Source: Diacronema lutheri (lineage: Eukaryota; Haptophyta; Pavlovophyceae; Pavlovales; Pavlovaceae). Taken from it: 64,000 nt of DNA. The stretch is taken from the NCBI GenBank assembly GCA_019448385.1, contig JAGTXO010000017.1:372001-436000 (forward strand), in the 5' to 3' direction. Position numbers and translations under genes: made by a program. The notes beneath the pieces are model-generated. The model searched no databases. It was not told the DNA's origin and worked only from the letters and a program-made list of their open reading frames with translations. Shown in pieces: positions 1 to 64,000 of the stretch (position 1 is the stretch's first letter; every line of letters starts with the position of its first letter).

Positions 1-335
1 CGCGCCAGCGTGAGGCGCCTGCGCGCCGGCCGCATTGGCGCCGCCCTGCGCGCCCTAGAAGGGCGCGCAGGTACGCGGGCCGGTCGCGCGGCGCGCGGTG
101 CTGGCGAGCACCCGACGGCTGCGCGTCGGCGCGAGCGGCGCGGCGGGCGTCGCGCCGGCGGGTGCTGGCCAGCACCGCGCGCCGGCGGCGCGCCCGCCGC
201 CAGCGCGCCGCCCGCCGCCGGCGCCGCGCGCGCCGTCCGCGCCCGCCGCCACCGCGCGCCGCCGCCGCGCATTCGCGCGCGGCGGCGACGGCGGCCGCGG
301 CGAGCGCCGCCGCCGCCGCCTCGCCACCGCTGACC
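1..335. other. GC-rich flank with two hairpins
   Basis: I see no convincing gene here. Two short palindromic elements lie just past the 3' end of the PIF1 reading frame: a 6-bp stem with a 4-base loop at 97-112 (GGTGCT/AGCACC) and a 16-bp perfect palindrome of the same arms at 161-176. Hairpins close to the 3' end are a feature of Helitrons, but I cannot point to a convincing CTRR terminus, so this remains suggestive only. Confidence 0.3.
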
Positions 336-2681
336 GCGCGGAGCACCTCTTTGAAGACGACGCTGCGCGTCACGAGGTCCGGGCCGAGCGCAAAGCGGAC
401 GCGCGACGTGTGCCCGACGCGCGAAGCGGCCACGTGGAGCTGGCCGTGCGTGAAGCACGGCTCGGCGAGCCACACGCCCGCGCACCCGAGCGCTTGCCCC
501 TGCGCCTCGTTACGCCGGCCGCACCGGGGAACTGGCGGCGCATCCGCACAAGCGCGAACGTGCCGTCGTCGGGCGAGTGGTGGTCGACACGCGCGACGAG
601 CACGGTGCTGTCGCGCCCGGCGGCCGCGCCGGGGCGTGCGCACTCGAGCAGCCGGCCGCCGGCGCGCACGCCGCGCACGATCAGCCGCGTGCCGCCGCAC
701 AGCCCCTCGCCGGGCGAGAGGTTGCGCAGCAGCATCACCACCATCCCGGGCTTCAGGTCGAGGACGCGGTGCGGCATCTGCGCGTGCTCGAGCGAGTCGA
801 TGAATTCGACCGACGCCAGCGCAATCTGCTTGCCCGCCCCGTCGTCGCGCCAGCTCGTCCGCCGACGCGCACCTCACCGCCGCGCCCGGGAAGCGGCCGA
901 TCACCAGCCAGTTGATCCGCGCCACGTCCGTCTGCTTGGCGCAGAGCACCGCGCGGTCGCACAGCGAGCCGTCGTCGGTCCAACACGTCGCGCCGTGGAC
1001 AAAGTCGTCACGAGCTCCGTCGGGTAGGCCGAGCCCACGCGGATGGGGACGCCGCCGACGGCCTCGGGCAGCTGCACGGGATCGAGCGGGAATGCGCCGG
1101 GCATGGCCCCCGCAGGCGGCACCGCCGCGGGAAAGGCGCCGTCGCCGAGGCTGCGCGGCAGCTTCGCCCACTCGCCCGCGCCGAGCGCGTCGCCCGTGTC
1201 GCGCGCCGTGTTCGAGGCGCGAACGTTCTCGACCAAGGCGTGCGGCCGATCGTGCTGCCACGGCGCCGAGTACTTGAGGCAGGAGCGCACGATCTGCGCG
1301 CGCGAGCCGCGCCGCACCACCGGCAAGCACTGGCAAAAGTCGCCGGCGAGCAGCAACGTCTTGCCGCCGAAGCGCTCGTCGACGCCCGTCACGTCGCGCA
1401 AACACCGATCGAGCGAGTCGAGGCGGCCCCGCTTCTGATCATTCGCCGCGGCGGCCACGGAGCGCCCGCGCTCGGAGCGCGGCACGACATAAAAGGGCTT
1501 GCCCGTCCGAGTCGGCGCCGACGGGCACCTTGAAGGTCGAGTGGAAGGTGCGGCCGTCGGGCAGCAGCGTGGCGGCGACGCCCGAGGACGCGCACACGAC
1601 GACCGCGTGCCCATCCGCGCGCACGGCGGCGATGATGGCGCGCTCGACGAACGTCTTGCCCGTGCCGCCCGGCGCGTCGCAAAAGTGCAGCCGGTCGCCC
1701 ACGCCGCGCAGCGCCGAGTCGACGACCGCGCCGTGGAGCGCGCGCTGCTGGCCGGTCTCGGCCATCGCCGCGCGCGCCGCCGCCGCGCTCGCAGCCTGCT
1801 CGGCGCGATGGTAGCCCTGCGTGCGCGCGAGCTCGCGCCCGCCCGGCCCGGCCGGCGCGCGCGCCGTTCGCAGACCGGCCACCGCCGCGAGCGCCGCCGC
1901 GCGCTCGCGCTCGTCGGGCACGTACAGCCCCGTGGAGTCGAACGTGTCGGCCCAGGCGGGCACGCCGTACGAGGCGAAGGCGTCCGAGCCGGGCTGCGGG
2001 CGCTGCTCGGCGCGCCTGAGGAGCATGACCCCGCACACGTTCCACTTGGTGCCAAACATCGAGCCCGTGAGCCCCGTGTAGACGCAGTCGAGCTGCGTGG
2101 CGATGGCGCAGACGTCCTCGTGCCGGATCTCGTCGACCGGTTCGCGCCGCGCGTCGACGAGCGGCACGACGCGCTCGGAGCCCGCCCACGTGAACGTGCG
2201 CGTCGACATGTTCAGCCGCGTGTACGCGAGCGTGCCGTCCTTGATATTTGGGCTTGACGGTGGGCGAGAGCTTGCCGCGCACCTCCTCCTTCGAGAGGCC
2301 GCGCGTGTCGAGCAGCTCCTTCTGGCGCGCGTGCACCGTCTCGACGCGCTGATCGTCGATAGCGCGCAGGGCGCCAAAGTAGGCGTCCATCTGCACAAGC
2401 GGTGCGCCGGCGATCGGCAGCTCCTTGTCGGTCACGCCGGCCGTGTACGCCGCCTTGTCGACGTCCGTCGGCCCGTCCGTGGTGCCAAAGTTGCCGTCGC
2501 CCGTGAGCTCGGGCCAGTCGACGACGCAGGGCGGCGTGACGAAGGCGAGCGCGCGGCGCGACGGCCCGTGGCTCAGCTTGACGACCGTGCGCGCCTTCTC
2601 GCTCGGCTTGACCGGCCGCGTGCTCACGATCTCGCAGTTGACGAGCGCCGCGTCGAAGGCGCGCAGGTCGATGGCGGCCAT
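336..2681 (-). pseudogene. PIF1-like helicase, Helitron type, frame-broken
   Basis: Superfamily 1B DNA helicase remnant. The ATG at 2679-2681 opens a ~150-residue N-terminal region (VTPPCVVDWPELTGDGNFGT-like stretch) that I do not recognise with certainty. The helicase core follows: Walker A GGTGKT near 1655-1670, then ASSGVAATLL and a HSTFKVP stretch, GDFCQCLPVV near 1330, RAVLCAKQTDVARINWLV near 920-955, the LKPGMVVMLLRNL block near 720-760, and the final AQGQAL...GQLHVAASRV...VVFKEVL block near 340-510. These are the motif order and wording of PIF1 helicases carried by Helitrons. The reading frame changes at least five times (about 2240, 1500, 1000, 845 and 515), and the Walker B DE pair near 1450 is not readable in any frame. 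I saw no Rep domain. It is either a decayed transposon gene or a locus with several sequencing indels; the lost Walker B favours decay. Confidence 0.85.
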
Positions 2682-2872
2682 GGTCGTTTTGCGCGGGAGA
2701 TCACGCTGCAGGCGGCTCCACAGTAGGTTCGAGAAAAAAAAAAAGCTGGGCCAACGGTCAGTCGAGCGCCACAAGCAACCCTCGGGAGCCGGTGGCCCAA
2801 CCCAACCCAACGATCTTCGTCGCCACCCTTCGCGCGTTTTCCGTTCGCGCCCAAGCAGACAAGGAGACCACA

Positions 2873-3157
2873 ATGTCGGTGCTGCTCGGCGCGATGATGG
2901 GCCTCAGCGGCTCGGTGGCGATCGTGCTCTACGTGCGCGCGCGACGTCGCGAGGTGCAGCACGGGCGCGTGGCGACGCCGCGCATCATCCAGCGCCAGCT
3001 CGAGCTGCAGCTGCCGTGGGGCCGGCCGGACGAGGCATCCGTCGCCTCGCGTGCCGAAACGCCGGGCGTCGAGGCCGCGTCGCGCTCGGTGCGCGACGCG
3101 GCGCCCGAGCCGGACCCGGACGAGGGCTACGTGCGCGTGGCGAGCGCGGCGTTCTGA
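2873..3157 (+). CDS. small single-pass membrane protein, unknown
   Basis: A 94-residue intact frame. The start is the ATG at 2873; an earlier in-frame GTG at 2792 is not needed. One hydrophobic segment occupies about residues 3-23 (VLLGAMMGLSGSVAIVLYV), followed at once by a basic stretch (RARRREV), which suggests the N-terminus faces the lumen or outside and the tail faces the cytosol. The tail is polar and ends in an acidic patch (EPDPDEGY). It is divergent from the PIF1 remnant, with 191 bp between the start codons. No family recognised. Codon use is strongly G/C at third positions like the real genes nearby, which is the main reason to believe it. Confidence 0.5.
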   Translation: MSVLLGAMMGLSGSVAIVLYVRARRREVQHGRVATPRIIQRQLELQLPWGRPDEASVASRAETPGVEAASRSVRDAAPEPDPDEGYVRVASAAF

Positions 3158-3252
3158 GGCGCGCACGACGTCGCCCAGCCAGAGCAGCCCGGGGCGGGGC
3201 GAGTCCGGCTGCGCGGAGGTCCGGCTCGAGCGGGCGGGCGCCATGCTCTGAG

Positions 3253-3584
3253 GCGCCGCCGCTTTCTAAAAGGGTGTAGGGTGTAGGGTGTAGGATGCAA
3301 AACAAGACATCCCCACATTTGGGCCCGACGTCATTCCTTCTTTCGTCACAGCGTCATTCCTTCTCCCCCTATGGGACTTTCATAACCGTACTTATCCTAC
3401 ACCCTACACTATGTAAATACTTAGAGAATAGATACATCCTACACTAAGTAAACGTACTCGTATGTGAGTAACGTCACGGCTTCGAAGAAGGAATGACGTC
3501 GGGCCCAAAATTACCCCCATATGTAGGGAGGGCTTGTTTTGCATCCTACACCCTACACCCTACACCCTTTTGAAAAGCGGCGCC
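3253..3584. mobile_element. ~330-bp MITE-like element with long terminal inverted repeats
   Basis: The left end (3253-3342) and right end (3487-3584) are inverted copies: GGCGCCGC, a T-rich step, AAAAGGGTGTAGGGTGTAGG, GATGCAAAACAAG, then GGGCCCGACGTCATTCCTTC. The ~145-bp centre is AT-rich compared with its surroundings and has no coding frame. The terminal arms hold three GGGTGTA units in tandem on each side. Size, long inverted ends and lack of coding capacity fit a non-autonomous transposon or fold-back element. I could not define a target-site duplication with confidence, because the homology extends into the GC-rich flanks. Confidence 0.75.
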
Positions 3585-3718
3585 GAAGGTGGGAGGAAGC
3601 CACCCGTATGGGGGGTATGCGCGCGTTTGAACGTGCGCGGACGGCCGTTGGCTTCGCGCCCTTTCGCCCACGGTTTGCGCGCCAACGGACCAGTCCTCCG
3701 CAGGCGCCGCGCATCGTC

Positions 3719-3922
3719 TCAGAGGCGGTCGGTGTGGTACGCCGCGCGCATCGTCAGCGCCGCGGCGTCGAGCTCGGCGGGCGAGGGCGCGTACGTGACG
3801 CCGCTCAGCACCTCGTCCGCGCCCGCCCTCGTCGCGCTCGCCGCCTCCGCAGTGCGCGCAGGCGGCTTCGTGACGGCACGCGAGGCCACGCCGCGCGCTG
3901 CAGGTGCCTTCGCGCGCTGCAT
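3719..3922 (-). CDS. possible small protein, unknown
   Basis: A 67-residue frame starting at the ATG ending at 3922 and closing with TGA at 3719. The C-terminal half (EVLSGVTYAPSPAELDAAAL, then TMRAAYHTDRL) reads like protein rather than like the Arg/Ala-rich noise of shadow frames. There is no recognisable domain, signal or membrane segment. It could be a last exon of a longer gene or a chance frame. Confidence 0.25.
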   Translation of the reverse strand: MQRAKAPAARGVASRAVTKPPARTAEAASATRAGADEVLSGVTYAPSPAELDAAALTMRAAYHTDRL

Positions 3923-4008
3923 CGTCTGTCTGCCGGTTCGACGCGCTCTGCTCTGAACGAACGGACGGCACGCCCGACGAGATCTCGTCGCGTGCACGCT
4001 CGCACAAC

Positions 4009-4897
4009 ATGTACCCCCAGAACGTCTCCGAGCTGCTGCCCGACGAGATCTTCGGCGACGAGCTGCTCGTCGACCGGCACTACCGCGTGCGCATCCTGCG
4101 GCGCGTCGCCCGCCGCCGCGATGCGGCCGAGGCCAACTTTTGGCTCGACGGCGGGCCCGCCGACTCGGTCGTCGGCGCGTGCATGTGCGGCCGAATCTAC
4201 GCGCTCAAGTGCATGGGCCGGCTCGTCCGCGGCGCCCGGATCCTCGCGCTGCTGCGCAAGAATGTCGCGCTCGCCACGTGCCGCGCGCACCTCATGGGCC
4301 ACATGCTCCAGCGCATCGTCGGCGACAGCGGCGTCGCGCGGCTGCTGCAGCTGGTTGCAGCTCGTTCGCGTGGATCACGACACGCTCAACGCCGAGCACC
4401 AGGCCTTGGAAGCACAGCATGACAACGGCCAAATCATGCGACGGCATGTGCGCGCGCGCCGACGCGCTCTCCAAGGACCTCGCACGGGCGCACGAGCACG
4501 CCTCACAAGCTCGATGGCTATCTGGTGTGGTGCAGCGAGCGCCTCTGTGGGAGTGACTCTTTCAACGGAGCGCTCAAGAACCTGATCACGCGGTGCAGCA
4601 TGAGATGTGCTGGCTCCACGCCGAGATGTCATCGCTCGTTGCGAGTTCGCTCGAGGCTTACGCGAACGACAGCGAGGCCACCGACTTCGAGGACCACGGC
4701 GTGTGCGTCGAGTTCGATGTCTTCAACCGCGACGGGGTCGAGGGCGCGCCCGTGCCCGCAATCGCGCCCACGAAGGCAGAGCCGGGCATCGAGTCCGAGT
4801 GCATCGCGCCCGCACAGGCAGAGCCGGGCAGCGAGTCCGAAGCGTCGCGCCCGCGCCCGCGCTCGCGCCGGCAGAGCCGCGCACCGAGCCCAAGTGA
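4009..4897 (+). pseudogene. degenerate gene with coiled-coil and Pro/Glu repeat, unknown
   Basis: Protein-like sequence starts at the ATG at 4009 (MYPQNVSELLPDEIFGDELL) and continues to about 4355. It then jumps frame repeatedly through helical, charged segments (DHDTLNAEHQALEAQHDNGQ; ADALSKDLARAHEHA; WLHAEMSSLVASSLEAYAND) and ends in an imperfect repeat (IAPTKAEPGIESE, IAPAQAEPGSESE, VAPAPALAPAEPRTEPK) before a stop at 4897. No single frame covers it, and I could not place introns that join the pieces. It looks like a decayed gene, less likely a gene with very short introns or sequence errors. No homologue recognised. Confidence 0.45.
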
Positions 4898-5578
4898 GCC
4901 AACATGCTGTCGAGGCGCTGGTTCCGGCCACCGGCGCATCGAGGCGCTGGCTGCGCAACACGGCCGTGTGCAACACCCGCAGCTCGGCCAAGGGCAAGTA
5001 GCGCGCCGGCGCAGCGCACGGTATGCCGCGGCTAGCTCAGTCGCGAAGGGTGTCCGACTGGCCGCGCCCTCCACAGGGTGCACGCGCACACGGCGCGGTC
5101 CGGTCAGTCAGAGGGCCTCAGCTTGCGCGATGCCAGTTGCGATCCCCCCCGGAATCCGCCATTCTATTCTACTGGGCGTCAATCACCCAAGCCCTTCCGG
5201 TCGCCCGCATTCCGGGGTCGGACCCTCCGTCGGCCCGGCTCGGGCCCTCCGTCCGCCGCGCCCGCTCGACCCCGAATTCTACTCAAAATCGGCCGGTCAG
5301 GAGGGGGGTCTCGGTCCTAGGCTCGTCCTAAGCCTCGCTCCGACCCCTCGAGCGCTCATTGCCTGGCTTTTAACCCTTGATTGTACGACCCGGGTCGTAC
5401 TCTCAGCCTTACACTGGTCGGACCAGCCCGGACCGCGCCGTATATAGGCCCGCACCGGTCACAATACGCAGGCGCCCATGCGCGCTCTACCCCCCCTCAC
5501 CCCTCCCACCCCCCCCCCCCCCCCTTCCCCCCCCCCTCCCCCCCCCGCCCCCCCCCCCCCACCCGACGCGCCGCATCA
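4898..5578. other. non-coding spacer with palindrome, TATA-like box and poly-C tract
   Basis: No supported gene. The spacer contains an 18-bp perfect palindrome GTACGACCCGGGTCGTAC at 5383-5400, a short TATATA at 5441-5446, and a C-rich microsatellite from about 5495 to 5560 ending just before the stop codon of the minus-strand TIR-domain gene. The motif AACCCTTGA followed by GTACGA next to the palindrome recurs near 38650-38672. Confidence 0.5.
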
Positions 5579-7740
5579 TTACACCGCGACCAGCGGCACG
5601 GCCGTCTCGGCGCAGGCGCAGGCCTCAGCCACGGCGCCATCGGCCACGCGGCGCGCCCCTGGCGTGACGGGCAGCGTGCGCTCCGACCCGTTCCGCTGCG
5701 CCTTCGCAAAAAAGGCGCGCGAGATGGACGGCATCGACAGCGCCGCGCTCGTCCCGGCCAACGACGCAACGTCTGCGGCGGACGTTACACTGGTCGTAGA
5801 CTCGAATGACGCGCGCATCGTGCGATGCAGCACGCGGTCAACACAAGATGCGCGCGTCGGCCGCTGCGCGGAGTGCCGCACGCGCTGGCTGCGCTCCGCC
5901 GCGGCGAGCAGCAGCCGGATCGCGACCGCGTTGAACGCGTCGAGCCCGCCAAAGCCGACCTCGATCACGGCGAGCAGCTTCTCGCGGTCCTCGCTCCGCA
6001 GGCACGAGGCGCGGCGCACGTCAAACGCACCGATCGCGCCTTGCAAAGAGTCCGGTGCGATGACGCCATGCTGCACGCCGAGCGCGCCCAACCAGGGCGG
6101 GCTCGCGCGCTGCAGGTCTGCGTGGCGCGGCGGCGCGTTGGCCGCCGCCGCGGGCGGGCAGCACGTGGCGAGCGACTCTGCAGGCTGACACGGCCCGCCG
6201 AGCGCGGCGCTCGCGACGCTCTCGTGCTCGCCGTCGCCGTGCACAAGCATCTCGATCCGGTCGGCCGTGCCGCCCATCTGCAGGAAGACGAAGAGCTCGG
6301 CGAGGCACCACACCCGGCTGAGGTACGTCGGCCCGTAGACGACGAGCAGCGTCGAGCAGCCGGCGAGGAAGACGGGCAGGCACATCAGGTTGGCGTCGAT
6401 GTCGCCCTGCTCGATGCACGCCTTGTCGAGCCAGACGAGCGGCTCGCGCCGGTGCTCCGCCTTGAACTGTGCGCGCCAGCCTTGGATGAGCGCCCACTTC
6501 GCGCGCGGCTCGTCCGACCAGCTGCGCGGCGTGGGGCGCGGCGCGGCGCGGCCCAGGGCGCGCGGAGAGGAGGTGAGGGGAGCCGCAGCATTTGAGCGCG
6601 CCAGCGCGCGGCGAGCACGCGACAGGCGTGCGCGCGCGCGTGCCTGTGCGAGATGAACGCGTCGATGTCGCCCAGCTTGGCGCCAACCGAGCGCGCGAAA
6701 AGGGTAGCGTCCGGCTGAGGCGATGCAAGCTGCTCCTCCTCGACGAGGTCGAGCCTGATGCAGCGCAGCCGCGAGAGCGCGGCAGTCTGCACCTCCTCGG
6801 CGGAGCGGTCGCCGATGAGCGCGGCGATCGCCGCCGCCGTCGTCACGGCCGTGCCGTGGCGCGCGAGCACCGCCTGCGCGTGCGCGCGGAACTCGGAGTG
6901 CGACGTGAGGATGCCGATCACGAGCTGCTCGAGCGTCACGACCGCGTTCGACACCCACCGGACCTGCAGAGTCCACACGCCGGCGGCGGCGGCGGTGCCG
7001 ATGGCGACGAGGTTGATCACAAAGTAGATCAGCGCGAGCATCGCAAACGCCTGCCACAGCTCGAGCAGCAGGCTGCGCGCCGACCGCTTGACCACGAGCG
7101 CGCGCACGAGCCGCGCGCAGATTGCCCACGAGCCGAGCGCGTACGCGAAGGTGACGCAGCAATCGGACAGGGCGTACCTGCAGGCCGGCGGCGAGCTCCC
7201 GTCAGCGGTTCCAACATTCACCTTGCCGCCCCGCGCCGCGCAGCCGCTCGACGTGACGTACGCGATCGCGAGGCGGGAGCCCGAGTGCGCGAAGAGGATG
7301 CCGACCAGCATGCTCACGAGCGCAAGGATTGCGGATAACGCGATGCACACGCGGTGATCGGTGGGCAGGACGGAGAGGAGCAGGATCATGCATGTCGGCA
7401 TCAGGAAGACAACCGGGATCGAGCCGAACGGCGAACCCCAGTAGAGCACGAGGAACGCGACCGCGACGACGGTCACGCACCCGCCCACGATGAGCGTCGG
7501 CGTCTGCACGAGCCAGCGCAGTCGCTGGCCCTGTGCGCGCCCGTCTTCAAGCTTGGCGCGCACGAAGGCCTCGTCGAAGGCGCGCGAAGGCGTGGGCTCC
7601 TCCTCGTCGCCTTCGGCTGCGCTCCGGATTGCCGTCGAATCGCGCCCGCACGCCGCGCCCGTGTCCGAAGAGCCCGCCGCGATGGCGCGGGGCGCGCGAG
7701 CGCGAGCCGCCCAGATCCACGTGCCCGCGCGCGGCGACAT
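5579..7740 (-). CDS. multi-pass membrane protein with C-terminal TIR-like domain
   Basis: Two exons, 7740-6644 and 6521-5579, about 679 residues. They are joined by a 122-bp intron with GC-AG ends (CACAG|GCACGC ... CGCAG|CTGG), and the joined residues DAFISHSWSDEP make sense only with that splice. The N-terminal ~90 residues are polar. About six hydrophobic segments follow between roughly residues 95 and 260 (for example TLIVGGCVTVVAVAFLVLYW and LIYFVINLVAIGTAAAAGVW). The domain after the membrane part reads DAFISHSW, VWLDKACIEQGDI, LPVFLAGCSTLLVVYGPTYL, SRVWCLAELFVF. This matches the layout of TIR domains, including the glutamate of the WCLxEL motif that is catalytic in NAD-cleaving plant TIRs. 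Whether it cleaves NAD is inference. Start chosen at the ATG ending at 7740; the frame is open further upstream, but that part is not protein-like. Likely a membrane-linked signalling or immune-type protein. Confidence 0.8.
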
Positions 7741-7885
7741 GCGGCCCAGCGGGTGCGCCGTCGGTTTATGGTCGGTAGAAAGGTGCGCAACGTCGTGACG
7801 GGTAGACTCGCAGGACCCAGACCCACTGGTAACCATAAGTACTCGTGGGCGATTTTTCGACCGAAGTCCTGGCATGAAAAGTTGA

Positions 7886-8780
7886 ATGGGGCTAGCACCT
7901 CCTCGGCGGAGGTCGTGGACGACGGCGCCCTCCGAGGTCGCGCGCGACGTGCTGGACGCCGCGTCGAGCGGCACGAGCACAGAGATTCGTGTCGACGACC
8001 GCGTGCGGCGCGCGTGGGCCGACAAAGAGTTCGACACGGATGCGCGCGTCGCGCTGCTCGTCATGCGCCCCGAGGGCACGATCGGCGCGGCGGTCGTGGC
8101 CGTTGTGCGCAGCACGCCAGAGGCGCGTGGGTGGGTGCAGCTCTTCAACCCAACGAGCAGGCCGAGCGCCGCAGCCGGCGCACTTCACGCGCTTGAAAAG
8201 TACGGTGCGACGCTCTTGCGCATTGCAGCCGAGGCCGACGAGGCCACGCATGTGGCGTACGCAGTGTTCACCGACCGCACGCACACGTCGCTCCCCGAGT
8301 GCGGGCGTTGCGCGCACGGCGGGTGCCAGCCGCGCCGCGCCGACGAGGTGGCCGGCTTCCCAACCGGAGGTGGCCAACGTGCTCCGGCAGCTTCAGCTGC
8401 CGCCGGGCGCGAGGCGCGGCCACCCGCTCACGGGGCTCACGCGCGCGAGCGGCAGCGCAACCAGCCGCACACTGAGCGCATCCTGCAGGGCGACGCGCCG
8501 CCAATGCGCACGAGCCTTTCGCTTGGCGGCTTCACCGACCACAAGGCAGAGCAGATCTTCACCGCCTTCAGGATGCACTCGCGCCGCGTCGCGCGCAAGC
8601 TGCTGCGTAAGCTGCTCCGCGCGGCCGTCGACGCGGACGAGGCCGCCGAACCGCGCGCCGACCGCGGAGCGCGACACGGCCGTCGAGGGGCTCTGCGCCA
8701 AGCTGTGGGTTGGCGACGCGGGCGGGGCCGTGGAGCGGCTGCCCAACGGGCTCAAGCAGTTTGGGGTCCTACCCCCCTAG
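7886..8780 (+). pseudogene. hypothetical protein, frame-interrupted
   Basis: Divergent from the TIR-domain gene, 145 bp between starts. From the ATG at 7886 the frame is protein-like to about 8360 (for example ARVALLVMRPEGTIGAAVVA, WVQLFNPTSRPSAAAGALHA, THVAYAVFTDRTHTSLPECG). It then changes frame (EVANVLRQLQLPPGA), returns for SLSLGGFTDHKAEQIFTAFR near 8515-8575, and changes again to end at CAKLWVGDAGGAVERLPNGL with a stop at 8778-8780. Short introns are possible at GAG|GTGGCC (near 8349), but I could not make a phase-consistent model. No family recognised. Treated as damaged or mis-sequenced. Confidence 0.45.
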
Positions 8781-8852
8781 AAGGGCTGCAGCCCGTATCG
8801 ACGCTCAACACGTTCCGAAACACGCTGGCTCAAGCTCCCACGGGGGCTGCGT

Positions 8853-8870
8853 AGGGTTCGGAAGAACCCT
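8853..8870. other. hairpin between convergent genes
   Basis: Perfect 7-bp stem AGGGTTC/GAACCCT with GGAA loop, immediately downstream of the TAG stop of the calpain-like gene on the minus strand (stop at 8880-8882). It may act in 3'-end formation; this is position-based inference only. Confidence 0.3.
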
Positions 8871-8879
8871 ATATACGGG

Positions 8880-11800
8880 CTAGTCGCTCCACACTGTGAC
8901 GCCGACCTCCACCTCGCCCTCGATCAGCCGGACGCGCCGCTGCACGGCTGAGCCGTCGCGCGGCAGCTCGGCGACGAGGAGCGTCGCCTTGCCGAGGAAG
9001 TCGTCGTCGCCAAGCGGGTCGGCGTCGTACACGTCGACGACGATGCGCGCGTCGGCGGACGCGCCCTCGAACGTGAACGCCTCGTCCCACTCGGGCGCGC
9101 ACGAGCCGGGCACGGTGCGCGTCCGGCCGCGCTGCCGGCGGTGAAGGTCGTCGAGCGTCACGAGGCAGTAGGCCGCCGCGAGCGCCGCCGCGCCGGCGGG
9201 CGGCGGTCTGTTGGCGCGTACGGCCGCGCGCGTCTCGGCGCTGTCGTCCTTGGGCGGCAGGCCGCGCGCGCGCACCACGCGCACCTGCACCGCGAGCCGC
9301 GCGTCGGCCGGCAGCCGCGGGTCGGCGGCGGGTAGCCGCGCATCCCATTCGACCGCGTCGGCCTCGCCATCCAGCAGCGCCTCGGCGGCGCGCGGCTGCG
9401 CGGCTGCGCGCGCGCCGGCTGGGCCGTGCGCGGCGAGCGCGCTGGCGGGCGGCGCGAGGTCCGCGCGGTACGCGGCGACAAGCGCCTGGGCAGCGCGCTC
9501 GTCGACGGGCGGCGCGAGCGGCTCGAGCTGCGGCGGCGTGGGCGGCGTGGGCGGCGCGATTGAGCGCAGACCGCGGGCCGCGGCGCGAGGGGTGGATGGG
9601 CGGAGCGCTCGCGCGTGTGCTCGCGCGCGCGCAGCGTTACGGGCGCGGGCGTCACGGGCGGTACGGGCGTTACGGGCGGGAGCTGCGCGTGGCTCGCACT
9701 GCTGCAGCGACGGCGCGCACCGTCGGCTGGACCGGCGCGCCGGATGGCGTCGCGCTCGCGCGCGCGCTCAGCGTGAATGCACCGACGTGAGCAGGCGCAA
9801 AAGCGCAGGGCACCACGATGGCGACCTGCCCGGCGCGCAGCGCGACCGATTCGCCGACAACCGGCGCTCGCACCCAACGCAGCGCGGGCGCAAGGCGCGC
9901 GCGGCTCGACAGGTCGGTGAGCGCGCCGAGCACCGACGCGTTGCCGCCCAACGCGAGCTCCTCGCCCGTCGCGTCAGCGACGACGAACCCGATGGCCGGC
10001 CGGCGCGGCACGGCGGGCGGCGCGGCGGCGGGCGGCGGCGGCGGCGGCGCACGCGCGCGCTCGAGGCGGCCGTCGGGCACGTGCAGCGTGAGGAGCACGA
10101 TGGAGTCCTGCGGCACGGCAAGCCGGTACGCCGGATTGAGCGGGAAAGTCGACAGGTGCGGTCCGCCGCCCGCGCTGCGCGCCTCCCATCTGCCCGAGAC
10201 CGTCGCGAGCCCAAAGCGCGACGGGCTCGTGAGCGTGCACTCCTGTCGGTTGCGCGCGCGGGCCGCGCGTCGCGTCAGGCGGTGCGCGATGCCGCGCCGA
10301 CCCACAAATATTTTTTTGAAAAAAGGCAGCCGAGGGGCGCCGCGCGCGCGCGGGTCGGCGGGAAGCATCCCGCGCTGTAATCCTTGGACCTGGCTGGCGG
10401 CCGGATGCGTTTACACGCGCGCGCGCACCTTGAAGACGCCGATGAGGCGCAGCGCCTCAGCGGCGGGCATCCAGAAGGACGACTCCGCCCACGCGGGCGG
10501 CGCGGGCGGCGCAAGCGGCGCGGCAACTGGCATGGCCGCAGCGGGCGGAGAGCCCAACGTACGCCCCGCGCCTGTGCGACGAACACGAAAGCGCGTGCGC
10601 GCGCCCACGCGCGCTCGCGCGACAGCGTTGGCTGGAGCGGCAGACGGGGCGTCGGCGCTTTTGGGCGTTGCACAGCGCGTTGAGCTGGCCGGCAGCCGCC
10701 CACAGCCGCCGGCCGCTCGAGCGCGCGCTCACCCAACGATTCGCCGCGCGGGTGCTTGCGCGCGGGCGCTTGCGCGCACCTTCCCACACGCCGTCGCATC
10801 GGTGCTCTGGCGCGAAGCGGTTCTCGAGCCGGAGCCATGCGCCGCTCGCCGGTCCGGCGTCCGGCTCTCCGGCGGGGCTGCCGGCCGATCCAGCGGCCGC
10901 GCCCGCGACCGCGACGACTGCGTACGCGCGCCCGCGCCAGAGGCCTCCGTCCATTGTGCGCAGCCCGCCGAACCCCCCCGGCACGTGCGGCGTGACGCTG
11001 CCACCCGGCACGGCCGCGACGAGCGCGCCGCGCGCGAGCGCGGCGCTGATCGCGCCGAAGAAGTCGGCCGTGGCCGCCGCGGTGGGCGCCGAGCCCGCGC
11101 CCGCCGCCTTGGCCGCGGCCGGCGGGAGCGGCAGCTCGCGCGCGTGGCCACCGCTGAGCAAGCGCAGCGCGTAGCCCACGTTCCCGCCAGAAATCGCCTC
11201 GTAACTGCCGAAGAGCTTGGCCACCGCCTTCTCAAGCAGCGCAACCCACGCACTCGACGGATCGAGCGCGCGCGCGTACAACGGCGCGCGCGCGCGCGTG
11301 TCGCACGGCACGCGGTCGTCGGTGACGACCGTTCGCCAGCCGCCATCGACGAACAGGGAGATGGCCACGACGCCCGCGGCCGAGTCGTATCTGGCGCGCG
11401 CCGAGCGCGCGGGCGCGCGCGCGCCATGGGACGGCGCGCGATCGTCGCCTGCGGTGAGGCGCGCGCCGATCGCGGGCGAGCGGCCGGTGCGCGCGGCGCG
11501 TGCAATGCGCGCGGCGCGCACGCGGTGAAAAGCTGTTCGATCGGCCCGAAGGCGCCGCCCGGCGTGGCCGTCGGCACCGCCGCCGCGGCGCCCGCCGCGA
11601 GCACGCCCATCGCCGAGAGGAGCCAGCCGTCCGCGAGCTTGCCTTGCACAAGCGTGTCGGCCGCCGGCGGCCGTTGGAAGACGAGCGCGGCCGCGTGCAG
11701 CTCCGAAGGCCGGAGCCACTCAACGCCGGCGTCAGAGTGGCCACGTGGCGGGCGCGTGGGCTCGCGGAAGAGAGACGACGCTGATGCGTCAAAGTCCGGG

Positions 11801-13369
11801 TCCTCGAATTGCCGACCGAGCGCCGCGCAGCGCGCGAGCACCGCCGCGAACGAGAGGCCAAGCGCGCGCGGCAGGCTCGCGCGCGCGCGCGCAGCCGGCG
11901 CCGCCGACGACGACGCGGCGGCGGCGGCCTCGCCGCCCTCACCGCCCGCTGAGAGGAGCGGCGGCACCGCCGCGCCCGCGCCGTGCGCCGCTCCGCCCGC
12001 CGCGTGCCCACCGGCGGCGGGCATGTGCGCGCCGTCGGCGCTGTCCGCGCCGGCGCGCGCGCGCGCGCCGGCCGTGAGATCGGCTGAGGCAAAAAGCTCC
12101 GACGAGCGTGCGGCCTCAGGCAGCCCAGCAGCCTGGCGCGCGCGGCGCACGTCCGCCAGCGCCGGGTCGATGAGCACCGTGCCGTACGCGTCGACGACCG
12201 GCAGCCGGGCCTTGCCGCCCGCGCCGTCGACCGTGCCGTGAGCGCCACCCCCCGCGCGGGCCTCCGCCGCGTCGAGCAACGCCCACATCTCGCGCGCGGC
12301 GGCAGCGCTCGCGTCGACGTCGCGCAGCGCGAAGCCGAGCGCCGCGCCCTCGAGCGCCGCGCACAGCCGCGCCGTCGGCAGGTCCGACGCGCGCGAATAT
12401 ATAATCACCGTTGTCGTCGTCGGCGGCGGCTTGGGCGGGAGCGCCTGGGGTAAGCCCGCCGCGCCGCGCGCGCGCAGCACGTCGTCGACGGACGGGCGCT
12501 GGAGGGTGGAGGCGCCGTACGCATCGATGATCGGCATGGCCAGCGGCACGTCGCCGCCGCGCCACCACGGCGCCGCCTTGGCGAGCGCCCACATCTGTGC
12601 GCGCGCGCGCCGCGCCGCGTCGTGCCACAAGGGCCCGGGGGCGGGCCGGAGGAGGTGGGGGGCTGAGCGCTCAGCTGTGGCGGCGTGCGGCGCTGCATGG
12701 CGCGCGCCCGCACTCGCGCCGCACCTGCTCGCGCTGCGCGGCGACGACGCTGCCCGCGCCGAGCGTGTCGCGCAGCTCGGGCGAAAGCCCCGCGCCGCGC
12801 AGCTGCCGGACAAGGGCGGCCGTCCATGGCTCCGCATCAGCCGGGCCGAGCGTGTACACGACAAGGCGACGCGCGGATGCGTCGGCGTGCGAGTCCGTCA
12901 CGCGATCACTGGTAGCAGCACCAGCGGCGCCGGGCCATCCCGGCGCGCCGCTGCGCGCGTCGGGCGTCGACAGCGCGCCCGGCGCGCCTGGCGCGCGCGC
13001 GGGCTCTGCAAAACCGCGCGCGCGCATCGAGTGCTTAATCTGCTCGACCGTCGGCGCCTGGAAGAGCTCACCCTCCACGTCGACGAGCGGGATCTCAATT
13101 TGAAGCCCCGCTCCGCCCACGGCGAGGCCATCGGGCCCGAGCATTCGCGCCGCGCGCAACTTGGCGAGCGCCTCGCGCCGGTGCGGCGCCGGCTGGACGG
13201 GCTCGAGCGGGCGCAGCTCGTACGCGATCGCGCGGCGCCGGCACGCGTCAATGAACTCGCGCGTCGCATCGGAGCCGTCGCGGCCGTATATGATTACGCG
13301 TGCCGTACGGTTGGCGCGCGCGTGCGGGGCGAGCTCGGATGGGGGTGGTGGTTGCCGCTCGGCGAGCAT
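8880..13369 (-). CDS. triple glutaredoxin-like / inactive calpain-like / C2 protein
   Basis: Exons 13369-12725, 12594-11522, 11390-10780, 10526-10429, then 10242 to about 9720 and about 9700-9580 to 8880. The first four introns have consistent phases; the last is unresolved. N-terminus: three glutaredoxin-fold segments lacking the CxxC site (RVIIYGRDGSDATREFIDAC; RLVVYTLGPADAEPWTAALV; TVIIYSRASDLPTARLCAAL), each followed by an IPLVDVEG/MPIIDAYG/LPVVDAYG half with the cis-Pro strand. The calpain core follows: SSLF, EWLRPSEL, then QGKLADGWLLSAMG where active calpains have QGxLGDCWLLSA, so the catalytic Cys is Gly. Later GLWRGRAYAVV replaces the GHAY histidine with Arg, while the Asn equivalent (RLENRF) is kept. 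Then FWM, a domain III-like beta sandwich (SRFGLATVSGRWEA) and a C2 domain with DVYDADPLGDDDFLG. Expected to be a non-catalytic, Ca2+/membrane-responsive scaffold; that role is inference. Confidence 0.8.
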
Positions 13370-13479
13370 CGTTTTGAATCGACTTGGCGTATGAAAAGAA
13401 GGAAAAAATAACAATTTAATATAGATTTTGACAGCTGCAAAATCTAGGGCGCGCGGGCGCGAGGTTCGGCCCCATGTGT

Positions 13480-14502
13480 TCAGCCCGCACTTGTCCCATC
13501 GCCGTCGCCGTCTCCGTCACCGCCAGCCCGATGCACACCGCTGTGGCCGTTGCCGCCGCGTGGCCTGGCCACCGGGCCGCCGGCCAGCGCAAAGCCCTCG
13601 TCGTCGAGGTCGACGTCGAGCGGCGCGAGGAAGTACTCGACAAAGCCCTGCTTGCCGCCCTCGTTGAGGCGCATCATCACGTTGAGCTCGCCGTTGTCCA
13701 TCACGCGCACGCACGCCTCCTCCGCCGAGTGCAGCGCGCGCGAGACCGCTTGCAGGTGCGCGAATGAGTAGGATTCGTCAACGTCGCGCTCAACGTCCGC
13801 CTTGGCCATTGCGTCGGCTGGGAACGTCATCTCGCAGCCGCAGTCGGCGTTGCGCACGGTGAGCGTGAGCGTGCGCGCGGCCGCGCCCACGCGCAGCTGC
13901 ACCACCTTGTCCCGCTGGTTCGCCTCGCCCCACTCGAGCTCGGCGAGGCCATCGCGCAGCGTCTCAGCCTTGAGCACGAGGCGGCACGACTGGCGGACGG
14001 ACGCGCCGCCGTGGTCGGACGGGAGGCCGTTGTCGAGCGTGGAAATCTCGCAGGTGGTGAGCGCAATCCCCTCCACGAGCGTCAGTCGCAGGCACGCGCT
14101 CTCCTCCTGGTAGCGCACGAAGAGCGACGGCGGCTGCGAGAGCGCGCCGCCCTTGCCGTCTAGTATGCGCAGGCACTCGAGCACGACGCCGAGGTTGAGG
14201 CCGATGAGCGCGGGCTCGGCTTCGGCGTAGGCGTACTCGCGAAACATGTCGGCCATCAGATAGACGCGCGCCTGCAGCGACGTCGACTCCTCCGTCGTGA
14301 ATCGCAGCCCCTGCTCCGAGAGCTGGCACCATGCGAGCGGACCCGCGAGCGGCGCCTGCCGCTCCTTGAGGCAGATCGCGCCGAGCAGCTTGGTGATGAG
14401 GCGGACGTGGTCCGTCTTGCAGCTGAGCAGCGCATCGACCGGCGGCGGGCTCGGCCCCGCAATCGACTGCGGCGTCCGGTCGTGTACGTCCACGTTCGCC
14501 AT
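13480..14502 (-). CDS. RAD1: RAD1, checkpoint clamp (9-1-1) subunit
   Basis: Single-exon gene of 340 residues. RAD1 is the PCNA-like subunit of the RAD9-HUS1-RAD1 ring that is loaded at damaged or stalled DNA and activates the checkpoint kinase. Family features seen: TDHVRLITKLLGAICLKE near the start, EQGLRFTTEESTSLQARVYL then MADMFREYAY (RAD1 has the same block around its first inter-domain strand), LIGLNLGVVLECLRIL, LRLTLVEGIALTTCEISTLD, and GFVEYFLAPLD near the C-terminus, where RAD1 proteins have CFVEYY. It is longer than the usual ~280 residues because of a short N-terminal extension and a C-terminal Gly/Asp-rich tail (GGDGDGDGDG). The start at the ATG ending at 14502 gives a plausible 5' end; the frame is open further upstream but not protein-like. 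Divergent from the esterase gene, 125 bp apart. Confidence 0.88.
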   Translation of the reverse strand: MANVDVHDRTPQSIAGPSPPPVDALLSCKTDHVRLITKLLGAICLKERQAPLAGPLAWCQLSEQGLRFTTEESTSLQARVYLMADMFREYAYAEAEPALIGLNLGVVLECLRILDGKGGALSQPPSLFVRYQEESACLRLTLVEGIALTTCEISTLDNGLPSDHGGASVRQSCRLVLKAETLRDGLAELEWGEANQRDKVVQLRVGAAARTLTLTVRNADCGCEMTFPADAMAKADVERDVDESYSFAHLQAVSRALHSAEEACVRVMDNGELNVMMRLNEGGKQGFVEYFLAPLDVDLDDEGFALAGGPVARPRGGNGHSGVHRAGGDGDGDGDGTSAG

Positions 14503-14627
14503 GGAACTCGCCCCAGAAAGTAATGGCTTCCCGCCCTTCGCCTCCACGGAAGGCTTTGAACGCGCCTTTTTTTGGCGGTGCCCAGTTGGTGCAACGTTGG
14601 CAAATGCACGCCGGATTCGTGCGCTGA

Positions 14628-16168
14628 ATGGCCACGCGCGCGCGCCTCGGGCTGGCGCTCGCGCTGCTCGCCGCAACGCGCGGCACAAACCTGTGCTACG
14701 ATGACAGGCCGCGTGATCCAGGCCTCTATGACGGCGAGATCTTCGTCGCCGGGCAGCGCAGGACGTACGTCCTCTACGTCCCAAAGACGTACGACGGGCA
14801 CACCCCAATGCCGCTCATCATCAACTGGTGCGGCGAGGCGGGGCGCGCGCGCTCGAGGCCGTGCATGCGCGACGGCTCGCCGCCAGTGCACCGACCATGG
14901 CTCGCGCGCGCGTGCTCGCGCGCCGCCCGCTCGCCCGCGCGTGCCCGCGCCGCGCGCGCCGCTCGCGCAGCCCCAACACGCACGTCTCGGCGCTCGAGGA
15001 GCTGCACCAGTCGGGGCTGGTGGACGATGGGCGCGGTGACCACTACATAGTGGTGACGCTCAACGCGATCAACAAGGCCTTCAACGTGCTCGAGGACGCG
15101 CGCGCTTCGCCGCGCGGCCCCGACGACGTGCTGTTCGCGCGGACGCTCTACCGGTACCTCGCGTCGCGGCTGTGCGTCGACCCGGCGCGCGTGTTCGCCA
15201 CGGGGATTTCGCGCGGCGGGCGGTTCGCCTCGCGCCTCGCGTCCGAGATGTCTGACATCATCGCCGCGATTGGCGTCGTCTCCGGCCTCCGATTCCCGCA
15301 GCCAAACAACGCGTCGCGCCCCGTGCCAGTCATCGCCTTCCACGGCACAGCCGACCCGATCAACCCGTACGAGGATGGCGGGCCGGACTACTGGCAGACG
15401 GGCGTGGAGGATGCCGTCGCTGGCTGGGCGCGCTTCAACGGCTGCCGCCGCACGGCCGAGCACCGCATCGCAACGTCCATCGTGAAGTTGTTACATTACG
15501 ACTGTAACGACAACGCGGACGTGGTCTTGTACAAGATCGAGGGCGGCGGGCACACATGGCCGGGTTCAACGTTCTACTACAACAACCAGGGCCGCCTGCG
15601 CCTTGGCCCCGCGACCCTCGAGATCTCCGCCTCCGACATGATGTGGTCCTTCTGGGATAGGCACGTCGTGATGCGCACCGACAAGAACTACTGGAAGAAG
15701 ATCGGCATCAAGGAGAACGCCGAGATTGAGATCGCGAGCGCGCGCGCCGAGGCGGGCGCGCGCCGCGTGCGCGGCGGCGGCGTCGGCGGCGGCGGCGTCG
15801 GCGGCGGCGGCGTCGGCGAGGCCGGCGAGGAAGGCGCCGGCGCGAGCTGGCGAGGATGGGCGCGCCGCTGGGCGCAGCGCGCGGGCGTGAGCGGTGCCGG
15901 CACGGGGAGGTTGGAAAGCGCAGAGCCGGCAAGCGCGCGCGCGGGCGCGTGCGCGGCTGCGCTCGGCGCCTTCGCGCTCGCCCTCGCCGGCGTGGGCGCG
16001 CGCAGACGAGCGCGAGCGCCAGGACGCGCCGTGCGCGAGCCGCGCGAGGCGGCCGTCGGCGCAGCGGCGGCAGGGGCCGACGGCGAAGCCGCGGCCGCGG
16101 CGGTGGTGCCGCGAACGCCGCCCGAGCGCTCGCGAATACTTTTCGGCGGTGGTGGCGGGCTCGTCTGA
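14628..16168 (+). CDS. secreted esterase of the LpqC / PHB-depolymerase type, membrane-anchored
   Basis: Exons 14628-14842 and 14971-16168, about 470 residues. The intron is best read as a 128-bp GC-AG intron, but its donor is not certain. The N-terminus is a signal peptide (ARLGLALALLAATRG). The alpha/beta-hydrolase core shows RTYVLYVPKTYDGHTPMPLI, a nucleophile elbow FATGISRGGRFASRL (Ser in GxSxGG), VIAFHGTADPINPYEDG with the acid residue, and KIEGGGHTWPGS with the catalytic His. This order is typical of polyhydroxybutyrate depolymerase and feruloyl-esterase-like family-1 esterases. After the catalytic domain come a GGGVGGGG repeat linker, a hydrophobic segment (ACAAALGAFALALAGVGA) and a basic tail, so the enzyme may be held at the cell surface or an endomembrane. 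Substrate unknown. Confidence 0.8.
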
Positions 16169-16240
16169 CGCCCGCGCGCTGCAAGCCGCGGCCCTGGTGG
16201 CCTGACGCAGGTTTCAGCAGCGCCTCTGAATCAAGAGCTG

Positions 16241-19200
16241 ATGAGAAGAGAGGGGGGAACCGGGGAGACGCGGAGGGTGGCTTGGGTTGGAGCCCATTCT
16301 GATGAGGGGCGATTCCAGTTGTGCGCGTGGGAGCCTGGGAGGCCGCTGACAGTCAGCACGCCGCTTTTCGCGTTTCTCCCCGACGCTGCGCGCATGCGGC
16401 TCAGCCGGCGTTTCCGTCGCGTGGACGAGAGCGGCGCATACGCGCTGACCGACGTGCTCTCCGAGCTTGAGCGGCGCGGCCCCGCTAAGAATGTCTTCCG
16501 CTTTGCCGCGTTCGCCGCGACAGACGTGCTCAAGGCGGTCGACGAGATCGGCGTCGAGGAGTCGACGAGCGAATGGTTCACGACCGTTGGCGAGCAGGTC
16601 GCCGCGCGCGCGCAGCTGATCGGCCGCATGCATGCCGAGCTGGGTGCGGACGTGGTCGTCGCGCTCGCGCGCGCGAAGGGCGCTGAGCGCGCTGACGGCG
16701 CTGCAGCAGCGGTGGCGGCGACCGACGCACGGCGAGGCGCGGATGCGGGCATGAGCGCGCGACCGTTGGCGGCGCTCGCGAGCACGGCGGGCAAGCACGC
16801 CGAGGCCACGCAGGCGGCGCATGCGGCAACGGGAGATGAGCGAACCGCCGTGCGCGCCTTCGCGCGCCCCGGCGCAGCGCGCGTCGCCTCGTGGGTCGAG
16901 ATGCATGAGCAATTGAGCGCCGCCTCGGCGGCTGCACGCTCTGGCCGCGCCGCTGACCTCGCGATCGCAGCCATCCTGCAGCTCAAGCTCGGGCCGGGAA
17001 CGGACGGCGCGCAGGACGGCATGTCGGACGCGTGCGACGCGTCCACCGGCGGTGCGGAGGCTGCAGCCGCCGACGGCCACGAGGGCGGCTCGGATGACCT
17101 GCCGTGTGCGAGCGCGTTGCATCATGCGCACGGAGTAGACAAGGCGGCTGCGGCGCCGGCGGTGGAGGAGGATGGAGAAGATGCAGCCATGCTTGCTGCG
17201 CGTGACAATACCGACGCGACCGAGGCGGCAGAGGCGCTGGACGCGCTGCTCCGCGCACTCGCGGCCGACATGGACCTCGCTGCTCCGTCGCCTGCGCCCG
17301 TCGCCGGGCCGTCGGCCGTCGCCGGCGACCGCGCGGCCGGCGCTTCGACGATGGAGGCGTCGGGAGGCGAGGCGTATCGAGACGCGCGCGAAGCGGGCGT
17401 GGGCTTGCGCGCTCTGCTTGAATGGGCGGAGCCGGACGACGTGCGCGACGCAGACGAGCGGCTCGCTCGCGTGAGAACGACGGCTGCGGACGGCTATGCT
17501 CGCACGGCCGAGCTCGGCGTCGCAGACTCACAGGCGGAGCGGCGCGCTACGATGAGGATCGACGACGGGGTGGGCGTGCGCACGGATGAGTGGTGCGCGC
17601 CCAGCTTGCCGCCGGGCGAAGCGTGTGTCGACCCGCATGGCGACGAACGGATGGCCCACGGCGAGGCGGAAGCGGGTGGCAAGGAGGGCGCGACGCGCGT
17701 GGAGCCGACTGGTGACGGTCAGCGCGCCACCTCGAAGGACGACGCACCGCATTGCACGGGTGCTGCCACGCTCGTCACGGATTCGTTGCCCCCTTTCCTC
17801 CAAGGGCTGCCCATGTCGGAGCTGCACGCGCTCGTTCCGCGCAACGACGAGCCGCTTGCGCGCTTCGACGCGGCGTGCGAGCGCTCGCTCGCCGAACATC
17901 GCGAGCGCAACTTCGCCGCTGCAAACGGAGACGAGGACGGCGTTGGCAACTACGGCTTTGCCGGCTTGGACCTCGAGCGTCTCGACTTTACGCGCGGCGT
18001 TGGCGACGACGACGCCGATGCGCGCCCTTCGCAGTTCGACGAAGACGATGCGCAGCCGCGGCAGCAGCTGCGAGATGTGTCCGCGCACCTCCCTTCAAGC
18101 GAGCGAGCCGTGCAGCAGCACCGCGGGACATCGGCGCAGCTGCTTGAAGGCGGAGCTGGCCTCGCAGGTGGCATCGTCAGTCTCTTTACTCCGCGCTTCG
18201 CGCCGCTTGCGCACGCGCCGCCGCGCGTCGGCGGCGCTGCGGCGTCGCGCACGCGTGCGGGCAAGAGTGCGCTCGCGAGCAGTGCGGGCAAGCTGCTCCT
18301 CGAGCCATTCTGCTTTCGGCGGCGCGCGGACGCCGACGCCGCGCAGCTTGCCAAGCTGGGCGGCAGCCACGCGGAGCAGCGAGCCGCGCGCCAGAAGCTC
18401 GCCGGGCGCCCGCACGTCTCGCTCGACACCGACTCGGTTGACGGCCTCATGCACTCGATCAGCGTGCACCTGCCTCGTCTCGCTTCGCGCACGGCGCGCC
18501 CTGATGCCACGTCCGCCGCTGCCGCTCGTGCGGGTGGGTCTAGCGTCGGCTGCGGCGGCCCTTTTGACGAGTCGGTGTACCTCTACTCGAGCCAAGGCGG
18601 CAGGCCGCTGAACTTGGCCACGCTCGTCGTCGGCGCCGTCGAGGGCATCTTCGATTCGCCTGGACTGTCGGTCGCGGGCCTGCGGGCCGAGGAGGAGGCG
18701 GTGTTCGACGACTGTGGCGGGATGGAGGCCTTGCGCGAGGTCGGCGAGGACGAAATGCTGATGGCGGGCTCTGCTGGCGTGGCCGCGGGCGAGCACGGTG
18801 CCGATGCCAGCAGCTGTGGCGAGCAGGCTGCATGGTGCAGCGGCGGCGCGCACGAGGAAGGCGTGGGCTCTGGCGGCGCTGGCAACACGGCACCGCTGCC
18901 CGTGGGAGTCGCGCCGTTGCTGTCCACGCCCGCGCTCACGCGCGGCCGCGCCGAGGTGGGGGTTGGCCACAGCGACGCGATGGCGCCGGATGGCGGGTCT
19001 GCGCGCGGCGCCGTCGATGGCCTCCGCGGTAGCGTTGCGCCTGGTAGCGAGCGCTTTGATGACTGGGGCGGCAATGACGACGTGCAGGCGCAGCACCGCA
19101 CCCCGGCCGGCGGGCTGCATGCCACGCACGTGAGATTCACCTCGCCACCAATCCCGACGCACCTGGTGCAGCGCGGCGGCGGCGCTGCCGTCGAGCACGC

Positions 19201-19816
19201 TGGCGCGATGGGCGTGAGCACAAAGCTGCCCACCGTCAAGGAGCTGAGCGCCGCGTTGCTGTGGAAAGTCGTCGCGCACTGGCGGTCGACAGATTCGACC
19301 GCGTCGCTCGACGCCGTCGGTGCGCACGCGCCCGTCTTCCCGGCCGTTCTGCAGCATCCGAGGGACACCGGCGCCACAGACGCTGGGGCGGATGGCCGCG
19401 CCGGCGGTGACGCGCCCACGTCCGCGCCCGCTCTCGAGCTCGGGACGCTCGCGGACGAGGCAGCCGTCCGTGCAGCCGTCAAGCCCGACGAAGCGCGGCA
19501 GCGCGCCCTGCGCGCGCGGCAACTCGTCGCGGCGTGCTTTCTGGCTGCGACGGTCAACAGCGCTGCACAGCACGACGCGGCTGGTGGCAATAGCGACGGC
19601 CTGGACGCGGCGCAGAGCGGCGGCGCCAGTCTTGATGACCGTGCGCACGGCAAGGGCATTGGCGGCCGCGGTCGCGTGCCCGCGTGGCTCGGCGAGGCGC
19701 ACCTGTCCGCGCTGCCGCGCGGCGTCCAGATCCGCCTCATGCAGGAAGAGGGCACGGCGCCCGCTCGAGTTGAGATCCTTCTCGAGCCTTCGGCGCAGGT
19801 GCGCGAGCGAATGTGA
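16241..19816 (+). CDS. large acidic protein, unknown
   Basis: One uninterrupted frame of 1191 residues from the ATG at 16241; the ATG at 16394 (MRLSRRFRRVDESGAYALTD) is an alternative start closer to the first clearly folded-looking part. An N-terminal helical region (to about residue 250) is followed by a long low-complexity acidic, Ala/Gly-rich middle, then short more conserved-looking islands (PPFLQGLPMSELHALVPRND; LEPFCFRRRADADAAQLAKL; FDESVYLYSSQGGRPLNLAT; LPTVKELSAALLWKVVAHWR; AWLGEAHLSALPRGVQIRLM). There is no signal peptide or membrane segment. Islands in a disordered chain suggest a nuclear or scaffold protein, for example a kleisin-like or adaptor subunit, but I could not match any family. 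It starts only 72 bp after the esterase stop on the same strand. Confidence 0.7.
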   Translation: MRREGGTGETRRVAWVGAHSDEGRFQLCAWEPGRPLTVSTPLFAFLPDAARMRLSRRFRRVDESGAYALTDVLSELERRGPAKNVFRFAAFAATDVLKAVDEIGVEESTSEWFTTVGEQVAARAQLIGRMHAELGADVVVALARAKGAERADGAAAAVAATDARRGADAGMSARPLAALASTAGKHAEATQAAHAATGDERTAVRAFARPGAARVASWVEMHEQLSAASAAARSGRAADLAIAAILQLKLGPGTDGAQDGMSDACDASTGGAEAAAADGHEGGSDDLPCASALHHAHGVDKAAAAPAVEEDGEDAAMLAARDNTDATEAAEALDALLRALAADMDLAAPSPAPVAGPSAVAGDRAAGASTMEASGGEAYRDAREAGVGLRALLEWAEPDDVRDADERLARVRTTAADGYARTAELGVADSQAERRATMRIDDGVGVRTDEWCAPSLPPGEACVDPHGDERMAHGEAEAGGKEGATRVEPTGDGQRATSKDDAPHCTGAATLVTDSLPPFLQGLPMSELHALVPRNDEPLARFDAACERSLAEHRERNFAAANGDEDGVGNYGFAGLDLERLDFTRGVGDDDADARPSQFDEDDAQPRQQLRDVSAHLPSSERAVQQHRGTSAQLLEGGAGLAGGIVSLFTPRFAPLAHAPPRVGGAAASRTRAGKSALASSAGKLLLEPFCFRRRADADAAQLAKLGGSHAEQRAARQKLAGRPHVSLDTDSVDGLMHSISVHLPRLASRTARPDATSAAAARAGGSSVGCGGPFDESVYLYSSQGGRPLNLATLVVGAVEGIFDSPGLSVAGLRAEEEAVFDDCGGMEALREVGEDEMLMAGSAGVAAGEHGADASSCGEQAAWCSGGAHEEGVGSGGAGNTAPLPVGVAPLLSTPALTRGRAEVGVGHSDAMAPDGGSARGAVDGLRGSVAPGSERFDDWGGNDDVQAQHRTPAGGLHATHVRFTSPPIPTHLVQRGGGAAVEHAGAMGVSTKLPTVKELSAALLWKVVAHWRSTDSTASLDAVGAHAPVFPAVLQHPRDTGATDAGADGRAGGDAPTSAPALELGTLADEAAVRAAVKPDEARQRALRARQLVAACFLAATVNSAAQHDAAGGNSDGLDAAQSGGASLDDRAHGKGIGGRGRVPAWLGEAHLSALPRGVQIRLMQEEGTAPARVEILLEPSAQVRERM

Positions 19817-20105
19817 CGTGCCGCACAATGCCCGGGCTAAGGCTGTCATCGTGCTTTTGACCCTCCGTGGCGCGCGCCGCGGCGAGCGACGGGTACGCCG
19901 CATGGATGGAACCGATGGATGCAGGATTGATCTTGCCCGTGGTCGCGCGCGGATGGCGTGCTCCGGTGCTCGCAGTCGGGCGTTGCCGGCGACAGTTGAG
20001 GAGCAGATAATAATAAAATCAAAGAAAAAAAAGGGGACCACCCCACTGGGTGATCAAAACGTGGCGAGTTGGCAACTGGGGCGAAAAGCGTGCGTTGGTG
20101 CCGCC
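19817..20105. other. intergenic spacer
   Basis: About 290 bp between the large orphan gene and the giant surface protein. It holds an A-rich stretch (about 20009-20032) and no coding evidence. The frame of the next gene happens to stay open through it back to 19320, but the residues are not protein-like. Confidence 0.5.
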
Positions 20106-23100
20106 ATGCGGCACCATCCTCCCAAATGGTGGGCGGCGCTCCTCTGCCTGGGGTTCGGCGCGGTCATGGCGACGACGCCGCTTGCACCACCCCCGCCGCC
20201 ACATCCCTTACCGCCGCCCTCGCCGCCGCCCTCGCCACCGCCGCCTTCGCCGCTCATCACCGGGCTCGCTGTGAGCTCATCCGACACGCGCGTGGGCGAG
20301 CTGAACGTGACGATGCGAATCCGCTTCGCGCTCACGTATGGCGTTTCAGCCGGCGGCATGCTCTCGCTCGAGCTCGCGGCGGGCGTTGCGCTCGACGGTG
20401 CACCGCGCGAGCTGGCCGTGTCGCTCGTCGCGCTGCCCGGCGGCGCCGAGCTCGCGGCCAACGCGAGCGTGACGCTGCCTCTAGCCAGCGCGCCCAGCGT
20501 GCAGGGCCAGCCCGCCGATAGCGGCGTCGTGGTGCGCGTGCAGCTCGATGCACAGGCGCCGGCCGGTCTCTACGAATTGAAGCTCCGCCCGCTTGCGCTG
20601 CCGTCGCGCCCGGCGGCACGCCTCGCCGCGCTGCGCGCGCTCGGCACGTTCGAGCCGGACGGCGTGAGCGCGATCGACGCCGCGCCGCCCGCCGAGCTCT
20701 CCGCGGACGGCGCGGCGATCGTCGTTGCCGGCGGCGCGTCGCCCGCGGCAACGCTCGCCGATGCGCGCGCGGGCGCGCTCACAGAGCTGCACGTCTCCTT
20801 CGAGTGCGAGCTCGGTACGCCGGCGGGCACGCCGGCTGCGCTTGCGCTCCGCCTGCCCGCGTCGTTCGGATTCGCGCCCGAAGCCGACGGCCTCCTCGTC
20901 AACGTGAGCGTCGTCGCGACCGGCGCGTCCGGAGCGCACACTTCGACGCGCGTCGGCCGAATCGCGCTCATTCCCACAGACGGCGCCGCCGCGCTGGAAG
21001 CGGCGCTCGGCGCGCCGCTCGCGCGCGCCGCCTCGGGCGCCGCCGCCACGGTCGATTTTGACGGCGACGGCGGCGCGGACGCCGACCTGCCGACCGCGCG
21101 CGGTGACACCGTCACCGTGACGCTGCCCCTCGTGCGCGTCGCGCCGCGCTCGAGCGAGCAGCTCGCGTCCGAGCCCGCGCCGAGCGCGGCGGAGGCGGCG
21201 GCGCTCGCGATGCGCACCGTAGCGATCGCCACGCGGATGGGCACGGGCGGCGCGCGTGACGACGCGGACCGCGTGCTCGCGGACGCCGTGCCGATCGTCT
21301 CGCCGGGCGCAGCGGCGCTCATCGGCGGGTCACTCGCGCCGTCGCGCGCGGGCCGGCGCGCGGAGGTGCGGCTACGTGCGGAGCTGAGTAACGACCTTCC
21401 CGGCGGGGGTAACGACTTTCTCGGCGGTGGTGGCACGCGCGACGACGGCGGCGTTGAGCTCGAGCTGGGCGGAGGCTTTGGGTGCGACGGCGCGGCGCTC
21501 GCGGCGTTCGCGGACGGCCACGCGGCGCGCGCGGCCGCGGCTGGCGGCGACGCGGCTGGCGTGTCGTGCGGCGTGCTCGGCGGCGGAGGCGATGGCGGCG
21601 CGTGCCCGTTCGGCAACGACACGCTCGCGCTCGTGCCCGACGACCAAGCGATCGCCGCGTGCGCCGGCGCGTCGACGGCGATCGGCTCGACATTGCGTTT
21701 GCGCTTCTGGGTGCCGCCGTCGGCGCCGGCAGCGCGCGCGCCAAACGGGAGCACCACGCTCGAGCTGCTGCTGCGCGGATTGGTCCTGCCGCCGCGCGCG
21801 CTCGCCGCGCCCGTGCTCGTGCTGCGCACGTTCACGCGCGTCGCTCACGACGCAACCGCCGCCGACGCCGACGCGGACGACGGCGACGACGCGGGCGGCG
21901 GCGACGACGACGCGGACCTTTGGCCGCTCGCCGCTGTCGACGCGGGCGCGGCCGCGCTCGCGACGCTCGCCGTGCGGCCGGGCGCTTTGAACGACGCCTC
22001 GTCGGCGCTCAGCGCGACGGGCGCGGCCGTCGGCACGACCATCTCGCTCTCGTTCCGCCTCGAGAACGCGTGGTCGCCCGCCGACGGCGTGACGATCGGC
22101 CTTCCCGTCGGCTTTGCCATCGACGCCGCTGTCGAGATCGGCGCGACCGAACTGCCCGTAGGCACGCCGCCGCCCGCGGCCGGCGGCGCGGCGGTGAGCG
22201 TCGCGCTCGGCGCGCTGGCGCTCTCCGACGTGAGCACGCTCGCCGGCGCGTCCGAGCTCGCCGCCGAGGACGGCGGCACCATCGTCCTCGAACTGCTCGC
22301 GGCAACGGCGAACGCGCCGACGCTTCCCGCCGGTTCGGTCGTCGGTTTCATCGTGCGTGGTGTCGTTACGCCCAAGCGGCGGCAGCGGACAGCGCCGCTG
22401 CGCGTGACGACGCGCACGGCGCCGCTCGCCGCGGCCGTCGGCGTGTCCATAGACTCGACCGCCGCCGCCGCCGCTGAGAGCGCCGGCGCGAGCGACGCGC
22501 TGCTCGCCTTTGAGATCGGCGGCTTCTTGAGCGCGTCGCTCGCGCTCGCGGACGGCCGCGCGGGCGTCGTCACGTCGCTCCGCGTCGCGCTCACGCCGTC
22601 GATCGCGGTGCGGCGCTGGGATCGGCTGCGCGTCACGCTGCCCGCAGGCTACGCCCTCGACGGCGCTGCCGCGCGCGCGGACGTGGCGGTCGACTCGACG
22701 CCCGTGGACGGCGCGTTCACCGTCGGCGCGCCGCGCGTCTCGTCCGCCGCGTCCGGCGGGCTGGACGGTGGGATCGACCTGACGATCTCGCGCTCGGGCG
22801 GCACGGAGCTCCCCGCCAACCGCACGCTCGTCATCGTCGTCACCGGTGTGCGCACGCCCGGCCGGGGAGTGAGCAATGGCGGCGGTGACGTGGGCGATGG
22901 CGGCGATGGCGCGATGGCGCCCACGTCCGCCATCGTGCGGCTCTTGGATTATGCAGATGGGCTGCCGTCGCGCGAGACGCAGGCGGCGGGCCTCGAGCTG
23001 CCGCTGCGCGCGCTCGCCAACGCCTCCGTCACGCTCAGCGCCGCCGCCGTCGGCGCGCGCGCGGACGCCACGGTCGCGTTCTCGCTGGATGAGGGTGCAA

Positions 23101-24908
23101 CAGCCGCTGCCGCCGCCGCCGCGGCAGCGGGCGACGCGCTGCTGCTCGTGCTCGGCGTGCCCGAGCCGCTCGCGCTCGCGCCCGAGTTGCGCGCGCTCCT
23201 CGCCAGCGCGCCGAACGGCCGCACTGGCGCGCTCGGTGGTGTGGTCGCGGCGGGCGCGCTCAGCGGGCCGGCTGCGCTCGGCGGCAGCTTTGCGGACGAG
23301 ACGCTCGTCGTCGAGGCGCTCTCAGCGGCGGGCGCGGCGGCGGCGGGGCTCGCCTCGCCCGCCGCCGACGCGGGAGTTCTCGCCGGCGCGCTTGGTGCCC
23401 GCCTGCCGCCCGCCGTGTGCGCGCAGCTCGTCGCCGCTGAGACGTACACGCTCGAGCTGACCGGCGGCGGCGCGCGCGCGGCGGACGGCGGCTGGGGCGC
23501 GCTGCGCTTGCCGAGCAGCGCGGCGACGTCGGGCTCATTCACGGTGCGCGTCGTGTCCGAGGCCGACGGGGCGCTCGTGCTCGCCGCCGACGCGGGCCTG
23601 CTCGCCAGCGTGGTCGGGCTCGGTGGCGCGAGCGTCTCCCTCGAGACGCGCGTCGCGGGCGCGGCCGGCACGCTCACGCTCGCGTTCAGCGCGTCGGAGG
23701 CGCTCGCGCCGACGGCGGGTGTCGTGTGGCTCGCGGTGCGCGTGCCAGCCGGCTGCGCGCTCGTCAACTCCTTCGGCGCGTCCGCCGCCACCGCCAACGG
23801 CGGCGCGGCCGCGGCGGTCGCGGCCGAACGCGTCGGCATCGTGCAGAGCGCCGCGTCGGTTACGCCCTTGACCTCGACGCTCGTGCTCACGACGGCCGGG
23901 CTGCCAACCGCGGACGCGCTGCCGCTCGGCGGCGAGCTGCCGTCGGACGCGCCGGCGAACACGACCACGCTCTACCTCGCGTGCGCCACCGCCGGCGTGG
24001 CGTGCGCCGTGCCGGCCGGCGGCACGATCGTCATTCAAATCGCCGACCTTCGGAACCCACCGTACGTCCCCGCGACCGCCGACGGCGCGTTCGCGATCGC
24101 GCTGCTCCCCGCCGCGCTCGCGTCGCGCCGCCGGCGGCTCTCGGCCGTCGGCGCGACGGCCGCGCCGCTCGCCGCGCTGGCGGTCTCGCCGGGCGCTTTC
24201 TCGCCCGGCGTTTTGGCCAACGGCGCGATCGCGCCCGCGACGCCGTGGGCGGGCGGCACGACCGACTGGGACGACGGCATGTCGGGCGCGATCAGCAACG
24301 CCTTCTCACTGAGCTTCACGCTGTCAAACGAGCTTCCCGCGGACGGCGCCATTGTTGTAAGTCTGCCTGCCACGATGGCGCCGCTCAACGCGAGCGGCGC
24401 GGGCGTGCGCGCGACGCTCGCGCAGGCCGGCGCGGCCGCGCCCGTCGAAGAGCTCGGCGTCACGCTCGCCGTCAACGCCGATCTGCGCACGTGCTCGGCG
24501 GCGACGGCGTGCCTCGACGCGCCGAGCGTCGGCGGCGTCGTTGTCGACGCGTACACGCTGCCCGTCTACACCGCCACCCTCGCGCGCGCCGGTGACAGGG
24601 CTGCGCTCGCGCCCACGGCCGGCACGCTCAACCTCGTGCTGAGCGGGCTCCGCCCGCCCACATACGCGCTTCGCTCGTCCGACACGTCGTCCGCACCGCT
24701 CAGCGTGCGCACGGCGACGGCGGCCGGGCGCACCATCGACGCGAGCGCGACGGGGAACGCCGGCGGCTTCGGCCTGCGCGCGCGCGGCCTCTCGACGGCG
24801 CGCGTCGTCTCGGACACGGCGCAGCGCGCGGGAGGTGTGGGCACCGTCGGCCTCTCGTTCGTCGCGCCCACCTCCGTGCAGCTCGCCGACGCCGGATGGG
24901 TGGGCGGA

Positions 24909-24940
<32 letters not shown>

Positions 24941-27900
24941 GCTGCTCCTGGCGCTCGCGCTGCCGTGCGCCTTCTCGCTCGCCGAACTCGACGCGCTCGC
25001 CGCCGCCGGCGTCGACCCGGCCGCGCGCGCGGCCGCCGTCTCCATCGAGCTGCGCGTCGACGGCGGCCTCGTCGCGTCGGCGCGCGCGCTCAACGCGTCG
25101 CTCGACTCGGCGGGCACGGCGTTCGTCGCTGCCGCGGCGGCGCTCGACTGCGACCCGCACGACCTGGCGAGCGCGCGCGCCACGACGACGGACGCCGAGC
25201 TCGCCGCCGCCGTCGCGGCCGACGACGCGGCCGGCGGCCGGCGACGACCGGCGGCCGGCATCGGCGCGGGCGGCGCGGGCGGCTTCGACTTGGCGCGGCG
25301 CGTCGTCCTTGTCGGCGGCGCGGGCAGCGCGATCGAAGCGGCGCCCGGCCGGCTGATCCGGCTCGACGTGCACGGCGTCGTGCACGCCGACCGCGCCGGC
25401 GTGTCTGGCGGCCTCGCGCTCGCGCTCATCAACGGCCGTTTCAATTCGACGCTCCTCCAATCAGCGGGCGGACCGTTACGCCTCGCCGTTTCCGCCGCGC
25501 CGCCCGCGCCTGCCGCGGACGCGCGCGCGGCGCTGCTCGACGCGCGCGCGGGCGCGCGCGACACGGCGCTGCGCCTCGAGCTGAACCTCGCGCTGCCGCT
25601 GCCCGCCGCCGCCGAGCTGCTCGTGCGTCTGCCCGCGTCGCTCGCGCCGTGGGCCGCCACGGGCGCCGCGGACGCCGCGCTCGCCGTCGTGGCCACGGGC
25701 GGCGGCGGCGACGGGTTCACCGTCGTGGCGGCGGGGCCAACGGACGGTGTGGCGAGCACGGGCTCGGGCACGACGCTCGCGCTCGCGCGCGGCGCGAACG
25801 CCAGCGCGCTCGCGGCTGGCGCGCGCGTGGAGCTGCAGATTGGGCCCGTGCGCGCGCCGGACGCGGTGTCGGCAACGAGCGTCGCGGTGCTCAGCCGCGC
25901 GCCCGGCGCGGCGGCCGTGGGCGTGGCGCTCGCCGCGGCGCTCGGCGGCGCCGCGGCGGCTGCCGAGGCGTCGTCCGCCCTGAGCGCCGCGGCGGCGGCC
26001 GCGACGGCGTCCGTCGTTACGTCCGCCGCGGCGGGCGTCGTTGTCGGGCTCGGCGGCGCGTCGCTGCGCGTGCGCGACGGCGCGTCGCTCGAGGTGGCGG
26101 TGACGGCGAGCAACGCCGCGCTGCTGCCCGCGTTCGTCACCCTGCCGGCCAGCGTGGCCGCGCCGTCGTCCGCCACCGTGCTGCCCGCGCGCGCGGGCGA
26201 GCCCGCCGCCGTGCGCTTCGCGTTCGCGCATGCGAGCACCTTTGGCGTCGATGGGCGCATATGGCTGGCGTTACCGCCCGGCTTTGCGCGCGGCGCCGGC
26301 TCGCTCACCGTGCGCGACGCGCTCGTCGCCGGCGCCGCCGTCGGCGACGCGATCGACGAGAACGGCGCGTCGGCGGCCGACGCGGCCGCGGCGGCGTGGC
26401 GCGCGCTGCGCGACGCGCGCGTCGCCGAGGGGCGCGCGCCGCTCGGCGCGCCCGCATCGTGGCCGTCAGTCCAGCCATTTGACGGTACGCTTAGCGTGCT
26501 CTCGCTCACCTTCGCCTTCGCGACGGGCGACGGGCTCGTGCGGTCCAACGCCGGCGCGGCGATCGGCGGAGGCGGCGACGGCTTCAGCGCAGCCGAGCCC
26601 ACCTTCGCCACAATCGGCGCGTGTGACGCGGCACGCGCCGCGGCGATCGCCGCGAGCCCCACCGTAACGCGCGAGCGATGCCGCCTCGTCGTGCTCATCG
26701 GCCGCGCATCGTCCGCCGCGGCGCCCGCCACGCCGATGCTACCGGGCGACGCGCACGCGCTCGTCCTCGCCGGTGTGCTCGCGCCGGCTTTTGCGGGCGC
26801 GCTGCCCGGCGCGGCGGTTGTGCTCACGACGGCCGCCGGCGCCGCCGTCGACTCGACCGCCGCGCCGCTCGCTGGAAGCGGCGTGGCGAGCGACGTGCTC
26901 AACGTCGCTCCCAGCGCGCTGCAGCTCGCCACGCTCAACTTGACGACGGCGACCGAGTCCATCGCCGACGCGGCCTCCTTCCCGCTCGCGCGCGTCGCGG
27001 GCGCGCGCGCAATCGTCCAGCTCGCCTTCCGAATTATCAACCCGCTCCCATCAAATGGCGGGTTGCGCATCACGCTGCCCAACGGCTTTGGCGCGTCCTC
27101 GCCGCTCACCGCCAACCTCACCGCCGACGCGCTCGTCGTTGGACTCGACTCGCCGTCGGCGCTGGACGTTACAACTCCGAGTGCCGCCATTCTTGTCGAC
27201 CTCGCGCCCTTCGTCGCGGCCGGCGCGCCCTACGCGCAGGTCGCGGGCACGCTCACCGTCGCGAACGTCGTTTTGCCGCCGCTCGCGCCCGCCGCGCTGC
27301 CCGCCGTCGCCGCCGCCGCGCTCGCCGCCGGCCGCGTTGGCGCGCCCGGCGCGGGCGGTGGCGTCGTGCTGCGCGCCACGCGCGGTGGGATCGCACCCGA
27401 GGTCGCGGGCGGCAGTTACGTGATCGTGACACTCTCGGGCGTCACGATGCCGCCCTTTGCGCACGTCGCGTGCTGCGCGGAGGTGGCGACGCTCAGCGAG
27501 GACGGCCTGCTCATCGACGTGTCGCTCCCGCTTGACGCCATCGTGGTGACGCCTGGTGCGCGTCCTCGGCGCGGGCTATCGCCGCTCGCGTGCGATGCGT
27601 CGCGCCCTGATCCGCGCCCGCTTGTGTCATCTTTTCTCTTCTTTTTTCGCACACCCTTTTTGGCCCCTTTTGGCCCCCTTTGACCCCCCCCCCCTTCCCC
27701 CTTTTTTTTAAAAATTGCCGACCCCTCCCTTTATTCCCGCCTCATTTCTCGCCTGTGCGTCGCACCGCACCGCGCCGCGCGCGCGCGCGCGCACAGGCGC
27801 CATCGCCGTGCGGCGCGCCGCCTTCTCCACCAACCTCGCCGGCGCGCTCACGGACTTTCGCCTCTTGCTCCGGATGGCGAACGCGCTGCCCCCAAACTCA

Positions 27901-28632
27901 AACGCATCGCTACACATCGAGCTCTCGCCCGCGCTCGCCATCGTGGCTGGCCGCCTTCTTGTTGAGGCCGCGCTCGTCGCGCCGGAACAAGTTGCGAGCA
28001 TGCTCAACGTAACCGCGGCCGACGGCACGGCCGACGGCACGGCCGGCGGCGCGGCCGGCGGCGCGGCCGGCGCGGCCGTCGCGGAAGCCTTGACGGCCAA
28101 CGAGACGGCCGTCCCGTTCTCGCTCAATGGCTCGTCGCTCGAGTTGTTCTTGCAGTCGAACGGCGCCTCCGTCGCCGCGCCGCCGCTGATGCCCGCCACC
28201 GGCATATCGCCGGGCACCCACCTGCTCATCGCACTCCGCGCAGGCCTCCGCCTCCCACCGCATGCGATCAACGTCCTGCCCGGGTTTCAGCTCGCCACCT
28301 TTTTCACCGCTGGTGCGGCGCGCGACGAGGCGCTCGCGCTCGAGCGCGCGACGCGCACGCTGCACCCGACCGACCCGCGTGCCCTGCGCATCGTGCCCAC
28401 TGCCACTGTCCCCCGTTCCTCCCCTCCCTCCCCCCCCGTGCCCTGCGCATCGTGCCCACTGCCACTGTCCCCCGTTCCTCCCCTCCCTCCCCCCCCGTGC
28501 CCTGCGCATCGTGCCCACTGCCACTGTCCCCCGTTCCTCCCCTCCCTCCCCCCCCGTGCCCTGCGCATCGTGCCCACTGCCACTGTCCCCCCCCCCCCCC
28601 CCCCCCCCCTTCCAACCCCCTTCCCGTGTCCG

Positions 28633-28663
<31 letters not shown>

Positions 28664-30486
28664 GCCAGGCGTGGGCCCCGTCGTCGACTCGGCGTCCGAG
28701 GCCGACGTCACACTCGGCGTGCAGCCGAACAAGCTGTGGATCGCCTTCGCATCCGATGAGCGGCGCGTCGGTAGGCGCGCGCGCGGCCCCGGCGCGGCGC
28801 GCCGCTGCACGCCGCACGCTGGCCGGGCGAGCGCGCGCGCCGCCGCGCTCGCCTCCGTGCGGGAACTGGGCGGGGCCATGCTTTGCGCAATGTTTTCTGT
28901 GGGCGCGCCCCTTTTAATATCGGCGTGCCCGCCATCGTGCCGCCAGGCCGTGAGGCCGGCCGCGCCCTGTCCAGCGCGACCGCCGACGCGCGCCGTCCGC
29001 CCGCCCGCGCCGCGCTCTGCCCGTACGTCCGCCCCTCCGCCCGCCCGCCCGCCCGCCCGCCCGCCCGCCGCCACCAGGCGCGCGTGCCAACGTGCAGGTC
29101 ACCTTTGCCCTCTCGAACGCCATGCTGCCAACCGGACGGATCGACATCTTCCTCCCGGACGGCTTCGCGCTCGCGGATGGCGAAAGTTCTCTCAGCGTGT
29201 CGCGCGCGCCGCTGAGCGGCGCGGAGGCGTGCGAGTTGCTGGGCCACCGCGACGCGGGCTGCCCATCGCCCGCCGCGCAGTCCACTGGCGCGCTCCGCGC
29301 GACGCTCGGCTCGGCGGGCGGACGGACAGGTGCGGACGGCGGCGCACTCGTGCGCGTCTCGCTCGCGTGCGCGCTCGCACCGTCGCACGCCGACTCCGCG
29401 GGCTGCGCGCTCGCCGCTGACCGCGCGTACCGGCTAACGCTCGGCGGGCTGCGCAACCCGCTCTCCGCCGCGCTGTACGCCGTCGCCGCGGTGGAGAGCG
29501 TCGACGAGCTCGGGCGCGTCGTGGACGCGGCGGCGGCGGCGGGCGCGCAGCCGGCGCTCGCGCTGCGCATCACGCCGCACGAGCTGCGCGCCGGGTCCGT
29601 GCTGCTCTCGGACGCGCGCGCGGGCGCGGTCACGGCCGTGACGGTCCGCTTTAAGACGACGAACCCCATCCCTCCCGACGGGCGCATCTTCCTCGCGTTT
29701 CCGAGAGGTTTCCTGTTCGTTGGTCCGGCGACCGGCTTCGAGCTCGCCGGACGCATCCACGTGCGATCCGAGGCGGGCGGCGGGTTCGCGCAGATTGAGG
29801 GCGCGCTCATCGTCGAGCGCGCGGGCGGCAAAGTCGGCCGCGCCGCCGACGACTCGACCCTTCTGCTGCGCCGCAACGGGACGGTGGCCGCGACTGCCCC
29901 CGGCGCGACGCACGCCATCACGGTCCGTTTCGTTCAGAATCCGCTCGAGCCGGAGCTGAGCGGCGGCTTCGGCCTCGAGACGCGCACGGCCGCCGGCCGG
30001 CCCATCGACGTCGCCTCGCCCAGCCTGCGCGTCGTCATCACCGACCGCGCGCCGCGCAGCGGCGGCGCGGACGGCGGCGCGCGCGCAGACGCGGCCGGCA
30101 CGGAGGCGCTGCCGGCCATCGCGACAATGCTCAGCGCGGCGCTGCTCGTGGTCGGCTGCGTTTCGACCTGCGTGCTCGCGCCGCGCCTCGCCGCGCTGGC
30201 GCGCGGCGCGTGCAGCCGCCACCGCCGGCCGCTCATCATCGCGCGCGGCCTTCTCGGCGCGAGCACCGGCGCGGGCGGCAAGCGAAGCTCGAACGCGTCG
30301 TCCGCCATCCTGCGCGGCGGCAGCGGCCGGCGCGGGAGCACGCGGCGCTCGCCACGCACGTCCGGGCGCGAGTCGATCGCGTCGTACGGTTCGGCCAACT
30401 CACTCACGGACAACGACCTGTTCGGAGGAGACACGCCGTCGCCTGGCCGCTCGCCTGGCCGCTCGCGGCGCCAGTCGTTTGGCTGA
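20106..30486 (+). CDS. giant modular cell-surface protein, type I membrane
   Basis: Exons 20106-27555, 27797-28378, 28669-28770 and 29078-30486. All three GT-AG introns interrupt codons after the first base, and the total is 9543 coding bases (3180 residues). The N-terminus has a signal peptide (WWAALLCLGFGAVMATT) and a Pro-rich linker (PPSPPPSPPPPSP), like algal cell-wall proteins. The rest is about 14 divergent modules of roughly 200 residues sharing a motif such as LSDARAGAVTAVTVRF, then a NPxPxDG turn and a strand ending in lPxGF (for example IPPDGRIFLAFPRGF; LPSNGGLRITLPNGF; MLPTGRIDIFLPDGF). Alternating hydrophobic strands suggest immunoglobulin-like beta sandwiches. N-glycosylation sites are scattered through it. 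One membrane segment (ATMLSAALLVVGCVSTCVLA, about 30120-30180) is followed by a ~100-residue Ser/Arg-rich tail with SPGRSPGRS. Probably an adhesin, cell-wall or scale-associated protein; function inferred from architecture only. Confidence 0.85.
28379..28614 (+). repeat. 59-bp minisatellite beginning at the splice donor
   Basis: Four near-perfect tandem copies of a 59-bp unit start at 28379, 28438, 28497 and 28556; the last runs into a poly-C tract. Each unit begins with GTGCCCTGCGC, and the first unit's GT is the 5' splice site of the second intron of the giant surface protein gene. Every copy therefore carries the same potential donor. The intron ends at 28668 after a long C tract. Confidence 0.85.
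29020..29070. repeat. CCCG-type simple repeat in intron 3
   Basis: Tandem CCCGCCCG units within the intron 28771-29077 of the giant surface protein gene, just upstream of its acceptor. Confidence 0.7.
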
Positions 30487-30646
30487 CGGCGCGCGGCGGC
30501 CTATGCTTTTTATTGTTTTCCGCGTAGACCGCGCGTCTTGACGTTGCCAGCATTGGCGCAGTCGACTTCAGCGTAGTGGCGATCAGTCCGCCAACTGCCA
30601 AGCTGCTGCCGCCAAGCTGCTGCCTGTGCCGCCCTCGAAGGCCAGT

Positions 30647-32840
30647 TCACTCCCGGACCGATCCCGCACCGGACCCGGCTGCCGTGGTCAGCTGGTCGCC
30701 CTCGCCGCCGGCGTGCTCCGCCTGCGGCTGCACGGCCGACGCGGCGCGCTGCGCATCGTGCAGTGCCTGCAGGGCGCGCGGGAGGGCGGCACGTGCGGCG
30801 GGGGCCATGAGGGCACGCGGCGTGACCGCAAACGTAACGGATGCGGCGCCGGTGGGCCAGGCGCGGGCCCGCAGGGCGCGCCGGGAGGGCGGCACGTGCG
30901 GCGGGGGCCGTGAGGGCACGCGGCATAACCGTAACCGTAACCGGCGGGCAAGGCGCGCGGCCCGTCACGGCGCGCACCGCGACGAGCGCCCGCGCGTGCG
31001 CCCACCCTCTCGCAGCGCGCACCTTGATTCTGCGGCCCCTGTCCGTCGTCGGCTCGTCGGGCGCGCACACGAGGATCGATGCGCGCAGCTCGGTCCCATC
31101 CGGCGCGGTGCGCGCCACGGACCGGACAGCGAAGCCCTCGGCGCTCACGTCGGCGGCGCTGAGCGCAATGCGCCCCTCGAGCGGCGGCGGCGGCTTCGCC
31201 GACGGCTGCGGAGGCTGCGCTCTTGGCGCGCTCTGCCGCTCGAGAGCCGCCTGCTGGACCGGCTGCTGCGCCGACGGCTGCGGTTGCGTCTCGGCGCGCG
31301 CGTACTCCTCGGCGAGCGCGCGCTGCCGCTCGCGCGCAGCCTGCAGCCGTGCGGCGCGCTGCTCGGCGAAGGACGGCCGCGCCTCGACCGCGGCCGCCGG
31401 GTCGGCCGCGCCGGCCGCGCCGGCCGCGCCGGCGACGTCGAGGTTGGCGTGCGCGCTCGGCGTGCCGTCGTCGCCGCCCGGCACGCCGCGCTCGGCGCGG
31501 CGCCCGGCGCCGTCACGCGCCCGCGGCGGCTGCCTTGCCTCACCGCCACCGTCACCGTCACCGTCACCATCACCGTCACCGTCACCGCCAGCGCGCGCGC
31601 GCGCGCCCGCCGCCGGCGCGTCGGCGCCCGACATGTCCTCCATATCCGTTTCTCGCTGCTTCTGCCTGCGCGCCTTGCGCTTCTCGCGCGTGATCTGCGA
31701 GCGGCTCTTGGCGATTGGCGCGCTGTCCATGCCCACGGCCGTGGCTGCGTCGACGGGCGCGCTGGCGCGCGCGGCCGCGCCGCCCGCCGCGCGCGCAGCC
31801 GCGGCCGCGCGCGCGGCCGTGGCGGCAGCCGCCAGGCGCTCGGAGCCACCCGCGCCCGGCCGCCATTGCAGCCGCTGCAGCACCTGCGAGCGCGGCCGCG
31901 CCGGATCGGGCGCGGCAGGCGCTGGCGCGGCCGGCGGTGCCAGCGCGTGCTCGCGCGCGCGCTTGTGCGTGCGCGCGTCTTCGGCCATCTCGCCGCCGTC
32001 GTCCGGCTCGCCATTGCGCGGCGCGTCGCCGGCGCCGGCTGCCGCGCCGCCGCCGTTGGCCGAGCGCCACGCGTACATGCCTTGGTGCGCGCGCGCGCCG
32101 TCCGAGGCGAATGGCGCGGCGCCGTCCGCCGCGCCACCCGCCGCGTCCGGTCCGGCGCGCACTCCGGCGCTGTTTGGGCGGCCGGCCCGACCCGACGGTT
32201 GCACTGGGCGCGGCGAGGGCGATGCCGACGTCGAGCGCGACGTGGACGAGCGGCCGCGCCCGCGCCCGCGCGAGTCCGCCCGCCGTCGGCGCGGCGACGC
32301 GCTGCGCCGGCCGCCGCCGGCGCGCCGACCCCCGCGCTCGCGGGAGCTGCTGCTATCGTCGTCGTCGTCGTCGCGATCGCGACGCGCGCGGCCGCGCGCG
32401 CGCTCGGGCGAATATCGAGGAGCGTCGCGGCGGACCGGTTCATCGCGCCAGCGCGCGCCGGGGCCACCGCCCGGGCCGTACCCGCCGCCCAACCCGCGCA
32501 CGCCGTGCGCGTCGGCTCGCGCGCCGCGCGCCGCGCCGCCGGGCGGCGCGCGCGCGCGGGGCGGCGAGTCGCGCGCGCGCCGCTTCGGGCTGGGCGAGCG
32601 CGACGAGTAGCTGTCGTAGTCGTAGTAGCTGTCGTAGCTGTCGTAGCTGCTCGAGCGCGACCGGCGCGCCTGCGCGCGCGGCGCCGGCCACCGGCCGCGC
32701 GAGCGCGAGCGCGAGCGCGAGCGCGAGCGCGAGCGCGAATCGTAATCGTACGACGAGCCGGAGCGCGACGCCGAGCGCGCGCGGCGCGGCGCGCGGCGCG
32801 CCGACGGCGAGCGCGACGAGCGCAAGTTCCTCGTCTCCAT
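30647..32840 (-). CDS. SR-rich nuclear-type protein
   Basis: Exon 1 32840-31023 (ATG ending at 32840) and exon 2 30766-30647, phase-0 join AAG|GTGCGC ... CTGCAG|GCA, about 645 residues. The N-terminus is a long Arg/Ser region (SRSRSRSRSRSRSRGR and RSPSPKRRARDS), as in splicing co-factors. Gly- and Ala-rich segments follow, then a basic helix ITREKRKARRQKQRETDMED (around codon 420), an Asp/Gly repeat (GDGDGDGDGDGDGGG), a Gln/Arg-rich helix (EQRAARLQAARERQRALAEE) and a short ordered stretch (EGRIALSAADVSAEGFAVRS). No RRM or zinc finger is visible. Likely acts in mRNA processing, by composition only. It is head to head with RPA1. The exon 2 assignment is plausible but rests on phase and composition. 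Confidence 0.6.
30774..30945. repeat. duplicated ~100-bp segment in intron
   Basis: Two copies of a segment containing GAGGGCGGCACGTGCGGCGG, starting near 30774 and 30877, lie inside the intron of the SR-rich gene. The copies differ at a few positions; the second ends in CCGTAACCGTAACCG. Confidence 0.65.
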
Positions 32841-32946
32841 GCACGCTCGTCTCGAGACCGGCTGTGTCCGGGGCGCTGCGCGATGGGTCCGGGCCGCCGT
32901 CCCCGCCATTTTTGCGCTCAACCCGGTTGGGTGGAGGAGCTCCGCG

Positions 32947-35900
32947 ATGCTCACGGAGAATGGGGTGCTGGACATGCGGAACGGCACGTCGGCGCGCGGG
33001 CAGGTGGTCCAGCTGATCGACGTGCGCCGCGTCCAGTCGGCCACCGTCGCGCCCGCCGGCGGCAACGAGCGCTACCGGCTTGTCATCTCGGACGGCAAGT
33101 TCTTCCAGCAGGCGATGGTCGCGACGTCGCTGCACGCGCAGATGCAGGACGTACGGCCCAACGCGGTGATGAGCGTCGACGCATGGACGCCCAACCAAGT
33201 GAGCGGCCGCATCATCATCGTCATCATGGGCTTCACCGTCCTCGACGCCGACTACGGCTCGCGGATTGGCAACCCGCAGCCGGTCGAGGCGGCGGGCGAC
33301 AGCGCCGCGGCGCGCGCGCCGACGGGCGGGCCGCAGCCGGGCGGGCCGCAGCCGGGCGGGCCGCAGCCGGGCGCGGTGTACGCGCAGCAGCCCGCGCCCC
33401 TCGCCGGCTACGCGCCGCAGCCGCACGCCGCGCCGCCCGCGCAGCAGCAGCCGCAACCGTGGCAGAACGGTAGCGGCTACGGCGGCGCGTACAACCAACA
33501 ACCGCCGCAGCTGGTGCAGTACGCGCAGGCGCAGCAGCAGCCGCCCGCGCAGCAGCAGCAGCAGTGGGCGCAGCAGCAGCCGCAGCTGCAGCAGCCGTGG
33601 CAGCAGCAGCAGCAGCCGCAGCTGCAGCAGCAGTACGCGCAGGCGCAGATGCAGCAGCAGCCCGTGCAGCAGCAGCAGCAGCAGTGGGCGCAGCAGCAGC
33701 AGCAGCAGCAGATGCAGCAGCCGCCCGCGCAGCACTGGCAGCAGCAGCAGCAGATGCAGCAGATGCATCAGCCGCAGCAGCAGCAGCAGCTCTTCGGCGG
33801 CGCCGGCGGCCACGGCGCGGTCGCGCGCTCGAGTGAGGATGCCATCACTATGCCCATCTCAGCAATCAACCCGTATCAGAACAGGCGAGCGCACACGCAT
33901 GCGGCCCCGCGGCCGCGGCCGCAGCTGTGGCCGCACGCGCGCACGCACGCTCGCGCACACGGGCGCGCGCACGCGTGGCTGCGGCTTCGGCTCAAATTGC
34001 CGCCACCACGCCGCGCTCGACCACGCCGCGCGCGAGTTCGCCGCGCGCGACGGCGCGTGCACGCACAGCGCACGGGCGCGCTGAGACCGGTGCCGACCCG
34101 CGCGAACGCGCCGTCGCACCTCCGCTCGCCGCCGCTCGGCCGTGCGCATGGCGGCTTACCGCCCGCGCGCGCGCCACGCGCGCGCCCGGCCCCGTGGCCT
34201 CGCCCTCGCACGTCGTGCCCGCCGTGGGCGCGCGCAGGTGGGCGATCAAGGGGCGCGTGACGCAGAAGGGCGCGAAGAAGACGTACACGAACGCGCGCGG
34301 CGAGGGCAACCTCTTCTCGTTCACGCTGTGCGACGCGGACGGTGACATCCGACTCACGTGCTTCAATGAGGTCGCGTTGCGGCTGCACGCCGCGGTGAAC
34401 GTGGGCGAGCTGCTGCTCGTCAAGAACGGGCAGGTGCGGCGTTGGGCGAACGGGAGAAAGGGAGCGAGTGGAAGGGGGGAAGGGAAGGGGGCAGGGGGGG
34501 GGGGGGGGTGGCGGCGGAATTGCGTGCCGCGCGCTGCGCACCGCACGGCGCACCCCACCGGACCGCACGGCGCACCCCACCGGACCGCACGGCGCACCCC
34601 ACCGGACCGCACGGCGCGCGCAGGTGAAGGCGGCGAACGAGAAATTCAACAACACGTCGTCGCGATACGAGGTGACCCTCGGCCCCTCATCCGAGGTCGT
34701 GCCCATCAGCGACCCGCACGCCGCGAGCTCGATCCCGGCGGGCCATTGGCTGATCGTCCCCATCGCCGCCCTCGCGGCGATGGACGGCGCCGAGGGCGCG
34801 ACGGGCGCGAACGCGCCGCCGTCGAGGGGCGTCGACGTGCTTGGCGTGCTCCTGTCTGTAAGCGACCGGCGCGGCGGGTGGCGCGTGGGCGGGCGGGCGG
34901 GTGGATGGGTGGGTCGCGTGGGTGGGCGGGTGGGTGGGCGGGTGGGTCGCGTGGGTGGGGTGGGCGGGTGGGCGGGTGGGCGGGTGGGTGGGTCGCGTGG
35001 GCGGGTGGGCGGGTGGGTGGGTGGGTGGGTGGGTCGCGTGGGTGGGTGGGCGGGTGGGTGGGTGGGTGGGTGGGCGGGTGGGTGGGTGGGTGGGCGGGTG
35101 GGTGGGTCGCGTGGGTGGGTTGGGTGGGTGGGTCGCGTGGGCGGGTGGGCGGGTGGGTCGCGTGGGTGGGTGGGTGCGTGGGTCGCGTGGGTGGGCGGGT
35201 GGGTGGGCGGGTGGGTGGGTGGGCGGGTGGGTGGGCGGGTGGGTCGCGTGGGTGGGCGGGTGGGTGGGCGGGTGGGTCGCGTGGGTGGGTGGGTGGGTGG
35301 GTGGGTGGGCGGGTGGGTCGCGTGGGCGGGTGGGTGGGTGGGTGGGTGGGCGGGTGGGTCGCGTGGGTGGGTGGGTGGGTGGGCGGGTGGGTCGCGTGGG
35401 CGCGTGGGCGGGTGGGTCGCGTGGGTGGGTGGGCGGGTGGGTCGCGTGGGTGGGCGGTTGGGTGGGCGGGTGGGTCGCGTGGGTGGGTGGGTGGGTGGGC
35501 GGGTGGGTGGGCGGGTGGGTCGCGTGGGTGGGTGGGTGGGTGGGTCGCGTGGGTGGGCGGGTGGGTGGGTGGGTGGGTGGGTGGGTGGGTCGCGTGGGTG
35601 GGCGGGTGGGTGGGCGGGTGGGTGGGTGGGCGGGTGGGTCGCGTGGGTGGGTCGCGTGGGTGGGCGGGTGGGTGGGCGGGTGGGTCGCGTGGGTGGGTGG
35701 GTGGGTGGGCGGGTGGGTGGGCGGGTGGGTCGCGTGGGTGGGGTGGGCGGGTGGGCGGGTGGGCGGGTGGGTGGGTCGCGTGGGCGGGTGGGCGGGTGGG
35801 TGGGTGGGTGGGTGGGTCGCGTGGGTGGGTGGGCGGGTGGGTGGGTGGGTGGGTGGGCGGGTGGGTGGGTGGGTGGGCGGGTGGGTGGGTCGCGTGGGTG

Positions 35901-36900
35901 GGTTGGGTGGGTGGGTTGGGTGGGTGGGTCGCGTGGGCGGGTGGGCGGGTGGGTCGCGTGGGCGGGTGGGTGGGTGGGTCGCGTGGGTGGGCGGGTGGGT
36001 GGGCGGGTGGGTGGGTGGGCGGGTGGGTGGGCGGGTGGGTCGCGTGGGTGGGCGGGTGGGTGGGCGGGTGGGTCGCGTGGGCGGGTGGGTGGGTCGCCTG
36101 GCGCCGCATGGCGCGGCGTGGCGCGACGCGTCGGCGAAGGGCGGCGTGCGTTGGCTAAGGGCGCAGGGCCGAGCGGATGCGCCGTTACATTGCCCTCAGC
36201 GGCCCCTTTCCTTTGCTATACCGTTACTCTTCCTAACCTTTTACCCCCCCCCCCCCACCCCCCACCCCCCGCCCCGACCCCGCCCCCGCCCCCGCCCCCC
36301 CGGTCTCCTGCGCGCCAGGTGGGCGAGTCGTCCACATTCACCTCCAAGGCCGGCAAGGAGCTGACCAAGCGCGTCGTTGAGATCGCCGACGATTCGAACC
36401 ATTCGATCGAGCTCACAATTTGGGGAGAGCTCGCAACCACGTTTGGTGCGTGTTCAGCACCTCTCCTTCCCCCTTCCCCCTTCCCCCTCGCCACCACCCA
36501 CCCAGGCACAGTAATACCCACACTCGCACTCACACTCACCCACGCACCCACAACACACACAGTGACGATCACAGTCACGCAGTCGCAGTCACAGTCACAG
36601 TCACCCCCACCCACCCACTGCCCACGCTCACACTTTAAAAACGGCCGCGCCCCGCCCGCCGCGCAGCCGGCGGGCCGGGCGACGTGGTCGTGGCCAAGGG
36701 CGCGCGGCTGTCGGCGTGGAACGGAAAGTCGCTCTCGTCATCGTTTGATGGCGATGTCTTCCTCCACCCGCAGCATGAGAAGGCGCCGAGGGTGCGGGCG
36801 CTCCTTCGCCGCTCAGCCCCCCCCCCCCCCCCCCCCCCCCTTCCACCCTCACCCTCAGCCACCCCTCACCCCAAGCCACGCCGACACCGACACTCCCACA

Positions 36901-36940
<40 letters not shown>

Positions 36941-38139
36941 ATTGCGGCCTTTAGGTGAAGGCGTGGTACGATGGCGGCGGTGCCTCGTCTGTCATCGCCC
37001 TCTCATCAAGCGGCGGTGGCGCTGGCGGAGGCGGTGGCGGAGGCGGCGCGCGCCGCACGATTGGCGACGCGCTCGCCGCCGGACTGGGCGCGTCCAAGGA
37101 GCGGCCGGACTTGTGGAGCGTGCAGGCGACTGTGCTTTTAATTAAGAGCTCGCGCGAGCTGTGGTACACGTCGTGCCCCAAGTGCAAGAAGAAGGTGCGT
37201 CCGACGCTCCTTGCGCCTTTGCCGCCCGCCCAATCGGCGTTGGGGCCCGCCCCCCGGCCTGCGCCTACGCGGCCCCCGCCCCCGCCTGCGCTGCCCGCGC
37301 CACCCCAAGGACCCCCCTAAAGCCTCTGGACCTCAACCCTAACCCTTACCCTAACCCTAACCCTAATCACCCCCCCCCCCCCCTGTGCCGCAGGTGAGCG
37401 GGGACGACGCGCAGCTTTGGAGCTGCGAGGCCTGCGGCTGGCAGGGCCCCGAGTGCGTCCGCCGTTACATTGGCCGTTTCCAAATCAGCGACGCAGACGG
37501 TGCGCCGCGCCGCGCGCGCCGCGCGCGCCGCGCGCTGTGCGCTCCTGTCCCGCGCCGCGCGGCCCCGCGCCACGCTGCGCGCCGCGCGCCGCGCGCCGCG
37601 CTGCGCGCGGCGGCGTGGGCGCAGCAGCGCCCGCACCGCACGCGCGGCGCGCCAAAAGGTTGGGCGCACGAAAAGGTTGGGCGCAGGCGCGCAGAACAGG
37701 GCGAGGCGCGTTGCCGTCTCTTGCATTTTGCGCTCCATGCCCTTGTCGTCGTGGGGTCTGCCATGCACAGCACGACCCTGCCCTCCGCCCCCCTCTTTCA
37801 CCTGCCCGCTAACCCTCCCCCCTCCCCCTCCCTTCCCCCTCTCCCACCCCGTCAGCCTCGCTGTGGGTCAACGCATACGACGAGGTGCTGACCGAGCTGC
37901 TCGCCATGTCCGCCGACGACCTCTGCCGCCTCAAGGACGTCGACGAGCGCGCGTACGAGGCGCATCTCAAGGAGCACAGCTTCGACACCTTCGTCTTCGG
38001 CATGCGCTCTGTCCTTGACGAGTGGAATAATGAGGCACGCGTCAAGCACGGCGCGGTGTCGATGAAGCGGATCAACTTTGAAATGGAGGCGCGCGCGATG
38101 CTCGAAACGATCAAGCTCGAGGCGATCAAGCTGCGCTGA
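32947..38139 (+). CDS. RPA1: replication protein A large subunit (RPA1/RPA70)
   Basis: Eight exons: 32947-33884, 34238-34433, 34624-34857, 36319-36445, 36667-36791, 36955-37194, 37394-37499, 37856-38139. All phases match; 749 residues. RPA1 is the main single-strand DNA binding subunit in replication, repair and recombination. Domain order seen: N-terminal OB fold (VVQLIDVRRV, ERYRLVISDGKFF, IGNPQP), a long Gln-rich linker, DBD-A (PISAINPYQNRWAIKGRVTQ, then ARGEGNLFSFTLCDADGDIR and AANEKFNNTSSRYEVTLGP), DBD-B (KRVVEIADDSNHSIELTIWG, VVVAKGARLSAWNGKSLS) and DBD-C with its zinc ribbon (CPKCKKK ... CEACGW). It ends in the helices that hold the trimer (LDEWNNEARVKHGAVSMKRI). Intron 1 (33885-34237) has a GC-AG donor, confirmed by the family motif NRWAIKGRV across the join. 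The start at 32947 gives the expected domain start; an in-frame ATG at 32839 overlaps the start codon of the opposite gene. Confidence 0.93.
33520..33795 (+). repeat. CAG-rich tract coding poly-Gln linker
   Basis: Dense CAG triplets in exon 1 of RPA1 encode runs of Gln broken by Pro, Trp-Ala and Met, between the N-terminal OB fold and DBD-A. Usual RPA1 linkers are short of such Gln runs, so this is a lineage expansion. Confidence 0.85.
34547..34617. repeat. 22-bp tandem repeat in RPA1 intron 2
   Basis: Three-plus copies of a 22-bp unit (core CACCCCACCGGACCGCAC) directly upstream of the acceptor at 34623, after a poly-G run at about 34494-34508. Confidence 0.8.
34870..36095. repeat. G-rich GGGTGGGC minisatellite in RPA1 intron 3
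   Basis: About 1.2 kb of GGGT/GGGC tetramers punctuated by GGGTCGCGTGGG at irregular spacing, filling most of the 1461-bp intron 34858-36318. A block of several hundred bases starting near 34945 recurs starting near 35728, so the array has internal segmental duplication. On the sense strand it is a continuous series of G-triplets, capable of many G-quadruplexes. It is open in all frames and yields Gly/Trp/Val repeats that are not genes. Confidence 0.95.
37335..37366. repeat. interstitial telomere-type repeat (CCCTAA)n
   Basis: Four to five CCCTAA units, one with a substitution (CCCTTA), in RPA1 intron 6 (37195-37393), followed by a poly-C run and the splice acceptor at 37393. Confidence 0.8.
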
Positions 38140-38839
38140 GCGACGCGCGCCGCGCGCCGCGCCGCCACGCGCAGCGTGCGCGCGGCGCTCGAGCACACGG
38201 CGGCCCCGCCGCCCGGCCTCGGCCGATCCCGACCGCCGCGCCGCGCCGCGCCGCGCCGACCCGCCGCCCGTCGCGAGCTCGCGCTGCGCGCATTCGCCGC
38301 CGTTGCGGCGCGGCGCGGCGCGGCCCGGCGGCGCGGCGCCGTTCTGCGGCGCGGCGCGGCCCGGCGGCGCGGCGCGGCCTGGCAGCGCGATACGAACGGC
38401 TGTTGGCTTCGGAGGCCATGGCGGCTCTGGGTGCGCGCGAGCTCGCGCGATGCGGAGCGTGCTGTACGGCAACGCCGCTCGGGCGATCCGCGGCTGGTCT
38501 GCTCGCTGCCGTTGCTGCGGGCTGGCGGCGGATGGGGTGACATGACGTGACGAATGCATTGTGGTCTTTGCCAAGTGCGTGTGAGGCCTGTGTGTTTGTC
38601 CGGTGAAGTCAAGTCCGGGGGGAGGGGTCTGACTGAGTGTGCACTCAACCCTTGACTTACGGTCGTACGAGCAGTCCCCTCCCCGATTCTGCCTTCCCGC
38701 CAAATCGCACGCCGCCATCGCTCGCTGGCGCTGTGGCCTCGCCGGCTCGCCCCTCCGGTAGGCGCGCTCGCGTGCCACCCGCGCTCGCTGGCAAGCGTCG
38801 CTGACTGCCCGCCGACGGCCGGCGCTGGGCGGCCAGCTC

Positions 38840-38887
<48 letters not shown>

Positions 38888-38900
38888 CGCGCGCGCACGC
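38140..38900. other. intergenic, convergent gene ends, poly-C tract
   Basis: No gene supported. The first half is made of CGGCGCGG-type low-complexity repeats. An 8-bp inverted pair AAGTCAAG ... CTTGACTT lies near 38606 and 38653. A poly-C tract of over 40 bases (about 38841-38886) lies just downstream of the RPN2 stop on the minus strand. RPA1 and RPN2 converge here. Confidence 0.5.
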
Positions 38901-41900
38901 TCACGCGCCCTCGGTGAATTCAAAAGGGGCGGGCGGGGCGGGCTCCTCCATGTTTGCGGGCACGGACGCTCCGCCGGTCGGCGCGGGCTCGAGGAGCTCC
39001 TGCGGCTCGGACGGTGTCGTGTCGTCGAGGAGCACGAAGCCGCTCAGCCGGAGCAGCTTGTCGCCCGCCGCGCTGCTCCCGCCAGCGCCCGCCGCCGCCG
39101 CGCCCGCCGCCGCTGCGCCCGCCGCGCCCGCCGCCGGCCGCGGCGCGATCTCGCGAATCACCGGCGTGTACCGCGATCCCGGGACAACGCTCAGCACGCC
39201 CTCCTGCTGCGGCAGCACGCGCGCCGGGTTGTGCAGCAGTTGGAACGGCGGCTCGCGCTCCTTGCCATCCGCGCCAACGCGCGTCTCCTTGGACGCCGCG
39301 GCGTCCGCCGACGAGGCCGCGCCGGCCGCCGCCTTCTTGCCCGCCACCGCCTTGTCGCTGTCCGCGGGCGCGCCAGCCTCGCCCATCGCAACGTCCGCCT
39401 TCTCCGCCTTGTCCTTGTCCTGCTTCTTGTCCGCGTCCTTCGCGCGCTCCGCCTTCTTGGCCTTTGCGCTCGTCGAGAGCACGGCGGTCGCCACCTGCAC
39501 GACCGGGGATGGCGTCGGGTGGGGTGGCAAAAGGTGGGGTGGGGTGGGGTGGGATGGGTGGGGTGAGATGGGATGGTATGGTGTGGGTGAGATGGGATGG
39601 GGTGGGATGGGATGGGGTGGGATGGAGGCGAGCACACGCAACGGCTGGCCAACGCGCCGCGCCGCGCCGCCTGCACGCGCGCACCAAGGCGACCTTGCCT
39701 TTGGCCTCGGGCCTGAGAGGCGGCGGGTAGGCGAAGGTGGAGGGTGGCGCATTCGACTGAAAGGCCCACTTTGGCATCTTGAGGTCGGCGTTCAGACCGA
39801 TAAGCGCCGTGGGCGTCAGCGCGAGCGAGACGAAAGGGACAAGCGGGTGCCACACCCAAAAGTTGGTAAACACCGCCATGCCCACGATGGCCGGCAGCTT
39901 CTTGTGCCCTGCCAAAGGCGAGCGCACGGACGAGCGGACGCAGGCGGAGGCGCGTGCGTGGGCGGTCGAGCGCGCGTTCGACGCGTGCGAGTACGATGGC
40001 ACGGCCGACGCGCGCGGGCCGTGGCGAGCGTGGTGGCCGTGGTGGCCGTGGCGAGCGTGGGGGCCGTGGCGAGCGTGGCGGGCGGGCGGGCGGGCGGGCG
40101 CGGCGCGTCGGGCGGGCGTGGTTCGGCGTGACGCACCGTTGAGCGAAGTGAGTTGGATCGTCACGTTACGACCCCCCGCCTCGAGCAGCCCGGACGCGAG
40201 AATGGCGCCGAAGCGCGTCATCGCGTCCTCGTGCTTGTCGCTGATCGCCTGTGTCAGTTGCGGGCGGTTGGGTGGCGGTGAGCGGCGATTGGCGTGGAGG
40301 TTGGAACGGGGGGAGGTAGGGCGCTGGCACGCGACGCGGGCCCAGCGCACTGCTGCCGCGGCAGCACGACCGCACGAGCTGCCCCCCCCCCCCCCCCTCC
40401 CCCCCCCCCCCCCCCCCCCCCCCCCTCCATCCCCCGCCCAGCCCAGCACCCCCCCGTCCCCGCCCCATCGCCTGCCCGCCCAATTCCCGCGCCTTTTCCG
40501 CGCGCTCACCTTGTCGAGTTGCTTGCGCAGCTGCCCCGCGCGCGAGTCCGGGCCCTGCGGCGACGACTGAATGAGCACGAGGGCCTGCGCGATCAGCGCG
40601 CCCTGCCGCACGTATCTGCGCGCCAGTGGAACGGGGGCCACGGTGGAGGGCGGGGGGGGGGGGGGGGGGGGGGGCAGGGTCAGGCTGTGTAGGCTGGGTA
40701 GGGGTTCGGGGGGTGAAGGGCGGGGTGGGGTGTGCGGGCCGCGTGAGGCGAAACGCGGGGCGCGCGCGGCGCGCAGCGCACTCGACGGAATCGGTCGCCA
40801 TCGCGCGTAGCATCTCGCAGGCGTCGCGGTTGCCCGTGCCCGCGCACGCGACGCCGACCGCCATCGTGGCGCCGTAACGCACGTGCGGATTGTACGACTC
40901 GGCGAGCAGCTCGACGACGCGCGGGCACTGCGCCGGGTTGTTGCACAGCACAAAGCCCAGCGCCGTCACCGCCGCGCGCCGAACGTTCTCGGAAACGTCG
41001 GAGACGGCGATGTCGAGTATGCGCCGCACGGCCCCGTTCGTCGACGTGCCGGCGTAGGCGAGCGCGAGCGCATAGCTGTAGGTTGTTCCATTTTGAAAAG
41101 GGGCGAGGGGTGGGTGGGTGGGGGAGGGGAAGTTGCTCGTTTGAAAACAGGCGCATGCACACGCAGCGGCGCGCGCACGCGCGACGCGGGGCGCCGGGCG
41201 CGCGGGGGGGCGCACGGCGCGCGCGGGCGCGCGCACGCTCCGCCGTATCGTAAGATGTCGTCCTGATCGAGGAGGAGGGACGAGATGACACCGTCCGCCT
41301 CGCCCTCGCGGCCATACTGCACGATGGCGACGCCGAGGGCGAGGGCTCGGATAATCTTCTCGTGCTGCGTGTCGTGCGCGTAGGCAATCATCTCCTGAGA
41401 CCCACGGGAAGGGGGAAAGGGGGGGGGGGGGGGGGTCTCGGTTGGGGGTCGGCTTAGCGTTCGGGTTGCAGTTGGGGTGGAGAGGGGGAAAGGAGGGGGA
41501 AAGGAGGGGAGGGGGGGGGGGGGTAATGGGAGCGCAACTGGCGAAAAACCGACAGCAAAGGGCGCCCCGTGCGCACGCGGACCCCGCGCGCAAGCCGCGG
41601 CCGTCGGGCGCCTACTGCGCGCCCGCCACGCGCCCGCCACGCGCGCCGGCCATCGCAACGGGTCCGCCAACGGCCGCGCGGCCGAGGGGCCGCCACTCAC
41701 CTCGCACGCGCGCGCCGAGCCCGAGCCCGCCATCACGAGGCCCATGCCGAGCGCGGCGGCCTCGCCGGCGATCGCCGAGTCGTTGTAGAGCACGGCCTTG
41801 AGCTCGTCGTAGGCTTGCGCGTCCTCGCTTGCCATCAGCGCGAGGCCGAGGGCAAGGCACGCGCCGTGCAGCACGACGTCGTTCGAGCCCGCGTTGCGCA

Positions 41901-43935
41901 GCGCCTCGAGCAGGTAGGAGCGGACGGGCGCGCCGTGGTTGGCGTGGATCAGGCCCAACGCGTACAGCGCTCCGCCCTCGGAGAAGGGCGACGCGGAGAG
42001 GCCCGCCGTCGGCAGGTACGACTTGAGCAACTGCATCGCCTGCGTGTGGTGGCCGCGGTGGATGACGCCGAGCGACGCGGTCGCGGAGAACTTTGCCCAG
42101 TTCGTCGCGCGCGCGAGCCAGTCGAGGTTGTCGCGGAGGAAGACATCAGAGGTGGTGCCGGCGGACATGAGAGCGTGCGCGTGGACGATGGCGGAGTGGC
42201 ACAGCGCGTTGCGCGGCTCGACCGCCGCTTTCATCGCGTGCAGGATGGCGAGGTCCGTGCGGTTGTTCCGGCAGAGGAACTCGAGGTGCAGCGCGATCGG
42301 CAGCTCGCCGCTCAGAATCTTCATGAGCTTCGCCTCGCGCGACGCGGGCTCGAGTGCCGCCGCGCCCGCGGCCGCCGCCGTCGCGGCCGCCGCCGTCGCC
42401 GGCGGCGGCGGCGCCGACGACGACGCCGCCGCCGTCGCCGTCGCCGTCGCCGCGGGCTCGGCCGGAGGCGCGGCGTCCACCGCCATCGCGTCATCGGCGC
42501 CCGCGGGCGCGCCGGCCGCGGCGGCGTTCGCTGCCGCGCCGAAGCCGTGCGCGCCGCCGTCCGCGCCGGAGGCGGCGGCGGCGGCGGCGGGCGGCGGCAG
42601 GAGGAGGGCCGTGACGCGGTTGACGAAACGCTGCGTGCCGTTCTCCACCAGGTCAAAGGCGACCTGGCACGCGAGCAGGAACTCGGTGCCGGAGCCGCGC
42701 ATCAGCTTCTCGAGCAGCGCGGCGACGGTGTGTGCGTCGTCGAGCTGTCCGAGACACTCCGACATCCCGAGGTAGTCCGGCGATGGCAGGCGGTGGTAGA
42801 TCGTCACGAGCAGGCGGAGGACGTGCGCGCGGAACTCGCGCGAGCCGATCGTCGTGCCGCACGCCTTGAGGCAATGCTCGAGCATCGCCGGCGTGTCCGC
42901 GCCGCTCTCAATGGGCGCGCCGGCGTCCGCGGCGGCCGCGGCGGCCGCGCCAATGTCGGCGAGCGGCGTCGCCTCGGTGACGGCGGCGAGGCGCTCGCGC
43001 GTGATCGCGCGGTACACGACGTCAAGCCGGCGCGCCTCGATCGCGATCCCGAGCGCCTGCTTGTACTGTCTGCGCTCGAAGCACGAGTCGAACATCCGCT
43101 CGACGAGCGCGACGAGCCGCGGGTCGACCGCGGCGCCGGCCGCGTCCGCGCCGGCGGCGGCATCGGCATCGGCGTCGGCGTCGGCGGCGCGGCGCGGCTG
43201 CCCGTCAGTCAGCCGCACGTGCTGCACGCAATACTCGTCAATCGCCTTTGCGAGAAGGGCGTCGACATATTCCGAGCTCGTCGCGCTTACGTCGAAAAGC
43301 GCGCCAGCGCCGAGCGCGTACGTGAGCGCGTCGTCGAGCTCGCCGAGCTGGAAGAAGACCTTCGAGGCGAGGAGCGCGGCCAGCTGACGCGCCTCGAACG
43401 CCTCGTCCTCGTACAGCGCCTCGCTGCGCGCGCGAGGCGCGGACGCGTGGACGCGCGGACGCGCGCGGCCGACAGCGGGCGGTGAGGGCGGGTGGCGGGG
43501 GCGCGACGGCGGCGCTGCGCGGCCTCGCGAGCGTCGGGCGCCAACGCGCCGTGCACCCTCTCCCCTTCGCGCGCCAGCCCGCGCGGCCGCCGGCCGGCAG
43601 GCCGGCCGCTTGGCGGCCGCGCGCGCTCGCGCGTAGCGCCGCACATCTCGGGCAGGCACTCGGCGATCTCGGCCCAAAAGTCGTCGACGACGGCGTTGAG
43701 CGTGCGCAGCGCGTACGCCTTGATCTCGAGCTGCTCCTCCTCGAGCATCGCGAGCATGCCCGACGCTGCGAACGGGGCGGCGGCGCGAGCGCGCGCCGAC
43801 GCGCGCGCGGCGCGGGCGCGTGAGTGCACGGCGCGACGGCGCACGGCGCGAGCGCGGGCCGGCGCGCGGCCGAGCGCGGGGCCAGACGCCGCGCGCCATC
43901 GTGCAGGGCGCGGCCGCCGCACCCGACGTGATCAT
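38901..43935 (-). CDS. RPN2: 26S proteasome regulatory subunit RPN2 (PSMD1)
   Basis: Nine exons: 43935-43923, 43765-43645, 43423-41701, 41394-41237, 41075-40782, 40615-40510, 40248-40137, 39908-39685, 39494-38901. All phases agree; 1114 residues. RPN2 is a large scaffold of the proteasome lid/base interface built from proteasome/cyclosome (PC) repeats. Conserved stretches across joins include MITSASGMLAMLEEE, LRTLNAVVDDFWAEIAECLP, FLRDNLDWLARATNWAKFSA, GGALYALGLIHANHG, DTQHEKIIRALALGVAIVQY, SESV-type YNPHVRYGATMAVGVACAGTG, EYVRQGALIAQALVLIQ, DKHEDAMTRFGAILASGLLE, LNADLKMPKWAFQSNAPPST and a C-terminal PAPPAPFEFTEGA. It is longer than usual (about 950-1000) because of Ala/Pro-rich inserts (near 42350-42600 and 39060-39140). 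An in-frame ATG ending at 43971 would add 12 residues; the conserved MITS start favours 43935. Confidence 0.95.
40383..40427. repeat. poly-C tract in RPN2 intron
   Basis: Runs of C broken by single T within intron 40249-40509 (poly-G on the coding strand). A poly-G run on the plus strand near 40649-40673 occupies the neighbouring intron 40616-40781. Confidence 0.85.
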
Positions 43936-44065
43936 CGGCAGGCCCGGCGCGCTCTGTACCGCGACGCTCATGGTCGCCTCTCTCGCCGCCCCCGCGCGCT
44001 CCTCAGTCGTGGGTCGTCTGGGGTGCGTTTCAAAGACGGCGGCGGGCGGCAGCTGCGATTCGGAC

Positions 44066-47000
44066 ATGGCCGCGCACCACCCCGCGGTGCGCGACACCGA
44101 CCTGCAGTACGCGATGGAGTCGGCGTACACGAGCGAGGCGGCGGCGCCGACGCACGCGCGTGGTGGCGATGCGTACAGCCAGTCGCTCGACCCGCCCGCC
44201 ATCTCATCGTTCACCGAGAACGGCGACGAGACCGCGCGCGCCACGGCGAACGACGGCGCCGAGCCGAACAAGCTCAACGCCGAGGAATCGGCGGCGCTGC
44301 GCTCGTTCCTCGCGGGTGGGGACGAGTCGGGCGAGGGGGTCGTGCTCGACTGGGGCGTCGTGCTTCCGCTCGCGCAGGCCTGCTGCCTCGCCCTCGCCTT
44401 CGTCGTCGTGATCGCCGGGCTTACGACGGCGACGTGGAAGGTGTGCTGCGCGTCGCCGCGCCGCGCCGCGCGTGCCGCGCCGCCCCTGTCGCACGGCGGT
44501 TGCTCGCGTGCTCCGCAGCGGAGCGCTTCGGGCTTCAGCGGCAGCACGCCGCGCTCGACGCGGCGTTGCGTGCGCGCGCGCGCATGCTGGCCACCCGGCT
44601 GCTCAAGTAACGGCGGCGTCGAGCGGCGCCTGCGCTGAGCGCCGCCGTCGCCTCGCGCGCACACAGAGCCGCCGCGCCCTCGCCGCTGGCACGCACTCAC
44701 GCCGCGCACCCGCTCCCTTTCGCCTACCGCTTCGCCCGGCCCCCATCGCTCGCGCCCTCGCGCCCTCGCGCGCTCGGCGCATAGGTGGGCACGGCCGTTG
44801 GCGGCCACCGCGCGTCCGTCGGGCTGACGAAACTCGTCCTGCTCGACGTCGCTCCAAAGTCCGCCGGAACCTTCCGACTCACGGACGTCTGCAAGGGTCT
44901 CGCGCTGTCCGGTGCCGTTGCCGGCGCCTCGAACGCGGCGGCAATGGGCGCCGCGAACGCGACGAGCGGGACGAGCGCGCGCGCGGCAGCCGCGGCAGCC
45001 GCCGCTGCCGCCGAGGCCGCCGCCGCCGCGCTCGGCTCGCCGATGGATCCCGACATGGCGTGCGCCTTCGCGAGGGCCGGCGCGGCCGTCAACGGCCTGG
45101 CGGGCACCGCTCTCGCGCTCTTGCTCGCCTTGGCGCTCACCAACATGTGCGCGCGCGACGTGCGCCGCCGCGGGCGACGCGTGCCGCACGGGCGCAAAGC
45201 CGCGCGGCGCGCGACCGCGCGCGCCCGCCACTCCGCCCCCCGGACGCTGCCACCGCACGATGCCGTGCGGGCGGGGCTCTCGCCGCGCTCGCCGTGCACC
45301 GGCCCCGCGCGCGCACGATGGGCGCGGCCGCTCACACACACACACATACACAACCGTCGCCGCCCCGCGCCCCATCCTCTCGCGCGCGACCGCGCGCCGC
45401 CACGGCCCACTGCGCCCCGCCGCGCGACCAGCTACTTTGCCTTCGCCGCGCGCGGCACCTTCGCGCCGCTCCAGCCGTTCATCCGCCCCCTCGAGACCCA
45501 TCTCGCACGCCTCCCGCCCGCCGCGCGCGACCTCCTCCCCGCCGTCGGCTGGGCGGCGTCCCTCTTCTTCCTCGCGCTCGCGCTCGTCATCTTCGGCTCC
45601 GCCGCGCCCGCCGGCGTCGGCGTCGGCGCCGCCCCCCTCGGCCTCTCATTCGGCGCCGTACGGCTTGGCGCGCTCTTTGTGTGCCTCGGCGCGGGTGTGT
45701 ACGCAACGTCGCTCTCAGAGATCTGGCGCACCGAGCTCCTTGCCGGTGCGCGCGTCGCGCCGCGTCGCGCGCCGCGCGCCCGCCGTGGCGCGCGCGTCGG
45801 TGCGGCGCGATCGCGCCGGCAGCCACGCTGTTTTTTAAAAAGAAGAAGAAGAAGAAGGCGCCTTACGGTTGCGCGGATGGCCGCGGCGTACCGCCATTGC
45901 CCGGCGGCCGCTGCCCCGCCCATCGCCCTGCCTCCGCGCGGACCCGCCGCCCGCCGCTCGCGGCTCGCCCGCGTCCGCGCCGCTCGTCGCAGGCATCTCC
46001 GTTGTCGTCGCAAAGTGGCGCGCTCTCACTGACCGCCCGGCGAAGGTTCTCGTCGGTGTTCTCTACGCAAGCATCGTGCTGCACCTGCTCCTGTGGACGC
46101 GCGCTGTCGACTGGGCGGTGACGCTGCCCTGCCTTGGCATCGGTGCGAGGCGCGCGGCACGCGGGCGTGCGCCACGCCACCTTCCTTCCCGCCCTTTCTT
46201 GCCTCGCGCGCTGCGTGGCGAGCGGCGGGCGTGGCGGGCTCGCCGCGCACTTGCACGGCGCGCCGCCCTCGGCGCGCCCTTCCCCCGTACCGTGTGACTC
46301 GACGCACGCCGCCGCGCACCGGACCCGCGCACCGGACCCGCGCACCGGACCCGCGCACCGGACCCGCGCACCGGACCCGCTGCGCGCGCCTGCCGCACTC
46401 GCCGCCGCGCCTGGCGCGCGCACGCCGCGTCGCCGTATGCACCCGCCCCTCCCCGCGCGTCTCCCTGCCATTCTTGTTTCCTTTTATTCTGTTTCTCTCG
46501 CCCTCGCGCGCTCTTTGTTGGATGTGCCACTGGGCCACCACTCGATGAGCACCACCCGACGGGCACCACCCGATGGGCACCAACCGGCTGGGCACCAACC
46601 GATGGGCACCAACCGACCGGGCACCAACCGATGGGCACCAACCGACCGGGCACCGACCGACGGGCACCAACCGACACACTCTGCCCATCCCCGCGGCCGC
46701 GCCGCGCAGTCGCGCTGCTCTTCCATCACACCAAGAGCGCGATGGCCTTCTGCGTGCTCACGTCGCTCTGCCTCTTCTTCGAGGTCGTCGACGTGTCGGC
46801 GGTGAGCCCGCGCGTCTGCCCGCACGCGCGCACGTTCGCACGCCCGCACGCGCGCCCGCCCGCCCCACCCACCAGCTTGCCCGTTGCCGCCTGCCCCACC
46901 CGCTCGCCTGCCCGTCCCCGCCTGGCCGCTCGCCTGCCCGTCCCCGCCTGGCCGCGCCTCCTTCTCGCGCACACTCGCCACATCTCACCCACACGTACTC

Positions 47001-47149
47001 ACATCTCACCCACGCGTACTCTACAGGATGGGTACGGCCTCGCCAAGGGCGCGGTGTGGCTGCAGGTGATCACATGGCTGCTCATGGCGACGCAGCTCGG
47101 CGCGCTCGGCGGCATGGTGCAGCTGCGGATCCGGCACGCGCAGAACTGA
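44066..47149 (+). CDS. multi-pass membrane protein, unknown
   Basis: Six exons: 44066-44440, 44785 to about 45152, 45432-45745, 45993-46142, 46710-46801, 47027-47149; about 473 residues. All joins are phase-consistent; the second intron keeps the frame open and its donor is uncertain. Soluble N-terminal ~95 residues precede about seven hydrophobic segments: LAQACCLALAFVVVIAGL, NGLAGTALALLLALALTNM, VGWAASLFFLALALVIFG, LGALFVCLGAGVYA, VLVGVLYASIVLHLLLW, AMAFCVLTSLCLFFEVVDV and WLQVITWLLMATQLGALGG. The first loop carries TTATWKVGTAVGG, then an Ala-rich luminal insert. I could not assign a family; the number of segments fits a transporter or tetraspan-related protein. Head to head with RPN2, 130 bp between starts. 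Confidence 0.72.
46318..46672. repeat. two minisatellites in one intron
   Basis: Within intron 46143-46709 of the membrane-protein gene: five copies of a 13-bp unit (ACCGGACCCGCGC) at 46318-46382, and about nine copies of a 15-bp unit (CGATGGGCACCAACC and variants) at about 46545-46672. Confidence 0.85.
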
Positions 47150-47473
47150 ACGAGCGCCACGCCGGCGCGCGCGCCGCGGCCGGGCGCGGGTGCGCGTGCG
47201 TTGTGCCGCGGTGCGGCGCGCCTCGCTCGGCGCCTTGTGCTCGCTTGCTCGACCGTCGACGCTCGGCGCGCGAACGACACACGTGCCGTGTCGTCGCGCC
47301 GCCGCGCGGCCCGGCGAGGCAGTGTGGTGGGCAGATGGCGCCCTCCATGGACCACGGCCGGACGTTGTTGCCACAAAGTTCTACCGGCTCGGTGAACGTT
47401 GGGCCGTGTGCGGTGTGCCGGGCGCAAGGCATGGTTTGTGCACTCACCCATGCTGAAGGCAAAAAAGAGACAA
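47150..47473. other. intergenic between convergent genes
   Basis: 324 bp between the membrane-protein stop and the PsbP-like stop. I see no conserved reading frame or repeat in it. Confidence 0.5.
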
Positions 47474-48394
47474 CTAGGGGAAGAGCGTCCCCTCCGCGAC
47501 GCGGTAGTCGTTGCGCAGCGCGCGCCCGATCTTGGTCGCGCGCGTGCCGTCGAGCTCGAAGGAGCGAACGAGCCGGCGCAGCGCGTCTGCCGTCCCCTCC
47601 TTCTTCCACCGCAACTCCGACGTGCCGCCAACGAGCAGCATCGCGTCTTCCGAGCCGCGCGGCTGGAGGGCAGAGATCATCGCGTGCCGGCGCTGTTCGG
47701 AGCCGCCGGGCGTGAGTGCGGCAAAGCTCACCTCGACGAGGCGCAGGCGCGGCTGGTCGCGCGCGCCGCCGCCACGCCCGCCACTCGCGCCGCCCGCCGC
47801 GGCCGCGCCGCGCTCGTCGGCGAACGAGTCGGCAAGGAGCCGCACGTCAGTCGGCACGCCGTACGCTCCGAAACGGCCCGTCGAGGCGAAGACGGTGCTG
47901 AGGAGCCAGGCGCCGTCGACGGTGTCGAGCGTGGCGCCCGCGGGCAGCCGTTCTACGAGCAGGAACGCGCCGTCGCCCTCGCGCGAGCGCGTCTCGACGT
48001 CGTAGTAGAAGCCCTGCGCCAGCGGGTAGGGCGATTCGAAACGAGTCGTCGCCGCGACGCCGCCGTCGAGCGCGACGAGGCTCTGGACGGTGACCGTCTT
48101 GCCACCACCTGCCGCGCTGCCCACAGTGGCCACCGGCTCGAGCAGGCACACGCCCGTGCGCGGGCGCGATTTTCCGCTGATTGCGCCCGCGCCGAGCGAC
48201 GAGCCTGGCTGCCCGGTGAGCGCCGTGTACCCGTCGATGTTGGCGGAGGTGCGCATCTCGTCTGGCGAGACGGCGGCGCGCGCAGCGGGCGGCAGCAGCC
48301 CGGCAGCAAGCGCCGAGCCCGCCGCGCCGCCCAGCTGCCTGCGCGTGAGCTCGCGCCCGTGGAGCGCGACGAGTGAGACGCACAGCGCGAGCAT
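47474..48394 (-). CDS. PsbP-domain-like thylakoid lumen protein
   Basis: Single exon, 306 residues. The N-terminus is hydrophobic (MLALCVSLVAL, an ER-type signal), then LTRRQLGGAAGSALAAGLLP ends in AARAAVS, which is a twin-arginine thylakoid signal with an AxA cleavage site. Such a bipartite leader is expected for lumen proteins in algae with complex plastids. The mature part has strands typical of the PsbP/MOG1 fold: SPYPLAQGFYYDVETR, GAWLLSTVFASTGRFGAYGV with VPTDVRLLADSF, then RRHAMISALQPRGSEDAMLL and SELRWKKEGTADALRRLVRS ending in FE, like the 'DSF' end of PsbP domains. PsbP-like proteins support photosystem assembly; which subfamily this is cannot be told. Divergent from the CFAP97-like gene, 115 bp apart. 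Confidence 0.7.
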   Translation of the reverse strand: MLALCVSLVALHGRELTRRQLGGAAGSALAAGLLPPAARAAVSPDEMRTSANIDGYTALTGQPGSSLGAGAISGKSRPRTGVCLLEPVATVGSAAGGGKTVTVQSLVALDGGVAATTRFESPYPLAQGFYYDVETRSREGDGAFLLVERLPAGATLDTVDGAWLLSTVFASTGRFGAYGVPTDVRLLADSFADERGAAAAGGASGGRGGGARDQPRLRLVEVSFAALTPGGSEQRRHAMISALQPRGSEDAMLLVGGTSELRWKKEGTADALRRLVRSFELDGTRATKIGRALRNDYRVAEGTLFP

Positions 48395-48509
48395 TGTGTG
48401 ACACCTGCGTCACGCCGTGTAGCACAGTAGTGAGTAGTCTGGTCAAACGTCGCGCCACGGTATGGGTATGGTGGAGTACTTAAGCTCCGCCGTTTCTTCT
48501 CCAGCAGCC

Positions 48510-51500
48510 ATGGATGAATTCCCATTCCGCCTGCCACCCATCCGCGGCGCTCAGGACTACTCGCACCTCCGCGGCAGCGTAGTGGAGCGCCGCTCGCTGC
48601 AGCGCGAGCACAAGCGGCACCTCGCTCGCCTCACGCGCGTCAAGCCCTCCATCGACAATGGGCCGCCACCGATGTGAGCGGCCGCCCAATTCGAAGGCCC
48701 GGCCGGCCCGCCGCGCGCGACACGTCCGCAATCCGCGCCGGCGATCCGCGGCTGCGCGCGCGTCGGCGCTCCAATGCGGTGCACGCCAGACCGATCGCTG
48801 CACCACCATGCGCTCGCCTGCCGCGCACTCTCGCGACGCGCGCGCTCGCCAGCCGAAGCGCCGCCGACCATGCCCCCCGGCCCGCCTTCGCGCGCCGCCC
48901 GCTCATGCGCGCGCGATCGCGCCTTTCTCGCCGCAGGTACCGGCACATGCGGCACAACGCGAAGAAGGCGCTCATGGTTGACGAGCGCTACGAGACAATC
49001 GAGCGCCAGAACCGCCAGCTCCTCGACAAGCTTCAGCACATCATGCTCGCCGACAACGGCACCCTCGCGCCCGCCGCGGCCGGCCCGGGCGGCGCGGCAG
49101 CCGTGCGCCGCGTCGGGCCGGTCTCGCTCAACGAGCAGCTGCGGCGACACGAACAGCGGCGCCTCACGCGCGAGAACGAGGTGCGCGCCGCGCCGCCGCG
49201 CCCAGCTGGCGCCGCGCGGTGGCCCGGTCTTGGCGGCGCGGCGCGCACTTCGCAAGAGCGACGCGCGGCCGACCGCCGCCGTGATCGCCTGCGCGCGCCA
49301 CGGCGCGCGGCGAGCGCAGAGCATCGTGCGGCGGATCATGTTGCAGAAGCCCGTCTATTCCGCGCACAAGCTTGAGGAAGATTACAAGCGAAACCGTTAC
49401 TACGCCGGGCAGGTATGCGCGCGAGCGTGCGCGCGGTGCGCGGCGCGGCGCGCCGGTCGGCTGGCCGTGCGGCGCGCTCGCTGGCCGTACGCGCGCTGTG
49501 CCCCGGGCGGGTGCGTCGTCGCTCATGCGCCGTCCCCACGCGCCGCATCCCCCGCGCCCGGCGGCCGCGCACGGCCCGCAGCTGCCCGCCTCGCTCGCCA
49601 CGACTGGTGACTCACGCCGCGAGCCGGGCGGGATCTTGAACGCCGTCGCGGCCTGGCGCGGCGTGCGCGCTCAGGACGGCGCGGCGTCGCAGCCCGAGCT
49701 TCTGCGACTGCGTGGGCCGCACGCGCGGCCGGTCGCGGACGACGGCGACGGCGGCGAGGACGGCGCGCGCGGCAGCGGCCGCGGCCGTGGGCGCGGCGGG
49801 CGCGGCGGGCGCGGCGGCGCGAGCCGGCGCGCGGCTGCGGCCGACGGCCGCGGCGTGAGCGGCGCGGGCGTGGGCGGCGCGTCGTCGGCCGACCGCGCTC
49901 TCTCGCTCGCCGATCTGTCGGACATGTCGCTTTCTGCAAATGCGGCGCTGCCGCCGACGCTCGCGCAGGTGCGCCCCGCGCAGCAGGGCACCACGCCGCA
50001 CGCGACGCCGCCCTCGCGGGCACTACGCCGCGCAGCGCCGTGTGATCGTCGCCTTGCCCCGCCGCGCAGCGCCGTGTGATCGTCGCCTTGCCCCGCCACG
50101 GCCATTTGCTCGCGGCGTGGGGCGCGTGTGCCGTTCGGGGCGTGCGCGCGCCGTGGTTGGGTCCGGCGCCTTGCCACGCGGCGGGTCGCTCCTGCCGTGC
50201 GGCCGCCCTGGGCGCAGCCTCCCCCCCCCCCCCCCCCACCCCCCACCCCCAACCCCCGAGTGTCTGCGCCTCACTGTCCGCACCGCGCCGCACCGCGCCG
50301 CACCGCGCGCATTCACCGCCGCCCCGCCACCCGGCGCGCCTGCTCGCGCCGACCCGCGCCGTGTCGCTGCGGACCACGCCCCGGCAGGTTGGTCTCCTCT
50401 TGCTGCACGTGGCGGCCAAGGAGGCCGGCGCGACGACCCTTGAGGGCCTGCCGCTCGATGCGCTCGCTGACACGTTTCAAGAGCGGACGACCGGCCTGAC
50501 TGCGGACGAGATGGCTGCCGTCTGGGACGCGGCCACCGCGCGCAACATGGTGCGCTGCCGCCGCCGCGGCGTCGCGATCCTGCGGCGCCGAGATTGGCGC
50601 GCGCGCGCACGCCCTGCGGGCGGGGAGCCTTTTTTTTTTCTGTTTCTTTTTTGTGTGGAGGGGCTTGTGGCTGGTGGTGACGCGGTGTGCCGGCGCGCCG
50701 CGCGCGCGCCACGTCGCCAACGCTCGCTTCGCCATGGCCGCTTCCCTTCGCCGCAGTCCGCCGCCGAGGCGGCCCTTTTCCTTGAGGACGCGATCGCCGC
50801 CGCCATTTCGCACGATGGCGGGCCGGGCGCCGGCGCTCTCGGCGACGACGGCGAAGACGAGATCACGATTGAGCTGCCGTCCGGCACGGTGGCGTACAGC
50901 CGTGCGGCGCTGCTCGCCGAGGCGGGCGAGCGCGCGGAGGACGCTGCGCTCGCGCAGGCGGACGCCGAGGCGGCGGAGGCGGCGGACGCCGCGCGCGCAC
51001 ACCGGGACCGCGAGGCGGCGGCGTCCGTGCTGGTGCCGGCGGCTGCGATCGCAGCCGTGCCCGAGCCGACCGCCGCGCCGGCCGGCGCGTTAGCCGCCGA
51101 GCTGGCCGCCGACAGTACGGTGGCTGAGGGAGGTGCGGAGGGCGGCGAGCCCGCGCCCACCGGCGCCGAGGGCACGCGCGCGCGCGCCGTGCTGGCAGCC
51201 GACGCGGACGCGAATGCCGAGGGCGAGGGTAAGGCGGGTCACTTGGGGGGCGCCGCTGACAAGCCGGCGGAGACGCGCGTCGAAGCGCGCGCCGCGCAGC
51301 CCGAGGGTGAGGCTGACGTGGGTACGTTGGTGCTCGCGGCCGACGAGCCGGCGGCGGGCGAGGCGCCCGTCGAAGCGCACGCGCCGCGCGCGCAGCCGGG
51401 CGACGCCGCGGTCGCGCTCGGCACGAGCGATTCGGGAGAGGCGGCAACGGCGACGGCGACGGTGACGGCATCGGAATCGGAGGCCGACCAGACTGATTAA
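48510..51500 (+). CDS. CFAP97/Hemingway-domain ciliary protein with long acidic tail
   Basis: Six exons: 48510-48673, 48937-49180, 49320-49412, 49582-49968, 50388-50549, 50757-51500; phases agree; 597 residues. The N-terminal ~130 residues are the Hemingway/CFAP97 domain: SLQREHKRHLARLTRVKPSI then DNGPPPMYRHMRHNAKKALM, VDERYETIERQNRQLLDKLQ, HIM, then SLNEQLRRHEQRRLTRENES, IVRRIMLQKPVYSAHKLEED. These residues read correctly only across the splice joins. CFAP97 proteins act in motile cilia and flagella. The part after about residue 180 is not typical: a Gly/Arg-rich section (GRGRGRGGRGGRGG), a short helical unit (VGLLLLHVAAKEAGATTLEG ... FQERTTGLTADEMAAVWDAA) and a ~250-residue Ala/Glu-rich acidic C-terminus. 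The start at 48510 is preferred over an in-frame ATG at 48462. Confidence 0.85.
50028..50100. repeat. tandem duplication in CFAP97-like intron 4
   Basis: Two adjacent copies of a ~34-bp segment containing GCGCCGTGTGATCGTCGCCT, in intron 49969-50387, followed by a poly-C run near 50221-50237. Confidence 0.8.
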
Positions 51501-51752
51501 TGAAGATTTTCCAACTTGAGTGCAGTCCGAGCGCACTCAGAATATTATTAAGGGAGTTCCGTACTTTTCGACGTTTCAAACTTTGCCTCCGTACTTTTAG
51601 ACTTCCAAAATGTTTGCAAACTTTCGCCCGGACTCCGCCCGGACTCCGTACTTTTCGACGCTGGACCCAAAACTATCCACGCGGCCATCTTCTGCGATAA
51701 GGTCTGCAACGGCGAGGGCGACGGCGACTACCTATGCGGCCACTGCTTTGCT

Positions 51753-51986
51753 GTGGCCGGCTCGCCGGCGCCGGCGCCCCCTCCGGCCGGCGGCGAGGAG
51801 GACTGGAAGGACTACGATGATTCGTCTGAAGACGTTCCCAAAAAGCGCCGCAAGACAAGCATGGGCGCGCAGCAGCAGCCGCATGGCGAAGTGAACCAGC
51901 GGAAGCAGAACTGCTGCAAGCAGTGCGGGAGGCCCGGGCACAACAAGAGGAGCTGCCCGGAGCTCGAGCAGCAGAGAGCTAAGTGA
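51753..51986 (+). CDS. zinc-knuckle fragment, left arm of fold-back element
   Basis: Frame ending with QQRAK at 51986. Upstream in-frame sequence (VLFDAGPKTIHAAIFCDKVC) extends it to about 51650, without a clear ATG. Holds a CxxxxC/CxxC cluster, Gly/Pro-rich linker, KKRRKT and CX2CX4HX4C knuckle. GHNKRSC-type knuckles are common at the C-terminus of Mutator-like and other transposases. May be transcribed as a small nucleic-acid-binding protein or be a relic. Confidence 0.5.
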   Translation: MAGSPAPAPPPAGGEEDWKDYDDSSEDVPKKRRKTSMGAQQQPHGEVNQRKQNCCKQCGRPGHNKRSCPELEQQRAK

Positions 51987-52192
51987 GTTCAGCTGCGCGT
52001 CGAAAAGTACGGAATGACTTAATATTAGGGAGTTCCGTACTTTTCGACGTTTCAAACTTCGCCTCCGTACTTTTAGACAAATCGTCGAAAAGTACGGAGG
52101 CGCCGTCGAAAAGTACGGAGGCGCCGTCGAAAAGTACGGAGGCGCTGTACTTTTCGACGTGTCATTCCGTACTTTTCGACGCGCAGCTGAAC

Positions 52193-52570
52193 TCATTTAG
52201 CTCTCTGCTGCTTGAGCTCCGGGCAGCTCCTCTTGTTGTGCCCGGGCCTCCCGCACTGCTTGCAGCACTTCTGCTTGCAGCAGTTCTGCTTCCGCGCGTT
52301 CACTTCGCCATGCGGCTGCTGCTGCGCGCCCATGCTTGTCTTGCGGCGCTTTTTGGGAACGTCTTCAGGCGAATCATCGTAGTCCTCCCAGCCCTCCTCG
52401 CCGCCGGCCGGAGGGGGCGCCGGCGCCGGCGAGCCGGCCACAGCAAAGCAGTGGCCGCACAGGTAGTCGCCGTCGCCCTCGCCGTTGCAGACCTTGTCGC
52501 AGAAGATGGCCGTGTGGATAGTTTTGGGTCCAGCGTCGAAAAGTACGGAGTCCGGGCGGAGTCCGGGCAA
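52193..52570 (-). CDS. zinc-knuckle fragment, right arm of fold-back element
   Basis: Inverted copy of the left-arm frame, opening upstream of PDSVLFDAGPKTIHTAIFCD, 125 residues, ending at QQRAK. It differs from the left copy by a handful of substitutions and a small in-frame insertion (KQNCCKQKCCKQCG versus KQNCCKQCG). That the frame is intact in both arms despite the differences suggests either recent duplication or selection on the protein. Confidence 0.5.
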   Translation of the reverse strand: MPGLRPDSVLFDAGPKTIHTAIFCDKVCNGEGDGDYLCGHCFAVAGSPAPAPPPAGGEEGWEDYDDSPEDVPKKRRKTSMGAQQQPHGEVNARKQNCCKQKCCKQCGRPGHNKRSCPELKQQRAK

Positions 52571-52715
52571 AAGTTTGTCTAAAAGTACGGAGGCAAAGTT
52601 TGAAACGTCGAAAAGTACGGAACTCCCTAATTATTAATGACGTTCCCGTAGTTCCGCGGATGAGCACCCCTTCATCATACCGCCGCCGTTTTTGCGCCAA
52701 AAGTTGGGCTCAGAC

Positions 52716-55700
52716 ATGGCGCCGCGGCTGCTGGTCGCGTGGGTGGCAGCGTCCCTGGTGGGATGCGGGGGCACCGACGTCGCGCAGGCGGGCGCTGCGC
52801 CGTCCGCCGCGGCGTCTGAGCGCGCCAGCACACTCGCACCGGCGCTCGGGGCCGCGGGCGCGCTAGCGCACGCCGCGGCCGGACCGTCGGCTCTGCCGAG
52901 CGAGCACGCCGGCCAGGCGGCGGTGCCGATCGCGACGGTGCCAGCGGCGGCGGCGGCGGCGGCGGCGCCTTCGCCATCGCCGTTGCACGCGTCATCGTCA
53001 TCGGCGATATTGCACGCGGACGTCGAGATGGAGGAAGCCCATGCGGACGAGGCCGCGACGCACGAGAGCGAGCACCTCGCGCTCGAGGTCTCGGTCCTCA
53101 TCCTCCTCCTCGGCGCGTCGCTCGCGGTCGGCGCCGTCATCCACAGCTACCACATTACGTGGCTACCCGAGTCCGGCGCGACGATCCTGATTGGTCTCGC
53201 CTTTGGCCTCATCGTCAACGCCATCGAGCCGAGCGAAAAGTCCATCGAGCGCAAGCTCTATTTCGACCCGCACTTCTTCAACCTCTTCCTCCTTCCACCC
53301 ATCATCTTCGAGTCGGGGTGCGTGCGCGCGCGTCTCGGCGCCCGTGCGCTCGCGGGACCTCCGCGCGGCGCCACGTGCGGCGTACGCGCGCGCCGGCGAG
53401 ACCAGACGGTCGCCGTGCGCGCGTATCGCACGGCGCGCGCCGCGCGCGCGCCGACCGTCCGACGCGCGCGCCTCGCCGCGCCTCGCCGCATCCCGCAGCT
53501 ACGCGCTCGACCAGTTCCTCTTCTTCCGCAACCTTGGCGCGATCTCGACGTTTGCGGTCTTGGGCACGCTCATCTCAACCGGCTTCACGTGGGCGGTTGT
53601 CTATAATTTGGGGCTGTGTGTCGCCCAACCCCGATCCTTACCCTCACGTTCACCCTCACTCTCGCCCTCACCGCGCTGAACCATCCCCACCCTCGCGCGG
53701 CGTGCGCGCTGCCGCCCTCTCCTCGCGCGCGTGCTGCAGGGTGGGGGCCTTCGCGCCGATGACAGGCCGCGCGTCAGGTTGCTTCGCCTGCCTGATCTCC
53801 GCCGTCGACCCGGTCGCTACGCTCGCCACCTTCTCCGCGCTCAAGGTGCGCGCCTGCCCCGCTGGACCACCGTGCGCATCCGCGCTGCGCTGCGCCGTCT
53901 TCCGACAAGCCGTTCGCCTCGCCCGCCCGCCCGCCCCCCGTTCCCGCCCACACACCACACACCACCCAGGTCGACCCGCACCTGGCCAATCTGATCTTCG
54001 GCGAGAGCGTGCTCAACGACGCGGTCTCGCTCATCCTCTTCCGCTCCGTCTCGCACTACGGTCTGCGCGGCGCGCGGCCGCGGCGCGCAGGGTGGCGCGC
54101 AGGGTTGACGGCGGTCGGCACGTTGCTATCGGCGCGTGGGGTGCGGCGGGCGGGGCGCGGCTCGCGCGCGAACATGTCGTCGCCCGCCCGTGCTGCCCGT
54201 CATGCGTCCGCCGCCTTGTTGGATGCCTCGCGCATCGCGCGATCTCCCGTCGCCCTCCGCGCGCATGGCCTTCTTCTCTGCCGCCGTCCGCCGCCGTTTG
54301 TGTCCGCGTCCGACTCGCCCGCGCCGTCCGCCGTCCGCCGTCCGCCGTCCGCCGTCCGCCGCCGCCCTCCGCCGTCGCCCTCCGCAGGGCCGCTCGACGA
54401 GTTCTCGCCGCACAAAGACCCGTTCCTCATCATGCTCTCGTTCTGCATCTCCGCGATCGCCTCGCCGCTCTACGGCGTCGGCGTCGGCATGCTCGGTGCG
54501 CGCGCGCAGCGCGGCCGGGATCGCGCGGGGCGTGCGTGACACATGCGGCGGTCCGTGCGTGACACATGCGGTGGGCCGTGCGTTACGCGTGCGGTTGCCC
54601 GTGCGTTACGCATGGGGCGTTCCGTACGTTACACATGCGGTGGTCCGTGCGTGTCGCGCGAGCGCGGTGCGGGCTGCGGGCGGCGGGCGGCATCCGACCG
54701 CGGGCACGCGACGTGCGCGCGGCGATGGCGGCGGCCAGGCGCCGCGCTGCTTAAGACACTGGGGCTCGGCCGGCACGGCCACATGCCGTCGGTCGAGATG
54801 GCGATCTTCTGGGGCATCTCTTACTTCTCGTTCGTCGGCGCCGAGGTGCCGCACCTGTCGGGCATCGTCGCGTCGCTCTTCTGCGGCATCGCGATGCGCA
54901 GGTACGCCGCGCCGAACCTCTCGCCGACCGCGCGCGACCACGTCGACCGGCTGCTCAAGGTGCTCGCGACCGTCGCGGACACGCTCGTCTTCCTCCTCGT
55001 TGGGCTCGCGGTCGTCGCGTGCGCGCTGTTGCGCGCGCGCACCGTGTCGCGCTGCGTCGCGCGCTCGGCGTGCTCCGCCCTGGCGCGCGCTCGCGCCTAT
55101 TTGCGCGCCCAGTCGCGCGCAACGGGCCCATGGACGCGCGGACGGCGAAGTGAGGTTTGCGCCCCTCATGCGTCGACCCACCCGGGGGCTCGCGCCTGCG
55201 CCTGCGCCTGCGCCTGCGCCTGCGCGCGCGACGCCAGCTACATCGACGAGTTTGACTTTGCCCTCACCTTCTGCACCGTCGTGGTGATCCTCGTCGGGCG
55301 CGCGCTCAACGTGTTCCCGCTCGCGCTCCTCGTCAACGCGCAGCGCGCGACGGAGAAGATCACGCACAGCGAGCAGGTGCGCGCGGGAGCCGCGGCGCCC
55401 GCCTCGCGCCGCACCCGCCTCGCGCGCGCGGCATGGCCGCGGCCTTGCCTTGGCGGGCGGGGTGGGCGGCCACCTGCAGCATGGCGGACGTCTGCATCAT
55501 GGCGGACGCCCGCAGCAATGCAGGCCGTGTGCGGTGTTCGCCGTGTGCCGCCGCGTGCGCCGGAGCGCGGCCGCTGTCGACCTTCGCTTGCCTTGCCCTC
55601 CTCTTCGCGCGCACGTCCGTCTGCGCCTCCGACGCGCGCGGCGCCGTTGCGACCGGCGCGGCCGTCGGACCCGACGCGCGCTGTGCTGTGCTTGCATGCG

Positions 55701-57359
55701 CGTCCCGTTGCATACGGTGTGCGCGCAGGTGGTCATGTGGTGGAGTGGCTTGCGAGGCGCGATCGCGCTTGCCCTCGCCGTGCAAGTGCCGGGCGAGCAG
55801 CAGCCTCGCATCGTCGCCGTCACGATCGTCATCGTCGTGCTCACCATCTTCGTGGGCGGGGGCAGCACGAGCGCTCTGCTGGCGCGCATGCAGATTCAGG
55901 CACGCGCGGCCCACGCTGCGGTGCGGTGTGAGGGGAGGGGGGAGGGGGGCGGGGGCAGCACGAGCGCTCTGCTGGCGCGCATGCAGATTCAGGCACGTGC
56001 GGCCCACGCTGCGGTGCGGTGTGAGGGGAGGGGGAGGGGGGCGGGGGCAGCACGAGCGCTCTGCTGGCGCGCATGCAGATTCAGGCACGTGCGGCCCACG
56101 CTGCGGTGCGGTGTGAGGGGAGGGGGAGGGGGGCGGGGGCAGCACGAGCGCTCTGCTGGCGCGCATGCAGATTCAGGCACGCGCGGCCCACGCTGCGGTG
56201 CGGTGTGAGGGGAGGTGGAGGGGGGCGGGGGCAGCACGAGCGCTCTGCTGGCGCTGCAAGCAAAGCCAAGCTGCGCTGGATGGGAGGGCGGCGGCGGGTG
56301 GTGAGGCCGCAGTCTCTTCAGACTGGCAGCTCCTCCGGATTGGCATGCACCCTGGGGTTCGCGCTGCGGCAGCATCCCCTCACTCTGCGCCCTCACGTGT
56401 ATGTATTTATTGCTCATTTCTCCCCGTTCTCTCCCGCTTCCTCCTCCTTCCCCCACCCATCAGGTGAACGCGCCCGCCTACGATCCGGCGTCAGCTACCC
56501 TCACACACGGCGAGCGCGAAACGCACCGGCATGTGTCAGCGAGTACGCGCTGTGCGCCCGCGCGCGTGCGCGCGTCCAAGCGCGCCGCGCCACCCCGCGC
56601 CTCCCGCCCGGAAGCGCGCGCGCAGCACGCGCACCGACTCGCCCGCTCGCGCCGTCGCGCACCACGCGCCAACGCCCCCTGCCGCGCGCCGACCGCCGCA
56701 CCGCCCGGTCCACCGCCTTTTTTGGATTTCCCTTCGCCAGTGGACGGCTACATCCGCGACCTCCTGACTGACGTGGAGGTGCCCGAGCCCAACCGAAAGG
56801 AGGCGAGCGCGAGCGCCGATCCCGCGCACACGCCGCGACGCTCGCGCCGCACGCGCGCGGCGCAAGAGCGGTCGCTCGCGGCGCGCGCGCGCGCGCGCCG
56901 CCGCTCACTCAGGCGAGCGCCCGCCATGCCCCCCTGTGCGCCACCCGCGTGCGCCACCCGCGCCACCCGCCGCGACGGCCGTACTCGCCAGCCGGAGGAC
57001 GGCGAGATCTTTGAGCCTTACGCGCAGCTCGGCGCGGCGGGCGAGGCTGCGGAGCAAAGCGGCGGCAAGCGCGCGAAAAAGGGTCGTGCCGAGGATGACG
57101 CCAAGGGCGACGTGCCGTTCGTGCGGCGAATCAAGGTGCGCGCCGCCCCGTTTCGCGATGCTCGCTGCGAGGCGTGAACGCGCGCGGATGGCGCGCGCGG
57201 GTCGCGGCGCGCGTTATATGCGCCTGGTCGCCGCGCTGACACTGTCAGGACGATCGCCGCGGCGCGCGCTCACGCGCCGTTACGCCTTCCGACATGCACG
57301 TCGTGCAGGAGCGCGCGATCCGTGCGGGGTTGCCCATCGCGTCGATCTCGGGCTTTTAG
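52716..57359 (+). CDS. Na+/H+ exchanger, CPA1/SLC9-NHX family
   Basis: About twelve exons: 52716-53317, 53499-53615, 53740-53845, 53970-54060, 54388-54495, 54739-55018, 55238-55376, 55729-55899, 56464-56509, 56741-56802, 56992-57135, 57309-57359; about 638 residues. The first eight joins are strong; the last four rest on phase and composition. Signal-like N-terminus (APRLLVAWVAASLVG), Ala-rich luminal stretch, then the exchanger core: ESGATILIGLAFGLIVNAIE, LFLLPPIIFESGYALDQFLF, ACLISAVDPVATLATFSALK, LIFGESVLNDAVSLILFRSV with the ND pair of electroneutral exchangers, SYFSFVGAEVPHLSGIVASL, VMWWSGLRGAIALALA. The cytosolic tail holds VDGYIRDLLTDVEV and a Lys-rich acidic segment. It swaps Na+ or K+ for H+ at the plasma or an internal membrane. 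Introns after 55899, 56509 and 56802 have GC donors. Confidence 0.9.
54538..54655. repeat. 24-bp degenerate tandem repeat in exchanger intron 5
   Basis: About five copies of a ~24-bp unit (GTGCGTGACACATGCGG and variants with GTTACGCATG) inside intron 54496-54738. Confidence 0.75.
55861..56262 (+). repeat. 92-bp tandem repeat spanning an exon-intron junction
   Basis: Copies start at 55861, 55954, 56046, 56138 and 56230 (last one partial). Each full unit holds the last ~39 coding bases of exchanger exon 8 (residues GSTSALLARMQIQ), the CAG|GCACG donor and about 50 bases of G-rich intron. The unit is not a multiple of three, so only one copy can be read in frame before splicing to the exon at 56464. 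Confidence 0.9.
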
Positions 57360-57599
57360 CGCGCCCATTGCGGGTCGTCGAGGCGCTCCTCCATCGGCGC
57401 ACTGATCCACGCTGCCGGGGGATCCTCGTTCATGACCGCAAGGACGCGGCAGGGGCGAGGCCGCGAGGGGTGCAATAATGCCCACGCGATGAATATCTTC
57501 TGCCCGTCCAGTTCCGGACGAGCGGTCGGAATCAGCTGTGTCGGACTCGCTGAAAATTCTCCGCGTGACGCGACGTGGCGAGGTGAGGCGGGCCGTGGG

Positions 57600-60500
57600 A
57601 TGGACCACGGCTCGCGGTTCGAGCAGCTCGCCGCGTCAGCCCGGCCGGCGCAGCAGCGCCTCGCGTGGAGCGAGGCGGTCTGGGCCGTGCCGTGCTTTGC
57701 GTCGCGCGCGGCCGCGGCAGCCGCCGGTGGCGACGACGACGACGACGACGCCGACGCCGACACCGACGCCGCGTCCGGCGCGCGCGCGCGCGCACATGGC
57801 GCGGACGCAGCCACGGCCGTGGTGGTCGCGGCCGCCGCGTTCGCCGCCGTCTCGTCGTACCGGGATGAGCGCGCGCTGCACGCGCTCGACGCGGCGATCA
57901 GCCGGATCGTGGGCGCGTCGCCGCCGTCCGCGCTCGCCCTCAGCTTCGCCGCGCCGCTCCTCGCGGGCACCGTGCGTCTGGCCAAGGCGGTCGAGACGCT
58001 GCCCGCGCGCACAGCCGCGAGCGCGCTGCGCGCGTCTGCGCTCGCGCTCGCGCCCGTATCGAGCGCGCTCGCGCCGCGGCCGGCCTTCGCCGAGCTCGTC
58101 GGCGCGCACGCCGAGCTTCTGCTCGCGCTCGCGCGCGCGTGCCCGGCGCGCGTGCCGCGCGCGCGCGCGGCGCTCGCGGCCGTGCTGCGCGGCGGTGGCG
58201 TGGCGGGCGCGCGCCGGCGCGCGGCACGGCGCGCGCGCGCCGCCGAGCGCGCAAGCGCAAGCAGCGGCGGGAGCGCGGGTGCCGGCGCGGACAGCGCGCC
58301 CACCGCCGACGGCGCGCTCGCATACGTGCAAGCTCTCCTCTCGGACACGCCGCCGGCCAACGCGTCGGCGGCCGCGGCGGCCGCGCTGCTGTGCGCGCTC
58401 GTCGCGACCGCGACCGCCGCCGGCGGCGGCGGTGGCGATGGCGCTGCGAGCGGCGGCGGCGGCGCCGCCGCCGTCGTGGCGGCGGCCGCCGCCGCGCCCG
58501 TCGCAACGACTCGGTACGTGGCCGCCGTGGCGGCCGGCGGCGCGCTGTCCGCGCGAGCGCACGCGGCGCTCGCCGGCGGCGCGATCGGCGCGCTCTCGAC
58601 CGACGCGCAGCGCGAGTCGCTGGTGCCCGCGCTCGCGCGCGCGCTGCGTCGGTCGCCCGACGCGGCGCTGCCCGCCGCGACCGCGGCATGCGCCGAGCTC
58701 CACGCCGCCGCGCTCGACGGCGCAGCGGCCGGCGCGCTCGCCGCGCCGCTCGCAGCGTTGCTCGTCGTCGAGCGCGCGCAGACGCGCGACGGGGCGCTCG
58801 CGCTCGTCGTCGCGCTCGCGCGCGCGTGCGACGGCGCCGACGCGGCCACGGCAGCGGTCGGTGCGGTCGCCGACGCGCTCGCCGCCAAGCCCGCCTCCGC
58901 CGCCGCGCGCGCCGCGCTCGCTGGCGCGCTGCGCGAGCTTGCGACTGCGCCCGGCGCGGCGCGCGCCCTCGCCGGCCACGGCCGCGACGCGCTGCTCCGC
59001 GCGGCGCTCGGCCCAACCTCCGCGGCGCTTGAGCGCGAGGCGTCCGATTCGGCGCGCGCCGCCATGCTCGGCGCGCTGTGCGCGTGGCTCACGCGCGTGC
59101 CGCCACCCGCCGCCGGCGCGTCGGCCGTCGGCGCGGACGCGGGCCTGGCGCCCGCCGTGACGGCGCTCGCCGCCGCGCTCGGCGCGACGGGCGGCGGCGG
59201 CGCGGATGCGCGGCGCGCGGCGGTGGACGCGGCGTGCGCCGAGGCGCGCCGCGCGCCCGGCGCGGCCGCTGCGATCGCTCGCCTGCTCCACGCGCCGCTC
59301 GCCGCGGCGGCTGCGGCGGCCGCGTCGGGCAAGGCGACGGCCGCCGTGCGCGCCGACGGCGCAGGCGCGCTCGGCGTGCTGAGCGCGGGCGCGCGCGCGG
59401 GCGGCGCGGGCGGCGAGGCGGAGGCGGCGGCGGCGGCAGCGGGGGCGCACGCGGTGCGCGCGCCCGACGGCTGGCTCCTCGCGCTTGTGCCAACGGGCGC
59501 GGGCGCGGGCGCGGTCGGCGAATCGGCCGGCGTCGCGTTCGCCATCGGCACTTTACTCGCGCCGGCGCCGGCGCCGGCGCCGGTGGTGGCGGGGCGCACG
59601 CGCGCGAGCGCGTCGCTCACACCGGGCGCAGCCGCGTGCCTCGGCGCCCAGCTGTGGGCGCTCGCGCTGCGCGGTGGCCCGGCCGCGCGGCGAGAGGCGG
59701 TGGCGGCGCTGCGGCGCGTCGGCGCGCTCGCCGCGGCCGCCGCGCCGGCCGACGGCGGCGGCGGCGCGGCGCCCACGCCCGAGGCCTCCGCCGCCGCGTC
59801 GGCCGCGTTGGCCGCGCTCGCCGCGGCGCGCGCCTACGCCGCCGCGTGGTCGCCCGCCGGCGCGCTCGCCGCGGCCGACGCGGCGGACGGCGCGGACGCG
59901 CCGGTGGCCGACGCGCTCGCGGCGGCGCTCGGCGCGCGCGGCCGCGAGGCGGAGGCGGCGGCGTGCGACGCGGCGGGCGACGCGACGGCGGTGGCGCTCT
60001 TCGCGACGCACGCCGCGCGCAGCGGCACCGCCGACGGCGGCGCGCGCTGGATGGCCGCGCGCGCGCACGCGGCGTTGCGCGCGCTCGCCGCGCGCGGCGC
60101 CGACGGCGGCGCGCGTACGCTCGCCGCATCGCTCGCGCCGGCCGCGGCAGCCATGCTGGTCCTCTGCGCGCACCACCGCGCGTTCGGCGCGGCGAGCGTG
60201 CGCGCGCCGCCGTTGGCCGGCGCGCCGCGCGCGCGCGAGCCCGCCGCCGCGCTCTGCGACGCGCTCGCCGCCGACGTGGCCGCGCGCGCGCGCCGCGGGC
60301 GCGCGCCCGCCGACGATGCGCGCGCGCTCGTCGCGGCTCTGCTCGGCGCTGGCGGCGGCGCGGCGGTGGGCGGCGGGTGGGCGTCTGCGGAGGAGAGCGC
60401 GGCGGCCGTGCGCGCGCTCGGCTCGCTCGCGCGCGCCGACGCGCTCGCGCACGCGCGCGGCGACGCGCCGCTGGCCGTCCTCTCCGCGGCGGTGGTCTCG

Positions 60501-63500
60501 CTCGCCGGCACGCTCGACGCGCGTTGTGCGCTCCTCCTCCGGCTCAGCCGTGCGGACGTGGGCATCTTTGGCGCGCGCGACTCGTGCGATGCGCCTTTCC
60601 CGTACTCTCTCGACGCCGCGCCGGACGGCGGGCTCGGCGGCGGCGGCGGCGGCACCGCGCTGAGTCTTGCGGCACTGCGCGATGCAGCGGTGCCCAGCGA
60701 CGCGCTCGCGGCCTACGTCGCGGCGCGCGCGGTAGCGGCGGCGGGCGGTGGCGTCAGCGGCGGCGGCGGCGGCGGTAGGGGCGGCGGCACGGCAATGCTA
60801 GCACCGTCGCGCGAGGATTCGACGACGGGCGGCAGCGCGGGCGCGTCCAAGAAGGGAGCGGGCGCCGCCGCCACGGCCGTCGCAGGCGGGTGCAATTCAA
60901 ACGTCGGCGCGAGCAAGGTTGCGAGCGGGGGCGCCGGCGCCGGCGCGGCGGCCTCGTCCAAGGGCGCAAAGTACGCCAAGCTCTCCCTCGCGTCGGCGGG
61001 CGGCGGCGCGAGCGTGGCCGTCGCGCCGCCGCCCGCCGTCGCCGCGCCGCCGGCGCCGCCGCCCGGCGCGCGAGGCGGCGGCGGTAAGGATGGCGGTGTC
61101 GGCGGCCAGTCTCCGGTCGAGATCGCTCGCCAGCGCGCGCTGCGCACGCAAGCGAGCGCGCGCGCCGCGCTGCGCGCCGCGCTGCGCGAAGCCATCGACG
61201 CGGCACTGGGCGCGACCGCCATCATGGCCGCCGCACCTGCGGCCGCTCGGAGCTGCGACGGCGCGCGCGCGCTGCGCGCCGGCGCGCGCGGGCTGCTGCG
61301 CTGCCCGCTGCCCATCTCCGAGCGCGTGCGCGCCGAGCTCGCGGCTGCGCTGCTCGCCGACGCGCCCGCGCCGCTCGGCCGTGCCGCGCCCTTGCTCGCC
61401 GCCGCGCTCGCGGTCGCCGCGGACGGCGACGCGCGCGCCGCGCGCGCCGCGCTCGACGCCGCGCGCGCCGCACGGCTCACGATGGCGGCGGCCGCGACGC
61501 CACACGGCGCGCGCGGCGGCTCGGCGCCGGGCGCACGCGCGCACGCCGCTGCGCTCGAGCTGGACGACGGGCGCTTCGCCGGCGGGAGCGCCGTGCGCAG
61601 CGCGGTCGTCGGCGTCGCGCTCGCCGCCGTCACGGTGGCGTGCGCCGACGCGGCGGCCGAGGGCGGCGACGGCGGAGGCGACGGCGGAGGCGACGGCGAG
61701 CGCGCGCCGCTCGACGACGACGGCTTTGAGCTCGTCTTCCCGCTCTGCCGGTACGTCCTCCTCGCCGGCGCGGGTTCAGAGGACGGCGGCGGTGCGGGCG
61801 GCAGCGCCGCCGCCGGTGCCCTCGCCGCGCCCGCGCTCGGCGACGCGCCAGCGCTCGTCGCGCTGCCCTCGGGCGGCGGCGCCGTTGGCGTGGATGACGG
61901 TGCCGACGGCGGCGACGACGATGGCGCGCCCGACGCGCCGCCTTCCGCCGCGCGCGCGCGCGCGCTCGCGCTCGCTCTCGTGCGCGCGCACGCACACCTG
62001 CGTAGCGCACCGGCCGTGCCCTTGTGCGAGGCGACCGTCGGCGCGCTGCTCGGCGCGGACGCGGCGGATGCCGCCGCGCGCTCGGCGGCCGCCGCCGCGC
62101 TCGCCGCCATCGCGCGCGCGCTCGCGCCGCGCGCCGAAGGCGCTGCTGCGTGCGTGCTGCTCATGGCGCGCGCAGCAGCGGACGGCGCGGAGGCCGGCGC
62201 GCGCGCCGCGGCCGTCGAAGCGCTTGGCGAGGTGCGCGCGCTCGGTGAGATCTGCGCCGACGGCAACACCCGCGCTGCCCGCGCCGACGGCGGCGCGGCC
62301 GGCGGCGCGGACGGCGGTTCGGCGAGCGGTTTGGCGAGCGGCGCGGCCGACGCGGCCGCCGACGCGCGCGTGCTCCTCTTCGCGTGCGGCGCGGACGAGG
62401 ACGAGGCGACCGCCGCGGCCGCGCAGCGCGTGTGGGACGGTGCAACGCTCGCGCTCGACGCGCCGGCGCGCTCGGCGCTCATCGCGCGCGCGACGGCGGC
62501 GGCGGGCGCGGAGCGCGGCCGCGACGCGGCCGCGCGCGCGCTCCGCCGCGCGTGCGCGGCGGCGCTTGAGAATGGCGGCACGGAGGGCGCGGCGGTCGTT
62601 GGCGCGGTGCTCTCGGCGCTCTTCGAGACGTACGCGGCCGCCGCAGACGCGTCGACGGGCGGCGGCGCGTCGGCTGACGAGGGCGGCGGCCGCGCGCGCG
62701 GTGTGGGCATGTCGAGCGCCGACGCGGCGGCGGCCGCCGCCGCGCGCGCGGCGACGCGGCGTGGCTCGCTGCGCGCCACGGCGGCGCTGTGCCCTCTGCT
62801 GACCGCCGCGCAGCTCGCCGCGCTCTTCGCCTTCTTCATCAGCCGAGGCCCGTTCGCCGACGGCGACGACGCGGTGCACGCGGCGGCCGTCGCGGCGGCG
62901 ATGGAGTCGCTCGACTCGCCCGCCGGCGGCGCGGGCGGCGTGGCGCTCGTCCTGCCGCTGCTCGAGCGGCGGCTGCTGAGCGCGGCGGACGCCGACTCGG
63001 AGCGCGCCGACCGGCTGAACGGCGCGCTCGTCGCGTGCGTGGGCTGCGCGGCGCAGCGGCTGCCCGATGGCGACGCGCGCGTCGCGTCCGCGGTCGAGCG
63101 GCTGCTCGCGGCGCTGCCCACGCCCGCCGAGAATGTGCAGCGTGCGGTGAGCGGCGTGCTCGCGCGGCTGTGCAGCCGGCCCGACGTCAAGGCGCGCGCG
63201 GCCGAGCTCCTCGCCGAGCTGCTCGCCGTCGCGCTGCCGGCGTCGGAGGGCGTTGCGCGCTCGTATGCCGCGCGGCGCGGCGCGGCGTACGGCGTGGCGG
63301 GCGTCGTGCGCGGTTCGGGCCTGCCCGTGCTCAAGGCGCACGGCGTGATGAACGCACTCCTCGCCGCGACGGGCGCGGACGGCGGCAAGCCCGTGCCGGC
63401 GGCGCGCGAGGGCGGCCTCATGTGTTACGAGCTCCTGTGTGAGACGCTCGGCCGCCTCTTCGAGCCCTACGCGCCGCAGCTCGTGCCGTGTTTGCTGCTG

Positions 63501-64000
63501 TGCGCGGCGGACGGCTCGGGCGCCGTGCGCGCCGCGACGGCTGCGGCGAGCCGCGCGCTGATGGGCAAGCTCTCCGCGCAGGGCGTCAAGATGGTGCTCC
63601 CAGCGCTCCTTGCCGCCCTCGCGCAGCCGCAATGGCGGACCAAGCAGGCGGCGTGCGAGTTGCTCGGCGCGACGGCGTGCTGCGCGCCGCGCGTGCTCGC
63701 CGCCGCGCTGCCCACCGCCGTGCCCGCGCTGCAGCAGGTCCTCACCGACCCGCACGCAAAGGTGTGCAGCGACGCGGCGAGGAGCACGGCCGCGCGCCCT
63801 CTGCGCGCGCGCGCGTGCGCCGTGGCAATCGGCGCGACGAGCCGTTGGGGTGGTGTGCGCGGTGTTGTCCGCTTCTTTCCTTGGGGTGGTGTGCGCGGTG
63901 TTGTCCGCTTCTTTCCTTGGGGTGGTGTGCGCGGTGTTGTCCGCTTCTTTCCTTGGGGTGGTGTGCGCGTGCGAGCGGCGCGGCAGCGTTGGCGCGCGCG
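57600..64000 (+). CDS. GCN1: GCN1, HEAT-repeat activator of the eIF2alpha kinase GCN2 (partial)
   Basis: One long open frame from 57600 to the probable donor AAG|GTGTGC after 63762; the gene continues past the window. GCN1 binds translating ribosomes and GCN2 and passes on amino-acid starvation or collision signals. Nearly 2050 residues of Ala-rich helical repeats are visible. Identity is clearest at the end: AARRGAAYGVAGVVRGSGLP, MCYELLCETLGRLFEPYAPQ, ASRALMGKLSAQGVKMVLPA, LLAALAQPQWRTKQAACELL with GATACCAPRVL and LQQVLTDPHAKV, matching the conserved block before the GCN2-activating region. Earlier landmarks include the segment LLRLSRADVGIFGARDSCDA and LSAALCPLL-type LTAAQLAALFAFFISRG. The frame is open back to an ATG at 57489, and ATG 57600 is the first with a protein-like context; a further upstream exon cannot be excluded. 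Very high Ala content is unusual but matches the genome's base composition. Confidence 0.88.
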   Translation, partial: MDHGSRFEQLAASARPAQQRLAWSEAVWAVPCFASRAAAAAAGGDDDDDDADADTDAASGARARAHGADAATAVVVAAAAFAAVSSYRDERALHALDAAISRIVGASPPSALALSFAAPLLAGTVRLAKAVETLPARTAASALRASALALAPVSSALAPRPAFAELVGAHAELLLALARACPARVPRARAALAAVLRGGGVAGARRRAARRARAAERASASSGGSAGAGADSAPTADGALAYVQALLSDTPPANASAAAAAALLCALVATATAAGGGGGDGAASGGGGAAAVVAAAAAAPVATTRYVAAVAAGGALSARAHAALAGGAIGALSTDAQRESLVPALARALRRSPDAALPAATAACAELHAAALDGAAAGALAAPLAALLVVERAQTRDGALALVVALARACDGADAATAAVGAVADALAAKPASAAARAALAGALRELATAPGAARALAGHGRDALLRAALGPTSAALEREASDSARAAMLGALCAWLTRVPPPAAGASAVGADAGLAPAVTALAAALGATGGGGADARRAAVDAACAEARRAPGAAAAIARLLHAPLAAAAAAAASGKATAAVRADGAGALGVLSAGARAGGAGGEAEAAAAAAGAHAVRAPDGWLLALVPTGAGAGAVGESAGVAFAIGTLLAPAPAPAPVVAGRTRASASLTPGAAACLGAQLWALALRGGPAARREAVAALRRVGALAAAAAPADGGGGAAPTPEASAAASAALAALAAARAYAAAWSPAGALAAADAADGADAPVADALAAALGARGREAEAAACDAAGDATAVALFATHAARSGTADGGARWMAARAHAALRALAARGADGGARTLAASLAPAAAAMLVLCAHHRAFGAASVRAPPLAGAPRAREPAAALCDALAADVAARARRGRAPADDARALVAALLGAGGGAAVGGGWASAEESAAAVRALGSLARADALAHARGDAPLAVLSAAVVSLAGTLDARCALLLRLSRADVGIFGARDSCDAPFPYSLDAAPDGGLGGGGGGTALSLAALRDAAVPSDALAAYVAARAVAAAGGGVSGGGGGGRGGGTAMLAPSREDSTTGGSAGASKKGAGAAATAVAGGCNSNVGASKVASGGAGAGAAASSKGAKYAKLSLASAGGGASVAVAPPPAVAAPPAPPPGARGGGGKDGGVGGQSPVEIARQRALRTQASARAALRAALREAIDAALGATAIMAAAPAAARSCDGARALRAGARGLLRCPLPISERVRAELAAALLADAPAPLGRAAPLLAAALAVAADGDARAARAALDAARAARLTMAAAATPHGARGGSAPGARAHAAALELDDGRFAGGSAVRSAVVGVALAAVTVACADAAAEGGDGGGDGGGDGERAPLDDDGFELVFPLCRYVLLAGAGSEDGGGAGGSAAAGALAAPALGDAPALVALPSGGGAVGVDDGADGGDDDGAPDAPPSAARARALALALVRAHAHLRSAPAVPLCEATVGALLGADAADAAARSAAAAALAAIARALAPRAEGAAACVLLMARAAADGAEAGARAAAVEALGEVRALGEICADGNTRAARADGGAAGGADGGSASGLASGAADAAADARVLLFACGADEDEATAAAAQRVWDGATLALDAPARSALIARATAAAGAERGRDAAARALRRACAAALENGGTEGAAVVGAVLSALFETYAAAADASTGGGASADEGGGRARGVGMSSADAAAAAAARAATRRGSLRATAALCPLLTAAQLAALFAFFISRGPFADGDDAVHAAAVAAAMESLDSPAGGAGGVALVLPLLERRLLSAADADSERADRLNGALVACVGCAAQRLPDGDARVASAVERLLAALPTPAENVQRAVSGVLARLCSRPDVKARAAELLAELLAVALPASEGVARSYAARRGAAYGVAGVVRGSGLPVLKAHGVMNALLAATGADGGKPVPAAREGGLMCYELLCETLGRLFEPYAPQLVPCLLLCAADGSGAVRAATAAASRALMGKLSAQGVKMVLPALLAALAQPQWRTKQAACELLGATACCAPRVLAAALPTAVPALQQVLTDPHAKVCSDAARSTAARPLRARACAVAIGATSRWGGVRGVVRFFPWGGVRGVVRFFPWGGVRGVVRFFPWGGVRVRAARQRWRA
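63847..63965. repeat. 36-bp tandem repeat in GCN1 intron
   Basis: Units start at 63847, 63883, 63919 and 63955 (last partial), each beginning GGGGTGGTGTGCGCGGTG. They lie downstream of the probable donor at 63763. Confidence 0.9.

Follow-up and report, generated by a model that had tools for sequence, protein, structure and literature searches.

The main finding of this work was the identification, in the haptophyte Diacronema lutheri, of a gene whose predicted product joins three related N-terminal modules without a CxxC motif to a calpain core that has lost its catalytic Cys and His, and to a C-terminal C2 domain. This domain combination appears to be new, and the kind of protein to which it would belong, a non-proteolytic calpain homologue, is already known. 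We consider it an evenly balanced possibility that this single gene, hereafter the repeat-calpain gene, specifies such a homologue acting as an adaptor or scaffold, with neither protease nor redox activity.

The repeat-calpain gene lies on the minus strand of the window (the whole stretch of 64,000 nucleotides that was analyzed), running from the ATG at 13369 to the stop codon at 8880 and encoding a protein of 1213 amino acids. The exon model, obtained from the minus-strand translation and from GT-AG sites with matching phases, comprises six collinear and frame-consistent exons (13369-12725, 12594-11522, 11390-10780, 10571-10429, 10242-9721, and 9527-8880) with no internal stops. All five introns start with GTGCG and have 130-208 bases; the exon joins are predictions from the sequence, the least secure being those at introns 3 and 5, where alternative candidate sites were seen by eye. 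When the bases of the coding sequence were shuffled 500 times, every shuffle contained stops (mean 14.0, minimum 4), and in all six exons GC3 was higher than GC2 (0.83-0.94 vs. 0.56-0.71). In sliding windows the model frame was the top-scoring one over most of the exon length, with a tie in two windows near 13000 and the weakest score (0.08 to 0.14) over the Ala/Gly-rich linker formed by residues 377-455 (11875..12111, minus strand), in which 31 of the 79 residues are Ala and 13 are Gly. A preliminary description of this DNA had placed at 8880..13369 a pseudo-calpain fused to a C2 domain and to three repeats without CxxC, and the single stop-free model on the minus strand bears out its extent and supports the presence of all these parts in one protein.

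The modules and the calpain could be regarded as two neighboring transcripts, with the calpain starting at the in-frame Met codon that is present near 12024, within the same linker over which the coding-frame signal is lowest. We judge this very unlikely, because exon 2, which extends from the middle of the second module to within the calpain core, crosses the third module and the linker without a stop, and because the same frame has the highest score in all 150-base windows with starts between 12670 and 11545. The gene is real, and its model gives a single protein. Two other features were observed in the window: the open frame upstream, at 13480-14808 on the minus strand, was assigned by Pfam PF02144 (E 8.8e-25) to Rad1 of the 9-1-1 clamp, and a GTGG-type array of 1.2 kb, in which a 4-base unit occurs about 293 times with 79% matches, occupies 34885-36094, being G-rich on one strand and having an AT skew of -1 over 35001-36000.

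Calpains are usually regarded as Ca2+-driven proteases. The core of the repeat-calpain protein, which begins at residue 456 (10780..11874, minus strand, with intron 2 at 11521-11391; Pfam Peptidase_C2 at residues 478-736), belongs to the calpain (Peptidase C2) superfamily, as PF00648 matched it at E 4.4e-33 with 115.1 bits against a cut-off of 23.8, and a phmmer search with the core retrieved 19 distinct PDB sequences at E<=0.01, namely calpains -1, -2, -3, -5, -8, and -9. In the alignment with the calpain-2 PDB entries, QGKLADGWLLSA of our protein faces QGALGDSWLLAA, whose Ser presumably replaces the catalytic Cys, and therefore the nucleophile position is occupied by Gly. This Gly is residue 538, and the nearest of the nine Cys of the protein (residues 43, 293, 471, 602, 771, 826, 970, 1119, and 1141) are 471 and 602, both more than 60 residues away. 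The His motif reads GLWRGRAYAV, with Arg in place of His. The Asn in LRLENRF appears to be retained as the catalytic Asn; MAFFT misplaced this stretch of the row, and the assignment was therefore made by hand alignment. As predicted, then, the protein does not possess the Cys-His-Asn triad of an active calpain, and the replacements of Cys by Gly and of His by Arg, on which the core had earlier been called catalytically dead, were found again in the PDB alignment and in the His motif, respectively.

Genome-wide searches covered the D. lutheri assembly of 103 contigs and 43,492,796 bases, in which PF00648 gave 19 matches that correspond to 15 loci and 16 core domains. Thirteen of the 16 cores were aligned; the three left out were C10, with stops within the matched stretch, C14, which is partial, has one stop and is similar to C37, and C29, whose match begins at profile position 73 and whose residues were not scored. 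Both Cys and His are absent from seven of the 13 aligned cores (the repeat-calpain gene, both C86 domains, C5, C33, C48, and C6:226k), the full Cys-His-Asn triad is present in five (C40, C69, C82, C6:508k, and C9), and C37 has Cys and His, its Asn being replaced by Asp. By eye, C10 also keeps the three residues, in the motifs QGGVGDCWF, GSHAYSIL, and RIRNPHG, so that 7 of all 16 cores were seen without Cys and His, C29 being unscored. Catalytic loss appears, as judged from these alignments, to be common in the calpains of D. lutheri. A sequencing read error at both active-site positions was also considered and is unlikely, because six paralogous cores lack the same residues and because two of these, C86b and C48, share with the repeat-calpain gene an Arg at the His position.

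In the calpain tree, the dead cores C86b, C33, C5, and C48 form a group with support of 97/97. The branch of the repeat-calpain gene is long (1.69), meets the C37 branch, and falls in no supported set, the nearest rows by path being intact calpains; a single clade of the seven dead cores was neither shown nor rejected (p-AU 0.35). Since the tree does not place the repeat-calpain gene, catalysis may have been lost in it independently of the six other dead cores. The long branch, the intact calpains nearest to it by path, and the disappearance of both Cys and His would also fit a locus that is the decaying pseudogene of an active calpain. Such decay is unlikely in view of the frame windows and of six in-frame exons that contain no stop and each show codon-position bias; moreover, the same two residues are absent from the six other dead cores of D. 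lutheri, which sit in long open frames.

Further features were noted at the paralogous loci. At C86 (L052), a 1958-residue open frame holds a tandem pair of calpain cores, both without Cys and His. In C6 (L059), the 8.5 kb stretch with a dead calpain paralogue also contains GEWQRVA-type units in a long tandem array, and in C48 (L061) a downstream frame is found in the stretch of the dead paralogue, the end of which we take to resemble an OmpA-like motif. The C29 locus (L063) encodes a divergent calpain homologue, and the only PDB sequence that it matches at E<=0.01 is that of FAP42 (E 4.9e-16), a ciliary protein of Chlamydomonas; it may be the androglobin/FAP42-type gene of D. lutheri. Androglobin, which is present across flagellated lineages including Haptophyta, and Chlamydomonas FAP42 are, like the repeat-calpain protein, large proteins in which a calpain domain is one of several domains, as described in the excerpted text (PMC13331133). 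The core of the repeat-calpain protein differs from C29 in that it matches calpains in the PDB and not FAP42.

The three N-terminal modules, all on the minus strand, are D1 (residues 21-123, 13001..13309), D2 (residues 165-266, 12442..12877, split by intron 1 at 12724-12595), and D3 (residues 274-376, 12112..12420), the last sharing an exon with the start of the calpain core. They are mutually related, D2 and D3 having 23 and 31% identity to D1, respectively, and P-x-x-D-x-x-G is invariant across them. The CxxC or CxxS of the glutaredoxin (Grx) active site was found in none of the three, in which the sole Cys are residues 43 and 293. The preliminary description had read them as three Grx-like folds without CxxC; the mutual relationship and the lack of CxxC stand, and the Grx-like fold is moderately supported by the profile and model comparisons that follow.

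Against eight Grx/SH3BGR-like sequences from D. lutheri (set A3, picked by eye among 18 loci, L032-L049), the repeat profile gave E 7.7e-4 with a probability of 25%, and its score of 24.2 against the Grx profile was equaled in 0 of 200 column shuffles (highest 17.3), a reversed profile reaching 12.3. The cis-Pro-like P-x-x-D-x-x-G of the modules has the spacing of P-x-x-F-x-x-G in most Grx rows of the alga. The best single row for the repeats was a CxxC-less SH3BGR-like protein of D. lutheri, a score as high being obtained by 1 of 400 decoys. These decoys were drawn from 546 windows of open frames that had a minimum length of 450 residues, irrespective of reading frame, and many of which are surely non-coding. 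Both models predicted for the modules have the strand and helix order b-a-b-a-(bb)-a, and the first Foldseek matches were redoxins, Mrx1 for D3 and NrdH for D1. Structure prediction, suggested earlier as a check on the N-terminal part, thus returned a thioredoxin (Trx)-like order of elements, in models of low confidence and with non-significant fold matches. VIA-align was set aside as fold evidence, its top rows being other folds.

It is also possible, though doubtful, that the repeats constitute a different small alpha/beta fold, in which case they would be lineage-specific additions at the N-terminus of a pseudo-calpain. Pfam at E<=10 gave no family for any of the three modules, and searches with the repeats gave no NCBIfam match and no credible PDB sequence match; together with the low confidence of the models and the decoy window L058, whose score of 20.2 is the same as that of the best Grx row, these results favor a different fold. 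The profile score, matched by no shuffle and far above the reversed profile, the redoxins at the top of the non-significant Foldseek matches, and the cis-Pro-like motif speak against it, and we continue with the Grx-like reading as the moderately supported one. Over the D. lutheri genome, PF00462 (glutaredoxin) was found in 16 places and PF04908 (SH3BGR) in 2, none of which is inside the repeat-calpain gene. When the N-terminal part was searched against the same genome (E<=1), only the repeat-calpain gene and no second repeat array was retrieved, and scans of viral contigs with the D3-to-core stretch and with the repeat alignment retrieved no relatives. Among the sequences compared, L048 (C9:960539-960757) is an SH3BGR-like protein without CxxC, with 24 bits against a Pfam cut-off of 21. 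L058 is a frame near the C9 calpain, and its stretch KAVTIYGRQFHISDATAETRAF, similar to module 1 over 34 columns, resembles a DM10 domain.

Residues 777-998 (9721..10571, minus strand, with intron 4 at 10428-10243) contain the end of the core and a domain III-like region. The Calpain_III profile, with a cut-off of 21 bits, scored 21.1 bits on an excerpt and 15.4 bits over the whole protein, and this assignment is borderline. According to Pfam and the splicing model, the last exon (residues 999-1213, 8880..9527, minus strand) carries a linker and the C2 domain (Pfam C2 at residues 1078-1189), which belongs to the C2 family with E 2.3e-15 and 57.1 bits for PF00168 against a cut-off of 22. Of the domain III and C2 proposed previously, the latter was confirmed and the former is borderline. 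With the C2 domain as the C-terminus, the penta-EF-hand of a classical calpain was not found there, and at E<=10 the whole protein matched only Peptidase_C2, C2, and Calpain_III in Pfam. The Asp-rich loop VYDADPLGDDDFLG of the C2 domain resembles IWDADHFSADDFLG of otoferlin, and C2 domains of PKC were among the matches too; loop 1 has an insert and, as we take it, seemingly one Ca2+ Asp fewer. Since the Asp-rich loop is retained, a Ca2+- and membrane-responsive adaptor role would be plausible.

As the calpain nucleophile is absent and the repeats hold no redox pair, binding is the simplest remaining role. We hypothesize that the N-terminal modules kept a glutaredoxin/thioredoxin-type fold, lost the redox site, and may serve as protein-binding surfaces, that the dead calpain core may work as a scaffold, and that the C2 domain may recruit the protein either to membranes or to other partners, with Ca2+ as a possible regulator. 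Partners bound by the repeats and by the core would then be joined to the membrane- or Ca2+-responsive C2 end, and the site of action would most likely be the cytoskeleton or a membrane.

The scaffold role is suggested by analogies with CAPN6, the calpains of Trypanosoma brucei, and SH3BGRL, as these are presented in the excerpts of the papers cited here. In CAPN6, the eutherian calpain-6, the active-site Cys is replaced (by Lys in humans), as it is in the repeat-calpain protein, and its roles are non-proteolytic, including the regulation of microtubule dynamics (PMC3731218). In contrast, the repeat-calpain protein has neither Cys nor His, and the excerpted CAPN6 text mentions no such N-terminal repeats (PMC3731218). 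The calpains of T. brucei are described as structural and mainly microtubule-stabilizing, and many trypanosomatid calpain-like proteins likewise have altered triad residues, changes that do not always abolish calpain activity (PMC7912814). Their partner domain DUF1935 (PMC7912814, PMC3563603) is not among the Pfam matches of the repeat-calpain protein. SH3BGRL proteins (TPECs) cap actin pointed ends via a non-catalytic Trx fold without CxxC, and a similar mode of binding is ascribed to yeast Aip5 (PMC12827327), a likeness to our repeats, whose best row is of the SH3BGR type. However, they are proteins of 10-20 kDa (PMC12827327), whereas the repeats match no Pfam family and are joined to a calpain. 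A narrower proposal, namely a cytoskeleton-membrane adaptor made of tandem redox-dead Trx folds that bind actin ends as SH3BGRL does, a dead calpain that acts like CAPN6 on microtubules or on other partners, and a C2 membrane anchor, is speculative and has a small chance of being correct; if true, a single protein would connect actin with a scaffold and a membrane, and Ca2+ might regulate this link.

Zhao et al. (2012) reported 41 domain arrangements of calpains in 44 species, and PUB and UBA fusions in Emiliania; glutaredoxin and thioredoxin are absent from the main text and the table of calpain partner domains, in the portion available (PMC3563603). No fusion of a calpain with a glutaredoxin- or thioredoxin-like domain appears in the titles and abstract starts listed for open-access papers on this subject, which were those of all 4 matches to one text search and of 12 of the 41 matches to another, and no paper matched an open-access text search on inactive calpain-like pseudoenzymes. 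Within that survey and those titles and abstract starts, the earlier statement that no described protein joins Grx-like repeats to a pseudo-calpain therefore holds. The seven dead cores among the 13 aligned, including one that carries a new array of N-terminal repeats, add to the view of non-proteolytic calpains as a regular evolutionary outcome, and the repeat-calpain protein is a concrete object for testing the scaffold idea.
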